A model generated the notes under the pieces. The model searched no databases, was not told the DNA's origin, and saw nothing but the letters and a program-made list of their open reading frames with translations. Shown piece after piece: positions 1 through 64,000 of a stretch of DNA of 64,000 bases (the stretch's first letter is position 1; each line of letters opens with the position of its first letter). Both the position numbers and the translations under genes were made by a program. The DNA is taken from NCBI GenBank assembly GCA_944326265.1, contig CALVDE010000002.1, forward strand, positions 186,001 through 250,000. Reading direction: 5' to 3'. The stretch comes from an uncultured Bacteroidales bacterium. GTDB taxonomy: Bacteria; Bacteroidota; Bacteroidia; Bacteroidales; UBA932.

Positions 1-2400
1 CCGACATATCTTAAATTCAACAACTGTCAATCACTTGTAGATCTGACACTCGAGAACATCGGCATACAGGAACCGGACCTCAGTGGACTCACTGCCCTCA
101 GTACTCTGACCATTTCGAATTCAAACATACTGAACAGACTTGACTTATCCGGTCTGTCCGGACTTCAAGTCATCGAGATAGCAAACGTTTCCAATCTTAC
201 TGAAATTACGGCTGCTGACGGACTGCCTGAGTTGAGGACCATAAGCATAGAGAACTGCCCGCTGCTGACCACCCTCTCGTCCGCTACATCCGAAAGTCCG
301 CTTCTGGAAAAAATATCACTGTCGGGTATACCTGTGACAGAACTGGATCTGAGCAAGGCCACAGCACTCCGGAGTTTCTTTGCCAGCGGCTCACATCTGA
401 AAGAGCTGGACTTCTCCAACAGTCCGCTGCTCAATGACCTCTATCTGTCTGAAGACGGCCATGACCCATATACCAGAAAGATAATTCTGGATAACTGCCA
501 AAACATCTCTGAAGTCCATTTCAACTACCTGGACTATCTCAATACGATCAGTATGGAGAATACTGCTGTCGGAAAACTGCAAATATTTGTCAACGACTCC
601 CTGCGGAAACTGGATTTCTCCACAGGAGTGGTCGAGGATGCTCTCTTATCAAACATGAGCAGTCTGGAATATCTCAATGCTGAAAACACCGACCTTAAAA
701 AACTTGTTATCGAAAACACCTTCAACATAACTGATCTCCTGCTCAGAGGCTGCCGGCAGCTCGCGGAATACGATGTGCCCAATCAAAGTAGCCTGAAAAA
801 CCTGGACCTGAGGGACTGCGGGCTTCTCAGCACACCACTTGAGCTCAATTACATATCCGAAGCAGAATCTATAAGACTGAGCGGATGCCGCTCACTGAGA
901 AGTTTCAGCATGAACAGCAGCGACCTGACGCTTCTGGACAGCCTGGACTTCACCGGCTGCTCTTCCCTGGAGACAGTCACGCTTGAGCACAGTTCCTCCT
1001 ACACGGACAGGAACAATGTGGCCGCACTGATCTTCGACGGCTGCAGTTCACTCAAGACAGTGGATATCTACGGATACGGGAATCTCGGTACTGTCAGCTC
1101 GGAAGAGACGGCTATTCAGGATATGTATCTCAATGGCTGCGCAGGACTCTCCATCCTGAATCTCAACGGACATAGTGTAAAGAACCTGCACATAGGAGAC
1201 AGAGCACCATGGAACGATCTGATATTCCTCTATACCAGCAGTTCCGGCATCGAGACTCTGTCTGTAAACGACATGGAAGGACTGACCAGAGTCTATGCCG
1301 ACAACTGCCAGGCACTTGAGACCGTAGAGATGCTGGATTGTGAGAACCTGTACGACATCGACCTATCCAACAGCGGCAATGTCAAGACCCTGCACATCCT
1401 GAGCGACAGCAAGTCCCAGCTGTCATCCCTGGAGATCGGCCATCTCACAGAACTGACGGATCTGCAGCTGGAAAATGTGGTCAATATTCCGAGAATGGAT
1501 CTGACTCCCAACAGGAAACTGCAGACACTCGTGCTCCAAAAGTCCGAGAAATCCTCGGCCGTCAAATATCTCAACTGCTCCGGTCTGTCCGCACTGAGCA
1601 ACTTGGAATACAACGTAATACCGGACACGCTCATCCTCGACAACTGCAGTTCCCTTGAGAAACTGACAGTCAACGGAAATAAAGTAAGATCCGTAAGCCT
1701 CGCCGGAATGACCGGACTGAAAAAACTGATATACATGGGAGTAGATATGGACACGATAATCCTGCCTGATCTGCCGTCCCTGACAGACCTGACTATCTCC
1801 GGCAGCTACAATACCCACGTATTATACGCAGAAGGCACATACAACGTCAAACGGCTTACCTTTAACGAAAGTCCGATTGGATTCAAGGCCTGCCGGATGA
1901 ATTTCGCCCGGACCCTGGAAGAACTGACCATCACGCCAAAGAGTTATGGTAATGTAAGCGCATACGCTCCTGACACCATTGATTTCAGCAACCACACCAG
2001 ACTGACGAAAGCCGATATATCCGACCTTCCAAGTATAGGTTATCATGTGGACCTGAGCGGATGCACCTCGCTGCCATACGTCTCAATCCAGACAACGGGA
2101 GTCACAGGCATAGATCTCAGCGGCTGTTCTTCCTTAAGCATCGCTGATCTGGAATCCTGCCGGAACTTGACTTCGCTGGACGTTTCAGGATGCGGGAGTC
2201 TTGTCGGACTGGACCTGTACGGAAGCGGACTCTCCGCCGAGGCCCTGAACGAAGTGTTCCGCCAGCTGCCCACACGCATACGCGATGATGCCGCACTGCT
2301 GCGCATCGTGAACAGCACAGGGGCCGGATCCTGCGACCTGAGCATCGCCAACGACAAAGAATGGACTCCGACCCAGATGGACATCTCCATTCCCGAATAA
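1..2400 (+). CDS. Leucine-rich-repeat surface protein, 5' partial
   Basis: The frame is open from base 1, so the start lies upstream of the window; 799 codons are visible. The protein consists almost wholly of irregular 20-25 residue leucine-rich repeats with a core like LxxLDLSGCSSL, often with Cys or Asn at the turn. It closes with a short cap containing LNEVFRQLP and CDLSIANDKEW, as in BspA/internalin-like LRR proteins of Bacteroidales. Such proteins are usually exported and bind host or microbial ligands; that role is inference here, because the signal sequence is outside the window and no sorting domain is visible at the C terminus. It ends 15 bp before the LysR-like gene. Confidence 0.85.
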   Translation, partial: PTYLKFNNCQSLVDLTLENIGIQEPDLSGLTALSTLTISNSNILNRLDLSGLSGLQVIEIANVSNLTEITAADGLPELRTISIENCPLLTTLSSATSESPLLEKISLSGIPVTELDLSKATALRSFFASGSHLKELDFSNSPLLNDLYLSEDGHDPYTRKIILDNCQNISEVHFNYLDYLNTISMENTAVGKLQIFVNDSLRKLDFSTGVVEDALLSNMSSLEYLNAENTDLKKLVIENTFNITDLLLRGCRQLAEYDVPNQSSLKNLDLRDCGLLSTPLELNYISEAESIRLSGCRSLRSFSMNSSDLTLLDSLDFTGCSSLETVTLEHSSSYTDRNNVAALIFDGCSSLKTVDIYGYGNLGTVSSEETAIQDMYLNGCAGLSILNLNGHSVKNLHIGDRAPWNDLIFLYTSSSGIETLSVNDMEGLTRVYADNCQALETVEMLDCENLYDIDLSNSGNVKTLHILSDSKSQLSSLEIGHLTELTDLQLENVVNIPRMDLTPNRKLQTLVLQKSEKSSAVKYLNCSGLSALSNLEYNVIPDTLILDNCSSLEKLTVNGNKVRSVSLAGMTGLKKLIYMGVDMDTIILPDLPSLTDLTISGSYNTHVLYAEGTYNVKRLTFNESPIGFKACRMNFARTLEELTITPKSYGNVSAYAPDTIDFSNHTRLTKADISDLPSIGYHVDLSGCTSLPYVSIQTTGVTGIDLSGCSSLSIADLESCRNLTSLDVSGCGSLVGLDLYGSGLSAEALNEVFRQLPTRIRDDAALLRIVNSTGAGSCDLSIANDKEWTPTQMDISIPE

Positions 2401-2415
2401 TCTGACGGCCCGCCT

Positions 2416-3015
2416 ATGTTCTGCGACTTCAGACTCAAAGTGTTCCGCACCGTAGCGGAAATGGGCTCGTTCACCGCTGCGGCCAAGGAACTCGGCATCA
2501 CCCAGCCGGCTGTAAGCAACCACATCTCCGAACTGGAAGGTGCTGTCGGAGACATCCTGCTGACCAGGGGCAGACGGCACGTCACGCTGACCGACAAGGG
2601 CCGCATCCTGTTCGACTACGCCGGAAGGATACTCCACCTGTACAGCTGCGCCGACCGGGAACTTACGCCGGCAGGAGCGGGCCGCAAGAGAAGCCTGAGC
2701 ATAGCCGCAGTACCGGAGGCCGCCAGGTACATACTCAAGCCTCTGGCCGATTATTATTCCAGACTCAACCCCCGCACCGAGGTCTCTGTCCTGGAGCGCA
2801 GCACGGAAGAGGCAGCAGACATGCTCAGAGGCTCGGAGGTGGACCTGGCCTTTACGGTCTCCGCCCTGGAAAACGCAGACTGCCGGATATTCGCCTCCGT
2901 CTCCGTCCACGGAGCCTCCTCTGCCATGTCCACATACTACGTATCCAGGGCAGAGGGCAGGAACAACGATGAGGTCATAGATGATTTCCTTCTTTGCTGC
3001 TTAACATACAGATGA
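2416..3015 (+). CDS. LysR-type transcriptional regulator, shortened effector domain
   Basis: Residues about 5-62 form a clear LysR winged helix-turn-helix (GSFTAAAKELGITQPAVSNH), followed by the linker helix and the first part of the substrate-binding domain (about residues 92-155). The protein is only 199 aa, against about 290-310 for the family, and passes directly from the first effector lobe to a tail (VIDDFLLCCLTYR) resembling a LysR C terminus, so much of the middle of the effector domain appears missing in frame. The stop codon overlaps the ATG of the next gene (ATGA at 3012-3015), implying translational coupling to the serine hydrolase. DNA binding may remain; normal ligand sensing is doubtful. 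Confidence 0.75.
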   Translation: MFCDFRLKVFRTVAEMGSFTAAAKELGITQPAVSNHISELEGAVGDILLTRGRRHVTLTDKGRILFDYAGRILHLYSCADRELTPAGAGRKRSLSIAAVPEAARYILKPLADYYSRLNPRTEVSVLERSTEEAADMLRGSEVDLAFTVSALENADCRIFASVSVHGASSAMSTYYVSRAEGRNNDEVIDDFLLCCLTYR

Positions 3016-4316
3016 AAAAGTTCCTCCGTTCCGTGCCAGTCCTCCTGCTTGCCGCAGCCGTCACCGTATCGGCCCTCATAGCAGCACGCCCGCACGGCAA
3101 GGACATATCCCGTGAAGGCACTGCCGCAGGCCATGACACTCTGCTTCAGGGCACTTCCATCAACAGCCGCCTGACCAACAGCATGTCAGACTTTGAAGGA
3201 ACGGCTGCCCTGGACCGTGACATTGAACGTTTCCTGAAGCGCTGGGAGATCAAGGGTGCCAGTCTCGCCGTGATGAAGGACGGCCGGCTGATTTACAGCA
3301 AAGGCTACGGCTGGGCCGATGAGGAAGCAGGAGAGAGAATGTCTCCGGGCAATATACTGCGCATAGCCTCCGCCTCCAAGCTGATAACCGCCACGGCCAT
3401 CATGCAGCTGTGCGAAAGAAAGATTATAACGCTGGATGACAGGGTTTTCGGAGAGGGCGGCATCTTAGACTGCCCCCAGTTCAGCCACATACGCGACAAA
3501 AGAGCCGTAAATATCACGGTCGGACAGCTGCTGCGCCATCAGGCCGGATTCACAATGCATAAGGGCGATCCGCTGTTCACCACCAGGGAGATCATAATCT
3601 GGGAAGACCTGGACAGTGTCCCCGACATGGACAGGGTCATAGAATACGCATTGGGGGAAAGACTGGGCTACACTCCGGGCCAGGGATTCCGGTACTCCAA
3701 CCTGGGCTACCTCATCCTGACCAAGATTGTAGAAGTATGCAGCGGAATGGACTATGAGGAATACTGCCGTGAGAACATACTCCGTCCGGCAGGATGCATG
3801 GACATGCACCTGGCCCGCAACATGTACGAGGACCGCTATCCTAACGAGGTGCGCTATTACGAGACCCACGACGCGGAGCCCGTGCCCGCATTCGACAACA
3901 GCGGGGACACCCTCTGGCGCAGATACGGCGGAAGCAACATCGAAGGTCTTCTGGGAGCCGGTGGATGGGTCGCGTCACCGTCGGAATTCGTGCGCTTCGT
4001 GGCTGCCATTGACGGTGATCCGGCCGTACCGGACGTAATCTCCGCCGAGAGTGTAAGAATGATGACTGCGGACCCTGAGCATCCAGGCCGTCCTGCCGGA
4101 TGGGTACGTACCGGCCGGGACTGGACCAGGACCGGCACTTTGGCAGGCACCAGCGTAATGCTCAGGAAACAGGCCGACGGGTACATCTGGATGTTTGTCA
4201 CCAACACCAGCTCATGGAAGGGCTCCAAATTCCCGCGCTACATCGACAGGATGATACGGTCCGCGTCAGCCAAGGCCGTATGGCCGGAACACGATCTGCT
4301 GTCTGCCGCTCAGTAA
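3012..4316 (+). CDS. Serine hydrolase of the beta-lactamase / class C family (exported)
   Basis: A 434-residue protein starting at ATG 3012, chosen over the in-frame TTG at 2994 because it overlaps the upstream stop codon and begins a signal peptide (MKKFLRSVPVLLLAAAVTVS). It has the catalytic SxxK motif as SASK (residues 120-123), a YSN motif in RYSNLGYLIL, and a TGTLAGT segment in the position of the KTG/HxG box. These mark the AmpC/EstB/D-aminopeptidase fold, acting on peptidoglycan peptides, esters or beta-lactams in the periplasm. The substrate cannot be told from sequence. The gene is translationally coupled to the short LysR-like gene and ends before a strong promoter at 4335. Confidence 0.85.
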   Translation: MKKFLRSVPVLLLAAAVTVSALIAARPHGKDISREGTAAGHDTLLQGTSINSRLTNSMSDFEGTAALDRDIERFLKRWEIKGASLAVMKDGRLIYSKGYGWADEEAGERMSPGNILRIASASKLITATAIMQLCERKIITLDDRVFGEGGILDCPQFSHIRDKRAVNITVGQLLRHQAGFTMHKGDPLFTTREIIIWEDLDSVPDMDRVIEYALGERLGYTPGQGFRYSNLGYLILTKIVEVCSGMDYEEYCRENILRPAGCMDMHLARNMYEDRYPNEVRYYETHDAEPVPAFDNSGDTLWRRYGGSNIEGLLGAGGWVASPSEFVRFVAAIDGDPAVPDVISAESVRMMTADPEHPGRPAGWVRTGRDWTRTGTLAGTSVMLRKQADGYIWMFVTNTSSWKGSKFPRYIDRMIRSASAKAVWPEHDLLSAAQ

Positions 4317-4334
4317 CAGAAGCAGGCTAAAAAT

Positions 4335-4366
4335 TTTGGCTTTTTGGAGGAAAAAGGATAACTTTG
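4335..4366 (+). promoter_or_regulatory. Bacteroidota-type promoter for the acyltransferase gene
   Basis: A -33 TTTG (4335-4338) is separated by exactly 20 nt from a perfect -7 TAACTTTG (4359-4366), matching the Bacteroides TTTG / TAnnTTTG consensus. The start codon follows 26 nt downstream. Confidence 0.8.
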
Positions 4367-4392
4367 TTTGATAAACGTTTTAAGTCCGCACA

Positions 4393-5271
4393 ATGCACCG
4401 AGTCGCCATATTTTTCCTCTCACTCCTCTCCAGGCTGCCTCTGGGGATGCATTACTTCTTCTCGGACATACTCGCTTTTCTGCTCAGACACGTAATCCAC
4501 TACAGATACTCCACTGTGACCGCAAACATCGCCAGATCATTTCCGGAACTCACTTACAAGGAGATTGACGAAGTGACCGCCAGATTCTACCGCCATCTGG
4601 CAGATGTCATGGCCGAGTCCGTCTGGGCCCTGACCGCATCCACCGGGACCATCGGCAGGCAGGTGCGCATCTACGGGCAGGAAGCCCTTAACAAGGCCCT
4701 GTCCCTCAACCGCAATGCAGTCATCATGGTGGGCCACCTGGGCAACTGGGAGATCTTCACGGGGCTGCCGGATCTGCGTTCCAACTACGGCATAGATATT
4801 GATAACAAAGATTTTGTGTACGTGTACAAAAAGCCGCACAGCAAGGGCGCGGAGAAAGTGATAACGAAACTCAGGACCAGACACGGCTCCTGCTCGTTAA
4901 TCGAGGCCCACAATATCCTGCGCCACATCATAAAGCACCGGGAAGGCCGCCAGGCGTTCTTCTTCATCTGCGACCAGAATCCGGGCATGAGCACCAGCCG
5001 GTTTGTAGTCAACTTCCTGAACCAGAAGACCTACATGATTGAAGGACCGGAGACCATAGCTGCAAGGATGGGGATGCCGGTACTGTACTGCGGACTCATA
5101 AGACACGGACGGAGAGACAATGAGGCCCGCTTCGAGCTGATTACCGAAAATGCGTCCGAATGTCCCGAGGGATACGTGACATCCACGTTCGCCTCACTGC
5201 TTGAAAGAGACATCAAAGAACACAAACACACATGGCTCTGGAGCCATAGAAGATGGAAAATAAGAATATGA
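4393..5271 (+). CDS. Lipid A biosynthesis acyltransferase (LpxL/HtrB family)
   Basis: A 292-residue member of the lysophospholipid/lipid A late acyltransferase family. The HxxxxE catalytic motif is GHLGNWE (H115, E120); the DQNPG segment and the C-terminal HTWLWSHRRWK are also family hallmarks. A hydrophobic N terminus anchors the enzyme at the inner membrane, where it would add a secondary acyl chain to Kdo-lipid A. Length matches the Bacteroidota family (about 290-300 aa). It has its own strong promoter and its stop overlaps the start of the following DUF4831 gene (ATGA at 5268-5271). The acyl chain used cannot be predicted. Confidence 0.9.
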   Translation: MHRVAIFFLSLLSRLPLGMHYFFSDILAFLLRHVIHYRYSTVTANIARSFPELTYKEIDEVTARFYRHLADVMAESVWALTASTGTIGRQVRIYGQEALNKALSLNRNAVIMVGHLGNWEIFTGLPDLRSNYGIDIDNKDFVYVYKKPHSKGAEKVITKLRTRHGSCSLIEAHNILRHIIKHREGRQAFFFICDQNPGMSTSRFVVNFLNQKTYMIEGPETIAARMGMPVLYCGLIRHGRRDNEARFELITENASECPEGYVTSTFASLLERDIKEHKHTWLWSHRRWKIRI

Positions 5272-6350
5272 GACTGAGAATTCTTGCGCTGGCCGTTGCC
5301 GGCACACTGGCGTTGAGCGCCGCAGGACAGGGCGTGGTAGTCTACTCCCTGCCGTCCACCACCCTGCACCTCAGTGCAGAGGCCGACAGATGCACATACG
5401 TCCCCGGGCCGTATGCGCAGTACGCCAAGAAATATCTGGGCATAGACGTGGCCCAGGAACCCTCCACGTCATATACCCTCCGCAGCATCAGAATGACACC
5501 GTACCTGGAAGCCGACAGGGGCGGCAGCTATGTGCTCAATCTGGAAGGCCTGGAGAAAGACATCGCAGCGGCTTCTTTTCTGGAGTTCTCGTCCCAGGGT
5601 CTCCTGATGCTCTCCGACACCGACCGGGGACGCGGAGACAAATGGAGATTTCCGTCCATGGCACCCGGTCTGACAGCCGCATCAGAAGCGACCGGCAACC
5701 TGACCTCCACAGAGACCGTCCTGTACCGGAGTATACGCAATGAGGACGGAGGCTTCGAGCAGATTGCAGTCAGGCAGAGCCAGGTCGTAGAGAAAAGCCT
5801 GGAGAAGAAAGCCCAGGAGGCAGCATCCATGATCCTGAGTCTAAGGCAGAACCGCATCAACATAGTTACCGGAAATACAGACGCGACTTTCAGCGGTGAC
5901 GCGCTCAGGGCAGCGGTGGAGGAGATAACCAGGACCGAGGACCGCCTCATGGCCCTGTTCACCGGCACCACCTCAACTTCCGTACAGACCATGACATTCG
6001 ACGTGATTCCGGAGAACAGTCCTGAGGATGAGCTCACCATAGCATTCAGGATATCCGACACCCAGGGTCTTCTTCCCGCCGATGACATCTCCGGCCGTCC
6101 CGTCGTAATGGAGATAACCCCGGAAGCGACAGCCGACACACTTGAGACAGAACAGGTGATTGCCGACATGGAGTCCAGGAAAAGAAGAATGAAATACGAG
6201 GCGGCAGGCCGAGGGGACATCTTCTACAGAGTGCCCGCAGTGTGCCGCATACGGCTCACCGACGGACAGGACCTCCTCCTTCAGAGCCGCATTCCGGTAT
6301 ACCAGAAAGGCCGGGACCTGACATTTCCTGTATCGGTACTTGTAAGATAA
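5268..6350 (+). CDS. DUF4831 family exported protein
   Basis: I place the start at ATG 5268 rather than 5253, because it overlaps the upstream TGA as ATGA and begins a clean signal peptide (MRLRILALAVAGTLALSAAG). The 360-residue mature-type protein carries the VVYSLPSTTLHLSAEADR and PGPYAQYAKKYLGI signatures that I recognise as DUF4831, a Bacteroidota family of unknown function, probably periplasmic or envelope-associated. A central stretch (about residues 175-230) is rich in charged residues and may be helical. Coupling to the lipid A acyltransferase suggests an envelope job, but that is inference. Confidence 0.75.
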   Translation: MRLRILALAVAGTLALSAAGQGVVVYSLPSTTLHLSAEADRCTYVPGPYAQYAKKYLGIDVAQEPSTSYTLRSIRMTPYLEADRGGSYVLNLEGLEKDIAAASFLEFSSQGLLMLSDTDRGRGDKWRFPSMAPGLTAASEATGNLTSTETVLYRSIRNEDGGFEQIAVRQSQVVEKSLEKKAQEAASMILSLRQNRINIVTGNTDATFSGDALRAAVEEITRTEDRLMALFTGTTSTSVQTMTFDVIPENSPEDELTIAFRISDTQGLLPADDISGRPVVMEITPEATADTLETEQVIADMESRKRRMKYEAAGRGDIFYRVPAVCRIRLTDGQDLLLQSRIPVYQKGRDLTFPVSVLVR

Positions 6351-6376
6351 ACAATCAATCATAAAATATCAACTGT

Positions 6377-7831
6377 ATGACAATCGACAATCTAGACCCC
6401 AAATGCGTATGGAAGAACTTCCATGCGCTGACACAGATTCCCCGCCCCTCCAAGAAGGAATGGAGAGCAGTGGATTTCATGGAGAATTTCGGCAAGAGCC
6501 TCGGACTGGAGACCATCCGTGACGAGGTCGGCAACATCATCATCCGCAAACCCGCCACACCCGGTATGGAGAACCGCAAGGGCGTCATCCTCCAGGGCCA
6601 CCTCGACATGGTGCCGCAGAACAACAACGACGTGCAGCATGACTGGGAGAAAGACCCGGTGGAGACATACATCGACGGTGAGTGGGTAAAGGCCAGGGGC
6701 ACCACCCTCGGAGCCGACAACGGTATCGGATGCGCCGTAGCCATGGCCATCCTTGAGTCCAAGGACATCGCGCACGGACCCGTAGAGGCCCTCTTCACCA
6801 TTGACGAGGAGACCGGCATGACCGGAGCCCAGGCCCTCAAGGGCGGACTGCTCAAGGGCGACATCCTCATCAACATGGACTCCGAGACCGAGGGCGAGCT
6901 GTACGTGGGCTGCGCAGGCGGACTCGACACCGACGCCGAGTTCAGCTTCAAGCCTGAGAATGTAAGCAAGGACACCGACCAGTACCGCATAGTAATCAAG
7001 GGTCTGCGCGGAGGCCACTCCGGCATGGAGATCAATGAGGGCCGCGCCAACTCCAACAAGCTGATGGCCCGTCTCCTCCTGCCCCTGCTGCGCGACTTCA
7101 AGGGCGAGCTCATCTCCATCGAGGGCGGCAACATGCGCAACGCCATACCCCGTGAGGCTCAGGCCGTAGTAGCTCTTCCCGGGAAGAAGGCCGCAAAGGC
7201 CCTGAAGTGCATCGAGGCCGCTGCTGCCGACATCAGGCACGAATATGCTCCCATCGATCCCGGCATCGAAATCCTCGTCGAGAAGACCAAGGGCTACAAG
7301 AAGATCATTCCTTCCGACGTGGCTCTCAATGTAGTGAAGGCCCTGCTGGCCTGCCCCTGCAACGTAGACCGCATGAGTCTCGTAATGCCCAATCTCGTGG
7401 AGACATCCAACAATCTGGCCATCGTCAAGTCCGAGGGCAAGAAGATCAACGTCAAGACCCTCATGAGAGGTTCCACAGACTCGGCCAAGTACGCCCTGCG
7501 CGACGCTATTCAGAGTGCCCTGGAGCTGGGCGGTGCCAAGGTCAAGTTCTCAGGAGGCTACTCAGGCTGGCAGCCCAACATGGACTCCGACATCCTCAAG
7601 ACCATGAAGCAGACCTACAGGAGCCTGTTCGGCAAGGAGCCCGAGGTGAAGGCCATCCACGCCGGCCTCGAGTGCGGCATCCTCTCGACCAACTACCCGC
7701 ACTGGGACATGATATCCTGCGGCCCGACCCTGATGTCTCCCCACTCTCCCGACGAGCGTCTGCTCATCCCCACCGTGGAGAAGTTCTGGAACTTCATCAA
7801 GGAAGTGCTGAAGAACATTCCCGTGAAGTAG
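6377..7831 (+). CDS. pepD: Aminoacyl-histidine dipeptidase (M20C, PepD)
   Basis: A 484-residue cytosolic metallo-dipeptidase of the M20C family (E. coli PepD, 485 aa). The zinc/catalytic residues are visible: GHLDMVPQ (H75, D77), LGADNGIG (D114) and IDEETGM (E144/E145), followed by the NMDSETEGELYVGC metal-binding segment. It would hydrolyse Xaa-His and other dipeptides. The sequence is full length and undisturbed. It stands alone: it follows the DUF4831 gene by 26 bp, and the ribosomal-protein promoter begins 30 bp after its stop. Confidence 0.95.
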   Translation: MTIDNLDPKCVWKNFHALTQIPRPSKKEWRAVDFMENFGKSLGLETIRDEVGNIIIRKPATPGMENRKGVILQGHLDMVPQNNNDVQHDWEKDPVETYIDGEWVKARGTTLGADNGIGCAVAMAILESKDIAHGPVEALFTIDEETGMTGAQALKGGLLKGDILINMDSETEGELYVGCAGGLDTDAEFSFKPENVSKDTDQYRIVIKGLRGGHSGMEINEGRANSNKLMARLLLPLLRDFKGELISIEGGNMRNAIPREAQAVVALPGKKAAKALKCIEAAAADIRHEYAPIDPGIEILVEKTKGYKKIIPSDVALNVVKALLACPCNVDRMSLVMPNLVETSNNLAIVKSEGKKINVKTLMRGSTDSAKYALRDAIQSALELGGAKVKFSGGYSGWQPNMDSDILKTMKQTYRSLFGKEPEVKAIHAGLECGILSTNYPHWDMISCGPTLMSPHSPDERLLIPTVEKFWNFIKEVLKNIPVK

Positions 7832-7860
7832 AGGCAATTAATGCAATTTGAATAAATTCA

Positions 7861-7892
7861 TTTGCAATTCTCTCGGCTTCTGCGTATATTTG
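7861..7892 (+). promoter_or_regulatory. Promoter of the rpsF-rpsR-rplI operon
   Basis: A -33 TTTG (7861-7864), exactly 20 nt spacing and a perfect -7 TATATTTG (7885-7892). The predicted start of transcription, about 7896-7899, falls in the left arm of the hairpin at 7894-7924. Confidence 0.85.
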
Positions 7893-7893
7893 C

Positions 7894-7924
7894 AGCCCTT
7901 TCCCGTGGAAGGAAAGGGCTTTTT
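7894..7924 (+). promoter_or_regulatory. 5'-leader hairpin with T-run upstream of rpsF
   Basis: Perfect 10-bp arms AGCCCTTTCC (7894-7903) and GGAAAGGGCT (7911-7920) with a 7-nt loop, followed by TTTT. It resembles an intrinsic terminator, yet it lies between the -7 box and rpsF. It could be a 5'-end stabiliser or attenuator of the ribosomal operon, or a terminator for pepD (63 bp after its stop). Confidence 0.6.
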
Positions 7925-7949
7925 AATTACTAATCAAATAACAATCAAG

Positions 7950-8327
7950 ATGTTAAAACAGTACGAAACCGTTTTCATTGCAACTCCCGTTTTATCTGAG
8001 GAACAGATAAAGGAAGCGGTAGAAAAGTATCGCAGTTTCATCACCTCCGAGGGCGGTGAGATTGTGAACGACGAGGACTGGGGTCTGAGGAAACTGGCCT
8101 ACCCCATCCAGAAGAAGACCACAGGGTTCTACCACCTGTTTGAGTTCAGGGCCGACTCACAGTTCATCGACAAGCTCGAGACACAGTACCGTCGTGACGA
8201 GCGCATTATCCGCTTCCTCACATTCGTGATGGACAAGGACTCTATCGCCTACTCCGAGCGCAGGCGCAGCAACAGAAAAGAAAACGCAGCGGCTCCCGCT
8301 GCAGAAAATACAGCAAAGGAGGAATAA
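7950..8327 (+). CDS. rpsF: 30S ribosomal protein S6
   Basis: A 125-residue S6 with the typical [19 protein letters not shown] start, [16 protein letters not shown] core and RDERIIRFL segment. The in-frame ATG at 7848 would precede the promoter and was rejected; 7950 starts the family-conserved N terminus. S6 pairs with S18 (next gene) in the platform of the 30S subunit. A Glu/Ala/Asn-rich tail (about residues 108-125) extends past the globular domain, as in other Bacteroidota S6 proteins. First gene of an rpsF-rpsR-rplI operon. Confidence 0.97.
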
Positions 8328-8330
8328 GCC

Positions 8331-8597
8331 ATGGCCGTAAACAACGAAATCAGATTTCTCAACCCTCCTACAGTAGAGGTAAAGAAGAAAAAATACTGCC
8401 GCTTCAAGAAAGCGCACATCAAATATGTGGACTACAAGGACGCTGAGTTCCTCAAGAGGTTCCTCAATGAGCAGGGCAAGATTCTTCCCCGCCGTCTGAC
8501 CGGTACTTCCCTCAAGTTCCAGCGCAAAGTAGCTCAGGCAGTTAAACGTGCAAGGCATCTCGCCCTGCTCCCTTACGTAACAGACTTATTGAAATAA
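8331..8597 (+). CDS. rpsR: 30S ribosomal protein S18
   Basis: An 88-residue S18 containing the conserved [20 protein letters not shown] and [20 protein letters not shown] segments. A single Cys remains in the YCRF position. It binds 16S rRNA together with S6 in the 30S platform. It follows rpsF by 3 bp and precedes rplI by 12 bp within the operon; GGAGG upstream of both rpsR and rplI is a rare visible Shine-Dalgarno in this window. Confidence 0.98.
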
Positions 8598-8609
8598 GGA
8601 GGACAGTGT

Positions 8610-9107
8610 ATGGAAATTATTCTGAAACAGGACATCGCCAATCTCGGACATAAGGACGATATCGTAAAGGTAAAGAACGGCTACGCTGTCAACTACCTCA
8701 TTCCTCAGGGCATGGCTATCCTTGCCACTGAGTCTGCCAAGAAGGTTCTCGCCGAGAACATCCGCCAGAGAGCTCACAAGGAGGCCAAGATCCGCGAGGA
8801 GGCAAGTGCTCTCGCAGCCAAGGTCAACGGACTCACCGTCAAGATAACTGCGAAGATGAGCTCCAAGGGCAAGATATTCGGCTCTGTGGGCAACATCCAG
8901 ATCGCAGAGGCCATCGCCGCTCTCGGAGTGGAGGTTGACCGCCGCAACATCTCCATCGTAGGCATGGATTCCATCAAGGAAGCCGGTATCTATGATGCCA
9001 CAGCCAAGTTCTACAAGGACATCAAGGCTGAATTCAAGGTCGAGGTTGTCGGAGACGGTACCGAGGCCGCCGAGGAGACTGCAGCAGAAGCTCCCGCAGC
9101 CGAGTAA
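8610..9107 (+). CDS. rplI: 50S ribosomal protein L9
   Basis: A 165-residue L9, with the N-terminal rRNA-binding domain (MEIILKQDIANLGHKDDIV, VKNGYAVNYLIPQGMA), a long connecting helix and the C-terminal globular domain (KIFGSVGNIQIAEAI). It is somewhat longer than the classical 148 aa because of an acidic, Ala-rich tail after residue 145. Last gene of the ribosomal operon, closed by a strong hairpin terminator 18 bp downstream. Confidence 0.98.
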   Translation: MEIILKQDIANLGHKDDIVKVKNGYAVNYLIPQGMAILATESAKKVLAENIRQRAHKEAKIREEASALAAKVNGLTVKITAKMSSKGKIFGSVGNIQIAEAIAALGVEVDRRNISIVGMDSIKEAGIYDATAKFYKDIKAEFKVEVVGDGTEAAEETAAEAPAAE

Positions 9108-9125
9108 TCCGGCTAACAGCTTAAG

Positions 9126-9167
9126 GAGACTGCACGGAAGAAAATTTCTGTGCAGTCTCTTTTTTTT
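9126..9167 (+). terminator. Intrinsic terminator after rplI
   Basis: Perfect 10-bp stem GAGACTGCAC (9126-9135) / GTGCAGTCTC (9150-9159), 14-nt loop, then eight T residues. Confidence 0.92.
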
Positions 9168-9168
9168 A

Positions 9169-9176
9169 TATACTTG
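9169..9176 (+). promoter_or_regulatory. Possible -7 box for the DUF5672 gene
   Basis: TATACTTG (one mismatch to TAnnTTTG) ends only 4 nt before the ATG at 9181, so the mRNA would be leaderless or nearly so. No convincing -33 is seen. Confidence 0.4.
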
Positions 9177-9180
9177 CAGT

Positions 9181-9960
9181 ATGAAAGAAGTGACAATAGC
9201 CGTACCGATATATCTGGAGACCATGTCAGACATGGAGCGCATCTCCTTCGAGCGTCTGCGGAAGGTGCTCGGACACTACAGGACAGTCATAATAAAGCCT
9301 GACTCGCTCGACCTTAGCGGTCTTCTGTCCGAATGGCCCGGCCTGGAGACCGAGAGCTTCGACGACCGGTTCTTCAAGGGTGTCTCCGGCTATAACTCAC
9401 TGATGATGTCAGAAGAGTTCTACAGCCGTTTCCAGGACTCGGAATACATCCTGATATACCAGCTGGACGCATACGTTTTCAAAGATGAGCTTCATTACTG
9501 GTGCTCGCAGGGATACGACTATGTCGGAGCCCCGTGGATACCCAGGATGATCCACCGCTGCGCGGTAATGCGCCTGGCGGCATGGGCCAAGAAGGTACAC
9601 TGCAACCGCACCGGCAAGCCCAACCGCCATATCGTCCGGTACAAGGTAGGCAACGGAGGTTTTTCGCTCAGGCGCGTGGACTCACACCTGAAAGCCGTCC
9701 GTCAACTGAAGGACACAGTAGACAGGTTCCTGGCCTCGCCCGGACATCCCAATTTCAATGAAGACGTATTCTTCTCCCTGGAAGTCAACCGGCACGGCCT
9801 GAATTTCAGATATCCCGACTGGAAAGAGGCACTGCGCTTCAGCTTCGACATGCATCCACGCGCATGTTTCATCTACAATCACAGACAGCTTCCGTTCGGC
9901 TGCCACGGCTGGTACAAAAAAAAGGCCCGGAAATTCTGGGCCTCATTTATCCTTCGATAA
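9181..9960 (+). CDS. DUF5672 family protein (putative glycosyltransferase)
   Basis: A 259-residue protein starting at ATG 9181; the longer frame from 8992 would overlap rplI and its terminator and was rejected. The motifs YILIYQLDAYVFKDEL, GYDYVGAPWIP, VGNGGFSLRR and NEDVFF identify DUF5672, a family common in Bacteroidota and linked to polysaccharide or LPS synthesis. The LDA and NEDVF acidic motifs resemble nucleotide-sugar and metal-binding residues of GT-A transferases. Donor and acceptor cannot be predicted. It stands alone between two terminator-separated units, convergent with the hydrogenase-like gene. Confidence 0.8.
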   Translation: MKEVTIAVPIYLETMSDMERISFERLRKVLGHYRTVIIKPDSLDLSGLLSEWPGLETESFDDRFFKGVSGYNSLMMSEEFYSRFQDSEYILIYQLDAYVFKDELHYWCSQGYDYVGAPWIPRMIHRCAVMRLAAWAKKVHCNRTGKPNRHIVRYKVGNGGFSLRRVDSHLKAVRQLKDTVDRFLASPGHPNFNEDVFFSLEVNRHGLNFRYPDWKEALRFSFDMHPRACFIYNHRQLPFGCHGWYKKKARKFWASFILR

Positions 9961-9969
9961 CTTCTTCCG

Positions 9970-11451
9970 CTACTCAGGCTTGTTCTCTGAACGGCGGGAA
10001 GCATAGGTGTCGTCGATAGTGCCGAGCTCGGTGTTGTACTGCTTCTTGCCGGAGACTGCGTCGTTGTATGTGCAGGGTCCGGAGATACAGCCGTCCGGGC
10101 AGACCATCATCTCCAGGAACTGTGCCGGAGCCTTCTTGGTCTTGGCGTAGGTCTTGAGCAGGGCGATGTTCTTCTTGTCCATGCCGGCCACCTTGAGGAA
10201 ATTGACATCCTCACCGAGGAATGCCTGGACGGCACCGGCCACTCCACCGCTCTGACCGAAGGCATGGGCCTCCTTGACGGAAAGATATTCCACCTTGTAC
10301 GGCTCCACCTTATCGAAATCTATATCATATCCTGAAAGCACGCTTCCGAGCTCCTCGAATGTCATGACGTAATCCACATCGGGATTCTCCTTGGCCTCCT
10401 TGCGCTTGGCTATGCAAGGACCGATGAACACCTGCTTGGCATCAGGGAATTTTTCCTTGATTACCTTGGCTGTGTAGTACATCGGAGAGCCTGATGCCGA
10501 TACGAAGGGAGCCATATCGGGGATGTGCTTCCTGACGAGCTGGATATATGACGGACAGCAGCTGGTCGTCATGAAAGGCTGCCCCTCCTGAAGCTTCTCC
10601 TTAAGCTCTACCGCCTCGTTGGAGACCGTGAGCATGGCGCCTTCGGCAACCTCCACCACCGCCGAGAAGCCGATGGCCTTGATTGCACCGTAAAGTTTCT
10701 CCTTCGTTGTATTGAACTGACCCAGAATAGAGGGTGCGACCATTGCGACCACAGACTGTCCGGCCTGGATGCTGTTCAGCACATCGAAGACCTGGGATAT
10801 CTCGAATATCGCACCGAAAGGACATGCGTTCAAGCACTTGCCGCAGTAGATGCACTTGCTCTCGTCGATATGCTCCACTCCGTACTCATCTTTGGATATG
10901 GCCTTTACCGGGCAGGCCTCCTCGCAGGGAACCGGCACATATACGATAGCGTGATAAGGACAGCTCTGATAGCACTTGCCGCAGTTGATGCAGAGATCGT
11001 GATCTATCACAGCCTGGCCGTGATTCTTCTTGTCGTGGGTAATGGCGTGCTTGGGGCAGTTCATGGAGCAGCTGCGGGCCACGCATCCACGGCAGAGATT
11101 GGTAATCTCGTAGTTGGTCTTCACGCACGACGAACATGCCTCGTCTATGACGCACATGATATTGTCCTTCTGCTCCCTTTCTCCGCTGACGACTCTGCGG
11201 GCATAATCCGACAGAGGGGTCAGCTCGTCCTTCTCGTCGTTCATGTCATAACCGAGCAGAGGAAACATCTTGTATTTCCACACAGCCCTTTCCTTATGCA
11301 CACAGCACCTTCCGAGCACCTCGGATCTGCGGGGGCTGAGCTCGATAGGCAGCCTGTCTATCTCCGCGCAGAGCCTGTCTTCCTTCCATTTATGAACCAT
11401 CATCGCCAGCAGTTTGTGGCGCACGATCATCACATTATTAGTAAAAGCCAT
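9970..11451 (-). CDS. Monomeric [FeFe] hydrogenase-like iron-sulfur protein (group B type)
   Basis: A 493-residue protein from ATG 11451; the upstream extension to 11589 has no credible start and overlaps the promoter. The N-terminal third holds Cys-rich ferredoxin domains (LCINCGKCYQSCP, CIYCGKCLNACPFGAI). The C-terminal half has the three H-cluster motifs: TSCCPSYIQ, IGPCIAKRKEA and EMMVCPDGCISGPC. That is the cytosolic [FeFe] hydrogenase fold, most like stand-alone group B enzymes of anaerobes, which oxidise or produce H2 with ferredoxin. No partner subunits or HydEFG maturases are in the window, so catalytic competence depends on genes elsewhere; a sensory role is possible. Confidence 0.8.
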   Translation of the reverse strand: MAFTNNVMIVRHKLLAMMVHKWKEDRLCAEIDRLPIELSPRRSEVLGRCCVHKERAVWKYKMFPLLGYDMNDEKDELTPLSDYARRVVSGEREQKDNIMCVIDEACSSCVKTNYEITNLCRGCVARSCSMNCPKHAITHDKKNHGQAVIDHDLCINCGKCYQSCPYHAIVYVPVPCEEACPVKAISKDEYGVEHIDESKCIYCGKCLNACPFGAIFEISQVFDVLNSIQAGQSVVAMVAPSILGQFNTTKEKLYGAIKAIGFSAVVEVAEGAMLTVSNEAVELKEKLQEGQPFMTTSCCPSYIQLVRKHIPDMAPFVSASGSPMYYTAKVIKEKFPDAKQVFIGPCIAKRKEAKENPDVDYVMTFEELGSVLSGYDIDFDKVEPYKVEYLSVKEAHAFGQSGGVAGAVQAFLGEDVNFLKVAGMDKKNIALLKTYAKTKKAPAQFLEMMVCPDGCISGPCTYNDAVSGKKQYNTELGTIDDTYASRRSENKPE

Positions 11452-11485
11452 AAGATAGTTATAATCTGTTGTTACAAAAACGCTG

Positions 11486-11493
11486 CAAAAGTA
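11486..11493 (-). promoter_or_regulatory. -7 box of the hydrogenase-like gene
   Basis: On the minus strand TACTTTTG is a perfect TAnnTTTG; the -33 position reads TTGG instead of TTTG. The predicted leader is about 30 nt. Confidence 0.6.
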
Positions 11494-11504
11494 ATATAAT
11501 ATCC

Positions 11505-12527
11505 TCAATCTCCAATTTTTCCGTAAGGATATCTGAATCCTTTCAGTGCAAGAGCCGCCATAGTGACTCCGGGACGCGGCACAGGACACACTTGGGCTGT
11601 CCTGACGACACTCCGGCGCATCCTGCGGAAATCACCGTGGGCCCTCACTACGGCCTTGAAGAATGAGAGTTTCCCGGTCAGCAGATACAGGCAGGCAATG
11701 ATACCGTCTATGCACATCCTTGAGAAAACAATCCGCCCACGGGCACCGTCAGGAAGATTCTTGTACATCATCAGCAGGTTGTTGCGGAAGTTAAGGTACA
11801 GCTTGCGGGGCGAGTTGTTGGGCAATGTCCCTCCCCCGACATGATAGACCCTGGAAGAAGGCACCGCCCATATCTCCCAGCCGGCAAGCTGAGCCCTCCA
11901 GCACAGGTCTATCTCCTCCATGTGCGCGAAAAACGACTCATCCAGCCCTCCCGACTGCTTCCATAGCCCGGAACGGATCATAAGAGCGGCACCGGAGGCC
12001 CAGAACACCCGGCACGGAGTATCGTACTGTCCCGTATCCTCTTCTACTTTGGAAAGGATACGGCCCCGGCAGTAGGGGAAATACCATCTGTCCACGAATC
12101 CGCCGCAGGCTCCGGCATGTTCAAACATCGTCCTGCGGTCATAGCTGAGAATCTTGGGCGCACATGCTCCGCAGCGTGGATGCGAGTCCATAAAATGCTC
12201 CAGTTCCCCGAGCCAGCCGTCCGTAACCTCTATGTCGGAGTTAAGCAGCAGATAGTAGTCAAACTGCGCCCCGGACCGCTCAATCTCGGCGAAGGCCCTG
12301 TTGTAGCCTCCCGTAAAGCCGTAGTTGCGGTCCATGCAGACAAGACGGACCTCTCCCCCGGGCCACGTCTCCCTGAGCCACTCCACAGATCCGTCCTGAG
12401 AACCGTTATCGGCCACATACAGGGCAGAACCGTCTGAAAAGTCAGTACGTGACAGTATCAGCGGAATGAACTTACGCATGAAATCCATTCCGTTCCAATT
12501 GAGTATGACTACCGCCGTCGAAGACAT
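11505..12527 (-). CDS. Family 2 glycosyltransferase
   Basis: A 340-residue GT-A fold protein. AVVILNWNG at the N terminus, VADNGSQDGS and LLLNSDIEV (the DxD-type motif) form the nucleotide-sugar site. FFAHMEEIDLCWR is the typical ED-containing catalytic/acceptor segment of rhamnosyl/GlcNAc-type GT2 enzymes. I use ATG 12527; a GTG at 12539, immediately after the murF stop, is an alternative adding four residues. It is the last gene of the patatin-flippase-dut-murF operon, suggesting a cell-surface glycan. Donor and linkage unknown. Confidence 0.88.
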   Translation of the reverse strand: MSSTAVVILNWNGMDFMRKFIPLILSRTDFSDGSALYVADNGSQDGSVEWLRETWPGGEVRLVCMDRNYGFTGGYNRAFAEIERSGAQFDYYLLLNSDIEVTDGWLGELEHFMDSHPRCGACAPKILSYDRRTMFEHAGACGGFVDRWYFPYCRGRILSKVEEDTGQYDTPCRVFWASGAALMIRSGLWKQSGGLDESFFAHMEEIDLCWRAQLAGWEIWAVPSSRVYHVGGGTLPNNSPRKLYLNFRNNLLMMYKNLPDGARGRIVFSRMCIDGIIACLYLLTGKLSFFKAVVRAHGDFRRMRRSVVRTAQVCPVPRPGVTMAALALKGFRYPYGKIGD

Positions 12528-12539
12528 AATCAGCCGCAC

Positions 12540-13871
12540 CTATAATAAATCTTTCAGTGAAGGCAGACCGACAGCATTGGAGCCCTTCATCAATATCGAC
12601 ATCCCTTCCGCCGGCTCTTTGGCGAGAACCTCACGGGCCTCAGCGACATCGTGGCAGAACCTGAAACGCGCATCCCCAGCCACAAGGCATACAGCCGCCG
12701 CTTTCTCAAACTCCTCCCCTACGAAGACCGCTCTCTCACAGTCCTTCATAGCCGCCACCGTCTCCATCACCTTCCGGTGCTCGTCCGACGAATCCGGGCC
12801 GAGTTCCAGCATCTGCCCCAGAATCACCATCTTGTGAGGAAAGCGCGAAGCGGAGAAATTGTCCAGCGAGGCTTTCATGCTCGATGGATTGGCATTATAG
12901 GTATCCAGCACCAGCAGATTGCGCTCCGTCCGCTCCAGCTGCGAGCGGAGATTGGCAGGCACGTATGCCTCCACAACCGCAGCGGCATCCTTCAAGGCTA
13001 CGCCGAAATACTGTCCCACGCACAGAGCCGCCATCACATTGGGAGCATTGTAAGAGCCTATGAGGCGGGTATTGACACGCAGCATTCCTTCTCCGCCCGG
13101 CACATCCAGCCTCAGATAAGGCTCTTCGGCAGTCACCGGCAGGATCTCCACTCCAGCAGACTCCACTCCGTAACGCACAGTCCGCAGATCAGGCCGCTGA
13201 GAGGCCATCGCACAGAGATTGATGTCATCCGCATTGAGGAAAGCGGTATCCGCTGTCCTCTGAAGATAGTCGTACAGCTCTCCCTTTGCCCTCTTGACTC
13301 CGTCGAACGAGCCGAATCCCTCTATGTGCGCCTTGCCCACATTGGTTATAAGTCCATAGTCCGGAAGCGCGATCGAAGCCAGTGCGGCTATCTCCCCGGG
13401 ATGATTGGCTCCCATCTCCACCACCGCCACCTCTGTCCGCTCCGTAATGCGCAGCAAGGTGAGCGGCACCCCGATGTGATTGTTCAGATTGCCGAGTGTG
13501 GCCGTCACGCGGTATTTTGCAGAGAGCACGGAACAAAGAAGCTCTTTCGTGGTGGTCTTGCCGTTGGTTCCGGTCAGACCGATAACGGGTATGCGGAAAC
13601 GGGAACGGTGCATCCTGGCCAGAGTCTGCAGGGCCTCCAGAGTATCATCCACCACTATGAACTTGCCGCCGTCGGCAAACCCGCTGTCCCTGGACACCAC
13701 CGCATACGCCGCGCCCTTGTCCAAGGCCGGCTGAGCAAACCGGTTCCCGTCAAAATTGTCTCCGCGCAAAGCGAAGAACATCGCTCCGCTATCTATACTG
13801 CGGCTGTCGGTAGAGACCCCGCTGCTGGAGACAAATGCATCGTACAGCCTGTTTTCCAATTCTCTGTTCAT
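12540..13871 (-). CDS. murF: UDP-N-acetylmuramoyl-tripeptide--D-alanyl-D-alanine ligase
   Basis: A 443-residue Mur ligase that adds D-Ala-D-Ala to the UDP-MurNAc tripeptide in the cytoplasm. The N-terminal domain has VSTDSRSIDSGAMFFAL; the ATP site is GLTGTNGKTTTKE (about residues 98-110); LGNLNNHIGVPL, VVEMGANHPGEI and the C-terminal DTYNANPSSMKAS are MurF-specific. ATG 13871 is preferred to the TTG two codons upstream. It sits 8 bp after dut and directly before the glycosyltransferase on the minus strand. Length is within family range. Confidence 0.96.
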   Translation of the reverse strand: MNRELENRLYDAFVSSSGVSTDSRSIDSGAMFFALRGDNFDGNRFAQPALDKGAAYAVVSRDSGFADGGKFIVVDDTLEALQTLARMHRSRFRIPVIGLTGTNGKTTTKELLCSVLSAKYRVTATLGNLNNHIGVPLTLLRITERTEVAVVEMGANHPGEIAALASIALPDYGLITNVGKAHIEGFGSFDGVKRAKGELYDYLQRTADTAFLNADDINLCAMASQRPDLRTVRYGVESAGVEILPVTAEEPYLRLDVPGGEGMLRVNTRLIGSYNAPNVMAALCVGQYFGVALKDAAAVVEAYVPANLRSQLERTERNLLVLDTYNANPSSMKASLDNFSASRFPHKMVILGQMLELGPDSSDEHRKVMETVAAMKDCERAVFVGEEFEKAAAVCLVAGDARFRFCHDVAEAREVLAKEPAEGMSILMKGSNAVGLPSLKDLL

Positions 13872-13879
13872 ACACAAGA

Positions 13880-14314
13880 TTATTTTCTTCCTGTTGATCC
13901 GAAACCGCCCTCTCCTCTCGCGCTCTCCTCCAGCACCTCGACCTCATCCCACTGCACCTTCTCATGACGGGCCACCACCATCTGAGCTATACGCTCTCCC
14001 GGATTGAGGGTGAACGGTTCGTTGGAGAGGTTGACCAGTATGACCTTGATCTCTCCACGGTAATCCGCGTCGACGGTTCCCGGAGTGTTGACCAGGGAGA
14101 TGCCGTGCTTTATGGCCAGGCCGCTGCGGGGACGTATCTGTGCCTCGAAACCGGCCGGCAGCTCGATATACAGGCCCGTAGGCACGAGTTCCCGCTGGAG
14201 AGGATTCAGTGTCAGAGGCTCAGAAATGCTGGCTCTGAGGTCCATGCCGGCGGACTGCTCAGTAGCGTATGCCGGCAGCGGAAAGGGGGATTTATTGACT
14301 ATCTTGACTTTCAT
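13880..14314 (-). CDS. dut: dUTP diphosphatase
   Basis: A 144-residue trimeric dUTPase with all five motifs: [18 protein letters not shown], the uracil-binding [14 protein letters not shown] hairpin, GERIAQMVV and the C-terminal [10 protein letters not shown] arm. It cleaves dUTP to dUMP and PPi, keeping uracil out of DNA. Its start lies 23 bp inside the end of the upstream flippase gene, a tight operon arrangement. Confidence 0.97.
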
Positions 14315-15800
14315 CTGTTATTGGTTTATGTCGTCTGAAATGTTTTTCGATATAGAAGAGACCCGCAAGGTACACACCTATCAGCATGGTGCGGACGGCC
14401 AGGGTCCAGCCGGAAGGAATCGTATCCGGCATGACCAAGTCAAGGAAATACAGCACAAGACCCAGAAGTATGACACCGGTGATTCTGCCCCACCGGTACG
14501 GTATGGGATAATGCTTGCGGCCGAGCAGAACACTGAGCACCAGCATCGTCAGATAGCTGAAGAAATGGCCCCACGCGGCGGCGTGATAGGAGTACACCGG
14601 CAGGAACACGATATTGATCACGGCTGTCACCACCAGTCCGGCCGCTGTGATGTAGATGGCGAAAGAGGGACGGTCCGAGAGCTTGTACCACATCGACACG
14701 TTGAAAAGCATACCCATCATCATGTAGGCCAGCAGCATCACAGGCACTATGTCCATGCCCTCCCGGAAGTCGCTGCCCACGATGAGCTGTATGATGTCCA
14801 GGTAGAAAGTCACACCCAGGAAAATCAGCATACAGAACATTACGAAATACTCCATCACCGAGGCATAGACCCGCTTGAAGTCCTTCTGGCGGGTATTGGA
14901 GAAGAAGAACGGCTCGGCTGCGAAACGGAACATCTGCACGAAGAGGCTCATGATTACGGCCACCTTGACAGCCGCCTGGTACACGCCCAGATCAGCCCTC
15001 CAGAGACTGTCGTCCACGTTGAAGAAACGGAAGAGGATACGGTCCAGGAAGTCGTTGATTACTCCCGGAAGACCGGCCACCATCAGCGGCAGGGAGTAGC
15101 GCAGCATGTTTTTCAGAGTCCTGCGGTCCACTCCAAGACCCAGCCGCAGCATCTCCGGAATGAACAGAGCGAAGCACAGCACGCAGCTGACCAGTATGGA
15201 GAATATCGGATAGGAGAAATCCGGAACAGCGGGAATCAGCCCGGAGAGCAGATTGTCCGGATGCGCGGCGGCATACCCGGGGTACCACAGGAAGAGCAGC
15301 AGATTGGAACCGGCCTCGGCAAGTATTTTCACCACCTTGAATATGGCGAATCTCCAGGCGCGGTTCTCCTGCCGCAGCTTTGCGAACAGTATGGCCGTGA
15401 AGCAGTCGGAGAAGAGAATGACACCTATGTATATATAGATGTTCCAATATCCTCCGTAGCCCATCCGCTCTGCCAGTCCCCGGCCGAAGAGAATCATCAG
15501 CAACAGGAATACCGCCGATACTGTAGAGACTGCGGCCAGAGCCCCGGAAAATACCCGGCGCGGCTCATAGCCCTCCTTGCTTGCGAAACGGAAGCATCCG
15601 GTTTCCAGTCCCATGGTCAGCAAGACCTGAAAGACCGCGATATAGGACATGAACTCCGTCAGCACCCCGTAGTCCGATGTGGACAGAGTGTAGGTGTACA
15701 GGGGCAGGAGCATGTAGTTCAGGAAACGGGCCACGATGGTGCTGGTCCCGTAGATGGCCGTCTGTCCGGCGAGCTTTCCCAGTATCTGTCTCATTCCCAT
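14292..15800 (-). CDS. Polysaccharide flippase (MOP superfamily, Wzx-like)
   Basis: A 502-residue integral membrane protein with about 14 hydrophobic segments and the N-terminal signature [17 protein letters not shown] typical of Bacteroidota oligosaccharide flippases. It would move undecaprenyl-linked glycan units across the inner membrane. It sits 13 bp after the patatin/Omp85 gene and overlaps dut. The operon also contains a GT2 transferase and murF, so a surface glycan or peptidoglycan-related substrate is plausible, but MurJ-like activity cannot be excluded from sequence. Confidence 0.85.
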
Positions 15801-15813
15801 AATCCCGCCTGAT

Positions 15814-18147
15814 TTAATTCTTCAGTCCGTGCTCCCTGAATATCAGGAATCCGATGTTGAACGAAGGATACCACTTCGCTTTCTCTGCCTTGTCATAGTA
15901 GGCGCAGGACAGGGAGACAGGCCCTATAGGCGACTGCCACACAAGGGCCGCATTGCCGACGAATCCGCCGCGCGGAAAAGGATCCGAGTACTCGTATCCG
16001 CCGGCGGCAGTCTGCACCAGCGACCTGTACGGCTGGAAATATCCTCCGGCCAGATGCAGGAAGACAGTCGGCGTGAACTTTATTATGGGCGATATCGTGA
16101 GACCGGCATATATCGGTGCCCTGTAGGCTCCGAGCATCAGAGTCCTGCTGTGGAGAGTCGGCTGGAACGCCGGCATGGCCACCATGGTAGAGGTGTAGTC
16201 GGCCAGATCGAGCGGAGTGGAGAAGGTCACGTCCAGATAATAGCCCAGAGAGAACCATTTGGACAGCTCGAAATAGTCCTCGAGATTGATCCGGGCCAGG
16301 AAAGTGTTCTTAAGCGGAGTAATCACCTTGCTGCCCTCCGGGAATATGGTACCGTCCTCGTGACGCTCATGACTGAGGATGTACCTGATCTCAAACAGTC
16401 TCCTGCTGCCTGACGAGGGATACATGTTGTAATCGAGCGTAGTCTGGGCCATCTTGAGCCTTGCTGTCAGATATGCCAGACGGGTGACATCCCTCTCGTC
16501 ATACTGAGTGTAGTTCTCTGCCGGGTAGTAGTCGTAGCGGTTGAGACCGACAGTGGCTCCGAATTCGAGCAGTATGCTGCTGTTGTAGGATATGGGCGTT
16601 CCCATGTTGACGGTCAGATAGGTCTCGTTCTCCCGGATATAGCTTGAAAGCGAGTTGGAGAACAGGATGCCCTGGCTGCTGCCGAAATAGTCGAACTGAT
16701 GCACGTTGAGCATAACCTCGTAAAGGAACAGCGGTTTTATTCCTATGTGCTGGCGGTAGTAGAGTCCCAGGCCGGTGAAAAACTGCCCTATGTCAAGATT
16801 GACCGCCGCATTCCACGGATGCCTGGAAAAATGGGTGTGCGACAGGCCCACGAATCCCTGCATGAGGGATGTGGAGGATATGTTGCCGCCTACCGAGAGC
16901 GAAAGTACGTTCTTGGGGACAGTCTGGAGATTGAGGGTGAAAAGAGAGTCCCGGTTGATCGTCGCGGTAGGGAACAGCGACTGTATGGCGTTGGTGGAAA
17001 GGATGCGGTAGTATCCCCTCTTTGCTTCGTTGAACGAGAACGTATCCTTGCGGTCGGTGATGGTTCCGGAAATATACTTCTTCTGCTCCGGAGACAACGG
17101 ACCGTTCACGCTCACCGAATCAAACTTAAGCTCGCGGCACTTCTGCCTGAAGGCTATGCGCATCGAGTCCACCTGCCCGGGAGTCCTCCGCCTGGAAATC
17201 CTGGATCGGATACTGTCCATATATGTCATGGCCGTATCGTACCCCTTGCGCACAAGCTCGTCTATCTTGTCGAACTCCAGAAGGGAATAATCATATATTC
17301 CGGATATCAGGATACCGTCCTCCTCGGGGATCTCATAGTCAGTGTCCACGGTCATTATGGTCTCCAGCTGCTTGTACAGATCCTCCTGGTCAGCCCCTAT
17401 CCGTTCACCCTTGACGCATTTTACTCCTATGATTATATCCGGACTGTACCTGTCCCGCATTTCCTCCCAGGGGAAATTGTTGTAGAAACCTCCGTCGAAA
17501 AGCAGGGTCGAGTCTATTACTATCGGCTTGAAATAAGCCGGGAATGTCATCGAGGCCCGGATGGCCGAGCCCAGGTCTCCGCTGTCCGAGATATACTGAC
17601 GCTTCCGGAGCACATCAGCCGACACGCAGAAAAAGGGAACCATGAGATTGTCGAAATCGTAATCAGCTGCTGCAGACGCTCCAGCGAACATCTGCACGAA
17701 TGCGATGTCCATGGGGAAAGGAGACACCAGACTCGTCGGCAGGGTCAGCTTCACCTTGCGCCTGCCCTTCTCCAGTTCCTTCTCATCCCACTTAAGATTG
17801 ATCTTGATCATGGCAGGAGTGGGATATCCCGAATAAAGATACGTGCGGAACTCCTTCTCTCCCTCTCCGCTGTACCACGCCCGGAACTCCCTGGTCTTCA
17901 TCAGGGCTATCATTTCATCCGGAGAGAGACCTATGGCATAGAGACCGCCTACTATAGACCCGATGGAAGTCCCGGATATGTAGTCGATGGGTATTCCGTT
18001 CTCCTCCAGAGCCTTTATCACTCCTATATGGGAAAGGCCCTTGGCTCCGCCGCCGCTGAGCACCAGGCCCACCGACTGTCCCTTCGCTTCAGGAACGGCG
18101 AGGAACAGCAATAAAGCAAAAATTATTGAGATTTTCCGGAACACCAT
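15814..18147 (-). CDS. Patatin-like phospholipase with C-terminal Omp85-type beta-barrel
   Basis: A 777-residue protein starting at ATG 18147 (better than 18171, as it begins a signal peptide and lies downstream of a perfect promoter). The patatin domain (about residues 24-310) has the oxyanion SGGGAKG (31-37), the nucleophile elbow GTSIG (S61) and the catalytic DGG in LLFDGGFYNNFP. A POTRA-like linker (about 330-400) leads into a beta-strand-rich C-terminal half ending LSCAYYDKAEKAKWYPS. This is the layout of type Vd autotransporters such as PlpD and FplA, placing a phospholipase A at the cell surface or periplasm. First gene of a five-gene envelope operon. Confidence 0.87.
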   Translation of the reverse strand: MVFRKISIIFALLLFLAVPEAKGQSVGLVLSGGGAKGLSHIGVIKALEENGIPIDYISGTSIGSIVGGLYAIGLSPDEMIALMKTREFRAWYSGEGEKEFRTYLYSGYPTPAMIKINLKWDEKELEKGRRKVKLTLPTSLVSPFPMDIAFVQMFAGASAAADYDFDNLMVPFFCVSADVLRKRQYISDSGDLGSAIRASMTFPAYFKPIVIDSTLLFDGGFYNNFPWEEMRDRYSPDIIIGVKCVKGERIGADQEDLYKQLETIMTVDTDYEIPEEDGILISGIYDYSLLEFDKIDELVRKGYDTAMTYMDSIRSRISRRRTPGQVDSMRIAFRQKCRELKFDSVSVNGPLSPEQKKYISGTITDRKDTFSFNEAKRGYYRILSTNAIQSLFPTATINRDSLFTLNLQTVPKNVLSLSVGGNISSTSLMQGFVGLSHTHFSRHPWNAAVNLDIGQFFTGLGLYYRQHIGIKPLFLYEVMLNVHQFDYFGSSQGILFSNSLSSYIRENETYLTVNMGTPISYNSSILLEFGATVGLNRYDYYPAENYTQYDERDVTRLAYLTARLKMAQTTLDYNMYPSSGSRRLFEIRYILSHERHEDGTIFPEGSKVITPLKNTFLARINLEDYFELSKWFSLGYYLDVTFSTPLDLADYTSTMVAMPAFQPTLHSRTLMLGAYRAPIYAGLTISPIIKFTPTVFLHLAGGYFQPYRSLVQTAAGGYEYSDPFPRGGFVGNAALVWQSPIGPVSLSCAYYDKAEKAKWYPSFNIGFLIFREHGLKN

Positions 18148-18149
18148 AT

Positions 18150-18157
18150 TATCTTTG
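18150..18157 (+). promoter_or_regulatory. -7 box for the PPIase gene
   Basis: TATCTTTG is a perfect TAnnTTTG; ATG 18190 follows 32 nt later. The -33 region (TTGA) is a weak match. It lies within the leader of the divergent patatin transcript. Confidence 0.6.
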
Positions 18158-18168
18158 TAAAATTGATT

Positions 18169-18200
18169 CAAAGATAAAGAAACATCGGTATGAAATCAAA
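18169..18200 (-). promoter_or_regulatory. Promoter of the patatin-to-glycosyltransferase operon
   Basis: On the minus strand, -33 TTTG (18200-18197), 20-nt spacing and -7 TATCTTTG (18176-18169), a perfect match. The -33 element lies inside the first codons of the divergent PPIase gene. Confidence 0.82.
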
Positions 18201-18873
18201 AATTTTTATCTGGATGCTCATCGCCTCACTGGCGGCCGTCTCATGCGGCGGCAAAGGAAGCTCCGGCAATGAGGCCGGAAACGACACGGAAAACACCGAC
18301 ACTACAGAAATCAAAACCTCAGCACAGATGGACACAACACTCGCATTCAATCCCGCAGACCTTCCTGAAGAGCCTATCTTCGAGATTCACACCACGGAAG
18401 GCACCATCACCGTCCTGCTTTACAAGGACACTCCGCTGCACAGGGACAACTTCGTAAAGCTGGCATCCCGCAGATTCTATGACGACATTCTGTTCCACAG
18501 GGTGATCTACGGATTCATGATTCAGACCGGAGATCCGCTCACCAAGGATCCGGCAAACAAGAATGCCTACGGTTCCGGCGGACCGGGCTACACAATCCCT
18601 GCCGAGTTCGTAGCCGCGCATACCCATAAGAAAGGAGCGATTGCCGCAGCCAGGATCGGAGACGTGGCCAATCCCAGGAAGGAGTCCTCAGGCTCACAGT
18701 TCTACATCGTCCAGGACCCCCGGACCTGCGCACAGCTCGACGGAGAATACACCGTTTTCGGCGAGACCCTGGACGGCCTGGATGTCATAGACCGCATAGC
18801 GTCCATGCCGACTGACGCAAAGGACAGGCCGGTAAAGGATGTCCGCATCATATCCATCACTCCTGTAATCTGA
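18190..18873 (+). CDS. Peptidyl-prolyl cis-trans isomerase lipoprotein (cyclophilin type)
   Basis: A 227-residue cyclophilin with a lipoprotein signal (MKSKIFIWMLIASLAAVSC, Cys19 as lipidation site) and a low-complexity Gly/Asp/Thr linker (about residues 20-55). The catalytic core includes FHRVIYGFMIQTGDP, AEFVAAHTHKKGAIAAARI, SSGSQFYIVQ and YTVFGETLDGLDVID. It would assist folding of periplasmic or outer-membrane proteins by proline isomerisation. It is transcribed divergently from the patatin/Omp85 gene through overlapping promoters and precedes the nitroreductase by 7 bp. Confidence 0.93.
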   Translation: MKSKIFIWMLIASLAAVSCGGKGSSGNEAGNDTENTDTTEIKTSAQMDTTLAFNPADLPEEPIFEIHTTEGTITVLLYKDTPLHRDNFVKLASRRFYDDILFHRVIYGFMIQTGDPLTKDPANKNAYGSGGPGYTIPAEFVAAHTHKKGAIAAARIGDVANPRKESSGSQFYIVQDPRTCAQLDGEYTVFGETLDGLDVIDRIASMPTDAKDRPVKDVRIISITPVI

Positions 18874-18880
18874 ACGCATA

Positions 18881-19456
18881 ATGGACGTTAGAGAAGCCCT
18901 GCACAGAAGCCGCAGCTACAGAAGATTCTATCAGGATGTCCGGATTCCGGACAAAGACATGATGATCATCGCCGACGCTGCACGGCTGTCTCCCTCAGGC
19001 CGCAACATACAGGCTCTCAAGTTCCTGTTGTCCAATACGGAAGAGGTAAACCGCAGGATTTACCCCCACCTCGCATGGGCCGGATACCTGACCGACTGGG
19101 ACGGACCGGACGAAGGCGAGAGACCGTCCGCCTATATCGTGCAGCTCCTCGACACAGACATCGCTCCCGGCATCCTGTGCGATGACGGCATCACGGCGCA
19201 GAGCATGCTGCTGCAGGCAGTGGAACTGGGATACGGAGGCTGCATAATCGCCGCCGTAAAACGGAAGGAGCTCCAGGCCGCCCTGGAACTCCCTGAACGA
19301 TTCAAGATACTCAACGTCATCGCACTGGGACGGCCTAAAGAGACAGTAGTAATCGAGCCGATGAAAGACGGCCAGTACAGATACAGCAGGACTCCGGACG
19401 GAGTTCACCACGTACCCAAACGGGACTTGGAAGACCTGGTAATCAAGAAGTTCTAA
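18881..19456 (+). CDS. Nitroreductase-family flavoprotein
   Basis: A 191-residue member of the nitroreductase superfamily. RSRSYRRFYQDVRI is the N-terminal FMN-phosphate binding motif, AARLSPSGRNIQALKF the second FMN contact, and ELGYGGCIIAAVKRKEL the Gly-rich region. The C terminus (IALGRPKE) is also conserved. Such enzymes use FMN and NAD(P)H to reduce nitro, quinone or other acceptors; the substrate is unknown. It is likely co-transcribed with the PPIase and is followed by a hairpin terminator. Confidence 0.9.
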   Translation: MDVREALHRSRSYRRFYQDVRIPDKDMMIIADAARLSPSGRNIQALKFLLSNTEEVNRRIYPHLAWAGYLTDWDGPDEGERPSAYIVQLLDTDIAPGILCDDGITAQSMLLQAVELGYGGCIIAAVKRKELQAALELPERFKILNVIALGRPKETVVIEPMKDGQYRYSRTPDGVHHVPKRDLEDLVIKKF

Positions 19457-19461
19457 TAAAA

Positions 19462-19493
19462 AAGCCGCCCGACACAGAACCGGACGGCTTTTT
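19462..19493 (+). terminator. Intrinsic terminator after the nitroreductase gene
   Basis: Stem AAGCCGCCCG (19462-19471) / CGGACGGCTT (19481-19490), one mismatch, running into a T tract. Confidence 0.85.
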
Positions 19494-19495
19494 CC

Positions 19496-19562
19496 TTATT
19501 AACCTAAACTTAACCTATGAAAAAACTATCACTTCTACTTCTTGCAAACTGCGTGCCAAACT
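19496..19562 (+). repeat. Left arm of a long inverted repeat boxing the YCF48 gene
   Basis: The 30 bases at 19501-19530 recur in inverted orientation at 21034-21064, with one inserted base; 25 consecutive bases match. Similarity continues inward through a diverged stretch to an exact 11-bp match, CGTGCCAAACT (19552-19562), against AGTTTGGCACG (21002-21012). Total arm length is about 67 bp. Confidence 0.85.
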
Positions 19563-19624
19563 GTCGCCATCTCCGAGTAAAACCTCAGGACCGGGTCATC
19601 TACTGCCGTCTCCGCAGCTGCTGA
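19517..19624 (+). CDS. Small ORF inside the left repeat (35 codons)
   Basis: ATG 19517 opens a 35-codon frame with an export-like start (MKKLSLLLLANC) and four Cys (positions 12, 16, 30, 35), ending at TGA 19622. The inverted right repeat also encodes MKKLS... but stops after 15 codons (MKKLSIKYITNPVPN). It could be a leader peptide, the remnant of a signal-peptide coding region carried by the repeat, or chance. It occupies most of the 245-bp gap between the nitroreductase and the YCF48 gene; nothing else is seen there. Confidence 0.3.
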   Translation: MKKLSLLLLANCVPNCRHLRVKPQDRVIYCRLRSC

Positions 19625-19701
19625 ATACCGGCCTGCCGCCGCTCAATCCGCAAATTCAGGCCGTCCGGTCTGGGGATTCAGGAGAATTTTATTACTTTCG
19701 C

Positions 19702-21003
19702 ATGATGAAAATGAAAGCTATATACCGAATAGCGGCAATCTTTGCCGGATGTATATCAATAAACGCCTGCCATCTTCCGACAGCCGGCTCGGGCACTCTC
19801 TCCGGAGTTGTCACCGACGCATCCGGCCTGCCGCTGGAAGGTGCCTCCGTGGTATACGGAGACTCCGCTGTCTACACGGCATCCACAGGTGCCTACATCT
19901 ACGAAGGTCTTCCGGACGGACTTCAGGGCGTATGGTTCAGAATGGACGGATACTACAGCATCATGAGACAGGTCGGCATACCGGACGGAGGCACGGCCAC
20001 CTGCGATGTCTCCCTGGAGATTATCACAGCAGGATGGGCCGCAGGCGCCGAGGACAGCGGATACGGGACTATCCTTCACTCCAGAGATGCCGGAAAATCA
20101 TGGGTGCGCCAGGGAACTCCCGCGATGATCCCTGGAGTCCGGCTGACAGATGTCTGTGCGGTGGACGACATGACATGCTGGATAGTCGGCGATGCGGACA
20201 CGGCCAGGAAACAGACCGTGATACTCAAGACAGAGGACGGAGGATCCGGATGGACCAACCAGGGCGGCTCGGTCAGCGGACTGCGGCCTGTCATGCTCTC
20301 CGCAGTATGGGCATTCGACAAAGACACGGCCTGGGCTGTATGCTCTGACACGTGCGTCGTGCTCAAGACAGAGAACGGAGGCTCGTCGTGGCGGATATGC
20401 AGGGAATCTCCGGCTGTGCTCTCCTACTCAGCTGTCACTTCCCTCAACGGCCGGGAACTGTGGTGCTGCGGCACTGCTGCAGACGGCGGCACCGTCGTGG
20501 AATACTCACCTGACGGAGGAGATACGTGGTCATCCATGACAGTAAGCGCAGCATACCAGTCTCAGGCTCCCGCTGACATCTGCGCCGTTCCCGGTCCGGT
20601 ACTCTATCTTACCGGTACCGGCATGATGGGTGTGCTTGCCTCGCATGACGGAGGCCTGTCATGGACTCCGGTACTGAACTCAGACGCAGATCTGCTGACG
20701 CTGGAAGCATGCGGAACGGATGCGGTCTGGGCAGCCGGCTCCGGCGGAAGACTGTATGTCACCAATGATGCCTTCGCGACACGCCAAGAACTCTATCCTG
20801 TCTCCGAGAATTACAGCGGAGGCCGCATATCATCCGTATCGTTCCTCAGGGATGCGGTCACCGGAGCTTTGTCAGCAATATCCGGAACAGGTGCCACCGG
20901 AGCCGTCTATTATACCGAAGACGGAGGCCTGACCTGGTCCGCAAGTTCGGTACCTTTTGAATTCAGTATAGAATCTATCGATTTTGTAGGCGGAAGCAAC
21001 TAG
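19702..21003 (+). CDS. YCF48/Hcf136-type beta-propeller lipoprotein with N-terminal carboxypeptidase-regulatory-like domain
   Basis: A 433-residue protein with a lipoprotein-like signal ending at INAC (Cys near residue 23). A carboxypeptidase-regulatory-like beta-sandwich follows (SGVVTDASGLPLEGASVV, about residues 32-105). Then come at least six propeller blades marked by T/SxDGGxxW motifs (KTEDGGSGW, KTENGGSSW, SPDGGDTW, SHDGGLSW, TEDGGLTW). YCF48-type propellers are scaffolds on cell surfaces or in complex assembly; the specific function is unknown. The gene is enclosed by an imperfect inverted repeat; its own stop codon lies inside the right arm. Confidence 0.8.
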   Translation: MMKMKAIYRIAAIFAGCISINACHLPTAGSGTLSGVVTDASGLPLEGASVVYGDSAVYTASTGAYIYEGLPDGLQGVWFRMDGYYSIMRQVGIPDGGTATCDVSLEIITAGWAAGAEDSGYGTILHSRDAGKSWVRQGTPAMIPGVRLTDVCAVDDMTCWIVGDADTARKQTVILKTEDGGSGWTNQGGSVSGLRPVMLSAVWAFDKDTAWAVCSDTCVVLKTENGGSSWRICRESPAVLSYSAVTSLNGRELWCCGTAADGGTVVEYSPDGGDTWSSMTVSAAYQSQAPADICAVPGPVLYLTGTGMMGVLASHDGGLSWTPVLNSDADLLTLEACGTDAVWAAGSGGRLYVTNDAFATRQELYPVSENYSGGRISSVSFLRDAVTGALSAISGTGATGAVYYTEDGGLTWSASSVPFEFSIESIDFVGGSN

Positions 21004-21067
21004 TTTGGCACGGGATTTGTAATATATTTAATCGATAGTTTTTTCATAGGTTAAGTTTTAGGTTAAG
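21002..21067 (-). repeat. Right arm of the inverted repeat boxing the YCF48 gene
   Basis: Read on the minus strand it starts like the left arm, including the ATGAAAAAACTATC core (complement of 21034-21047) and GTGCCAAACT at the inner end. It contains the stop codon of the YCF48 gene (21001-21003) at its inner edge. One extra T at about 21059 breaks the perfect match. Confidence 0.85.
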
Positions 21068-21075
21068 TTAAGCAG

Positions 21076-21112
21076 TGTCCTCCCGGTCGTGAGATTAGGA
21101 GGACATTTTTTT
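21076..21112 (+). terminator. Intrinsic terminator after the YCF48 gene
   Basis: 8-bp stem TGTCCTCC (21076-21083) / GGAGGACA (21098-21105), then seven T residues. It overlaps the stop codon of convergent rsmE by 2 bp. Confidence 0.8.
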
Positions 21113-21878
21113 ATTGTCCGCAGCAGCTCAATGCAGTGTAAACAGTTGCCACGCACAGCATTGCAGCCGTCTCGGTACGCAGGCGGGAAGGACCGAGAGA
21201 CAAGGGCGTGAATCCGGCAGCCAGGGCGGCGGCTATCTCTTCTGAGGAGAAATCCCCCTCAGGGCCTACCAGGAACAGGGCCTGCGGCTGTCCTTCAGCA
21301 CCCGAAGCATCCGACCTGACAGCGGCAAGGGCATCCGCAAGGGATTTACGGGTATTGAGTCCTGACGCAATGTCGCTGTCACAGTAGGCTATGAATTTGC
21401 ATCCGGCGAATCCGGACATCTCCTCCATCAGGGCCTTGAAAGACATCAGTTCATCGAGCTGCGGCACCGCTCCCTTCAAGGACTGCTTGGCTGCCGACAC
21501 GACTATCCTCTGCCCTCTCTCCCTGTTATACACTTTCCGTTCGGAATGAGCGCAGAGCACAGGAGTAATCCTGTCAACGCCCATCTCCACCGCCTTTTCG
21601 GTGAACCACTCGAAACGGTCTATGTTCTTGGTCGGAGCCACAGCCATCCACAGGCGGTACGGATGTGTGCCGAAGCCGCCCTCCACCGACAGCACCTCGG
21701 CGACGGCCCTGCGTAGGTCAGCCTCCACAAGAGAGCAGCGGTACAGATTGCCGTCTCCGCCGCTTACGAAGATCTCATCCCCCGCCCTGTGCCTCAGCAC
21801 CTTGACGCAGTGAGCCGACTCTTCGGGAGACAAGCGGACGCGCCCGTCGCTGATATCGTTTGAATAAAATACTTCCAT
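21111..21878 (-). CDS. rsmE: 16S rRNA (uracil-1498-N3)-methyltransferase
   Basis: A 255-residue SPOUT methyltransferase. The N-terminal PUA-like domain (about residues 1-70) includes LSPEESAHCVKVLRHRAGD. The C-terminal trefoil-knot domain carries the SAM motifs LFLVGPEGDFSSEE and LSLGPSRLRTETA. It methylates U1498 of 16S rRNA. The -7 box lies only 5 nt upstream of the ATG, predicting a leaderless message. The gene is convergent with the YCF48 gene and divergent from folP. Confidence 0.94.
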   Translation of the reverse strand: MEVFYSNDISDGRVRLSPEESAHCVKVLRHRAGDEIFVSGGDGNLYRCSLVEADLRRAVAEVLSVEGGFGTHPYRLWMAVAPTKNIDRFEWFTEKAVEMGVDRITPVLCAHSERKVYNRERGQRIVVSAAKQSLKGAVPQLDELMSFKALMEEMSGFAGCKFIAYCDSDIASGLNTRKSLADALAAVRSDASGAEGQPQALFLVGPEGDFSSEEIAAALAAGFTPLSLGPSRLRTETAAMLCVATVYTALSCCGQ

Positions 21879-21883
21879 AGGTG

Positions 21884-21891
21884 CAAAGATA
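21884..21891 (-). promoter_or_regulatory. -7 box of rsmE
   Basis: Minus-strand TATCTTTG, a perfect TAnnTTTG, ending 5 nt before the start codon; a leaderless transcript is predicted. Confidence 0.6.
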
Positions 21892-21933
21892 CTTTTATTT
21901 TTCCTAACTTGGCGGCCTTAACGACACAGAGTC

Positions 21934-22773
21934 ATGAACCGTATATCATCGCCATCCAACGCCCGTCCCGTATCGGTAATGGGCATCGTCAATCTGACGG
22001 ACAATTCCTATTTCGCATCATCCCGCTGCCTCGGACCTTCCGGAGAGGTGGACATGCACAAGGCTCTCGACAGGGTAAGGCAGATGCTGGAGGAAGGAGC
22101 GGACATCATAGACATAGGCGCATGCTCCACCCGTCCAGGCTCGCAGGCCGTCGGAGCCGAAGAGGAATGGCGCAGGCTCGGACCGTTTCTGCAGGAAGTG
22201 CGGAAGCATTTCGGGGAGATACGCATATCCGTCGACACCTACTGGGCTTCGGTGGTGGAAAAGGCATACGATACCATAGGACCGTTCATCGTCAATGACA
22301 TCTCGGCCGGAGAGGACGACCCTCAGATGCTGCCGGCAGTCGGAAGGCTCGGACTGGAGTATGTGGCGATGCACAAGCGCGGCAATCCGCAGACCATGCA
22401 GTCGCTCTGCCAGTATGAGGATGTAGTGGAAGATGTTCTGGAATATTTCAGAAAATTCGGAGAAAGAGCGGAACAATACGGCATCCGCAACTGGATTCTT
22501 GACCCCGGATTCGGTTTTGCCAAGACCATTGAGCAGAATTATCAGCTGCTCGCCCATCTGGACCGCTTCCCCGCCCTGGGACGGCCCGTACTTGTCGGTG
22601 TATCCCGCAAAAGCATGATCTACCGCCTGCTGGACATCACCCCAGAAGAAGCCCTACCCCAGACACAGGTACTGCACTACGCAGCACTTGAACGCGGAGC
22701 ATCCATCCTCCGTGTCCACGATGTTGCCGAGGCCGTCCGCACCGTCCGCATCCTGCACGTTTTGCAGGAGTAG
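21934..22773 (+). CDS. folP: Dihydropteroate synthase
   Basis: A 279-residue TIM-barrel enzyme condensing 6-hydroxymethyl-dihydropterin-PP with p-aminobenzoate in folate synthesis. Motifs: VMGIVNLTDNSYFASS (N-terminal pterin loop), DIIDIGACSTRPGSQ, RISVDTY, IVNDISAG, ILDPGFGFAKT, LVGVSRKSMI and the C-terminal RVHDVAEAVR. In the second loop the common GGESTRPG reads GACSTRPGS. Full length. Divergent from rsmE, convergent with ispF; a palindromic repeat fills the space between folP and ispF. Confidence 0.95.
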   Translation: MNRISSPSNARPVSVMGIVNLTDNSYFASSRCLGPSGEVDMHKALDRVRQMLEEGADIIDIGACSTRPGSQAVGAEEEWRRLGPFLQEVRKHFGEIRISVDTYWASVVEKAYDTIGPFIVNDISAGEDDPQMLPAVGRLGLEYVAMHKRGNPQTMQSLCQYEDVVEDVLEYFRKFGERAEQYGIRNWILDPGFGFAKTIEQNYQLLAHLDRFPALGRPVLVGVSRKSMIYRLLDITPEEALPQTQVLHYAALERGASILRVHDVAEAVRTVRILHVLQE

Positions 22774-22778
22774 TAGCA

Positions 22779-22889
22779 GGAGGAGATATGAGCGACGAGA
22801 AATGACTAGCCGCCCTCGGCTCTAGAGGGAGGGGCCCGCCGCGAAGCGGTGGGAGGGCCTGGTCATTTCGACCGCTGCATATCTCCTCC
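22779..22889. repeat. Palindromic repeat element between folP and ispF
   Basis: Outer arms GGAGGAGATATG (22779-22790) and CATATCTCCTCC (22878-22889) match exactly. The match continues imperfectly inward (AGCG, then AAATGAC near 22800-22806 against GTCATTT at 22862-22868). The interior is GC-rich with smaller palindromes (CCGC cgcgaa GCGG; CCCTC ... GAGGG). It behaves like a REP/MITE-type sequence, and its right arm forms the last codons of ispF. Confidence 0.65.
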
Positions 22890-23378
22890 GTCAGAGCGAT
22901 TGAGCAGGACGGAGGCCCAGACGGCGATGCCCTCCTCACGGCCGGTGAAGCCTAAGTGTTCGGTAGTTGTGGCCTTGACCGAGATCTGAGACACATCCAC
23001 GCCGAGGACATCCGCCATAGTCTGACGCATCTGAGCGATATACGGAGCCAGCCTGGGCTTCTGGGCCGCGATGGTTATGTCGGCATTGGCCACCTGATAG
23101 CCTTGCGCAGCTATCAGGTCATTGACCCTGCGCAGCAGTATCTTGCTGTCGATGCCCCGGAACTCGTCCGAAGTGTCCGGAAAATGCTGTCCGATATCCC
23201 CGAGGGCCAGGGCCCCGAGCATCGCGTCACAGAGGGCATGTATGGCCACGTCTCCGTCCGAATGGGCGATGCAGCCTTTTACATGAGGAATCCTCACTCC
23301 TCCAAGCCACAGCTCCAGTCCCCCGCCGAGGGCATGCACGTCATAGCCGTGACCTATTCTGTATGGAAATGCGCTCAT
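22863..23378 (-). CDS. ispF: 2-C-methyl-D-erythritol 2,4-cyclodiphosphate synthase
   Basis: A 171-residue enzyme of the MEP isoprenoid pathway. Metal ligands and active-site motifs: [11 protein letters not shown] (D13, H15), [31 protein letters not shown] and [17 protein letters not shown]. The conserved fold ends near [10 protein letters not shown]; the last ten residues ([10 protein letters not shown]) are encoded by the palindromic repeat at 22779-22889 and make it about ten residues longer than the usual 157-162 aa. Transcribed from its own -7 box at 23404-23411, divergent from the phosphoesterase gene. Confidence 0.95.
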
Positions 23379-23403
23379 ATCCTTATTTTATAGGTGTCGG
23401 GTG

Positions 23404-23411
23404 CAAAATTA
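23404..23411 (-). promoter_or_regulatory. -7 box of ispF
   Basis: Minus-strand TAATTTTG, perfect TAnnTTTG, 25 nt before the start codon. Confidence 0.6.
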
Positions 23412-23425
23412 GAAAAATTCTTCAT

Positions 23426-23433
23426 TACCTTTG
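23426..23433 (+). promoter_or_regulatory. -7 box of the phosphoesterase gene
   Basis: TACCTTTG, perfect TAnnTTTG, 7 nt before ATG 23441; the message would be leaderless or have a leader of a few nt. It is divergent from the ispF box, 14 bp apart. Confidence 0.6.
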
Positions 23434-23440
23434 CCACATT

Positions 23441-23956
23441 ATGCACATAGGAGTGATATCAGATACACACTGCTGGTTCGACGACAAGCTCAAAAAGTTC
23501 CTCGAGCCGGTGGATGAGATATGGCACGCCGGGGACTTCGGCAACGAGGAGACCCTGCTGCAGATAGCGGCATTCAAACCTCTCAAGGGAGTCTACGGCA
23601 ACTGCGACGGTACTCAGGTGCGTGCCAGGGTACCGTACACACAGCTCATGGAATGTGAGGGCAGAAGAGTGCTGATGATGCACATCGGAGGCTATCCAGG
23701 CCGGTACGACTACAAGGCGTTCCAGCTCATCAACGCCCACCTGCCGGACATCTTCGTATGCGGACACTCCCACATCCTGAAGGTCATTTTCGACAAGAAA
23801 TACAACATGCTCACCGTCAACCCGGGTGCCGCCGGCATCCAGGGATTCCATCAGGTACGCACCGCCATCCGTTTCCACATCGATGACGGAAATATCCACG
23901 ATATGGAAATAGGAGAATGGCCGAGATTCACAAGCAATAATCTTACAATGCTATAA
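23441..23956 (+). CDS. YfcE/MJ0936-type metallophosphoesterase
   Basis: A 171-residue calcineurin-like phosphodiesterase. Metal-binding motifs in order: GVISDTHC (D8, H10), EIWHAGDFGN, GVYGNCD, LMMHIGG and FVCGHSHI. ATG 23441 is chosen because it immediately precedes the first metal motif and follows the -7 box; the longer frame from 23363 would begin in ispF promoter sequence. Family members hydrolyse phosphodiesters in vitro; the natural substrate is unknown. It is followed after 2 bp by the S9 peptidase gene. Confidence 0.92.
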   Translation: MHIGVISDTHCWFDDKLKKFLEPVDEIWHAGDFGNEETLLQIAAFKPLKGVYGNCDGTQVRARVPYTQLMECEGRRVLMMHIGGYPGRYDYKAFQLINAHLPDIFVCGHSHILKVIFDKKYNMLTVNPGAAGIQGFHQVRTAIRFHIDDGNIHDMEIGEWPRFTSNNLTML

Positions 23957-23958
23957 CA

Positions 23959-26394
23959 ATGAAACACAACTTTATCATCTTCGCAACAGCCCTGCTCTGC
24001 GCATCAGCCACAGCAGCGTGGGCCCAGCAGACACCCGTCACCGAAGCCAATTATGACCTTGCCGAGCGATTCTCCACCAGGAAGGTCAACCGGATGGTAT
24101 TCTCCCAGACAATCACCCCGGCATGGTTCCCCGGCTCAGATAAATTCTGGTACAAATGGGAGACTCCCGAGGGCGCGGGCTACTGGATTGTAGACCCGGC
24201 AGCCAGGACCAAGACTGCCGTATTCGACCTCGACAGGCTCGCCATGGAACTGACCGAGATCATCAGAGACCCGTTCGACGCACAGCACATACCGTTCATG
24301 GACCTGAAGCTGAAAGACGACAACACTTTCACCTTCAGCATCAAATCCTCCATTGACAAGCCGGACACCACCGCTGACGGCAAGCCTCAGATGAAGAAAA
24401 AAGTCTTCCGATTTGAATACGACATAGACTCCAGGGAGCTTACCGACGTAACGGACATGGAGGAAGAAAAAGAATTCCCCGAATGGGCCAGCATATCTCC
24501 CGACAGCAGTTATGCAGTATATGCCAAGGGATACAACCTCTACTATACCGACATGGAGAATCTCCGAAAACTGATGGAGGACGAAAAAGACTCCACCGTA
24601 GTCGAATACGCCCTGACTGAGGACGGCACCAAGGACATCGCATACGGCGGCAACGATTACTCCGGTGTCGAGGACAGGGACACCTCCGAAAGATATTACG
24701 TATATCTGCAGTGGTCCCCTGACTCCAGAAGTTTCCTGCACCAGAAATACGACATGTCCGGCATCGGCGAGTACTGGGTCATCAACTCCACAGCACAGCC
24801 CAGACCCGAGCTGCAGACCTACAAGTACCAGATGCCCGGAGAACCCGGCCCCAAAAGCTACCTCATGCTGTTCGACATGCAGGACAAGTCTTCAAGAGTC
24901 CTCGATGTATGGGCATTCAAGGACCAGACAGTCATGATCAGCACCAAACCCTGGACCAACAAGGACATGTACGCCGATTACACCCCGACCGTATGGCTCG
25001 GAGATGACAATTCGTTCTACTTCACCCGAATCAGCCGCGACGAGCACAGGGTGGACATCTGCCGCTACTGGCTCGACACCGACTCCGTCCAGGTTCTCAT
25101 AGAGGAACGCCTGAACACGTACATCGATGTATGCGATTTCAAGCTTCTGAAATCAGGCGAGATTGTCATGCGCTCGGAGCGTAACGGATGGGCCCAGCTT
25201 TATCTGCATGACAGCGACGGCAGACTGATACGTCCCCTGACCGACGGAGCCTACCATGTATCCACGATTACCGGTGTGGACGAAAGCGCGGGCACCGTGT
25301 ATTTCACAGCCACAGGCTATGACAGAGAGGAGAATCCCTATTACAACCACATCTTCAGCGTCGGTCTTGACGGCAAGGGAGTCAGGATGCTCAATCCCGG
25401 CGACTACGACAACCGCAGCTGGATGCCGGACGACCTGAAATACTTCGTAAACAATGCCTCAAGGGTGGACACCGCTCCGGCAAATGCCCTTTACAGTGCC
25501 TCGGGCAAGAAGATAATGGATCTTGAGACTGCCGACCTGAGCCGTCTCTTTATGGCAGGATACAGGTTCCCCGAGATCTTCAAGGCCAAGGCTGCCGACG
25601 GCATCACCGACCTCTGGGGAGTAATCTACAAGCCGTTTGACTTTGACTCCACCAGACTGTACCCCATCATCGAATACGTATATCCCGGCCCTCAGGTGGA
25701 GGCCACAGAATATTTCTGGACACCCAGGATGAACCGCATCGACCGTCTGGCCCAGCTCGGATTCATCGTTGTGACCGTAGGACAAAGAGGCGGACATCCC
25801 GACCGGTCGAAATGGTACCACAACTTCGGCTACGGCAACATGCGCGACTATCCTCTGGCTGACCACAAATACGTCATACAGCAGCTGGCCGCAGAACGCA
25901 GCTACATGGACATCAACAAGGTCGGCATCCACGGACACTCCGGCGGAGGATTCATGTCCACGGCGGCCATCCTCACCTATCCCGACTTCTATAAGGCGGC
26001 TGTATCCTGCGCCGGCAATCACGACAACCGCATATACAACCGGTGGTGGAGCGAGACACACCACGGTGTCAAGGAAGTAGTCTCAGCCGACGGAGACACC
26101 ACTTTCAGCTACAGCATAGATGCCAACCAGGACTTCGTCAAGAACCTCAAGGGCCATCTGCTGCTGGTTCACGGCGACATGGACGACAACGTACATCCGG
26201 CCAATACCATCCGCGTAGTGGATGCTCTCATTCGGGCCAACAAGCGCTTTGAGATGCTCTATCTGCCCGGACAGCGTCATGGCTTCGGAGACATGGACGA
26301 GTATTTCTTCTGGAAGATGGCCGACTTCTTCAGCCGCTGGCTCATCGGAGACTGTGAGGAAGACGTGGACATCAGGCAGATGAACAACGACTGA
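23959..26394 (+). CDS. S9 family prolyl oligopeptidase / dipeptidyl peptidase IV-like, exported
   Basis: An 811-residue secreted serine peptidase. Signal peptide residues 1-23 (MKHNFIIFATALLCASATAA); an N-terminal beta-propeller (about 40-540); a C-terminal alpha/beta hydrolase. Catalytic triad visible: nucleophile in GHSGGGFMS (Ser661), Asp in LLVHGDMDDNVHP, His in PGQRHGFGDMDEY. It is expected to release dipeptides, often Xaa-Pro, from peptides in the periplasm. It is a family with many Bacteroidota paralogs, so exact specificity is open. Sits between the phosphoesterase and PfkB genes in one direction. Confidence 0.93.
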   Translation: MKHNFIIFATALLCASATAAWAQQTPVTEANYDLAERFSTRKVNRMVFSQTITPAWFPGSDKFWYKWETPEGAGYWIVDPAARTKTAVFDLDRLAMELTEIIRDPFDAQHIPFMDLKLKDDNTFTFSIKSSIDKPDTTADGKPQMKKKVFRFEYDIDSRELTDVTDMEEEKEFPEWASISPDSSYAVYAKGYNLYYTDMENLRKLMEDEKDSTVVEYALTEDGTKDIAYGGNDYSGVEDRDTSERYYVYLQWSPDSRSFLHQKYDMSGIGEYWVINSTAQPRPELQTYKYQMPGEPGPKSYLMLFDMQDKSSRVLDVWAFKDQTVMISTKPWTNKDMYADYTPTVWLGDDNSFYFTRISRDEHRVDICRYWLDTDSVQVLIEERLNTYIDVCDFKLLKSGEIVMRSERNGWAQLYLHDSDGRLIRPLTDGAYHVSTITGVDESAGTVYFTATGYDREENPYYNHIFSVGLDGKGVRMLNPGDYDNRSWMPDDLKYFVNNASRVDTAPANALYSASGKKIMDLETADLSRLFMAGYRFPEIFKAKAADGITDLWGVIYKPFDFDSTRLYPIIEYVYPGPQVEATEYFWTPRMNRIDRLAQLGFIVVTVGQRGGHPDRSKWYHNFGYGNMRDYPLADHKYVIQQLAAERSYMDINKVGIHGHSGGGFMSTAAILTYPDFYKAAVSCAGNHDNRIYNRWWSETHHGVKEVVSADGDTTFSYSIDANQDFVKNLKGHLLLVHGDMDDNVHPANTIRVVDALIRANKRFEMLYLPGQRHGFGDMDEYFFWKMADFFSRWLIGDCEEDVDIRQMNND

Positions 26395-26405
26395 TATTTG
26401 CGGAC

Positions 26406-27398
26406 ATGAAATCCATTCTCGGCATAGGCAACGCCCTGACCGACATACTGGCGGTACTCCCTGACGACAGCCTCCTCAGGGAGTTCCACCTTCCCAAAGG
26501 CAGTATGCAGCATGTCGACAAAGAGACCGGCAACAAGATCTGGAAAGTACTCAAGGCCATGGGTGCCCAGTATGTGGCCGGCGGTGCGGCCGGAAACACT
26601 ATCACAGGAACAGCCGTATTCGGAATGCCCTCAGGCTTCATAGGAAAGGTGGGGAATGACGAGATCGGCGCGCTGTACCGCTCTGACCAGGAACGCAACG
26701 GTATCAGATCCAATCTCCTGATCGGAAAAGAGGACTCCGGAAGGGCATCGGTGTTCATCACACCGCCCAACGCCGAAAGAACATTCGCGACTTACCTGGG
26801 CGCGGCACTGGAACTGTGCCCCGAAGACCTGAAGCCGGAGTATTTCCGAGGATACGACTACTTCTTCATCGAAGGATATCTGGTACAGAACCAGCAGCTG
26901 CTCAGGCAGGCTGTAAGACTGGCAAAGGATGCCGGCTGCTACATAGCCATAGACATGGCCTCCTACAACGTTGTGGAGTCCAATGACACCTTCCTCCACG
27001 ACATCGTGCAGCAGTACGTGGACATAGTCTTCGCCAACGAGACCGAAGCCGGGAGCTTCACCCGGCACAACCCACGCGAGGCGGTGGACATCATAGCCGG
27101 CATGTGCGACATCGCTGTCGTCAAGATAGGCGCAAAAGGCTCCTACATCAAGAGCGGAGAGGAGTTCCATCATGTAGAGGCCTGCCCGGCGGATGTCAGG
27201 GATGCCACTGGAGCCGGAGACCTGTATGCCGCAGGATTTCTCTATGCCCACGCCCTGGGAATGCCTCTGGACGTATGCGGCAAAGTAGGCTCCATCACGG
27301 CTGGCAAAGTGGTGGAGGTCATAGGGCCCAAGATAGACATTCCCCGCTGGAAAGCGGCGAAGAAAGATATCCGGGCCCTTATCGCGGAGAATATCTGA
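26406..27398 (+). CDS. PfkB-family carbohydrate/nucleoside kinase
   Basis: A 330-residue ribokinase-fold enzyme. The N-terminal signature GGAAGNTITG and C-terminal DATGAGDLYAAGFLY with the catalytic Asp are intact, and DGG-like substrate contacts are consistent with sugar or nucleoside kinases. The best general label is adenosine-kinase-like or ribokinase-like; the substrate cannot be assigned. It follows the S9 peptidase by 11 bp. Its stop codon abuts the stop of the convergent nadC-nadA gene with no base between them. Confidence 0.88.
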   Translation: MKSILGIGNALTDILAVLPDDSLLREFHLPKGSMQHVDKETGNKIWKVLKAMGAQYVAGGAAGNTITGTAVFGMPSGFIGKVGNDEIGALYRSDQERNGIRSNLLIGKEDSGRASVFITPPNAERTFATYLGAALELCPEDLKPEYFRGYDYFFIEGYLVQNQQLLRQAVRLAKDAGCYIAIDMASYNVVESNDTFLHDIVQQYVDIVFANETEAGSFTRHNPREAVDIIAGMCDIAVVKIGAKGSYIKSGEEFHHVEACPADVRDATGAGDLYAAGFLYAHALGMPLDVCGKVGSITAGKVVEVIGPKIDIPRWKAAKKDIRALIAENI

Positions 27399-29183
27399 TT
27401 ACATCTCCAGCATCCTGCGGACAGGAGCCTGGGCTTTTTCCGCAGTCTGAGGGTCAACAGTCACCACCTTACGGTCACTCTGATGCAGAAGTGTCTCGAA
27501 CAGACTCAGCAGAGTGACTTTTTTCATATCCTCACAGACAAGGCCGTCCGAGAGCGGGATGAGTTCCTTTCCAGGTGCCTCCTGCCGCAGACGGTGCATG
27601 ACTCCCAGTTCAGTCGCTATTACAAACTGATTCCTGTCCGACTCCTTGACATGGCGTATGATACCCGAAGTCGAATAGAAGAAGCAACGGGGATTGCCCG
27701 TAATCTTCGGATCCGACGAGCAGGCGGCTTCAGGATGGATAAGTATCTCAGCCTCCGGATAATGTCTCAGAGCCTCCACCACCACCTTGGAAGTAATACG
27801 GTCATGGACATGGCAGCAGCTCTTCCAGAGTTCCATCTTCAACCCGGCTGTGGAATTGATATAGCCGCCCAGATTGCGGTCCGGGGCAAAAAGCACCGGC
27901 CTGTCCTGAGCTGAGGCTGCCACGGTCCGGGCCACTTTCACCGCATTGGCCGAAGTACAGCAGATGTCGGTGTGCGCCTTGGTATCGGCTGTAGTGTTGA
28001 CATACGATATAACCACCCCGTCCTTATGATGCTTCCTCCACGCCTCGAGATCCTTTCCTGTAATGCCGTCGGCCAGCGAGCACCCGGCATCTGGGACAGG
28101 CAGCAGCACCTTCTTGCCCGGCGCGAGCACAGCCGCTGTCTCTGCCATGAACCTTACGCCGCAGAACACTATCATGTCCGCATCCGATGCAGCGGCCTTA
28201 CGGGACAGTTCCAGAGAGTCACCCACAAAGTCCGCGACATCCTGAACCTCAGCGGGCACATAGTAATGAGCCAGCACTATGGCATTGTGCTTTTTTTTCA
28301 GTTCATTTATCGCCTTTACAAGGTATTCCGGAGTCAGCTGGATATTCATGCTGATATCCAAAGCCTTGACTGTATGAGTCAAAGCACCCACGCTTATGAA
28401 GTCCACTCCCGTCTGCGCCACTTCCTTCAGGCGGGCCAGAGTCATGTTTCCCGAAGCCTCTGTCTTGGCCCTGCCACCGATAACGTTCACAGCATCCCGC
28501 ATGGCTTCAGTGGACATATTATCCAGCATGATGATGTCCGCCCTTGCCTCCAGAGCCTCCCTCACCTCGTCCATGTTGGTGGCCTCTACCTCTATCTGAA
28601 TACCGGCAGGGACCTTAGACCGCACCTGCTCCACTGCCTGGGCTATCGAACCTGCCATCTTGATGTGGTTGTCCTTGATCATGGCCATGTCATACAGGCC
28701 CATGCGGTGATTGGTGCCGCCACCGTCGCGCACGGCCATCTTGTCCGTCACCCTCATGCCCGGAGCCGTCTTGCGGGTATCCAGGAGCCTGGTATGAGTC
28801 CCTTTCAACTCAGCCACATACCTGGCGGTCTCCGTAGCGATGCCCGACATCCTCTGGAAGAAATTAAGGGCCGTCCTCTCCGCCTTCAGCAGCGCGGGAT
28901 AACTGCCCTCCACACGGAGAATCACATCCCCCTTGCGCACCCTGTCCCCGTCATGAAGCACAGGCTTGAATACTATGTCCTTCTGAAACTTGCGGAAGAC
29001 CTTCTCCACCACCGGAAGTCCCGATATCACCCCGTCCGCCTTGGCTGTCATCGTCGCCACTGCCGACGTTGATTCGGGGATGATCGAGTCCGTAGTCACG
29101 TCACCCGTTGCTGTATCCTCGTCTATCGCAAGGTCTATTATCCTGTCCACCAGTTCTTCCCGGCGTTTCTGCTCATCTGTCAT
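27399..29183 (-). CDS. Bifunctional NadC-NadA fusion: quinolinate phosphoribosyltransferase + quinolinate synthase
   Basis: One uninterrupted 594-residue frame. Residues about 1-281 are NadC: LLDTRKTAPGMR, DGGGTNHRMGLYDMAMIKDNH, EVEATNMDE, IIMLDNMS and GNMT. After a short junction near QLTPEYLVKAI, residues about 285-594 are NadA: IVLAHYYVPAEVQDVADFVG, then the three expected 4Fe-4S cysteines in FCGVRFMAE, LWKSCCHVHD and CEDMKKVTL. It would make quinolinate and convert it to nicotinate mononucleotide on one polypeptide. It follows nadB by 20 bp, so the whole de novo aspartate-to-NaMN route lies in two genes. Fusion is unusual: NadA and NadC are normally separate. Confidence 0.93.
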   Translation of the reverse strand: MTDEQKRREELVDRIIDLAIDEDTATGDVTTDSIIPESTSAVATMTAKADGVISGLPVVEKVFRKFQKDIVFKPVLHDGDRVRKGDVILRVEGSYPALLKAERTALNFFQRMSGIATETARYVAELKGTHTRLLDTRKTAPGMRVTDKMAVRDGGGTNHRMGLYDMAMIKDNHIKMAGSIAQAVEQVRSKVPAGIQIEVEATNMDEVREALEARADIIMLDNMSTEAMRDAVNVIGGRAKTEASGNMTLARLKEVAQTGVDFISVGALTHTVKALDISMNIQLTPEYLVKAINELKKKHNAIVLAHYYVPAEVQDVADFVGDSLELSRKAAASDADMIVFCGVRFMAETAAVLAPGKKVLLPVPDAGCSLADGITGKDLEAWRKHHKDGVVISYVNTTADTKAHTDICCTSANAVKVARTVAASAQDRPVLFAPDRNLGGYINSTAGLKMELWKSCCHVHDRITSKVVVEALRHYPEAEILIHPEAACSSDPKITGNPRCFFYSTSGIIRHVKESDRNQFVIATELGVMHRLRQEAPGKELIPLSDGLVCEDMKKVTLLSLFETLLHQSDRKVVTVDPQTAEKAQAPVRRMLEM

Positions 29184-29203
29184 ATTCTATTGTAGTTTAA
29201 ATG

Positions 29204-30766
29204 TTATTCCTCATTGACCTTTTTTGTGGTCAGTTTTTCTCCGATGCGCTGCACCGTGTGGACTGCGAACTCCTCTTTCAGGAGCGGATAATCCTCACGG
29301 TAGTGGCCGCCTCGGCTCTCCCTGCGGAAACGCGCCCCGGTCATTATCAGCCGGGCCACCGTCAACAGCTTGCGGGATGCCTCGTCGTAGTACTCGTGCT
29401 TCTCCTCTCCCAGCTCACGCAGTTCCTTCTTCACCAGATTGAGGCCAGTGGAGAGCAGCAGCTCCGAACGGATGATGCCGGAGCAATTGTTCATCATGTG
29501 GGCAATCTGCCTTTTCAGCGCATAGTACCGCTCCGCCTGAGACTCATCCTTACGGTAGAGCTTCTCAAAATGCGGGACAGCGTCTATCGGACCGTACTCA
29601 GCGGAGGACTCTATGGCCCTGCGTCCGAATACCAGACACTCTATCAGAGAGTTGGACGCCAGCCTGTTTGCTCCCATGATACCGGTCGAGGCTATCTCTC
29701 CGCAGACATACAGCCTCCGGATATCCGTGCGCCCGCACAGGTCAGAGGCCACGCCGCCTACAGTATAATGCGCGGCAGGAGCCACTGGAATCCAGTCGGT
29801 CAGGTCATAGCCGTACTCAGCGCACTTGGCCAGGATATTGGGGAAACGGCTGCGTATCTTGTCCGGATTGAGATGCTTCAGGGACAGCACCACGTATGGT
29901 CTGTCGTCCAGAGCCATCTGCTTGAATATAGAGCGGGCGACAATATCCCTGGGAGCCAGTTCAGCCAGCTCGTGTATCGGCAGCATGAAACGCTTGCCGG
30001 CCTTGTCCAGCAGATAGGCTCCCTCACCGCGCACTGCCTCGCTGATGAGAAACGCCTTGGGACTGTCCTCGATATAGAGCGATGTCGGATGGAACTGGAT
30101 GAACTCCATGTCGATGATACGGCATCCGGCCTTGTAAGCCATGGCGATACCGTCTCCGATGGTGGTCTCCGGGTTTGTAGTCCTTGTATATATGGCGGAT
30201 GTGCCGCCTGAAGTCAGGAATGTATGCTCGGCGTAGACAAGCTCCTCACACCCCTTATCCTCGTCCCAGCAGCGGACACCATAACAGACTCCGTCCGCTA
30301 TAAGGAAATCGATAACCGACATGTTCTCCCGGATAGTGATATTCGGGTCGGACTGCACCTTCGATATAAGGAACTCCGTGATGTACCGGCCGGTGGAGTC
30401 GCCTCCCGCATGAAGTATGCGCTTGCGGTGATGCCCGCCCTCCAGACCGAGCGAGAGTTTGCCGTTCTCGGTGTCGAACTTCATGCCCTCGCCGATTATC
30501 TCCTTGATACGCTGCGGGCCTTCCTGCACCAGCACTTCCACGGCCTTGTTCTCGCACAGGCCGCGTCCTGCTATAACGGTATCGGTAAAATGAATCTCAG
30601 GATTATCCTCGATGTCCGTCACGGCGGCTATACCGCCCTGGGCATTATATGAGTTGCTGTCCCTGATCGCCTTTTTAGTGACAACCAGGACAGGCCCGTA
30701 AGCCGACGCCTTATGAGCGGCGTACAATCCGGCCAGTCCGGAGCCTATGACCAAATATTTCCACAT
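29204..30766 (-). CDS. nadB: L-aspartate oxidase
   Basis: A 520-residue FAD enzyme oxidising L-aspartate to iminoaspartate for quinolinate synthesis. N-terminal dinucleotide site GSGLAGLYAAHKA; substrate/FAD segments SYNAQGGIAAV, LEGGHHRKRILHAGGDSTG, EFIQFHPTSL, SEAVRGEGAYL, GGVASDLCGRTDIRRLYVCGE and GANRLASNSLIE; then a C-terminal helical domain. In anaerobes the FAD is reoxidised by fumarate or another acceptor. First gene of the nadB-nadC::nadA operon, with a perfect -7 box upstream. Confidence 0.96.
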   Translation of the reverse strand: MWKYLVIGSGLAGLYAAHKASAYGPVLVVTKKAIRDSNSYNAQGGIAAVTDIEDNPEIHFTDTVIAGRGLCENKAVEVLVQEGPQRIKEIIGEGMKFDTENGKLSLGLEGGHHRKRILHAGGDSTGRYITEFLISKVQSDPNITIRENMSVIDFLIADGVCYGVRCWDEDKGCEELVYAEHTFLTSGGTSAIYTRTTNPETTIGDGIAMAYKAGCRIIDMEFIQFHPTSLYIEDSPKAFLISEAVRGEGAYLLDKAGKRFMLPIHELAELAPRDIVARSIFKQMALDDRPYVVLSLKHLNPDKIRSRFPNILAKCAEYGYDLTDWIPVAPAAHYTVGGVASDLCGRTDIRRLYVCGEIASTGIMGANRLASNSLIECLVFGRRAIESSAEYGPIDAVPHFEKLYRKDESQAERYYALKRQIAHMMNNCSGIIRSELLLSTGLNLVKKELRELGEEKHEYYDEASRKLLTVARLIMTGARFRRESRGGHYREDYPLLKEEFAVHTVQRIGEKLTTKKVNEE

Positions 30767-30784
30767 CTGACAAGTAAAATTTTA

Positions 30785-30792
30785 CAAATTTA
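30785..30792 (-). promoter_or_regulatory. -7 box of the nadB operon
   Basis: Minus-strand TAAATTTG, perfect TAnnTTTG, 18 nt before the nadB start; the -33 is poorly matched. Confidence 0.55.
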
Positions 30793-30810
30793 GCAAAATT
30801 GCCGCAACTC

Positions 30811-31224
30811 CTAAAACAAGAGTGCCCTGGAACCGTCAGCATTCTCGGAGATGCACACCTTCAGCGCATCGTCGGGAAGTATCTGCTCTATCTTCTCGGG
30901 CCACTCCATAAAGCACAGCTCTCCACTGTCCATATACTCCTCATAACCGATATCAAGGGCTTCTGATATTTTTTCAATTCTATAAAAATCAAAATGATAC
31001 ACTGGCCGGCCATCTCCTGTAAGGTATTCGTTGACGATGGTGAAAGTAGGACTTGCCACCTCGTCCTCAACTCCAAGAACACGGCAAACGGCTGATATGA
31101 AAGTCGTCTTGCCGGCACCCATCGAGCCGTAAAACGCATATACCGAGACTCCTTCGGTCTGTCTCAGAAACTCCCTGGCAGCTCTGTCCAAGTCTCCTGT
31201 GCCATTTATCACAATCTTACCCAT
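30811..31224 (-). CDS. tsaE: tRNA threonylcarbamoyladenosine biosynthesis ATPase TsaE
   Basis: A 137-residue P-loop protein. Walker A is YGSMGAGKTTF, with ASPTFTIVNEY and HFDFYRIE downstream as in TsaE/YjeE, and the C-terminal LCFMEWPEKIE. It works with TsaB and TsaD to make t6A37 in ANN-decoding tRNAs. Its promoter lies at 31246-31253, immediately beside the left boundary of the AT-rich insert. Confidence 0.95.
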   Translation of the reverse strand: MGKIVINGTGDLDRAAREFLRQTEGVSVYAFYGSMGAGKTTFISAVCRVLGVEDEVASPTFTIVNEYLTGDGRPVYHFDFYRIEKISEALDIGYEEYMDSGELCFMEWPEKIEQILPDDALKVCISENADGSRALLF

Positions 31225-31245
31225 AACTTACTGTTCAATATCGTA

Positions 31246-31253
31246 CAAAGTTA
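31246..31253 (-). promoter_or_regulatory. -7 box of tsaE
   Basis: Minus-strand TAACTTTG, perfect TAnnTTTG, 21 nt before the start codon; the insert boundary repeat begins 28 bp further upstream. Confidence 0.6.
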
Positions 31254-31280
31254 TGCTTTTTTTCTTCCGGATATAGCCTG

Positions 31281-31292
31281 AGCTCATTAATT
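31281..31292 (+). repeat. 12-bp direct repeat, copy 1 (left edge of AT-rich insert)
   Basis: AGCTCATTAATT, identical to 33146-33157. It lies just upstream of the tsaE promoter. Confidence 0.75.
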
Positions 31293-31299
31293 ATGCTGT

Positions 31300-32079
31300 T
31301 TATAAAAAACTGCTTTTCAATTGCTCGAGAACCTGTTCTCCGGTAATGTTACGCAAGCCGGCTGATTTGAAAAAATCATGGCCGGGAAGTTCATCCTTTA
31401 CTTCATCACAGAAATGTGACACATCCTTTTTTAATGTCTGCGGCACATTCTCAAACCTGTCGGAAGGCGCGAGCATGGCTGCAAGTCTGAGCACATCTTT
31501 TTTGTGTTTCTGTATATGCCTGCCATCCACTTGGCCGCCTTGTGCCTTTCTCTCTGACATTTCAAGAAATGCCTTGCATTTTAAGCAGATAAGACTCTCT
31601 ATATTTGCAATATGAACCCCGTCTTCAACATGACTGTGTCTTATTGTGAAATTGTAATAGTCGTCATCCATGAGTATAGCCGAAAGACTTGACAGGTCAT
31701 CATCTGTCGGGATGGGGGTTATGCGCGTATCTTCAGGAAAGTCCAACAATCCTATATTACGCGAAAAAAGCTCTATCTGATATGGAAACTCCATATTTGC
31801 CGGTTTCATAAACCGATAATACTCATGCCTGCGCTGATTGCCTTCACTCGTTCCTATATTGCGTTGCCCGTATCCTGCGGCTTTCACCAGCTCCCAAAAC
31901 CGGGCGACAAATTCATGTGAAAGTACTTCAACTATCAGAATGATGTCGATGTCTTTAGTTGCTCTAGGAATCTGTGCATACAACTCCTCGTGAATTTCAC
32001 ATGCAGTACCGCCTATTACGACATAACAATCCTCAAATCCTTCAAAGAACTTCTTGAATTTCTCAATACCTTTTACCAT
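31300..32079 (-). CDS. AbiEii-like nucleotidyltransferase (putative toxin)
   Basis: A 259-residue protein with a nucleotidyltransferase-beta fold signature: VVIGGTACEIH (G23-G24-T25) and RATKDIDIIL with the paired acidic residues D43 and D45. A Lys- and Glu-rich helical region follows (about 170-230). Its start overlaps the end of the upstream winged-helix gene by 7 bp. Order (regulator first, transferase second) and overlap match AbiE-type type IV toxin-antitoxin systems, in which the nucleotidyltransferase is the toxin. The alternative is a DUF6036-like or minimal nucleotidyltransferase of other function. AT-rich codon use marks it as foreign to its surroundings. Confidence 0.6.
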   Translation of the reverse strand: MVKGIEKFKKFFEGFEDCYVVIGGTACEIHEELYAQIPRATKDIDIILIVEVLSHEFVARFWELVKAAGYGQRNIGTSEGNQRRHEYYRFMKPANMEFPYQIELFSRNIGLLDFPEDTRITPIPTDDDLSSLSAILMDDDYYNFTIRHSHVEDGVHIANIESLICLKCKAFLEMSERKAQGGQVDGRHIQKHKKDVLRLAAMLAPSDRFENVPQTLKKDVSHFCDEVKDELPGHDFFKSAGLRNITGEQVLEQLKSSFL

Positions 32080-33044
32080 TTCATGTCGTTTATAAGATTA
32101 TCCAATTCTATTTTAATGCGATCATCTTCGTTGTCTTTTAATGACAAATACAATGACAGCCTGTCAACGGTTCCAGTACGGCTCAATAGTTTCGGGTCAT
32201 ATTTCCATACCTCAATACGGAATGTACCATATTCATTGTCAAAGGGAATATCCGATCGTTGTACATCAGTCTTGCCTACAGCATACATGTCCATATCCTC
32301 CTCATTAATCATTGTATATTCCGACAGAGCATTTATGCCGCATTTAAGACTCTCATCGGGAACAGAGTCGGAAAATAATGTTTTTTCAACCGGAGAGACA
32401 AATAAGGGCGAAGCCTTCTCCCAAAGTTCTTTTCCGCAGTAACTCAATCTTACCTCTTTTGTCTTTCCTCCTTCAAGCGAGATCAGACCGTTTTTGTTCA
32501 ACCAACGTAAAGAACGGTTGACGGTTGCATATGAGACTTGAAAGATTTTCATCAGTTCCTTTGCCCCGCACCCGTCGATGGAAGTCACCTCCAAATGATA
32601 AAGCAGCAAGCATTGCGCTATGGAAGGTATGATTTCCTTTATATCAGACCCTTTGGTTCTTGCTTTTTTAAGGTCAATCAAAAGCGACGGAATGAACATC
32701 TGCTTCTTCGGAATGATAAAATTCAATTTCTGCGCCGTCAATCTACCTATATTGTAGGATGCAATGCTCTCCGCCACAAGTATGACGGGGCTTCCGCATC
32801 TGCTTTCTATCAGATTGAATGTCCGTTTCAACAAAGCCGGGGATATGACATTTCCGTCATTAGTCAAGGCAAATATTACCGTGCAGCCGAATAATACTCC
32901 TTTGTAAAGTTTGAAATTCCGGGCTACTGCAATAGGCATCGTATCCGATAGCCGTTTCTCTAACGGAGAAAGAGAAACCTTTTCATTCAATACAGAGTAA
33001 ATATATGCTGCTGTCTCTTTTATACAATCATTATTTTTGCACAT
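32073..33044 (-). CDS. Winged-helix regulator paired with the nucleotidyltransferase (AbiEi-like role proposed)
   Basis: A 323-residue protein if started at ATG 33044; the frame is open to an ATG at 33131 (352 aa). The N-terminal half (about 1-150) is of no family I recognise. Residues about 155-235 form a winged helix (LMKIFQVSYATVNRSLRWL, KNGLISLEGGKTKEVRLS). The C-terminal part (about 250-323) is acidic and may bind the partner. The start codon lies inside a perfect 27-bp inverted repeat, suggesting autorepression or translational control. The gene overlaps the nucleotidyltransferase gene by 7 bp. A classical MarR-type regulator is the alternative. Confidence 0.6.
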   Translation of the reverse strand: MCKNNDCIKETAAYIYSVLNEKVSLSPLEKRLSDTMPIAVARNFKLYKGVLFGCTVIFALTNDGNVISPALLKRTFNLIESRCGSPVILVAESIASYNIGRLTAQKLNFIIPKKQMFIPSLLIDLKKARTKGSDIKEIIPSIAQCLLLYHLEVTSIDGCGAKELMKIFQVSYATVNRSLRWLNKNGLISLEGGKTKEVRLSYCGKELWEKASPLFVSPVEKTLFSDSVPDESLKCGINALSEYTMINEEDMDMYAVGKTDVQRSDIPFDNEYGTFRIEVWKYDPKLLSRTGTVDRLSLYLSLKDNEDDRIKIELDNLINDMKW

Positions 33045-33085
33045 AATCTCATGGCTTGGATTATGTGCAAAAATAATGATTGTAT
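33022..33085. promoter_or_regulatory. Perfect 27-bp inverted repeat over the regulator start
   Basis: Arms 33022-33048 and 33059-33085 are exact reverse complements; the 10-nt centre is 33049-33058. The ATG at 33044 (minus strand) lies in one arm, so a transcript starting upstream would fold its start codon into a 27-bp stem. Confidence 0.85.
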
Positions 33086-33097
33086 TTTGAAATACAA
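33080..33097. promoter_or_regulatory. Operator-like 8-bp palindrome upstream of the regulator
   Basis: TTGTATTT TG AAATACAA is a perfect inverted repeat with a 2-nt centre, overlapping the outer end of the 27-bp repeat. It is a plausible protein-binding site. Confidence 0.55.
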
Positions 33098-33145
33098 AAG
33101 GATAGACGCTTTTACTACATTGATTTAACATCTACTCTTAATAAC

Positions 33146-33157
33146 AGCTCATTAATT
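33146..33157 (+). repeat. 12-bp direct repeat, copy 2 (right edge of AT-rich insert)
   Basis: AGCTCATTAATT, identical to 31281-31292; includes the yifB stop codon (33152-33154 on the minus strand). Confidence 0.75.
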
Positions 33158-34684
33158 GTCGGGGAAGCGGTACTGGGCGGCTTCCGAAATATGCTCTGAC
33201 TTTATTATTTCGGAGGCCGACATGTCGGCTATGGTACGCGCTACTTTCAGCACCCGGACATAGCCCCTGGCCGAGAGACGGTAACTGTCCATAAGCCTCT
33301 GCAGAAGCCGTGCAGCATCCTCGCCGACCTTACAGAAACGCTGGAGATGAGACGGAAGCATCTGGGCATTGGTGAATATGCCTTCTCCGGCGAATCTCCG
33401 TGTCTGGACAGCCCTGACAGCAGCAACTCTCTCTGCCACCGTCCTGCTGCTTTCCCCAGAAGGAGACATCGACATAGAACGGCTGTCCACTGCCTTGACG
33501 TTGATATTCAAATCTATTCTGTCCATAAGCGGTCCTGACAGCCTGGAACGGTAACGGTGAATCATGGCCGGAGTACAGGTACATCTGCCGTCATCCTCCC
33601 CGGCATAACCGCAGGGACACGGGTTCATCGAGGCCACCAGCATGAACGAAGCCGGAAAATCCACCTTATACCTGGCCCTGGAAACTGTAATATGCCTGTC
33701 CTCCAGCGGCTGACGCAGGACCTCCAATGTAGCGGGCGCAAACTGAGCCACTTCGTCAAGATAAAGTATGCCGTTATGAGCCAGGGAGATCTCACCGGGA
33801 AGAGCCTTGCTGCCGCCGCCTACTACAGCCACCGTACTGGCCGTATGATGCGGGGCCCGGAAAGGCCGGCGGGTAAGCAGCCCCGTACTCTCATCCAGCA
33901 GTCCAGCCACAGAATACACCATGCTGGTCTCGACAGCCTCCCGTAGACTCATAGGAGGCAGAATAGAGGGCATACACTTCGACATCATGCTCTTGCCAGA
34001 GCCCGGCGGCCCGAAGAGCAGCACATTATGGCCTCCGGACGCAGCAATCTCCAGCCCGCGTCTGGCATAATACTGCCCCGCCACATCCGAGAGATCATAA
34101 TCCGGAGACACCGCCTCCGGACAATACCGCCTGCGCGGCACCTCATACTCAGAAGCAGATTCCTGACCGCCCAATACGACCGCCATCTCCTGTAGATCAG
34201 ACACCCCGTAGACCTTTATGTTTTCCGCCCATGAAGCCTCAACGGCAGATTCCCTGGGCAGCACCATGCAGCGGAATCCCATGGCCGCTGCCTTAACAGC
34301 CACCGGCAGTGCTCCGCGTATCTTCCTCAACCGACCGTCAAGAGCCAGCTCACCCATTATCAAGAATTTATCCGGCTCAGGGAAAAACATCTGTCCGGAT
34401 GCGGCCAGCATTGCCACAGCAATAGCCGCATCATAGCCCGAGCCTTCCTTCCTGATATCGGCCGGAGCCATATTGACGACTGTCTTCCGCCCCGGAATCG
34501 TATACCCGTTGCGCTGCATGGCCGTAGTGACCCTCAGCAGCGACTCACGCACCGCATTGTCAGGCAGACCGACTAGAAAGACTCCCACACCCGGGCTGAT
34601 GGATACTTCCACCGTCACCCTTACCACATCCAGGCCCACGCACGTTGCGCTGAATGTCCTGCACAAAGATCCGCTGTCACTCAT
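33152..34684 (-). CDS. YifB/ComM family Mg-chelatase-like AAA ATPase
   Basis: A 510-residue protein from ATG 34684; the longer frame to 34735 includes the promoter and is not used. Domains: N-terminal ChlI-like/Lon-protease-like domain (about 1-180), AAA+ core with Walker A FGPPGSGKSMM and Walker B LYLDEVAQF, a zinc-type segment MNPCPCGYAGEDDGRCTC and the C-terminal helical domain (RLSARGYVRVLKVARTIAD). Homologues (ComM) drive branch migration during natural transformation. comM is a known integration hotspot in other bacteria, and the AT-rich insert abuts its 3' end here. Confidence 0.93.
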   Translation of the reverse strand: MSDSGSLCRTFSATCVGLDVVRVTVEVSISPGVGVFLVGLPDNAVRESLLRVTTAMQRNGYTIPGRKTVVNMAPADIRKEGSGYDAAIAVAMLAASGQMFFPEPDKFLIMGELALDGRLRKIRGALPVAVKAAAMGFRCMVLPRESAVEASWAENIKVYGVSDLQEMAVVLGGQESASEYEVPRRRYCPEAVSPDYDLSDVAGQYYARRGLEIAASGGHNVLLFGPPGSGKSMMSKCMPSILPPMSLREAVETSMVYSVAGLLDESTGLLTRRPFRAPHHTASTVAVVGGGSKALPGEISLAHNGILYLDEVAQFAPATLEVLRQPLEDRHITVSRARYKVDFPASFMLVASMNPCPCGYAGEDDGRCTCTPAMIHRYRSRLSGPLMDRIDLNINVKAVDSRSMSMSPSGESSRTVAERVAAVRAVQTRRFAGEGIFTNAQMLPSHLQRFCKVGEDAARLLQRLMDSYRLSARGYVRVLKVARTIADMSASEIIKSEHISEAAQYRFPDN

Positions 34685-34704
34685 ATCTCCAATTTTTACC
34701 GGAG

Positions 34705-34712
34705 CAAAATTA
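34705..34712 (-). promoter_or_regulatory. -7 box of yifB
   Basis: Minus-strand TAATTTTG, perfect TAnnTTTG, 20 nt before the start codon. Confidence 0.55.
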
Positions 34713-34729
34713 ACTGACAGGAGACATCT

Positions 34730-34766
34730 CCGCAACTGCCGGACAGAAGTTTGTTGACAGTTGCGG
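34730..34766. repeat. Inverted repeat between waaA and yifB
   Basis: 9-bp arms CCGCAACTG (34730-34738) and CAGTTGCGG (34758-34766) with a 19-nt loop. On the plus strand it is followed by CTGTTTT; on the minus strand no T tract follows, so it is not a typical terminator for waaA. Confidence 0.5.
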
Positions 34767-34782
34767 CTGTTTTAAAAAAAGA

Positions 34783-36051
34783 TTATCTGTTTTTAAAAAT
34801 ATACTCTACAATTTTATCGGATGCACCGAGATGGCTTTCCACATACTGGGTACATATCAGCGAGAGACGCTCAAGGGTTTCAGATGACAGCAGCCATCTC
34901 TCCAGCACATCATGCAGCCCGTCACTGTCCTGAACACTCACCGCCCCTCCCAGGGCGATCAGGTCCTTCGCCTCCTGGAACTTGCTGTAATGCGGTCCGA
35001 AGACGACAGGGCAGCCGTAAATAGCCGCCTCCAGGATGTTATGGATTCCGGCTGACGAGAAGCCTCCGCCGACATACGCGAAACTTCCGTATTTGTATAT
35101 TTTGGGCAATATGCCGACACAGTCCACCACCAGGACATCCGCCTCCGCTGCCGCCCTGCTGTACTGCGCCGGATCTTTTCCCGCACATTCCGAATAGAAC
35201 AGCATTGTATACCCGTCGAATTCCTTTCTGATGCAGGCCATTCTGGAAGGGCCTACCTCATGCGGCACGAGTATCAGCCCGCATTCCGGAAGTCTTCTCA
35301 GGCACCTTGATATTATCTGTTCGTCACCTTCCCACGTACTTCCGGCCACCCATGTCTTCCTGCCCACTGTAAAAGCGTCCAATATATCATTGCGGGCGGT
35401 ATTGTCCCTGCTGATTGCAAGAACTCTGTCAAATCTGGTATCTCCGGCTATCACCACGTTGTCTATCCCCATGCGGGCAAGCAGCCGGCGCGACTCCTCG
35501 TTCTGCACAAAAAGCATGGTGTAACACCTCAGCACCCTGCGCATGAACGAGCCGTACCACTTGAAAAATATCTGGTTCTTACGGAATATAGCCGAGATTA
35601 TGTATGTGGGAACACCGCGCTTCTTCAGCTCCGTAAGATAATTGTACCAGAACTCATATTTGACGAAAATGGCAGTAGCCGGTCGGACCATGTCCAGGAA
35701 ACGTCTTACGTTTCTCACTGTGTCCATGGGCAGATACATGACCGCATCGGCGTACTCGAAATCCTTCCTGAGGACATAGCCTGACGGCGAGAAGAAAGTA
35801 ATCAGAATGAATTTATCCGGAGATTCCTTCCTAAGCCTTTCTATAAGAGGTCTTGCCTGCTCGAACTCTCCCACCGACGAGCAGTGGAACCAGACAGTCT
35901 CCCTGTCTCCATGGCCTTCCAGCCTCCCGGCAAGAGTCTTGAAAAGCTTTCTGCGGCCGGATACGAAAAGACGGGCCTTACTGTTCACAAGACCTGCCGC
36001 AGCCGCAGCCAGATAATATACGGATATGCCTATGCTGTATAGATATCGCAC
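34783..36051 (-). CDS. waaA: 3-deoxy-D-manno-octulosonic acid transferase
   Basis: A 422-residue GT30 enzyme that transfers Kdo to lipid A precursor at the inner membrane. An N-terminal membrane anchor (about residues 4-22) is followed by the GT-B fold: VWFHCSSVGEFEQARPLI, FFSPSGY, KYEFWYNYL, VAGSTWEGDEQII, PHEVG and the C-terminal YVGGGFSSAGIHNILEAAIYG. Full length. It fits with the acyltransferase at 4393 as part of lipid A-core assembly. Divergent from mlaE. Confidence 0.95.
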   Translation of the reverse strand: MRYLYSIGISVYYLAAAAAGLVNSKARLFVSGRRKLFKTLAGRLEGHGDRETVWFHCSSVGEFEQARPLIERLRKESPDKFILITFFSPSGYVLRKDFEYADAVMYLPMDTVRNVRRFLDMVRPATAIFVKYEFWYNYLTELKKRGVPTYIISAIFRKNQIFFKWYGSFMRRVLRCYTMLFVQNEESRRLLARMGIDNVVIAGDTRFDRVLAISRDNTARNDILDAFTVGRKTWVAGSTWEGDEQIISRCLRRLPECGLILVPHEVGPSRMACIRKEFDGYTMLFYSECAGKDPAQYSRAAAEADVLVVDCVGILPKIYKYGSFAYVGGGFSSAGIHNILEAAIYGCPVVFGPHYSKFQEAKDLIALGGAVSVQDSDGLHDVLERWLLSSETLERLSLICTQYVESHLGASDKIVEYIFKNR

Positions 36052-36075
36052 TTGTGCCGGTTATCAATTTATCCG

Positions 36076-36083
36076 CAAATATA
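36076..36083 (-). promoter_or_regulatory. -7 box of waaA
   Basis: Minus-strand TATATTTG, perfect TAnnTTTG, 24 nt before the start codon; divergent from the mlaE box 20 bp away. Confidence 0.6.
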
Positions 36084-36103
36084 TAAACAGATTCTAAAAT
36101 TAC

Positions 36104-36111
36104 TATCTTTG
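36104..36111 (+). promoter_or_regulatory. -7 box of mlaE-mlaF
   Basis: TATCTTTG, perfect TAnnTTTG, 35 nt before the TTG start; no clear -33. Confidence 0.55.
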
Positions 36112-36146
36112 AGGAAAGTTTCTACTCACATATAAATACTTGTACC

Positions 36147-36890
36147 TTGATAAAGAACTTTTTACAGGAAACAGGCAGATATCTGCTGTTCCTCAGGCTC
36201 GTATTCAAGAGGCCCGAGAAATGGAAGCTGTCCATCAGACAGTTCTTTACTGAAGCCGACAAGCTGGTGGTCAACTCCATTCCGCTTATCGCGCTCATAT
36301 CCGTTTTCATCGGAGCCGTACTGGTCATACAGACCGCCAACAACATGACATCTCCCTTCCTGCCGAAAATGTACATAGGATACATGGCCCGGGAATCACT
36401 GGTCCTGGAATTCTGCTCCACCATGGTCTGCCTCATCCTGGCCGGCAAGATCGGCTCAAGCATATCGTCAGAAACAGGCACCATGCGCATCACCGAACAG
36501 ATTGACGCCATGGAGATGATGGGCATCAATTCCGCCAATTTCCTTGTAATGCCCAAGATTCTGTCAACCACCCTGCTCAATCCGCTGCTCACGCTCATGA
36601 GCATCTTCGTGGGCCTGCTCGGAGGTTATCTAATCGTCGCACTGACAGGCATGATAAAAGTTTCCGACTACATAACCGGTATACGGTTCGCCTTTAACGG
36701 CTACTACATCACGTACAGCCTTATCAAGACAGCTGTTTTCAGTTTTATAATCAGCTCGATATCCGCCTATTACGGATATTATGCCAAAGGAGGGTCGCTC
36801 GGAGTCGGACGCTCGTCCACCAAGGCCATCGTAGTCGCAAGTGCCCTGATACTTATCTTCAACCTTATACTGACCAGAATAATGCTCTAG
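36147..36890 (+). CDS. mlaE: MlaE-type lipid-transport permease
   Basis: A 247-residue multi-span permease of the MlaE/YrbE family. The frame starts at TTG 36147, with no upstream in-frame ATG in the leader, so a TTG start is likely. Signature segments: LVVNSIPLIALISVFIGAVL, LVLEFCSTMVCLILAGKIGS, EQIDAMEMMGIN and the C-terminal ASALILIFNLILTRIML. It pairs with the ATPase encoded 2 bp downstream to move phospholipids between the inner membrane and periplasm. The substrate-binding MlaD subunit is not encoded here. Confidence 0.93.
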   Translation: MIKNFLQETGRYLLFLRLVFKRPEKWKLSIRQFFTEADKLVVNSIPLIALISVFIGAVLVIQTANNMTSPFLPKMYIGYMARESLVLEFCSTMVCLILAGKIGSSISSETGTMRITEQIDAMEMMGINSANFLVMPKILSTTLLNPLLTLMSIFVGLLGGYLIVALTGMIKVSDYITGIRFAFNGYYITYSLIKTAVFSFIISSISAYYGYYAKGGSLGVGRSSTKAIVVASALILIFNLILTRIML

Positions 36891-36892
36891 CC

Positions 36893-37669
36893 ATGATTAC
36901 TGTCCGACACCTGTACAAATACTTCAACGGCAAGCCGGCCATCAGTGACATATCAGTGCAGTTCAAGCCTGGCGAGTGCTCCCTCGTAATCGGTGCAAGC
37001 GGTTCTGGGAAAACGGTACTGATGAAATCCGTCACCGGACTGCTGGAACCGGACGAAGGAGAAGTGCTCTTCGGAGACACTGCCTACAACAAGCTTCCGT
37101 TCAGGGAGAAAAAAAGGACCCGCAGCCGTATGGGAATGCTGTTCCAGGGCAGTGCCCTGTTCGATTTCGCCACAGCCCAGGAGAACGTGATGTTTCCGCT
37201 CAATTTCTTCTCGGACATGAGCAGGAAAGAAAAACTGGAACGGGTCAACTTCTGCCTGAGCCGGGTAGGTCTTGAAAACATCAACGACAAATACCCGTCG
37301 GAGCTTTCCGGCGGAATGCAGAAGAGAGTCGGCATAGCGCGGGCCATTGTCCTCAATCCTGATTATCTTTTCTGCGACGAGCCCAATTCCGGCCTGGACC
37401 CGCACACTGCCGTAATGATTGACCGGCTTATACAGGAGATTACCAGAGAATACAACATCACCACCATTATCAACACCCACGACATGAACTCTGTCATGGA
37501 AATAGGAGACAAGGTGGTATTCATCCATCACGGAATCAAGATGTGGGAAGGCAGCAGCTCCGACATCATGCTGTCCGAAAACAAGGAACTGGAAGATTTT
37601 ATCTTCGCGTCAAGGATGGCAAAGGAGCTCAAGCTCAGATATGGAAACGCAGGCCGAGCTCAAGATTGA
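36893..37669 (+). CDS. mlaF: MlaF-type ABC transporter ATP-binding protein
   Basis: A 258-residue ABC ATPase. Walker A GASGSGKTVLM, Q-loop LFQGSALFDF, signature LSGGMQKRVGIARAI, Walker B YLFCDEPNSGLDP and H-loop NTHDMNSV are intact. The FDFATAQENVMFPL segment is typical of MlaF. It powers the MlaE permease. Instead of mlaD the next gene is the convergent barrel protein, whose 3' end overlaps mlaF by 35 bp. Confidence 0.95.
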   Translation: MITVRHLYKYFNGKPAISDISVQFKPGECSLVIGASGSGKTVLMKSVTGLLEPDEGEVLFGDTAYNKLPFREKKRTRSRMGMLFQGSALFDFATAQENVMFPLNFFSDMSRKEKLERVNFCLSRVGLENINDKYPSELSGGMQKRVGIARAIVLNPDYLFCDEPNSGLDPHTAVMIDRLIQEITREYNITTIINTHDMNSVMEIGDKVVFIHHGIKMWEGSSSDIMLSENKELEDFIFASRMAKELKLRYGNAGRAQD

Positions 37670-38825
37670 ACTGGAGCGGCTGCTCTGTTCTGACCGAATA
37701 CGGCTGCCCGCAGTCGAAGAAATATGTCAGTCGCGGATCGACATACAGGCCCAGAAAATCCAGGAAACGGTATTCCAGTCCGAGACCTATGTTGGCCGAC
37801 CATTGAACACCATGCGGATCAAATGATTTCCGGTATTTAGAGCCGTAAAGGTCAGTTATGTCGCACGTCATCCTCACGGCACGCTCCACCATGCATCCGG
37901 CATTGGCATAGAATGACAGCTTGTCGCCGGAAAGAATATTCACATAAAAATTAATAGGAACTCCTATATAATGAATTGACTGGTGCACCGAACCCTGATA
38001 GCGGTTGTCAGCAGAAGCGTTCACAAGTGCCTCGTAGTCGCTGATAAGGAAAGTATAATTGAATCCCAGTCCGACTCCGAGCCTGTCGTTCAGGAAAGAA
38101 TACTTCAGTTCAAGTCCCACCGACACCGGAAAATAATGACGGATATCATATACCGGAACAATTCCTGACATACCGGACTGTCCCGTCGCACCCCAGGTGT
38201 AGCTCGGCTGCGAGAAGTCCACATTGCCCGCCGCATCCGTAGGCGACATCAGACCGCTGGCCGCAATGGAGAATGACGGCCGCTTCCTCTCTTTTTCCGC
38301 ATCGGAGGTTCCGGCCATCGCCAGATAATCAACGGACGGACTGTAATCGTATATCGACGGAACGGTGCTCACTGCCGCAGGCGTTTCCCGAACCGGCTCC
38401 CGCACCCCGGTATCCTGTTCATGCCCGCTTCCGTTCCCGGGTACGGGGACCACTCTTCTGAGAAGACCGTACGCCGTACCGGCATCAGCTGTGGAGACGA
38501 CATGTGTTTCCGGCCTGCTGCTGATTATTCTCCCGTGGGATGCCCGCACAAGCTGCACGGTCTCCTGCTCCGGAGCTGTCTCCGTCACTACCGCAATGGT
38601 ATTCTCAGGAACCGTTTCCATACCGTCATTGAATCTGACGGCAGTGAAAACACCAACGGCCACCGCTGCGGCTGCGGCCGAATAATAAAGAACCCGGCGC
38701 CGGAGAGTCATTCTCCTGCGTCGGTTGAGGTCCGATTCTATCCTGTCCCAAAGATCCGTATCCGGAGCCTCCGAGCAGGAATCAACCAGTTCCTTTATCT
38801 TCCTGTCAAACAATTCGTCTTTCAT
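37635..38825 (-). CDS. Anti-sigma-like N terminus fused to an outer-membrane beta-barrel
   Basis: A 396-residue protein; start ATG 38825 overlaps the sigma-factor stop (ATGA), preferred to 38864. Residues 1-44 are short, charged and cytoplasmic-looking (DLWDRIESDLNRRRRM), as in Bacteroidota anti-sigma regions. Residues about 45-63 are one membrane helix (LYYSAAAAAVAVGVFTAV). A long Pro/Thr/Glu linker (64-165) leads to a C-terminal beta-barrel (about 180-396) of alternating hydrophobic strands ending in LQFNLELGLRFHI. The layout implies one protein linking the inner and outer membranes and controlling the partner sigma factor. Barrel identity (PorT/OmpW-like) is uncertain. Confidence 0.75.
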   Translation of the reverse strand: MKDELFDRKIKELVDSCSEAPDTDLWDRIESDLNRRRRMTLRRRVLYYSAAAAAVAVGVFTAVRFNDGMETVPENTIAVVTETAPEQETVQLVRASHGRIISSRPETHVVSTADAGTAYGLLRRVVPVPGNGSGHEQDTGVREPVRETPAAVSTVPSIYDYSPSVDYLAMAGTSDAEKERKRPSFSIAASGLMSPTDAAGNVDFSQPSYTWGATGQSGMSGIVPVYDIRHYFPVSVGLELKYSFLNDRLGVGLGFNYTFLISDYEALVNASADNRYQGSVHQSIHYIGVPINFYVNILSGDKLSFYANAGCMVERAVRMTCDITDLYGSKYRKSFDPHGVQWSANIGLGLEYRFLDFLGLYVDPRLTYFFDCGQPYSVRTEQPLQFNLELGLRFHI

Positions 38826-39382
38826 CTCCTGTCTTTTATATCCCGCAGTCTTTCCTGCAGCCATGTCCTCGCTCTGCTGAGCTGGGATCTCGAAGTGCCT
38901 TCGGATATTCCCAGGATTTTAGAAATCTCCTGGTGGGAATACCCTTCGACGACATTCATGTTGAACACCAGCCTGAATCCCTCAGGCATTTCCGATATCA
39001 TCCGGACTATGTCCTTCCCGCCGATCCCTGACAATATGTCGTCATCACTTGTCACTTTCCACGCAACCGTATCCGCATCAACTGTTTCCTTCAGCACATC
39101 GGGCTTTCTGAGCCTCATAAGGGCCGTGGTCACAAACACCCTGCGCATCCAGCCCTCCAGTGAGCCGGAGAAAGTGAAGGAACTTATCTTGGAGAACACA
39201 GTGACGAATCCCTCCTGGAGCAGATCCCTGGCCTCCTCCCTGTCCCTGGCATACCTCAGGCAAATGGGGAACATACGGGAAGAATACTTCTCGTATAAGG
39301 CTCTCTGAGCCCTTCTGTCCTGTTCCCGGCATCCCAGAACCAGTCCTTCATCAGTTGTGGGGTCAAATCTGACTGACGGCAT
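38822..39382 (-). CDS. ECF-type RNA polymerase sigma factor
   Basis: A 186-residue sigma-70 family protein. Region 2 (about residues 25-75: RALYEKYSSRMFPICLRYA, DREEARDLLQEGF) binds core polymerase and the -10 element. Region 4 (about 130-175: EGYSHQEISKILGISEGTSR) is the -35-binding helix-turn-helix. It is translationally coupled to the downstream anti-sigma/barrel gene. A perfect -7 box 20 nt upstream of the start suggests housekeeping control. The regulon is unknown. Confidence 0.93.
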   Translation of the reverse strand: MPSVRFDPTTDEGLVLGCREQDRRAQRALYEKYSSRMFPICLRYARDREEARDLLQEGFVTVFSKISSFTFSGSLEGWMRRVFVTTALMRLRKPDVLKETVDADTVAWKVTSDDDILSGIGGKDIVRMISEMPEGFRLVFNMNVVEGYSHQEISKILGISEGTSRSQLSRARTWLQERLRDIKDRR

Positions 39383-39402
39383 TCTTCTTTACTTATTAGA
39401 TG

Positions 39403-39410
39403 CAAAAATA
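39403..39410 (-). promoter_or_regulatory. -7 box of the sigma-factor operon
   Basis: Minus-strand TATTTTTG, perfect TAnnTTTG. Confidence 0.55.
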
Positions 39411-39416
39411 ATTCAA

Positions 39417-39451
39417 TTTGCTGCATCTTCGGCTTGAATATTGTATCTTTG
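39417..39451 (+). promoter_or_regulatory. Promoter of the TPR/EnvC operon
   Basis: -33 TTTG (39417-39420) and perfect -7 TATCTTTG (39444-39451), but the spacing is 23 nt, longer than the usual 19-21. Confidence 0.55.
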
Positions 39452-39476
39452 TCCGGACATATACTGACACATCAAC

Positions 39477-41183
39477 ATGAGAGCAGCTTTACTGACAATC
39501 GTTTTCGCGGTTTTCGCCTCCATTGCTCCGGCCCTCGCCGCCACGGTCCATGAGAAAGACAGCACCGGCTCCGGAGACTACTTCATCGAAGGTGTCCGCG
39601 AATATTGTGCCGGAGACTACAGGACCGCCGGAGACTTACTGGCCCTGAGCCTGGAGGAAGACCCGGAAAACGATGCCGCCTGCTACTATCTGGCCCTGAT
39701 AATGCTTTCCGACAACGATACTGACAAGGCCCTGGCTTTTCTTGAGAGGGCATCCTCGCTGGACCCTTCCAACCAATGGTACAGGCTCACCGCCGCCAGG
39801 ATATTCACGGGCATCGGAGAGAACGGACAGGCTGCGGAAATCCTTCAGGAACTGATTGACACAGATCCGGGCAAAAGCGAATACTATTACGAATTGACAG
39901 ACATCCTTGTCCGCAACAACGACCTTGACAAGGCACTCGAGACCCTCGGAAAGATCGAGCAGCTGCGCGGTGTCTCAGAGGTAACGGCCAACGCAAGATA
40001 CGAGATTCTCATGCGCCAGGGCAGACTAGACGAGGCGGAACAGGCCGCCAAAGTTCTCGACTCTGACTTCCCGTCTCCGCACACAGCCCTGCTGCTGGGA
40101 GACCTGTACAAGTCCAGGTATGATGATTCCACAGCCCTGCAGTACTACAGACGCGCCCTGGAGATGGACCCGGATTTCACACCCGCCTATTTCGGCATAG
40201 CCGAGACCTGCCGCATGAGACGGGATTTCTTCGGATTCTTCAAGAACATCAATGTCTTCCTGTCCAGTCCTGAGATGAGCCCGACAATGAAAGCGGACTA
40301 CATTCAGGAAATAATCTTCGCATCAGGAATGGTTCCGGTATTCAGGCCGCAGGTAGACACGCTGATCATCTGCACGCTCAACGCCCATCCGTCCGACACG
40401 GCCATTCTGGTGCTGGCAGGAAGCTATTTCGCTGCCGTTGACAGTTCCGACAAAGGCATGGAAATACTCCGGCGCAACATGGAGCTGCACCCGGATGTCC
40501 GCTCGGCCCGTTCGGCCTACATGGGGCAGCTCTACTACCGGCAGCAATGGGACACCCTGATACCTGTTGCCGCCGAGACCGTCCGTCTGTTCCCGGACGA
40601 CTACCCCCTCGCAGAGCTGCTGGCCGTAGCCTACTGGCAGAGCGGCCGGATTCAGGACGCGATAGAAGTATATCTTCACATCCTCAGGCATCTCCCTGAA
40701 GGACATCCGATGACAATAAACTGCTGCGCCTGCCTGGGAGACCTCTATCATGAAGCCGGCAACAGCCGCAAGGCCTACTCCTATTATGAAAAAGGTCTGA
40801 AAATCGACGACAACTACAACCCCATCCTCAACAACTACGCCTACTTTCTCAGCGAAGAAAGGCGCAATCTCAAGAAAGCAGTGGAAATGAGCCGGAAGAC
40901 AGTGCTCAACGAACCGGAGAACTCCACATACCTGGACACATACGGATGGCTGATGTACCTGACCGGAGAATACGAGGAAGCCGAGAAATATCTCAAGAAA
41001 GCCATGATTTACGGAGGCAAGGAAAGTGCCGTGATACTGGACCACTATGCCGAAGCACTGTTCGCCCTCAAGAAATACAATCTTGCATTCCTTTATTGGA
41101 GCAATGCCGACAAACTGGACCCCGGTCTCGGCCTGAGCAGAAAAATCGCCGAGCGCAGAGAAGAAAGCAACAGGAAAAGATGA
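39477..41183 (+). CDS. Tetratricopeptide-repeat protein, exported
   Basis: A 568-residue protein with a signal peptide (residues 1-21, ending ALAA) and roughly ten TPR units along its length, for example DPSNQWYRLTAARIFTGIGE, GRLDEAEQAAKVL, YYRRALEMDPDFTPAYFGIA and TGEYEEAEKYLKKAM. TPR proteins scaffold complexes; this one probably works in the periplasm. Its stop overlaps the start of the EnvC-like gene (ATGA at 41180-41183), suggesting a shared role in envelope or septal peptidoglycan assembly. Direct function unknown. Confidence 0.9.
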   Translation: MRAALLTIVFAVFASIAPALAATVHEKDSTGSGDYFIEGVREYCAGDYRTAGDLLALSLEEDPENDAACYYLALIMLSDNDTDKALAFLERASSLDPSNQWYRLTAARIFTGIGENGQAAEILQELIDTDPGKSEYYYELTDILVRNNDLDKALETLGKIEQLRGVSEVTANARYEILMRQGRLDEAEQAAKVLDSDFPSPHTALLLGDLYKSRYDDSTALQYYRRALEMDPDFTPAYFGIAETCRMRRDFFGFFKNINVFLSSPEMSPTMKADYIQEIIFASGMVPVFRPQVDTLIICTLNAHPSDTAILVLAGSYFAAVDSSDKGMEILRRNMELHPDVRSARSAYMGQLYYRQQWDTLIPVAAETVRLFPDDYPLAELLAVAYWQSGRIQDAIEVYLHILRHLPEGHPMTINCCACLGDLYHEAGNSRKAYSYYEKGLKIDDNYNPILNNYAYFLSEERRNLKKAVEMSRKTVLNEPENSTYLDTYGWLMYLTGEYEEAEKYLKKAMIYGGKESAVILDHYAEALFALKKYNLAFLYWSNADKLDPGLGLSRKIAERREESNRKR

Positions 41184-42349
41184 GACATCTGGCCGTCATA
41201 TTGACCGTAATGCTGGCGACTCTGTCCGTATCAGCCCAGGACATCAGCCGCCAGAAAGAGCGCAAAAAGCAGATTGAGGAAGAAATCAACCTCATCGACA
41301 AACAGCTGGCCACGAACCGCGACAAACGTCAGGAAAGTCTCAACACCCTCATCCTGACCCGACGCAAGCTGAACGCCAGAAAAGAACTGATCTCGCAGCT
41401 GGATGACGACATCCGTGGATACGATATGTCGATAGAAAGCACGGACCGCCTTATCCACAGGCTCAATGCCAGACTCGACACCCTTATGGAATACCACGCC
41501 GGATTGATAAGAGGCGCATACAAGACCCGCGACACACAAGTCTGGCTCATATATATTCTCTCCAGCAAGGACATCAGCCAGGGACTCCGCCGCTGGTCGT
41601 ATTTGAAAAATATCTCCGCGTCCGTCCGGGAACAGGCTCTGCAGATAGAAGACACAAGGGCACAGCTTCAGACAGAGAACCTGCGCCTGTCCGAACTGAA
41701 AGCCCGGTCCGTAAGCACCCGTCAGGAGCGGGAAAAGGAACGTGAGATCCTGTCGGAGGAGGAAAGGAAGATGAACAACATGGTGATCCAGCTTTCCAAA
41801 GAGGAAAAAACCATGAAAAAGCAGCTGGAGCAGATGCAGAAAGAAGTAGAACGGCTCAACAAGGAAATCGAGCGGATACTCGCCGAGACCGTAAGACAGC
41901 AGCAGTCGGACAAAGGACAGAGTGTGGACTACGCCCTGTCAGCAAAATTCGGAGAAAATAAAGGCAAGCTGCCATGGCCTGTCAAAGGCGGTATCGTGAT
42001 ACAGAAATTCGGACAGACCTACCATCCTGTTTTCAAACAGCTCAAGATGCCTTACAACAACGGCATCAACATATCGGCAGCAGCCGGAAGCAACGCCAGC
42101 GCAGTATTCGACGGAGTCGTAAAACAGATTCTCGTCATGCCCGGCTATGACCAGTGCGTCCTCGTCCAGCACGGCGAGTACTTCACTTTCTACTGCAAGC
42201 TCAGGCAGGTCTTCGTCAAAAGAGGCGACACCGTATCCACAGGAGACCGCATCGGCCAGATCAGCCTCAATGACGACGGCAATGCCGAACTGCACTTTCA
42301 GCTGTGGAAGGGCACCGAAAAGCAGAATCCGGAAAACTGGCTGCGTTAA
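41180..42349 (+). CDS. EnvC-like murein hydrolase activator (degenerate M23/LytM domain)
   Basis: A 389-residue periplasmic protein starting at ATG 41180 (the longer frame lies inside the TPR gene). Signal peptide 1-20; long coiled coil (about 20-255), rich in Glu, Lys, Arg; C-terminal LytM domain (about 275-389: LPWPVKGGIVIQKFGQTYHP to NAELHFQLWKG). Zinc ligands of active M23 peptidases are mostly replaced: NNGINI where HxGxD is expected, YCKL for YxHL and ELHF for HLHF. That is the state of EnvC, which activates amidases rather than cutting itself. Confidence 0.9.
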   Translation: MRHLAVILTVMLATLSVSAQDISRQKERKKQIEEEINLIDKQLATNRDKRQESLNTLILTRRKLNARKELISQLDDDIRGYDMSIESTDRLIHRLNARLDTLMEYHAGLIRGAYKTRDTQVWLIYILSSKDISQGLRRWSYLKNISASVREQALQIEDTRAQLQTENLRLSELKARSVSTRQEREKEREILSEEERKMNNMVIQLSKEEKTMKKQLEQMQKEVERLNKEIERILAETVRQQQSDKGQSVDYALSAKFGENKGKLPWPVKGGIVIQKFGQTYHPVFKQLKMPYNNGINISAAAGSNASAVFDGVVKQILVMPGYDQCVLVQHGEYFTFYCKLRQVFVKRGDTVSTGDRIGQISLNDDGNAELHFQLWKGTEKQNPENWLR

Positions 42350-42368
42350 ATCCTCTATACGGCAATCA

Positions 42369-44057
42369 TCAATACTCGAAGCTGCTGCCTCCGATGAACT
42401 CCCTCATCACGGAGGTCGGCGGTATGCAGTCTATCTCGTCCGGTGTCAATGGAGTAATGTAGGAAAGGAACTTGAGCAGCCGCACACTCTCGGAGTAAGC
42501 CTCAGACAGGGGCGGGATGCGCTCGAGCAGGGGCTCGGCATAGTAGCGGAGCAGGGGCAGCTCGAAGAGCAGGGCCGAGTTGAACATTGCATCGGCATTC
42601 TCCTGATAGGGGAAAATGTTCTTCTCCTCCCCGGCGCGGACACTCTTCCAACGGAGGATGGTGTCCTCGGGAGTAATGCCCCGGGTAAAATTGTCCCGGA
42701 CCATGCGGCGCAGCAGGCGGTTGTCCGCCGTCGAGATATAGTTGTTCTCGTCCACCGACAGAGAAGTCAGGGCGGAAGCGAAGACGCGGAAGACCTTCTC
42801 CCCGTCTATGTGCTTGGTCAGCTCGGGGTTCAGAGCGTGGATACCCTCCATGATCAGGATATCGCCCTCGCGCATCTGCATCCTGCGGCCGTCGAAGCGG
42901 CGGCACCCGTTCACGAAGTCGTACTTGGGCAGTTCCACCTCCTTACCGTCGAACAGGTCGTTGAGCTGGGCTCCGAGGAAGGGCAGATCGAGGGCGTAGA
43001 TGCTCTCGAAATCGTACTCGCCGGCAGCGTCCTTGGGAGTCTTGTCCCGGTCCAGAAAATAATCGTCCATGGCAATAACCAGAGGGCGGAGTCCCAGCAC
43101 CCGGCACTGCATGGCTATGCGCTTGGAGGTAGTGGTCTTGCCGCTGCTCGAAGGACCGGCTATCAGCACCAGCTTGACCGTATCGCGCTTATCGTAGATG
43201 CGGTCGGCTATCTGCGCGTACTTGCGCTCATGCAGGGCCTCGGCCACGGCTATCAGGTCCTTGGCCTCCCCGCGCCTGACGGCCTCGTTGACCGAGCCGA
43301 TACCGTGGGCTCCGAGGATGGAGCACCAGCGGGAGTTTTCCTTGAAGACGGAGCTGAGCTTGTCCTGGTACTTGTAGGGCGAGATGACCGAGGGGTCGGA
43401 GGCCGAAGGTGACTGGAGGCAGAAGCCGTCCCCATAAGGTATCAGGTCGAACACGTCTATCTCTCCGGTGCGTTCCAGCAGCGGGCCATAGAATGTGTCC
43501 GCATAGCCGTCCAGCCAGTACACCGACACGAAGAACTTCTCCATATCGGCCACCAGCGAGGCCTTCTCCGGCCGGCCGTTGTCGCGGAAGAGCCGGGCCG
43601 CCTCGTCATTGGTCATCTTCTTTTTCTCGAAAGGCAGGTCGGCGGCGATTATCTCCGCCATCCGCTTGCGGAGGGCACCCACCCTGTCCGCACCGGCCGA
43701 CTCGGTGACATAGACCCTGTCTCCTGTATCGCGGCGCAACTCGCCGTACAGGCCGTTAGGCAGGGTGTAGTCCAGAAAGAGACTGAGATCGGGAAACAAG
43801 TCCACCGCCGCCTTCTGCAGCACGAACGACAGGGAGCGGGAATAGGTCCTGCGCCCGTCCGGATGCGTGCAGTCCAGGAACTTGACGGTGTGCGGAGTAT
43901 ATATCGGGAAACTCAGTTCCTTGAGCATGTTGTCCACCAGCGCGGCCACCACCGGATACCTGCACCCGGTATCGATCTTCCGTGCCAGCTCGCCCGCCGT
44001 CGTCCCGGGAGCGCAGTCGTAAAAGCCCTGCAGGCTGTCGCAATATACCGTAATCAT
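42369..44057 (-). CDS. Nucleoside kinase with N-terminal TGS/ThrRS-like domains
   Basis: A 562-residue protein. The N-terminal part (about 1-260) resembles TGS and threonyl-tRNA synthetase second additional domains (PGTTAGELARKI). The C-terminal half is a uridine-kinase-like P-loop kinase: Walker A IAGPSSSGKTTTSKRI, LVIAMDDYFLDRDKTP, YDFESIYALDL and ILIMEGIHALNPEL. This fused architecture is common in Bacteroidota and Firmicutes, where it is annotated as nucleoside kinase. The substrate (uridine/cytidine or other) is unproven. Confidence 0.9.
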   Translation of the reverse strand: MITVYCDSLQGFYDCAPGTTAGELARKIDTGCRYPVVAALVDNMLKELSFPIYTPHTVKFLDCTHPDGRRTYSRSLSFVLQKAAVDLFPDLSLFLDYTLPNGLYGELRRDTGDRVYVTESAGADRVGALRKRMAEIIAADLPFEKKKMTNDEAARLFRDNGRPEKASLVADMEKFFVSVYWLDGYADTFYGPLLERTGEIDVFDLIPYGDGFCLQSPSASDPSVISPYKYQDKLSSVFKENSRWCSILGAHGIGSVNEAVRRGEAKDLIAVAEALHERKYAQIADRIYDKRDTVKLVLIAGPSSSGKTTTSKRIAMQCRVLGLRPLVIAMDDYFLDRDKTPKDAAGEYDFESIYALDLPFLGAQLNDLFDGKEVELPKYDFVNGCRRFDGRRMQMREGDILIMEGIHALNPELTKHIDGEKVFRVFASALTSLSVDENNYISTADNRLLRRMVRDNFTRGITPEDTILRWKSVRAGEEKNIFPYQENADAMFNSALLFELPLLRYYAEPLLERIPPLSEAYSESVRLLKFLSYITPLTPDEIDCIPPTSVMREFIGGSSFEY

Positions 44058-44077
44058 ATAATCTTCTTTCTTTTTCG

Positions 44078-44788
44078 TTACTCTTTTATTTTGTGAATAA
44101 GTTCGGAAACCGTAATGTCACGCATCAAGGTGAAACCAAACCATTTTTTGCCTAAATCCTTGATGGATGCTCCGACATGGTACACGTCATCGTCAATCAG
44201 CACGACCGAATGCTTGGCTTTTCGTATCAAATCGGACACGAAACGGTAAGCATCAAATACTTGCCCATCGTAAAATATACCCTGTACGGGTGGAACATCT
44301 GCATCCAATCGCTTGAAAACCTCATCAATGCGTTTGTCCGCCAGCTCCTGATGCCGTTTCATTTCCAGCTGATGATATTCTATCGTCTCAAGCCGTTGGA
44401 ACAACCGGGCATTCGTAACAACGAAACGGCGCATGGACACAAAGGCCCGCATAATACGGATATTCACATCCACAGCAGTCCGCGACTTCAAGACAGAACT
44501 GAGCATGGCGATACCTTGCTCGGTGAAAGCGTAAGGCAGTTTTCTTGCTCCCATTATAATCGAATTGGATGTCGCAAATTGCGACTTCCAATCTTCAAAC
44601 TCCTGCTTGTTCAATTGGAACATAAAGTCGTCCGGAAATCGCTCGGCATTGCGTTTCACTTGCTCATTCAGTCGCCGGGTCTCAACGCCATAGAGCATGG
44701 CCAAGTCTCTGTCGATCATGACTTGTTGGCCTCTGACCACCTGAATCATCGGCTGTATGTCAATAATTTCTGTTATTTCTCCCGCCAT
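44078..44788 (-). CDS. ORF6N-domain (KilA-N-type) DNA-binding protein, internally deleted
   Basis: A 236-residue protein. The ORF6N domain occupies about residues 10-105 (MIDRDLAMLYGVETRRLNEQ, RFPDDFMFQLNKQE, KLPYAFTEQGIAMLSSVL). A helical linker (about 106-165) follows. The C-terminal domain starts QGIFYDGQVFDAYRFVSDLI and then jumps from VVLID straight to DDVYHVGASIKDLGKKWFGF. In full-length relatives these two stretches are, as I recall, separated by some 50-60 residues, so an in-frame deletion has probably removed the core of that domain. Such proteins occur in phages and mobile elements. It sits between uvrA and the nucleoside kinase and has AT-richer codons. Confidence 0.82.
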   Translation of the reverse strand: MAGEITEIIDIQPMIQVVRGQQVMIDRDLAMLYGVETRRLNEQVKRNAERFPDDFMFQLNKQEFEDWKSQFATSNSIIMGARKLPYAFTEQGIAMLSSVLKSRTAVDVNIRIMRAFVSMRRFVVTNARLFQRLETIEYHQLEMKRHQELADKRIDEVFKRLDADVPPVQGIFYDGQVFDAYRFVSDLIRKAKHSVVLIDDDVYHVGASIKDLGKKWFGFTLMRDITVSELIHKIKE

Positions 44789-44805
44789 AATTCATATATC
44801 TTTCT

Positions 44806-47661
<2,856 letters not shown>

Positions 47662-47663
47662 GC

Positions 47664-48338
47664 CTATGCTTTCTGCTGCCGGTCTATCTCCCTGGCGATA
47701 ATATCCTCAAGGAAAGGATTGGTCATCTTCTCCCGTCCGATGTCGGTGGCGGGACCGTGACCGGGATATACCACTGTATCCACGGGCAGGGGCAGTATCT
47801 TGGTGCGGATGCTCTCACTGAGCAGGTCGAAGTCCCCGCCCGGGAGGTCGGTGCGTCCGATGCTGCCGCAGAAGAGGGTGTCGCCGGTGAAGACGTAACC
47901 GCCCTTCTCATCGTAAAAAAGCACCCCTCCGGCGGTGTGTCCGGGAGAGGCCAGCACCCTGAGCTGTATTGTCCCCACATTGATGATGTCCCCGTCCTTT
48001 ATGTCGCGGACATTGTCCTCCGAGGGCTGCCCGAACTCGTAGCCAAAGTAGCTGCCATAGGAGCTGGAGCGCCTGAGCTGAGGGATGTCGGCCGCCGCGA
48101 GGTATGTGGGTATGTTCCACTTCGAGGCCACGAAGGCATTGCCCATCACGTGGTCGAAATGGCCGTGGGTCTGGAGTATCATCCGGGGATGCAGATGCTT
48201 CTCCTCGATAAACTTCACCAGTCTGTCCTTCTCCGACTGCTTGATGCAGCCCGGGTCGATTATCGCGCACTCTCCCGCCTCATCGTAGAGCACGTAGCAG
48301 CAGGTGCGCAGGTCGTTGAAATAGAATGTCTGAATCAT
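47664..48338 (-). CDS. Metallo-beta-lactamase-fold hydrolase (glyoxalase II-like)
   Basis: A 224-residue MBL protein. The metal-binding motif is QTHGHFDHVMG (HxHxDH); further ligands are in SPGHTAGGVLF, FTGDTLFCGSIGRTD and VYPGHGPATDIG. Size and motifs fit the YcbL/glyoxalase II subgroup that cleaves thioesters, but the substrate is not determined. Its -7 box ends 4 nt before the ATG, so the mRNA should be leaderless. It is co-transcribed with uvrA. Confidence 0.92.
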   Translation of the reverse strand: MIQTFYFNDLRTCCYVLYDEAGECAIIDPGCIKQSEKDRLVKFIEEKHLHPRMILQTHGHFDHVMGNAFVASKWNIPTYLAAADIPQLRRSSSYGSYFGYEFGQPSEDNVRDIKDGDIINVGTIQLRVLASPGHTAGGVLFYDEKGGYVFTGDTLFCGSIGRTDLPGGDFDLLSESIRTKILPLPVDTVVYPGHGPATDIGREKMTNPFLEDIIAREIDRQQKA

Positions 48339-48342
48339 GTAG

Positions 48343-48350
48343 CAAAAATA
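48343..48350 (-). promoter_or_regulatory. -7 box of the MBL-uvrA operon
   Basis: Minus-strand TATTTTTG, perfect TAnnTTTG, 4 nt before the start codon. Confidence 0.6.
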
Positions 48351-48381
48351 GCAAGATTTACCGAATCTCGGCTATTTTGAC

Positions 48382-48389
48382 TAAATTTG
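48382..48389 (+). promoter_or_regulatory. -7 box of the AAA/nuclease-like gene
   Basis: TAAATTTG, perfect TAnnTTTG; TTTA sits 21-22 nt upstream at the -33 position. Divergent from the MBL box. Confidence 0.5.
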
Positions 48390-48410
48390 GAGTCGGAAAC
48401 GAAAACGCGC

Positions 48411-49985
48411 ATGACCATGGACACACAGCAGAGACTATACCCGGTAGGACGGCAGGACTTCGCCGAGATAAGGACAGAGGGCAACTTCTTGTATATCGAC
48501 AAGACGGAGTACGTCTACAGGATGACTCACTCCAGCGCCAAATTCATCTTCCTGAGCCGCCCGAGGAGGTTCGGCAAGTCGCTCCTCGTGTCCACACTGA
48601 AATATTACTTCCAGGGCAGGAAGGAGCTGTTTCAGGGGCTGGCCATATATGCTTTGGAAAAGAATTGGACTACATATCCGGTGCTGCACTTCGACATGAG
48701 CATCGCAAAGCACATGGAGAAAGAGCAGTTGGAGGCGGCATTGGGCAACCAGCTCTCGTGGCACGAGAAGGAATACGGAATAGTTCCCGAAGATAAAGAC
48801 TCCAACCTCAGGCTGAAAAATCTGATAGAGACCGCTTACAGACAGACCGGGCAGAGGGTTGTTATTCTGATTGACGAATACGACGCACCCCTGCTGGATG
48901 TGGTGCACGAGGATACGGCCCTGCCGGTGCTCCGCAACGTCATGCGCAACTTCTACAGCCCCCTCAAGGCCTGCGACCCGTACCTCAGGTTCGTCTTCAT
49001 GACCGGCATCACCAAATTCTCCCAGCTGAGCATCTTCAGCGAACTCAATAATATAGAGAACATCAGCATGCTGGAGCAGTACGCAGCCGTATGCGGCATC
49101 TCCGAGGAGGAAATGCTCACTCAGATGAGTCCGGACATCGACAGACTGGCCCAAAGACTGGAACTTAGCCGCGAGGAGACTCTGAACAAACTGAAATCCA
49201 AATACGACGGCTACCACTTCACCTGGCCCTCACCCGACATCTACAACCCGTTCAGTCTTCTCAGGGCCTTCGCCAATGCCAAGCTGGACTCCTACTGGTT
49301 CGGCAGCGGCACACCGACCTACCTGATAGAGATGATGAGAAAATTCCACGTCACACCCTCACGCATAGGAGGAAACTCAGCCCCTGCACCGGCGTTTGAT
49401 GCCCCGACGGAGAGAATGACGGAGATAACGCCGCTGCTCTACCAGAGCGGCTATATCACCATCAAGGCATACGACCGGGTAATTGACCTCTACACACTGG
49501 ATATTCCCAACAATGAAGTGCGCATAGGCCTGATGCGCTCCCTCCTGCCCTACTATGTCACCCCACCGTGCGCCACCGAGGCCTCAACCACCGTCGCCAG
49601 AATATACGGAGCCATCCTGAACGAGGACCTCGACAGCGCCCTCCGCCTCCTCCAGACCTTCCTCGGCACCGTCCCCTACACCGACAACACCGGTTACGAG
49701 GGCCACTGGCAGCAGATGCTCTACATCATCTTCTCCCTCCTCGGATACTACGTGGACGTGGAGGTCCGCACCCCGAAAGGCAGGGTAGACATGGTCATGC
49801 GCACCGCCTCTAAACTCTACTTAGTGGAGCTGAAGCTCGACGCCGGCGCGGATGCCGCCATGCAGCAGATAGACCTCAAGCAGTACCCTGAGCGCTTCGC
49901 CCTCTGCGGCCTGCCCGTCGTCAAGGTCGCGATCGACTTCGACCGGGAGACACACAATATCTCCGGCTGGAAAATTTCACAATAA
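48411..49985 (+). CDS. AAA-ATPase-like protein with C-terminal PD-(D/E)XK nuclease-like domain
   Basis: A 524-residue protein from ATG 48411 (ATG 48417 is equally possible; the TTG at 48387 overlaps the promoter). The N-terminal AAA_34-like domain has YPVGRQDFAEIR, a P-loop FLSRPRRFGKSLLVSTL and Walker B VVILIDEYDAPLLD. The C-terminal domain has the PD-(D/E)XK pattern GRVDMVMRTASKLYLVELKL, with D and ExK. This is a large Bacteroidota paralog family (DUF1703-type) of unknown function, often in variable regions. A defence or DNA-processing role is only a guess. Confidence 0.88.
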   Translation: MTMDTQQRLYPVGRQDFAEIRTEGNFLYIDKTEYVYRMTHSSAKFIFLSRPRRFGKSLLVSTLKYYFQGRKELFQGLAIYALEKNWTTYPVLHFDMSIAKHMEKEQLEAALGNQLSWHEKEYGIVPEDKDSNLRLKNLIETAYRQTGQRVVILIDEYDAPLLDVVHEDTALPVLRNVMRNFYSPLKACDPYLRFVFMTGITKFSQLSIFSELNNIENISMLEQYAAVCGISEEEMLTQMSPDIDRLAQRLELSREETLNKLKSKYDGYHFTWPSPDIYNPFSLLRAFANAKLDSYWFGSGTPTYLIEMMRKFHVTPSRIGGNSAPAPAFDAPTERMTEITPLLYQSGYITIKAYDRVIDLYTLDIPNNEVRIGLMRSLLPYYVTPPCATEASTTVARIYGAILNEDLDSALRLLQTFLGTVPYTDNTGYEGHWQQMLYIIFSLLGYYVDVEVRTPKGRVDMVMRTASKLYLVELKLDAGADAAMQQIDLKQYPERFALCGLPVVKVAIDFDRETHNISGWKISQ

Positions 49986-49991
49986 TTTCCT

Positions 49992-49999
49992 TACTTTTG
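49992..49999 (+). promoter_or_regulatory. -7 box of the deoxynucleoside kinase gene
   Basis: TACTTTTG, perfect TAnnTTTG, 27 nt before ATG 50027. Confidence 0.6.
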
Positions 50000-50026
50000 T
50001 ACAAAGAAAGATTAAGTCAAGAGAAT

Positions 50027-50641
50027 ATGCACATAGCGGTAGCAGGAAACATAGGCAGCGGCAAGACCACCCTGACAGGTCTGCTGGCCAGGCATTACGG
50101 ATGGGAGCCGCACTACGAGTCGGTGGACTTCAACCCCTATCTCGTGGATTTCTACAACGACATGCAGCGATGGTCGTTCAACCTCCAGGTGTACTTCCTC
50201 AACAAGAGGCTTGGAGACATTGTTGACTTCCAGAACTCCGGCAAGAACGTGATTCAGGACCGCACCATCTATGAGGACGCGATGATCTTCGCTCCGAATC
50301 TGCACGACATGGGGCTGATGGACTCCCGCGACTTCGACAACTACACCTCACTTTTCAGACTCATGCAGAAAATGGTCCGCTATCCCGATCTGCTCATATA
50401 TCTGCGCTCCTCCATCCCCAATCTTGTAGCGCAGATTCAGAAACGCGGCAGGGAGTATGAGAACAGCATACGCATCGACTACCTGAGCGGTCTCAACGAG
50501 AGATATGAGAAATGGATCGCGGACTACAAGGGAGAGTTGCTGGTCATCGACGTGGACACGTGTAAATTCGAGGACCGCAAAGAGGACTTCAGCTACATAG
50601 GCGACCAGATCGACGCCCGCCTGTTCGGCCTTTTCAAATAA
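50027..50641 (+). CDS. Deoxynucleoside kinase
   Basis: A 204-residue dNK-family kinase starting at ATG 50027 (MHIAVAGNIGSGKTTL carries the P-loop at the N terminus). Other motifs: the VIQDRTIYEDAMIF substrate/catalytic segment (DRT in place of DRS/ERS), LLIYLRSS and QKRGREYENSI lid arginines. It phosphorylates deoxyadenosine, deoxyguanosine or deoxycytidine in salvage; specificity is not readable from sequence. Convergent with the barrel-protein gene 8 bp downstream. Confidence 0.92.
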   Translation: MHIAVAGNIGSGKTTLTGLLARHYGWEPHYESVDFNPYLVDFYNDMQRWSFNLQVYFLNKRLGDIVDFQNSGKNVIQDRTIYEDAMIFAPNLHDMGLMDSRDFDNYTSLFRLMQKMVRYPDLLIYLRSSIPNLVAQIQKRGREYENSIRIDYLSGLNERYEKWIADYKGELLVIDVDTCKFEDRKEDFSYIGDQIDARLFGLFK

Positions 50642-50648
50642 GATTCAT

Positions 50649-51299
50649 TCAGATCTTTATCGAGAGCCCGACATTGACAAGCCCCCTGCATCCGAAACCC
50701 AGTTCAGCGAATCCTCCCAGAGTCTCACCATAACGGAATTTCACAGCCGTGATATGATAGGAAAATCCCAGACGGTCCTCTGCATCGGGAACCGTATAGC
50801 TGTCATTCTTGCGGATGACTGACTCGTCTTTCCAGCACACGCCCAGATACAGAGAGCCGGAGCACTCCATGGGTCCGGACTGCCAGTATGTGTAGGAAGC
50901 CGATAGATGCGCGCTGTAAGTACTGACTGAAGAACGGCATACGAACACTGGCCCGGGAAGTGGTGACATGTCGGAAGCCGTCACATACAGATCCGCGCTT
51001 CCGTAACCGTAACCGAAATCCACGCCTACCGACACCCTGGGATGAACATAGAACGCATATCCGAGGGCGGCTGTTCCCGAGAATTTATAATTGCGCGAGT
51101 CCCCCATATATCCGCCGGCCCGGTATTCGGACTGAAGTATAGTCGTGAGTTCTACGACAGAAGGAGTTCCGTACTGAACATACACCTCGCTGCGGGGAAA
51201 ATACTCCGAGTCCCTTACACGGTTCATCTGAGCATTGGAAACCGCAGCGGTAGTCAGGAGGACAAATACTGCGGACGATATGATTTTCAGGGCCTTCAT
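50649..51299 (-). CDS. Outer-membrane beta-barrel protein of unknown function
   Basis: A 216-residue protein with a signal peptide (about residues 1-23, ending SNAQ). Alternating aromatic/polar beta strands (AALGYAFYVHPRVSVGVDFG, YSAHLSASYTYW) end in a C-terminal strand LVNVGLSIKI, consistent with a small eight-stranded barrel. I do not recognise a named family. Its start overlaps the stop of the flippase-like gene (ATGA at 51296-51299), so it is part of the panC-panD operon. Confidence 0.7.
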   Translation of the reverse strand: MKALKIISSAVFVLLTTAAVSNAQMNRVRDSEYFPRSEVYVQYGTPSVVELTTILQSEYRAGGYMGDSRNYKFSGTAALGYAFYVHPRVSVGVDFGYGYGSADLYVTASDMSPLPGPVFVCRSSVSTYSAHLSASYTYWQSGPMECSGSLYLGVCWKDESVIRKNDSYTVPDAEDRLGFSYHITAVKFRYGETLGGFAELGFGCRGLVNVGLSIKI

Positions 51300-52324
51300 A
51301 ACTTATGTTCTTTCGGTTTTTCTTTCTTGTGTCTGGTAATATATATTGCCGCTAGGGACAGAGCCCCGCAAACAAGCATGGTCAGGGCCTGGCTCTCATG
51401 AGAAATAGTAGCAAAAATCACGCCCGATGTCTTCGGTATGGAATATATGGAGGCCATCGCCAGTGACAGGACAAAATGATAGGCACCTATGCCTCCCTGC
51501 ACCGGGACAATCCAGCCAAGGCCTCCGACCACCATGAGGAACAATGCGTCCGCCCAATTAAGTCCCGCCACCTGAGGAAAAGCCAGAATCGTCGTATAGC
51601 TCATCAGCCAGTAACAGAACCAGAGCAGCACCGTATACAGCAGGAACATCCACTTGCCCTTCATTTTCAAACCGGAAGCCAGACCGTTGAGAAGTCCCCT
51701 GACTATACCGGACATCTTATCGAAGAACCTATACCGGCGCAGGCGGTCCCTGTACCTGTATATCAGGATGCATCCGGCAACAGCAACGGCCAGGACCAAG
51801 CCCACGACCCACAGGATATTGAAAGAGAAAGAGTGTACGGCCGGCTGCCATACCTCGTCAGTCACAAACTGACGGAATGAGCTTTCTCCGGCAATCAGCA
51901 CCAGGAACAGAATAATCAGGTAGGAAATCATATCCCAGCTCCGTTCCAGGACCACCGTCCCGAGCACCGCCTCGAAAGAAGCCTTGCCCGTAGCGGATAT
52001 TACTCCGCATCTGGCAAGCTCACCGGCACGCGGCAGCGCGAAATTGGTCAGATAAGCGACAGTAACCCCGTCGTATGCCTCCCTTACGGTAATCGACGGA
52101 TTGAGCGGAAGCATCACAAGGCGCCATCTGAGTCCCCTTATAACGAATGCCAGGATACTGGCCGCCATGGAAACCAGGATCCATTGGAAACGGCAGCTTC
52201 TGATCCCGTTGATGAAATCCTCCCACTTGACTCCCCTGAAAGCGAAATAAAGCAGCACAAAAGCCAGCAGCAGCATCAGGACCCACTGCACGACTCTCTT
52301 TATCTGCCTGTTGAGCGGCATCAC
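51296..52324 (-). CDS. UPF0104 / lysylphosphatidylglycerol synthase TM-domain family protein
   Basis: A 342-residue inner-membrane protein with about eight membrane helices and the motifs [36 protein letters not shown] and [18 protein letters not shown], typical of the YbhN/AglD/MprF-flippase-like family. Members are suspected lipid or isoprenoid-linked substrate transporters. It overlaps panD by 4 bp and the barrel gene by 4 bp, making a tight operon with pantothenate genes; a functional link is not obvious. Confidence 0.87.
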
Positions 52325-52674
52325 CCTACCAGTTTATTGGTTGCCGTATCCGGAAAGATCACTTTGGGACGCATAGTCCCGGCCTCCTCCGGAGTAACTA
52401 TCGCATAAGACATTATGATGACTATGTCGCCCTTGGCGAACAGATGCGCGGCGGCTCCGTTGAGCTCGATGCTTCCGCTGCCTTCCTCACCCGGAATGAC
52501 GTATGTCTCCACTCTGTTGCCGTTTGTAACATTGACTACCGAGACTTTCTCGCCCTCAAAAAGACCTGCCGCATGCATCAGGGCACTGTCCACGGTTATG
52601 CTGCCTATATAATCAAGATTGGCACGGGTGACAGTCACCCTGTGTATCTTGGATTTCAGAACTTCTATATACAT
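52321..52674 (-). CDS. panD: Aspartate 1-decarboxylase
   Basis: A 117-residue pyruvoyl enzyme producing beta-alanine from aspartate. [19 protein letters not shown] contains the self-cleavage site Gly24-Ser25; [20 protein letters not shown] is the conserved C-terminal core. Length matches the family. It lies 1 bp after panC and overlaps the flippase-like gene, so pantothenate precursors are made by adjacent genes. Confidence 0.97.
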
Positions 52675-52675
52675 T

Positions 52676-53521
52676 CTATTTCAGTGCTATATTGTCTATC
52701 AAACGTACCTGGCCGGCATACACCGCACACGTGAGTCTCAAATGCTCAGCCTCATCCCAGTCCGTCACGGGACGCAAAGTTAATGAATTTATTATTTCCA
52801 CATACTCTGTCCTGAGTCCGGCATAACCGTCAATCATGGCCGTCACCTCACGCACGGCATCCTCTACCGGCATCTTGCCGACCATATCCACCGCCCTGCA
52901 TATCGACCTGTATATACCGGGAGCCGCAGCCCTCTGCCCGGGAGTGAGCAGGCTGTTGCGCGAGCTCAGAGCAAGCCCGTCGGCAGCACGCGCTATCGGA
53001 CAGCGGACTATGCTGACAGGATAGCGCAGAGCACGGACAAAATATTCCACGATAGCCAGCTGCTGGAAGTCCTTTTCCCCGAAGTAAGCCCTGTCCGGAC
53101 GCACTATGTCGAAGAGTCTTGTCACCACCTGGGCCATTCCGTTGAAATGACCGGGACGGCGCGGTCCCTCCCCGTACTTGTCGAGACCGCCGAGGTCGAA
53201 TACCTTTTTATTATAGTCTGTACCGGCAGGATACATCTCTGCAGCGGAAGGAGCGAACACGACCGATACTCCCAGAGGCTCCACGAATGCGCAGTCCTCC
53301 TCCACCTTGCGGGGATATGTATCAAAGTCATTCTTATTGTTGAACTGGGTAGGATTTACAAAATCAGAGACCACCACTGCCCCGCACTCGGAGACAGCCC
53401 TGCGGATCAAAGAAGCATGCCCCTCATGAAGGGCACCCATCGTAGGGACAAAACCGACAGTCTTGTCGCCCAACTGTTTACGGACGGATTCAAACTCCGC
53501 CAAAGTCTTTACTAGTTCCAT
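52676..53521 (-). CDS. panC: Pantoate--beta-alanine ligase
   Basis: A 281-residue enzyme joining pantoate and beta-alanine with ATP. ATG 53521 gives the conserved start; the frame to 53560 crosses the promoter. Motifs: [17 protein letters not shown] (HIGH-like), [48 protein letters not shown] and the KMSKS-like SSRNSLL. It heads the panC-panD operon. Confidence 0.97.
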
Positions 53522-53541
53522 TTTCAACTCAAAATTGGGAG

Positions 53542-53549
53542 CAAACATA
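53542..53549 (-). promoter_or_regulatory. -7 box of the panC operon
   Basis: Minus-strand TATGTTTG, perfect TAnnTTTG, 20 nt before the start codon. Confidence 0.6.
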
Positions 53550-53590
53550 CGCATTTTCAATGACTTTATTTCATTTAATAAGCAAAAAAT

Positions 53591-53621
53591 TTTGTCCTTT
53601 CCACAATTCGTTATAATTTTG
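53591..53621 (+). promoter_or_regulatory. Promoter of iorA-iorB
   Basis: -33 TTTG (53591-53594), 19-nt spacing, perfect -7 TAATTTTG (53614-53621). The leader is about 45 nt and AT-rich. Confidence 0.8.
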
Positions 53622-53670
53622 AAGCAAATCGAAGCTTTTACTTATAAATTGATAATAAAGCAGCAGTTTT

Positions 53671-55275
53671 ATGAAATTACTATTATTAGGAGATGAGGCC
53701 ATAGCCTTAGCGGCAATACATTCGGGCATCTCGGGAGTCTACGCCTATCCCGGCACCCCGTCCACGGAGATTACCGAATATATCCAGAACCGCCAGAAAG
53801 CCGATCCCGAATCGGCACGTATTTTCTGCAGATGGTGCACCAACGAGAAAACCGCCATGGAAGCGGCTCTCGGAATGTCCTACATGGGCAAAAGAGCAAT
53901 GGTCTGCATGAAGCATGTCGGCATGAACGTGGCTGCCGATGCATTTGTCAACTCAGCCATGACCGGAGCCAACGGAGGACTGGTAGTGGTAGCAGCCGAC
54001 GATCCGTCGATGCACTCTTCCCAGAATGAGCAGGACTCCAGGTTCTATGGAAAATTCGCCATGATTCCGGTATTCGAGCCATCGTCCCAGCAGGAGGCAT
54101 ACGACATGGTGCGCGATGCATTTGATTTCTCCGAGAAAAACCGGATTCCGGTACTGCTGAGGATAACCACACGCATGGCACACTCCAGGGCCGAAGTGGA
54201 GACCAGAAGCGACATCCTAGCCCAGAAGTCACTCTCCTATCCCGAGAATCCCCGTCAGTGGGTACTCCTGCCGGCCAACTCAAAAGTACGCAACGAACAG
54301 CTCATAAAGGACCAGGAGGCGTTTGAGGAAGGAGCCCTGAACGACCACCGCAACAGATTCATTCCCGGAGAGGACAAGAGCCTGGCCATCGTGACCTGCG
54401 GTATTGCCTACAACTACCTGATGGAGAATTTCCCCGGAGGAGCACCTTGCGGAGTCCTCAAGATCTCCCGCTATCCCGTTCCCCGAAAACTTGTGAAGAC
54501 CATGGAGGCCGAAGGCATCAACCGCGTCATTGTAATGGAAGAGGGACAGCCTATGGTCGAGGAACTTATAAAAGGCATGATCAGTTCCGACATTCAGGTG
54601 GACGGACGGCTTACCGGGGTGCTGCCGCGCACCGGAGAGCTTACACCTGACTCGGTACGTGCGGCTGTAAGACTTGTTCCCCACGAGACATTCCCCAAGG
54701 ACGACATCGTAGTTCCCAGACCTCCCGCCCTCTGCCAGGGCTGCGGCCACAGGGATATGTACGCTGCCCTTAACGAAGTGGCTGCCGAATACGAGAACTC
54801 ACGTGTATTCAGCGATATCGGATGCTACACACTCGGAGCGCTGCCTCCGTTCAGAGCCATCCATACCTGCGTGGACATGGGTGCTTCCATAACCATGGCA
54901 AAGGGTGCCGCAGATGCCGGACAGTTCCCCTCGTTCGCTGTCATCGGAGACTCCACATTCACCCATTCCGGTATCACAGGACTGCTTGACTGTGTCAATT
55001 CCAACGCCAATGTAGTAATCATCATCTCGGACAATCTTACCACCGGAATGACAGGTGGCCAGGACTCAGCCGGAACGGGAAAGCTCGAGAGCATCTGTGC
55101 CGGTGTAGGCGTAGATCCCGCGCACATCCGTGTAGTCGTTCCTCTGGCCAAGAACATGGAGGAGATAAAGAACACTATCCGCGAGGAGGTGGAGTACAAT
55201 GGCGTATCCGTGGTCATTCCCCGCAGGGAATGCATCCAGACATTCAAACGTCACTCCAGAGAGAAAAAGAAATAA
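53671..55275 (+). CDS. iorA: Indolepyruvate ferredoxin oxidoreductase, alpha subunit
   Basis: A 534-residue 2-oxoacid:ferredoxin oxidoreductase subunit. The N-terminal pyrimidine domain has GVYAYPGTPSTEITEY and ERASS-like EAALGMSYMGKRAMVCMKHVGMN. The C-terminal TPP-binding domain has LCQGCGHRDMYAAL, SDIGCYTLG and VIGDSTFTHSGITGLLD. It oxidises arylpyruvates to arylacetyl-CoA with IorB in anaerobic amino-acid catabolism. It ends shortly after VIPRRECIQTF with no C-terminal Cys cluster, so the ferredoxin-like domain of archaeal IorA is absent and another electron carrier must dock. Confidence 0.93.
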   Translation: MKLLLLGDEAIALAAIHSGISGVYAYPGTPSTEITEYIQNRQKADPESARIFCRWCTNEKTAMEAALGMSYMGKRAMVCMKHVGMNVAADAFVNSAMTGANGGLVVVAADDPSMHSSQNEQDSRFYGKFAMIPVFEPSSQQEAYDMVRDAFDFSEKNRIPVLLRITTRMAHSRAEVETRSDILAQKSLSYPENPRQWVLLPANSKVRNEQLIKDQEAFEEGALNDHRNRFIPGEDKSLAIVTCGIAYNYLMENFPGGAPCGVLKISRYPVPRKLVKTMEAEGINRVIVMEEGQPMVEELIKGMISSDIQVDGRLTGVLPRTGELTPDSVRAAVRLVPHETFPKDDIVVPRPPALCQGCGHRDMYAALNEVAAEYENSRVFSDIGCYTLGALPPFRAIHTCVDMGASITMAKGAADAGQFPSFAVIGDSTFTHSGITGLLDCVNSNANVVIIISDNLTTGMTGGQDSAGTGKLESICAGVGVDPAHIRVVVPLAKNMEEIKNTIREEVEYNGVSVVIPRRECIQTFKRHSREKKK

Positions 55276-55293
55276 ATTAAACTGCAAGCCGAT

Positions 55294-55875
55294 ATGAAAC
55301 AAGATATAATATTAGCAGGTGTGGGAGGACAGGGAATCCTCTCCATCGCAACTGTCCTGGGAGAAGCCGCGCTTTCCGGAGGTCTTCACATCAAACAGGC
55401 AGAAGTGCACGGTATGAGCCAGAGAGGCGGAGACGTACAGAGCAATCTCCGTCTATCGTCCGAGCCCATAGCCAGTGACCTCATACCCTCAGGCCAGGTG
55501 GACATGATCATGTCTCTGGAGCCTATGGAAGCTCTGCGTTATGTTCAGGAGCTCTCGAAGGACGGCTGGATAGTAACGTCTTCCGTACCTTTCGTAAACA
55601 TCAACAATTATCCCGAGAAAGAAGAGGTCTACAGGCATCTCCAGGCCATGCCCCACACAGTGATGCTGGATGTGGAACAGCTTGCCAAAGAAGCCGGTGC
55701 ACCGGCCCAGGCCGCCAACATGGTGCTTCTCGGAGCCGCAGTGCCCATGCTCGGCTTCAGCTACGACAGCGTGAAAGATGCCGTAGCCAAGGTGTTCGCC
55801 CGCAAGGGTGAGGAGATTGTGGCCAAGAACATAGCGGCTCTCGAAGCCGGATTCCGCCACAGTTCCAACCGCTGA
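55294..55875 (+). CDS. iorB: Indolepyruvate oxidoreductase, beta subunit
   Basis: A 193-residue gamma-domain subunit. GVGGQGILSIATVLGEAAL, VHGMSQRGGDVQSNLR and VDMIMSLEPMEALRY are typical of IorB. It forms the catalytic complex with IorA, encoded 18 bp upstream, and binds CoA-side substrate. The operon is closed by a hairpin terminator, after which the convergent hmu operon ends. Confidence 0.95.
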   Translation: MKQDIILAGVGGQGILSIATVLGEAALSGGLHIKQAEVHGMSQRGGDVQSNLRLSSEPIASDLIPSGQVDMIMSLEPMEALRYVQELSKDGWIVTSSVPFVNINNYPEKEEVYRHLQAMPHTVMLDVEQLAKEAGAPAQAANMVLLGAAVPMLGFSYDSVKDAVAKVFARKGEEIVAKNIAALEAGFRHSSNR

Positions 55876-55908
55876 CGCACATATTAACCAAACTTACCAT
55901 AAAGCCGG

Positions 55909-55949
55909 AGAGGCTGTACCGACACTGAAAACGGTACAGTCTCTCTTTT
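55909..55949 (+). terminator. Intrinsic terminator after iorB
   Basis: Stem AGAGGCTGTACC (55909-55920) / GGTACAGTCTCT (55933-55944), one G-T wobble, followed by CTTTTCC. Confidence 0.85.
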
Positions 55950-55974
55950 CCTGTCCCGGCATAACCGCAGCAGG

Positions 55975-56301
55975 CTACTCCGGCACGTAGATAATCTCCC
56001 CGTTTTCCAGCTCGTAGGCTATGCCTACCCTCTTGCCTCTCTGGCCGGACTTGGACTGGTCCTCGGAAGGAGTGTAGCGGTCGATGTTCTGCCCCTGCTT
56101 GACGATGATCTCCATGTCCTCCTTGCCGGGGTTCTTGACCATCGTGAAGTCCTCGGGTGAAAGCATCTCGGTCATGTTGTAGCGGGTCACGAGGGCGACC
56201 ATAAGGGCCACGGCGAAGACCATGGCCACGTCAAAGAGGTTGCCCACCACGCTCATCGGGTCGTTCTCCTCGTCCCCTCCCAGCAGTCTTCTCCTCTTCA
56301 T
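55975..56301 (-). CDS. hmuV: HmuV-like DUF2149 membrane protein
   Basis: A 108-residue protein from ATG 56301, which overlaps the hmuU stop as ATGA; the longer frame to 56349 lies in hmuU. One N-proximal membrane helix (about residues 17-37, NLFDVAMVFAVALMVALV) is followed by a periplasmic domain ending GIAYELENGEIIYVP. DUF2149 proteins accompany ExbB-like proteins and probably take the ExbD role. Last gene of the hmuRSTUV-type operon. The symbol follows the Porphyromonas/Bacteroides locus order and is by analogy. Confidence 0.8.
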   Translation of the reverse strand: MKRRRLLGGDEENDPMSVVGNLFDVAMVFAVALMVALVTRYNMTEMLSPEDFTMVKNPGKEDMEIIVKQGQNIDRYTPSEDQSKSGQRGKRVGIAYELENGEIIYVPE

Positions 56302-56933
56302 CGCACTTCCTCCCCTGTCCTGGTTTCCACTTCCTGCGCACCGCCGCATCCGTCCAGCACCTCCGACACGAACTCCAGCCGGTTCAGGTCGCGGGTGTAC
56401 CAGCGCTGCTTGACCTGCTGGGTGATGAAGCCTATCGCTGCCGAGAACAGGCCCACGACGGTCGTGGCGAAGGCCACCTGCATGTTGTAGGCCATCGAGC
56501 CGATATCTCCGGTGGACAGGCCCACGAGAGCCGGGCCCATAGGGATCAGGGTTCCCATCAGACCGAGCATAGGGCCCATCTTCGAGAGAGTCTTGGAGGT
56601 GCCCAGGTCCTTGTCAGCGGCTATCTCGTAGTCGGAGAGCAGCAGCTGGCGGTGCGCCCGGTCCTTAGTGGTGTCCAGCATACCGGCCAGGCAGCTAAGC
56701 AGAGGGGACTTAGTATTGGCAGGCAGGGAAGCCCTCAGCTCCCCGACGGTGGCGGGAGTCAGCGCCTCGACCTTGGTCATGAAGAGACGGTCCACCTTGC
56801 GTATCTGCAGGTACTGCCCGAAGAAATTGCCGATCAGCAGCAGCGACCGGAGGAAAAACAGGATCAGCAGGACCACTACCGGTACGAGCAGTCCGTTGGA
56901 AATCCAGAAGAGAACATCAGATATGTAGTTCAT
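56298..56933 (-). CDS. hmuU: MotA/TolQ/ExbB proton-channel protein (HmuU-like)
   Basis: A 211-residue protein with three membrane segments (about residues 11-34, 121-142, 152-174) and the ExbB/TolQ signature LSKMGPMLGLMGTLIPMGPALVGL. It would use the proton gradient to energise the TonB-dependent heme receptor of the same operon together with the DUF2149 protein. It follows hmuT by 16 bp and overlaps hmuV by 4 bp. Confidence 0.9.
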   Translation of the reverse strand: MNYISDVLFWISNGLLVPVVVLLILFFLRSLLLIGNFFGQYLQIRKVDRLFMTKVEALTPATVGELRASLPANTKSPLLSCLAGMLDTTKDRAHRQLLLSDYEIAADKDLGTSKTLSKMGPMLGLMGTLIPMGPALVGLSTGDIGSMAYNMQVAFATTVVGLFSAAIGFITQQVKQRWYTRDLNRLEFVSEVLDGCGGAQEVETRTGEEVR

Positions 56934-56949
56934 ACGTTTTTATATTTTA

Positions 56950-57663
56950 TTACTTTTTTAAATTATTGTTCATTTTTAAAAATCTCCGGAAAGGCCGGGC
57001 CGTCCTGACAAAGGAGCCGGCCAGCACCCCGGCGGCAATAAGCCCTAAGACCCCGGCAAGGGCCCTCCAGTCCACATCGCTCACCCCCGCCACGGCAGTC
57101 TGCCCGTTGACGGTGGCTATCACCGCCACTATCCCGGTCAGGGCGTTGGTCAGGAAGAACATCTCCAGGCGGCTCTCCTTGTCGGGAAAGAGCAGGCGCA
57201 TGAGCCAGGCTCCTCCGGCTATGACCGCGAAGACCACGGCGGCGGCACTCCAGGCCACCAGGGGGAAGGATACACCCGGGAAGGCAAATATCAGATAGAC
57301 CAGGAAACTGAACAGCACCCCGAATATCAGCACCCCCGGGAACCAGCGCAGGATGCGGTAGCCCCAGACGGTGGAGGATTTCAGTTTTCCAGAACTGAGC
57401 AGATGCACCGACAGCAGGCAGAAGGAGATCTGGAGGATAACCTCGAGGGTGATGACCACCGAGGTATCGAGCATCAGGTCCGGGTTGGAAAGCCAGGCCT
57501 CGATCTGGGAGCGGGACTGACGCACTGCCACCGGCCACATCAGACCGGTGAAGAGGGCGGCCGCAGCGGCATGGGCCAGGACCGACCACCATTTGTGCCA
57601 GGACTGCTTCAGCACGAAGTTGAAGCAGACCAGCACCATGAGTATAACGACTAGACTGTACAT
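56950..57663 (-). CDS. hmuT: Polytopic inner-membrane protein of the hmu operon (HmuT-like)
   Basis: A 237-residue protein with about seven hydrophobic segments (roughly 2-18, 26-46, 66-88, 107-130, 133-158, 170-187, 203-222) and few charged residues outside the loops. I recognise no catalytic motif; it is identified by its place between the CobN-like chelatase and the ExbB-like channel, as in hmuRSTUV. It may form part of the inner-membrane heme or iron passage. The function is inferred from context only. Confidence 0.7.
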   Translation of the reverse strand: MYSLVVILMVLVCFNFVLKQSWHKWWSVLAHAAAAALFTGLMWPVAVRQSRSQIEAWLSNPDLMLDTSVVITLEVILQISFCLLSVHLLSSGKLKSSTVWGYRILRWFPGVLIFGVLFSFLVYLIFAFPGVSFPLVAWSAAAVVFAVIAGGAWLMRLLFPDKESRLEMFFLTNALTGIVAVIATVNGQTAVAGVSDVDWRALAGVLGLIAAGVLAGSFVRTARPFRRFLKMNNNLKK

Positions 57664-57675
57664 AGTCCTGATGAT

Positions 57676-60600
57676 TTAAATGCCGCTGGACTTCCTGCGG
57701 CGGCGTATCAGCAGCCCGCCTCCGATGAACAGGGCGATGATCAGCACCGCCACGGCTATATTGCTTACCAGCGTGGTTTCCTTCTCCGTCTCACTCTGCA
57801 ACCGGTCCTTGCGGAGCACCATGCCGTCCGAAGCGTCACTTACCGAAGCCTCCCGGATCTGCCGGATAGCCCCGCGGTACTCTGAGGCGGAGGTCTCGGG
57901 CAGGGCGGAGGCGATGTAGTCCTGCAGGGCCGGATTGTCACAGACAAAGCCGGAGCAAGAGGGCGCGAACTCCTCTATCAGGCCGGTGTGCAGCTCCGCG
58001 ATATCGGCCACCTGCTCCGGAGTGGCGTCCCAGAGGCCCTTGCGGACCGACTCAAGCATGACGGCAGTCACCTCCTCGAGGGCCGCCGGATTGACCTCCC
58101 TGAAATGCTCGTGCACTCCGAGGTCAAATTTATCCTGCACGTACACCTCGTATATCTCGTCCCACACCCGGTCATCCACGGCCTCCGGCTTCATCACGTT
58201 CCAGCCGAAGGTATTGGTGACAGTTTCCGCTATGGCGGCCGCATCTCCCGCTCCGCCGTTGAGTTTCTCGGCGATGTACGAGGGATTGAATATCGTCGTG
58301 CGGCTCTCCACCCCTATCGCCTCCTTGAGCTCCTGCATCCTCACGCGGTTGCGGTTGCGGTAGTCGCTCAGATAGGCGTCGGGATCCTTGCCGGTCACCT
58401 CCTTCACGGAAAGATTGAGTCCGCCCATGAACTCGTACACGTGGTCGAGACTGAGGGCGCCCCAGGTATTGCTCTGGCGGGGCTGTACCACTGCGTCAGT
58501 GCGGGAGAGGGCCGCCTCGAAGGCATACCGGGAGAACTCCTCCCAGCCCTCCTCGCTACCGTAGTAGGCTCCCATATTGTTCATGTAGACCTGGGCTATC
58601 TCCGAGCTGGAGGTCCAGCGGTCGGATGCGGTCACCATGCCCTGAATACCGGTGCCGTAGTTGCCGTTCACCCCGCCGAAGACCCTGTAGGAGGACATCC
58701 TGCGGGCATCGGCCGGAGTCACGCCCTTCTCGGTGAGTATCCGCTCGGTCTCGCGGATACCCTCGGCCACATTGTTGACATACTCCCCGTCCTGAGCCTC
58801 GGCGGCCATGCGCACAGCCCTGTCTATCAGGAAAAGGCGCGAGGCCGCAATATCCCGGAGCTGGCCGCTGGTCTGCACCACCACGTCTATCCTCGGACGG
58901 CCGAGCTTCTCCGACGGTATCAGGCGGATATCGGTCACGCGGCCGAAGCTATCGTAGACCGGCTCGACTCCCAGCATGTAGAATATCTGGGCTATCGTCG
59001 CACCCTCCGTCTCGATGAACTCGCTGCTCCACAGGGTATAGCTGACCTTACGGGGCAGGGAGTCGCAGTGCCGCTGACGGTAGAGCCGTAGGGTATTCTC
59101 GGCCAATGCTACTCCCTTCTCCCAGGCACTGCGGGTCGGGGTGGCCTCGGCGTTCACGGCGAAGAGGTTGCGGCCCGTAGGCAGAGTATTGGGATTGGCC
59201 ACGGGATCACCTCCGGGCGAGGGCGAGGTATAGCCACCGTCCAGAGCGTTGAGCATACTGCCTATCTCGGTGGAAGGGCTTTCCAACAGGGCCCTGCGGT
59301 AGTTGCACACATTGAGCACGGCCTGTTCCATCTCAGTCACCGCCCGGGCAAAATCCCTCTCCGCCTGCGTCGGCTGCGCTTTCCGTCCGCCCATCATCTG
59401 CCGTCCGACCGCCGACATCATCCCGCTCATTCCCCGGCCGACAGCCGAATCCTTCCTCAGCTGCTGCATCCCGGCCATCTGAGCCATCATCGACATCATG
59501 TCGGGCGGGGCCTGGAGCGAAGCGGCCACCTCCCGGGCGCGGGCAAGTTGCTCCGGAGTGATACCGGCTATCGAGCAGAGCTGCCGGTCATCCGCCGGAC
59601 GGCCCTGAGCCAGCAGCCGGGCCACTATCTTCTTTGCCGGAGCCACATACCTGCGGTTGAACACCGACAGCTGTTTCTCCACCCCGTCCACGTCCTTGCC
59701 CCTGGCCCTGTCAACACCCAACAGGCCGTAGGCCACCGGCTCGGTGCTCATGGCATAGACCGTAGACTCGATCTGCTCCGGCAGGTAGGGCTCACCCATC
59801 ACATAGAGCCGGCCCGTCACCTTCTCGGAGGCCAGTTCCTCGGCAAAATTCCCGATGCGCAGGATCTCCTCCTCAGTGTAGGGCACGCCCCTGTCCATGG
59901 TATCCAGCCCGAGGTCGGAGGCAATGCCCATCTCTATAGTCAGTTCCTTGATTCTGAGCGCAATGTCCTCGGCGCTGGCAGCATCCGGCCTCTCCCCGTA
60001 AAGAGCGTCCTCATAGTGCGAAAGCTCCTCCGAAAGGTCGCGGTACAGCCCCCTGACATTGCTCTCCATGAAAGGAGCGGTGAGGTAGGACTGGAGCGTA
60101 GCGTAGGCGCGGCGCTTGGCCATCACCCCCTCCCCGACATTGGAAATGGTGTATAGGTAAAAATGCGGCACGGTGCCCACCAGGCGGTCCGGCCAGTCGT
60201 ACCGGCTCAGGGCCACCTGCTTTTTCGGAGTGAACTCAAGGCTGCCGTGGGTTCCGAAGTGAATCATAGCATCGGCTTCAAAGCCGTAACGGGCGTAGAG
60301 GTAAGCAGCTATATAATTGTACGGAGGTGCGGCGTGCGTGCCATGCACCATCTGGAAGTCGTTCTGACCGCCGCCGGCCGCGGGCTGCGGCAGCAGCACC
60401 ACATTGCCTAACTCTATCCGGGCTAAGGCCAGACGGCCGTCTCTCGACATATAGGGCCCCGGGAATTCCCCGTTCAGGGCCTCCACCTCCTCGCGCAGTC
60501 TCTGAGGCAGAGCCTCCTGAGCCCAGCGGGCAAATGTCGGGGCGTCCACCCACTCGGGAGCACCCTCGTCCATGAAGCGGGAGGCGGCCCCCTCGGCGTA

Positions 60601-61872
60601 GGAGCCGAAAACCGCACCGCGGCTCTGAATCAGGGCGGCCAGGGCCTCGGGAGAGGACGGCAGTCCCTCTACATTGTACCCTGCATCGCGCAGCGCGACG
60701 AGGAAATTGTACAGCGAGGGCACCACCTCCATGCCGGCGGCCGTCAAGGTATTCTGCCCCGCCCCCTTGTAGTAGAATATGGCTATCTTCTTCTGGCTCT
60801 CGGGCTTACGTCTGAGTTCCAGATAGCGGTTGACCGTCTCGGTAAACTCCTGCAGACGCTCCGGAATGGCCTTGAGCCGCTGCAGCCCGTCCTCATCCTC
60901 GTAGTGCCCGAAGAGCACGTAGGGGCGGATGGCCCCGTCTATCTCGGGAGTCACCACGCTTTGGGAGAGGAAGCCCCAGGCCATGCCCATCTCATCGGCC
61001 TCCCAGTCGGAGACCAGGGAATTGACATTCAGGGGAGAGAAAAGGGGAATGTTGTATTTTTCCAGAAACCTGACCATCCCGTCGCCCAGGCGGCCGTGCG
61101 CCATGTTGATGACCGCCGAAGGGGCGATGGAGTCGAGCTGCCCGGTGCGGAGCATGGGCATGGTGCTGCGGATCGGATAGACGACGTTGCCGGTGGCCTC
61201 GAGGGAGGCTATCAGGTCGGTGGGGTCGCCCATCTGGCCGGTGACGATGATGCGGGGAGCGTCCTCCTTCCTGAGGCCATTGTCCCTGAGCCACTGATTA
61301 TAGGCCGCGATGGAGCGGAAGCCTTCCTCCTCCCCTCCGCTGCCGTCCGGCGAGGGGTGGTAGATATTCTCCACCGTGTATTCCTCGGCGGGAGCGGGCT
61401 GAGGGGCGGCAATGACCTTGCGGTCTATCCTGCGGCGGATGAAGGCGAGCATGTTGCGGTAGTTCACCGGACCGCCATTGGAGAGGTAGGCCTGAAGCTC
61501 CGGGGCGAGGGTGGAGTCCACGGTGTTGATGTCGTTGGCCGGGTTGGTGACCATGGTCGAGAGCACAGGCAGGCCCCGGTCGGCGGCCTTCTGTATCTGC
61601 GCCCGCTGTTCCTCGGTGATTCTCAGGCCCATGCCGTTGATCAGGAGGATGTCGTAATGACCGGCCCTGGAGGCTTCCTCGGGGGTGAGCTCGTAGAGGC
61701 GGACCATGCGGCTGGCATTGGCCTTGGAGATCTGGCCGAGGGTGATGACCTGGTAGTTCAGGAAAGCCACCCGCGTAGGGGCCGCCAGAAACGCCCAGAG
61801 TCCCCACAGGATGAGGACTGCCAGGATGGATACCACTATGAATGTTATGAGTTTTGCCGTTTTTTGAATCAT
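57676..61872 (-). CDS. hmuS: Membrane-anchored CobN/Mg-chelatase H-like protein (HmuS-like)
   Basis: A 1398-residue CobN-family protein with an N-terminal membrane helix (about 8-31) and a second at the C terminus (about 1370-1390, SNIAVAVLIIALFIGGGLL), so the large domain probably faces the periplasm. Family landmarks include PSSPEALAALIQSRGAVFGS, DAMIHFGTHGSLEFTPKK (chelatase metal/porphyrin region), VGTVPHFYLYTISN and FGGVNGNYGTGIQG. True CobN acts on cobyrinate with CobST; here the anchors and hmuRTUV neighbours indicate HmuS, reported as I recall to remove iron from heme in Bacteroides. A Met-rich insert lies at about residues 788-829. Confidence 0.87.
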   Translation of the reverse strand: MIQKTAKLITFIVVSILAVLILWGLWAFLAAPTRVAFLNYQVITLGQISKANASRMVRLYELTPEEASRAGHYDILLINGMGLRITEEQRAQIQKAADRGLPVLSTMVTNPANDINTVDSTLAPELQAYLSNGGPVNYRNMLAFIRRRIDRKVIAAPQPAPAEEYTVENIYHPSPDGSGGEEEGFRSIAAYNQWLRDNGLRKEDAPRIIVTGQMGDPTDLIASLEATGNVVYPIRSTMPMLRTGQLDSIAPSAVINMAHGRLGDGMVRFLEKYNIPLFSPLNVNSLVSDWEADEMGMAWGFLSQSVVTPEIDGAIRPYVLFGHYEDEDGLQRLKAIPERLQEFTETVNRYLELRRKPESQKKIAIFYYKGAGQNTLTAAGMEVVPSLYNFLVALRDAGYNVEGLPSSPEALAALIQSRGAVFGSYAEGAASRFMDEGAPEWVDAPTFARWAQEALPQRLREEVEALNGEFPGPYMSRDGRLALARIELGNVVLLPQPAAGGGQNDFQMVHGTHAAPPYNYIAAYLYARYGFEADAMIHFGTHGSLEFTPKKQVALSRYDWPDRLVGTVPHFYLYTISNVGEGVMAKRRAYATLQSYLTAPFMESNVRGLYRDLSEELSHYEDALYGERPDAASAEDIALRIKELTIEMGIASDLGLDTMDRGVPYTEEEILRIGNFAEELASEKVTGRLYVMGEPYLPEQIESTVYAMSTEPVAYGLLGVDRARGKDVDGVEKQLSVFNRRYVAPAKKIVARLLAQGRPADDRQLCSIAGITPEQLARAREVAASLQAPPDMMSMMAQMAGMQQLRKDSAVGRGMSGMMSAVGRQMMGGRKAQPTQAERDFARAVTEMEQAVLNVCNYRRALLESPSTEIGSMLNALDGGYTSPSPGGDPVANPNTLPTGRNLFAVNAEATPTRSAWEKGVALAENTLRLYRQRHCDSLPRKVSYTLWSSEFIETEGATIAQIFYMLGVEPVYDSFGRVTDIRLIPSEKLGRPRIDVVVQTSGQLRDIAASRLFLIDRAVRMAAEAQDGEYVNNVAEGIRETERILTEKGVTPADARRMSSYRVFGGVNGNYGTGIQGMVTASDRWTSSSEIAQVYMNNMGAYYGSEEGWEEFSRYAFEAALSRTDAVVQPRQSNTWGALSLDHVYEFMGGLNLSVKEVTGKDPDAYLSDYRNRNRVRMQELKEAIGVESRTTIFNPSYIAEKLNGGAGDAAAIAETVTNTFGWNVMKPEAVDDRVWDEIYEVYVQDKFDLGVHEHFREVNPAALEEVTAVMLESVRKGLWDATPEQVADIAELHTGLIEEFAPSCSGFVCDNPALQDYIASALPETSASEYRGAIRQIREASVSDASDGMVLRKDRLQSETEKETTLVSNIAVAVLIIALFIGGGLLIRRRRKSSGI

Positions 61873-61890
61873 GCTGCGTTTTTATATTTT

Positions 61891-64000
61891 CTATTTTTTA
61901 TTGAAAAACTCCTCGATATTCATCGAAAGGGATACTGCGGCCGTGGTGCCGACGGTGCTCGGAGTGCTGCTGTAGTAATAGTCGGGCCGGTAGTTGAAGA
62001 GGTTGTCCACTATCACGTTGAGCTGTATGCCCCGCCAGATGTCCTGCGACACGGTCAGTTTCCATATCGTGTAGGCCGGGTAGGTCTGGGTCTCGGTCTC
62101 CTCGTAGTTGGTGGCGGAGGTGTAGACCTCGGTGGTCACGGCGGAGAGGACGCGGCCGCTGATGGCCACGTTGAAGCCGTAGTTCTTCCAGGACCTGCCG
62201 TACTCGATGCGGGCTGTGGCCGAATGGGGACGGGTCTGGGAGAGCAGGGGCTCGCCGGCGCGTATGGCCTCGTCGGTAAAGGTATAGGCCAGCCGGGCCC
62301 CGAGACCGAAGGGCAGGCGGGTCGAGACGGATACGTCCACTCCGCGCACCTGCAGAGGGCTCATGTTGGTGTACATCATGCCGCCGAGCTCTTCGTTCCA
62401 GACGGTGGTGATACGGTTGTCCACGAAGTTGTAGAAGCCGGAGACAGAGGCGGAAAGGTATTTCCAGTTGTACTCTGCCGAGACATTGAGGTTCTCGCTG
62501 GATTCGGGCTCGAGGTCCGGGTTGCCGTAGATCATGAAGATGCTGGCCATGTCGAAGGACATGTACATCTCCTTGAGGGTCGGGGCCCGGAAGCCGCCGG
62601 AATAGGAGCCTCGGAAGGACCAGCCTCCGGTGCGGTACATCACACTGAGCTTGGGGGAGAAATGGCTGAGCCGCTTCTGGGAGAAGAAGTCGTAACGCAT
62701 ACCTCCGACAAGGTACCACCTCTCGCTCAGCTTAGCCTCTATCTGGCCGAAGACATCCGCAGTATGCTGGACATAGTAGCCGTTGCCTTCAAACTGATAG
62801 GACATCAGGTAGTCGCGCATGTAGTCACCTCCGAGTATCATGGTATGCTGTCCGTCCTTTCCCAGACTGTAAGTATAGACTCCGCGCACCACATGCTGTA
62901 CGTTGCTGTAGTCCCGGACATCGGTCTCATTGAAGAGAAGGTAATCGCTCTTGTCGTACTGGTCGAAGCCGTAGGAGAGTTCCAGACGGTTGCGGTCATT
63001 GATGTCCCACTCTCCTCTCAGACCTCCGCTGAAATCGCGGTAACGGTCGCGGGTGTCGCTCTGCAGATCCCTCTCGCGGAAGAAGTAGCCGGCACGGGCT
63101 GTCAGTTTCAGACCTTCAACCGGCTCATACTGCAGGCGCTCCTTGACACTCCAGTTGTAGCCGCCATAGAAAGTGCTGTAGTCGCCCTCCGAGGGCATGG
63201 AGTAGGAATCGATGCTGGTGTACTGGGCATTGGTCATGCTGTTCAGTTTCCCGGCCTGAAAGCCCACCGAACCGCCGTACCGCTGCTCGTTGTGGGCCCC
63301 GTAGCGGGCATTCACATTGACCGACCAGGGTTCGGTCGCCCCGGCACTGATGAGGTTGACCACCCCGCCCACGGCATTGGAGCCGTACAGGGACGAGGCC
63401 GCGCCCTTGACTATCTCCACCCTCTGGACATTGTCCAGGTTCAGGCGGTTATAGTCAATGTTGTCCAGGGTCTCGCCGGCTATACGTTCCCCGTCCACCA
63501 GAAAGAGGACAGAATTGCCTCCGAAGCCCTGCATATTCAGGGTCACCTGCTGGTCCATCGCATACGAGAACTCTATGCCGGGCAGTTCCGACTCCAGTAA
63601 ATCCCCTATATTGAGGGCATCCACTCTCTGTATATCCAGACCGGTTATGACTCTGGTCTGTATAGGACTTTCCTTGAGAAGTCTCGGAGTCCTGGTCCCG
63701 GTGACCACCACTGTCTCCAGATTCATGTAGTCCTCCTCGAGCATCACGTCCACCTCTCCACCGGTATGCTCCGCGATAGCGATATCCTGCGAGAGAAAGC
63801 CCATCAGATAAAAATGCAGTACCGACTTCCCGCTGTCGGGGACCGCAATACTGTAGCGACCGTCATCTCCGGTAGCCGTGTAGAGTGTGGAGCAGCCCTC
63901 CACGGTAATTTCCACACCGGCCAGAGGGCTGCCGTTGACATCCGAGACAGTGCCTGCGACCGTGCGCTGCTGAGCATGCAGGGCCGCAGCCGCCAGCAGG
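61891..64000 (-). CDS. hmuR: TonB-dependent heme receptor (HmuR-like), 5' partial
   Basis: The frame runs off the window end: 702 residues are visible, preceded by the end of a signal peptide (LLAAAALHAQ at the edge). A carboxypeptidase-regulatory-like domain (VAGTVSDVNGSPLAGVEITV) is followed by the plug (TGLDIQRVDALNIGDLLESE) and a 22-strand barrel ending VSLSMNIEEFFNKK. The FRAP box (GGFRAPTLKEM) and NPDL box (YGNPDLEPESSENL) of heme receptors are present. At the place of the heme-ligating His between the boxes there is Met instead. First visible gene of the operon; HmuY, if present, lies outside. Confidence 0.87.
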   Translation of the reverse strand, partial: LLAAAALHAQQRTVAGTVSDVNGSPLAGVEITVEGCSTLYTATGDDGRYSIAVPDSGKSVLHFYLMGFLSQDIAIAEHTGGEVDVMLEEDYMNLETVVVTGTRTPRLLKESPIQTRVITGLDIQRVDALNIGDLLESELPGIEFSYAMDQQVTLNMQGFGGNSVLFLVDGERIAGETLDNIDYNRLNLDNVQRVEIVKGAASSLYGSNAVGGVVNLISAGATEPWSVNVNARYGAHNEQRYGGSVGFQAGKLNSMTNAQYTSIDSYSMPSEGDYSTFYGGYNWSVKERLQYEPVEGLKLTARAGYFFRERDLQSDTRDRYRDFSGGLRGEWDINDRNRLELSYGFDQYDKSDYLLFNETDVRDYSNVQHVVRGVYTYSLGKDGQHTMILGGDYMRDYLMSYQFEGNGYYVQHTADVFGQIEAKLSERWYLVGGMRYDFFSQKRLSHFSPKLSVMYRTGGWSFRGSYSGGFRAPTLKEMYMSFDMASIFMIYGNPDLEPESSENLNVSAEYNWKYLSASVSGFYNFVDNRITTVWNEELGGMMYTNMSPLQVRGVDVSVSTRLPFGLGARLAYTFTDEAIRAGEPLLSQTRPHSATARIEYGRSWKNYGFNVAISGRVLSAVTTEVYTSATNYEETETQTYPAYTIWKLTVSQDIWRGIQLNVIVDNLFNYRPDYYYSSTPSTVGTTAAVSLSMNIEEFFNKK

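Follow-up and report, generated by a model that had tools for sequence, protein, structure and literature searches.

A two-gene module in the genome of an uncultured Bacteroidales bacterium is, with a probability that we put at roughly 0.8, a divergent member of the AbiE toxin–antitoxin lineage, acquired by horizontal transfer. It was analyzed within a 64,000-nucleotide stretch of one contig, the whole of which is referred to as the window; the source genome measures 2.36 Mb in 24 contigs. The reading rests on homology to AbiE-type pairs, near-obligate pairing of the two genes, an operator-like repeat, mostly one-sided decay of the nucleotidyltransferase (NTase) gene, and mobility. The module and its surroundings contain the following features.

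33152–34735, minus strand: ComM-like flanking housekeeping gene, outside the module (ORF list, neighbour comparison)
33146–33157, no strand: first copy of a 12-bp direct repeat (AGCTCATTAATT), comM end of the module, overlapping the stop codon of comM (repeat search)
33068–33098, minus strand: Bacteroidetes-type promoter, TTTG (33098–33095), 19-nt spacer, TATTTTTG (33075–33068) (read by eye)
33059–33085, no strand: inverted repeat arm (putative operator), covering the -7 box (perfect 27-nt repeat)
33022–33048, no strand: other arm of the inverted repeat, covering the start codon (33044) and first codons of the regulator (perfect 27-nt repeat)
32073–33044, minus strand: regulator CDS, putative antitoxin, 323 aa, ATG at 33044 (ORF list, profile matches, predicted model)
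31300–32079, minus strand: NTase CDS, putative toxin, 259 aa (ORF list, motifs, predicted model)
31281–31292, no strand: second copy of the 12-bp direct repeat (AGCTCATTAATT), tsaE end of the module (repeat search)
30811–31224, minus strand: TsaE-like flanking housekeeping gene, outside the module (ORF list, neighbour comparison)

The regulator gene precedes the NTase gene on the minus strand with a 7-bp overlap. A first-pass annotation made from the letters alone had described such a pair, a 323-aa winged-helix regulator and an NTase overlapping by 7 bp, and both ORFs were recovered where it had placed them, together with the GGTA and KDIDI motifs it had read in the NTase. An overlap of exactly 7 bp recurs in 75 of 97 related regulator–NTase pairs, and the gene pair is therefore beyond chance. 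The mechanically called regulator ORF is longer (352 aa from ATG 33131); ATG 33044 was taken as the start because a stretch between the two ATGs resembles, by eye, a promoter. The module had also been called AT-rich, and its G+C content is indeed 41.4% (0.404 for the regulator gene and 0.424 for the NTase gene) against 55.1% for the window, whose lowest-G+C 1745-nt stretch, scanned in 100-nt steps, starts at about 31400, over the module. Judged by sequence likeness, the flanking genes are presumably comM upstream and tsaE and then nadB downstream.

The Pfam search and the predicted model (mean pLDDT 93.2, pTM 0.63; confident within domains) divide the regulator into an N-terminal α/β domain (residues 1 to ∼130), a winged helix (∼140–200) and a C-terminal domain (∼215–323), the last of which is acidic as first described, with 13 K+R against 23 D+E in residues 216–323. 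The HMM search proposed in the first-pass annotation gave no match of the window regulator to AbiEi_2 (PF09952) at E ≤ 10; nine weak Pfam matches were obtained, to assorted winged helices and none to a HEPN family. PF09952 was matched by none of 17 diverse regulators at E ≤ 1 and was absent from the 25 shown of 92 families listed for 83 regulators, which are mostly winged helices with MarR_2 first (42). Foldseek searches of the model against PDB and BFVD returned mostly winged-helix matches and no fold identity for the N-terminal domain; an NCBIfam search yielded nothing informative, and PADLOC gave weak matches only for the gene pair.

Profile–profile comparison reached further. When the 83 regulators were compared by hhalign with an alignment of 21 proteins around Pfam AbiEi_2 from Bacteroidota genomes, a match of 97.8% (E = 1e-12, the E-value of this one pairwise comparison) was obtained over 300 columns, covering window residues 7–312 and taking in both the N- and C-terminal domains. 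By its sequence profile, the regulator thus belongs to the AbiEi_2 architecture as a distant member: the alignment runs nearly end to end, through an N-terminal domain, a central winged helix and a C-terminal domain in the same order. The same match rules out the N-terminal domain as a wholly new antitoxin type; the earlier suggestion of an N-terminus of no recognised family, and perhaps of a new kind of antitoxin or a defence sensor, is thus half right at best, and a role as defence sensor is speculative. The window-type regulators nonetheless differ from AbiEi_2 proteins in having no PF09952 match and no EVK-like consensus, present in A6, in the N-terminal domain.

The NTase is likewise a distant AbiEii relative. 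The same HMM check matched the window NTase weakly to AbiEii (PF08843; E = 0.0042, 17.5 bits, below the Pfam gathering cut-off of 22.5) and to DUF6036 (E = 0.051). Among 83 aligned NTases, AbiEii was matched by 40 at E ≤ 1 (best 7.5e-5) and DUF6036 by 21; one relative on a plasmid already bears the annotation AbiEii/AbiGii family. Comparison by hhalign with 12 partner NTases of AbiEi_2 proteins gave 94.9% over 159 columns (E = 4.8e-8, again for a single pairwise comparison). The AbiEi_2/AbiEii pairs used here, which probably represent the COG4861–COG4849 branch, also have the regulator upstream of the NTase in overlapping or adjacent genes.

The window NTase contains GG-x-A, RxTxDxD, E103, K167 and K191-H192-x-x-D195. 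Twelve positions (G23, G24, A26, R39, T41, D43, D45, E103, K167, A170, K191 and D195) are invariant in 83/83 NTases, and H192 (81/83) and R177 (70/83) are less strict. According to the accessible part of PMC3985639, AbiEii motifs I and II read hG[G/S] ... DxD with an Arg in motif II, motif III comprises a Lys and an Arg, and motif IV is [+]DxxD. Motifs I and II as defined there are present throughout (G23, G24, R39, D43, D45); at motif III, K167 is found in 83/83 and R177 in 70/83 NTases. Motif IV departs from AbiEii, being [+]HxxD in the window-type NTases. The predicted NTase model (pLDDT 88.2, pTM 0.88) retrieved viral poly(A) polymerases at Foldseek ranks 1–4, MenT3 (8xhr) at rank 5 and TglT at rank 7, the MenT3 and TglT matches being weak (E ∼0.02); a PDB sequence search with the NTase found no MenT entry.

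To judge how regularly the two genes travel together, genome contigs were scanned with an NTase profile, which gave at least 523 confirmed relatives, of which the best 80 were kept; the same scan of viral contigs gave 19 loci, and a single-protein scan of viral contigs nothing useful. The regulator lies directly upstream in 79/80 of these best genome loci and 18/19 viral loci, 97/99 in sum, and the two misses (L100 and L114) both begin at a contig end. The conserved-neighbour survey called for in the first-pass annotation thus finds the link conserved. Pairwise identities of regulators and NTases are correlated (r = 0.80; reached in 0/2000 Mantel permutations), a correlation that common ancestry could produce by itself. 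One viral-contig locus tested (L117) contains phage tail genes.

In single-sequence searches of 72,556 plasmid records, 35 contained the regulator and 49 the NTase; 3 of 50,697 phage records contained the regulator. Seven plasmid loci whose regulator match was missing, weak or located elsewhere were checked. In four of them (Latilactobacillus, Edwardsiella L302, Collinsella and Sulfurospirillum) the profile located a regulator upstream. On the Novosphingobium resinovorum plasmids pSA2 and pHR1a (L300 and L301, 2447–3202), an open 251-aa NTase gene with its motifs present has no upstream regulator: pSA2 retains a remnant only, the regulator's last ∼25 residues, and pHR1a has transposase genes upstream of the NTase and a regulator match elsewhere. 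In L305, a plasmid record of Edwardsiella, a split regulator adjoins an NTase that runs to the record end. The N. resinovorum plasmids and L305 count against a strict toxin–antitoxin polarity, though pHR1a has its regulator match elsewhere. The unaccompanied N. resinovorum NTase would also suit a different arrangement, an inducible catabolic or resistance operon made of an ordinary transcription factor and an NTase that is not toxic and modifies, for example, a small molecule or antibiotic; the winged helix resembles the MarR type, and some plasmid homologues of the regulator are annotated as MarR family regulators.

The pattern of gene loss bears on this alternative. Both profiles were searched in the same 393 Bacteroidales genomes, where 28 regulator places were found. 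Downstream of the 25 with room (L217, L221 and L228 are at contig ends) lie 18 full NTases, one loop-deleted NTase (L211) and six that are broken or absent. At the family level, 22 rows reduce to 17 evaluable places once three at contig ends (L007, L009 and L021), one with a regulator that has itself decayed and with no NTase (L022) and the entry for the window (L002) are set aside; 11 have a full NTase and six a broken one. At the phylum level, five full-length places besides the window were used, other matches being partial to the profile, and three have a full and two a broken NTase. Over all 47 evaluable loci, 32 NTases are full, one is loop-deleted and 14 are broken or lost. This count scores L023 as broken, though its contig ends 438 nt past the break, and includes regulators with one flagged stop in L209 and L213 (order level) and L133 (phylum level), which yet have open frames of 320–332 aa.

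The NTase of genome G167 carries both an internal deletion and a frameshift next to an intact regulator, and in Yoonia (L025) an IS481 transposase gene separates two NTase pieces. L211 was rejected as a dead toxin and counted apart, since it has lost a 27-aa loop in frame but kept its catalytic residues. L223 (735–2454) has a regulator followed directly by a phosphoesterase without an NTase match, the NTase having been lost and the other two kept. In the reverse test, 18 of 19 full-length Bacteroidales NTases could be judged, and a full regulator accompanies 18/18. Apart from the Novosphingobium exception, such traces are for the most part those expected of a toxin guarded by its partner. A conventional catabolic or resistance operon is improbable in view of the 14/47 loci that kept the regulator while the NTase broke or vanished, the intact regulator beside every evaluable intact NTase, and the homology of both genes to AbiEi_2/AbiEii pairs.

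The roles could also be reversed, with the NTase as an antitoxin-like modifier and the other protein as the toxin, as in HEPN/MNT systems; in HepT/MntA an NTase-fold protein does serve as the antitoxin, as described in the accessible part of PMC7641770. Here the protein conserved beside the NTase has a winged helix and no HEPN match, and it is usually the NTase gene that is lost, which makes such a reversal very improbable.

A further line of evidence for the toxin–antitoxin reading lies at the regulator start, where a perfect 27-nt inverted repeat with a 10-nt loop spans the promoter and the start codon. This repeat was not part of the first-pass annotation. The promoter read at 33068–33098 follows the Bacteroidetes consensus; a sigma-70 scan gave matches no more frequent than in shuffles. 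As single-stranded DNA the repeat folds 12 standard deviations below shuffles, and it doubles as a terminator-like stem on the plus strand. A genome-wide search with the 17-nt half-site found exact copies in the two arms alone and two more sites that differ by two mismatches; a wide operator regulon, as searched, was rejected on this ground. The best inverted repeat beats all 60 shuffles at 38/92 regulator starts of distinct relatives against 7/175 other gene starts of the same loci (Fisher p = 4e-14, computed over loci that are related and so not independent), duplicate sequences and regulators ≤160 nt from a contig end having been left out. In L090, upstream of 7015, nested half-sites AATAAAGT and ACTTTATT each occur twice, which suggests two dimers per operator.

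The type IV toxin–antitoxin pair AbiEi/AbiEii of Streptococcus agalactiae (COG5340–COG2253) shares the two-gene order and NTase motifs I–II with the window pair, and its promoter also carries inverted repeats, to which AbiEi binds for autorepression (PMC3985639, accessible part). By this analogy, the repeat in the window fits AbiE-style autorepression as a putative operator. The two regulators differ in layout: the winged helix of AbiEi (COG5340) is N-terminal, whereas that of the window regulator follows an α/β domain of ∼130 residues and occupies ∼140–200.

The location of the module points to mobility. Among 19 genomes of the genus surveyed for the comM–tsaE slot, six carry the module directly after comM; tsaE lies on the other side in G000, G131, G075, G167 and G087, and in G197 the module is cut by a contig end. 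In 11/19 genomes comM and tsaE are direct neighbours, including G185 (ComM 89% identical, 65-bp gap), and in 2/19 another ORF, of 180 aa, lies between them. This ORF (L201, 3057–3596, and its equivalent in L202) may mark the slot as an insertion hot spot; the L201 copy, the one tested, has no Pfam match. Among named records, the comM/tsaE neighbours are shared by relatives in a Bacteroidales MAG (L032) and in Candidatus Coprenecus (L038). The 12-bp direct repeat that flanks the window module is imperfect in other carriers. The window TsaE (30811–31224) is 94% identical to that of carriers L006 and L038 and 76–77% to that of L003, L004, L005 and L032, and the adjacent NadB is 95–99% identical throughout; the TsaE contrast possibly reflects recombination at the module edge.

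Many relatives have a third gene. A calcineurin-like metallophosphoesterase, in two sequence clusters, is present in 51/102 relative loci and adjacent to the pair on the same strand in 48/102; duplicates L037, L103 and L115 and loci without a regulator are left out of these neighbour counts. Pfam Metallophos was assigned to 6/6 phosphoesterases tested, and the DxH, GD, GNHE and GHxH residues, which we take to be metal-binding, are invariant in 34 aligned sequences. The gene was found in 0/10 random 18-kb stretches and in no ORF of the window and, a difference from AbiEi_2 loci, within 1.5 kb in 0/23 of the latter (two of them fragments). Among the nearest relatives it lies downstream in L033, L036 and L039 and is missing from the window, L038 and L035. 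One phosphoesterase query, run without a positive control, matched 0/19 genomes of the genus, and the profile had no match in G000. The phosphoesterase partner belongs to the relatives and not to the window copy.

On a quickly built NTase tree with 26 open forks, phosphoesterase presence changes at least 16 times. The phosphoesterase profile matches 47/277 Bacteroidales genomes, and 8 of 30 phosphoesterase loci examined lie beside a regulator–NTase pair of the window's kind. A phosphoesterase of the same family adjoins another HTH–NTase pair in L286 (2262–3477) and is fused to the NTase of that other kind of pair in L293 (303–2277). Both NTases match the PADLOC candidate PDC-M21B; the PDC-M21 system (HTH + NTase) thus shares the phosphoesterase family, beside or fused to the pair, and differs in its NTase and regulator families. 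L008 was rejected as a functional NTase–phosphoesterase fusion: by eye, an NTase without its C-terminus joins a phosphoesterase without its N-terminal half, a deletion product.

The 48 adjacent same-strand genes, the two clusters occupying the same position, the distribution among the nearest relatives and the fused and adjoining copies in L293 and L286 all speak for a three-gene defence system, with the NTase as writer and the metallophosphoesterase as eraser, of which the window copy would be a form reduced by loss of the eraser. With no phosphoesterase next door in more than half of the relatives and only 8/30 of the examined phosphoesterase loci adjoining the pair, we regard this as less likely than not.

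Type I restriction genes were found in 18/102 relative loci (up to 8 kb a side), with Pfam support for three representatives; the same 12 queries found none in 10 random stretches or the window. In L052, L054, L063, L065 and L093 the regulator and NTase lie between HsdM/HsdS and HsdR. The tRNA-cutting PrrC likewise sits inside type I restriction operons. A fuller proposal, that the window pair is a reduced three-gene AbiE-like system whose phosphoesterase erases a tRNA nucleotide or the T41 phosphate, and that in some hosts it sits within type I restriction operons and fires when restriction is disabled, appears slightly less probable than the writer–eraser system by itself. The literature search, with most subscription papers and all bioRxiv preprints outside its scope, returned papers on AbiE and MenT and, in the text accessible, none on this branch or on an NTase–phosphoesterase module.

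The AbiE-like character first proposed from the sequence alone is upheld by the weak AbiEii matches, the NTase motifs, the near-obligate order, the operator-like repeat and NTase decay beside intact regulators. Besides the plasmid exceptions, points against the toxin–antitoxin reading are the sub-threshold AbiEii score of the window NTase, its deviating motif IV, the weakness of the Foldseek matches to MenT and the fact that no more than 38/92 relatives passed the inverted-repeat test. As an AbiE-lineage toxin–antitoxin module, the pair would work as follows. The regulator would be antitoxin and autorepressor; its winged helix would bind the long palindrome that spans the regulator promoter and start codon, and operon expression would stay low. 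It would also neutralise the NTase, most likely via its C-terminal domain, whether by binding the enzyme directly or by causing it to autophosphorylate at T41. The latter route is suggested by MenAT of Mycobacterium tuberculosis, which has a Thr/Ser phosphoacceptor in the active-site loop (MenT1 T39 and MenT3 S78; accessible part of PMC11375011); T41 corresponds to these residues by motif, not by computed alignment. MenAT also shares the NTase fold, by the weak Foldseek match, and differs in that the MenA antitoxins belong to three other families (PMC11375011, accessible part). Once the antitoxin is lost or titrated, the NTase would, by homology, add nucleoside monophosphates to RNA, most likely to tRNA 3′ ends as for MenT toxins, and translation would stop. 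Such a module would likely serve abortive infection and its own persistence on mobile DNA. The metallophosphoesterase, present in about half of the relatives examined and not in the window, may reverse the NTase modification or act on the NTase.

The window pair thus belongs to a large AbiE-type branch of at least 523 confirmed relatives, whose window members fall below the AbiEii cut-off and score weakly in PADLOC. Because the putative phosphoacceptor threonine is invariant in 83/83 NTases, the branch offers a test set for how NTase toxins are neutralised, and its recurrent phosphoesterase leads to the prediction that certain NTase toxins are accompanied by an enzyme able to reverse the harm they do.
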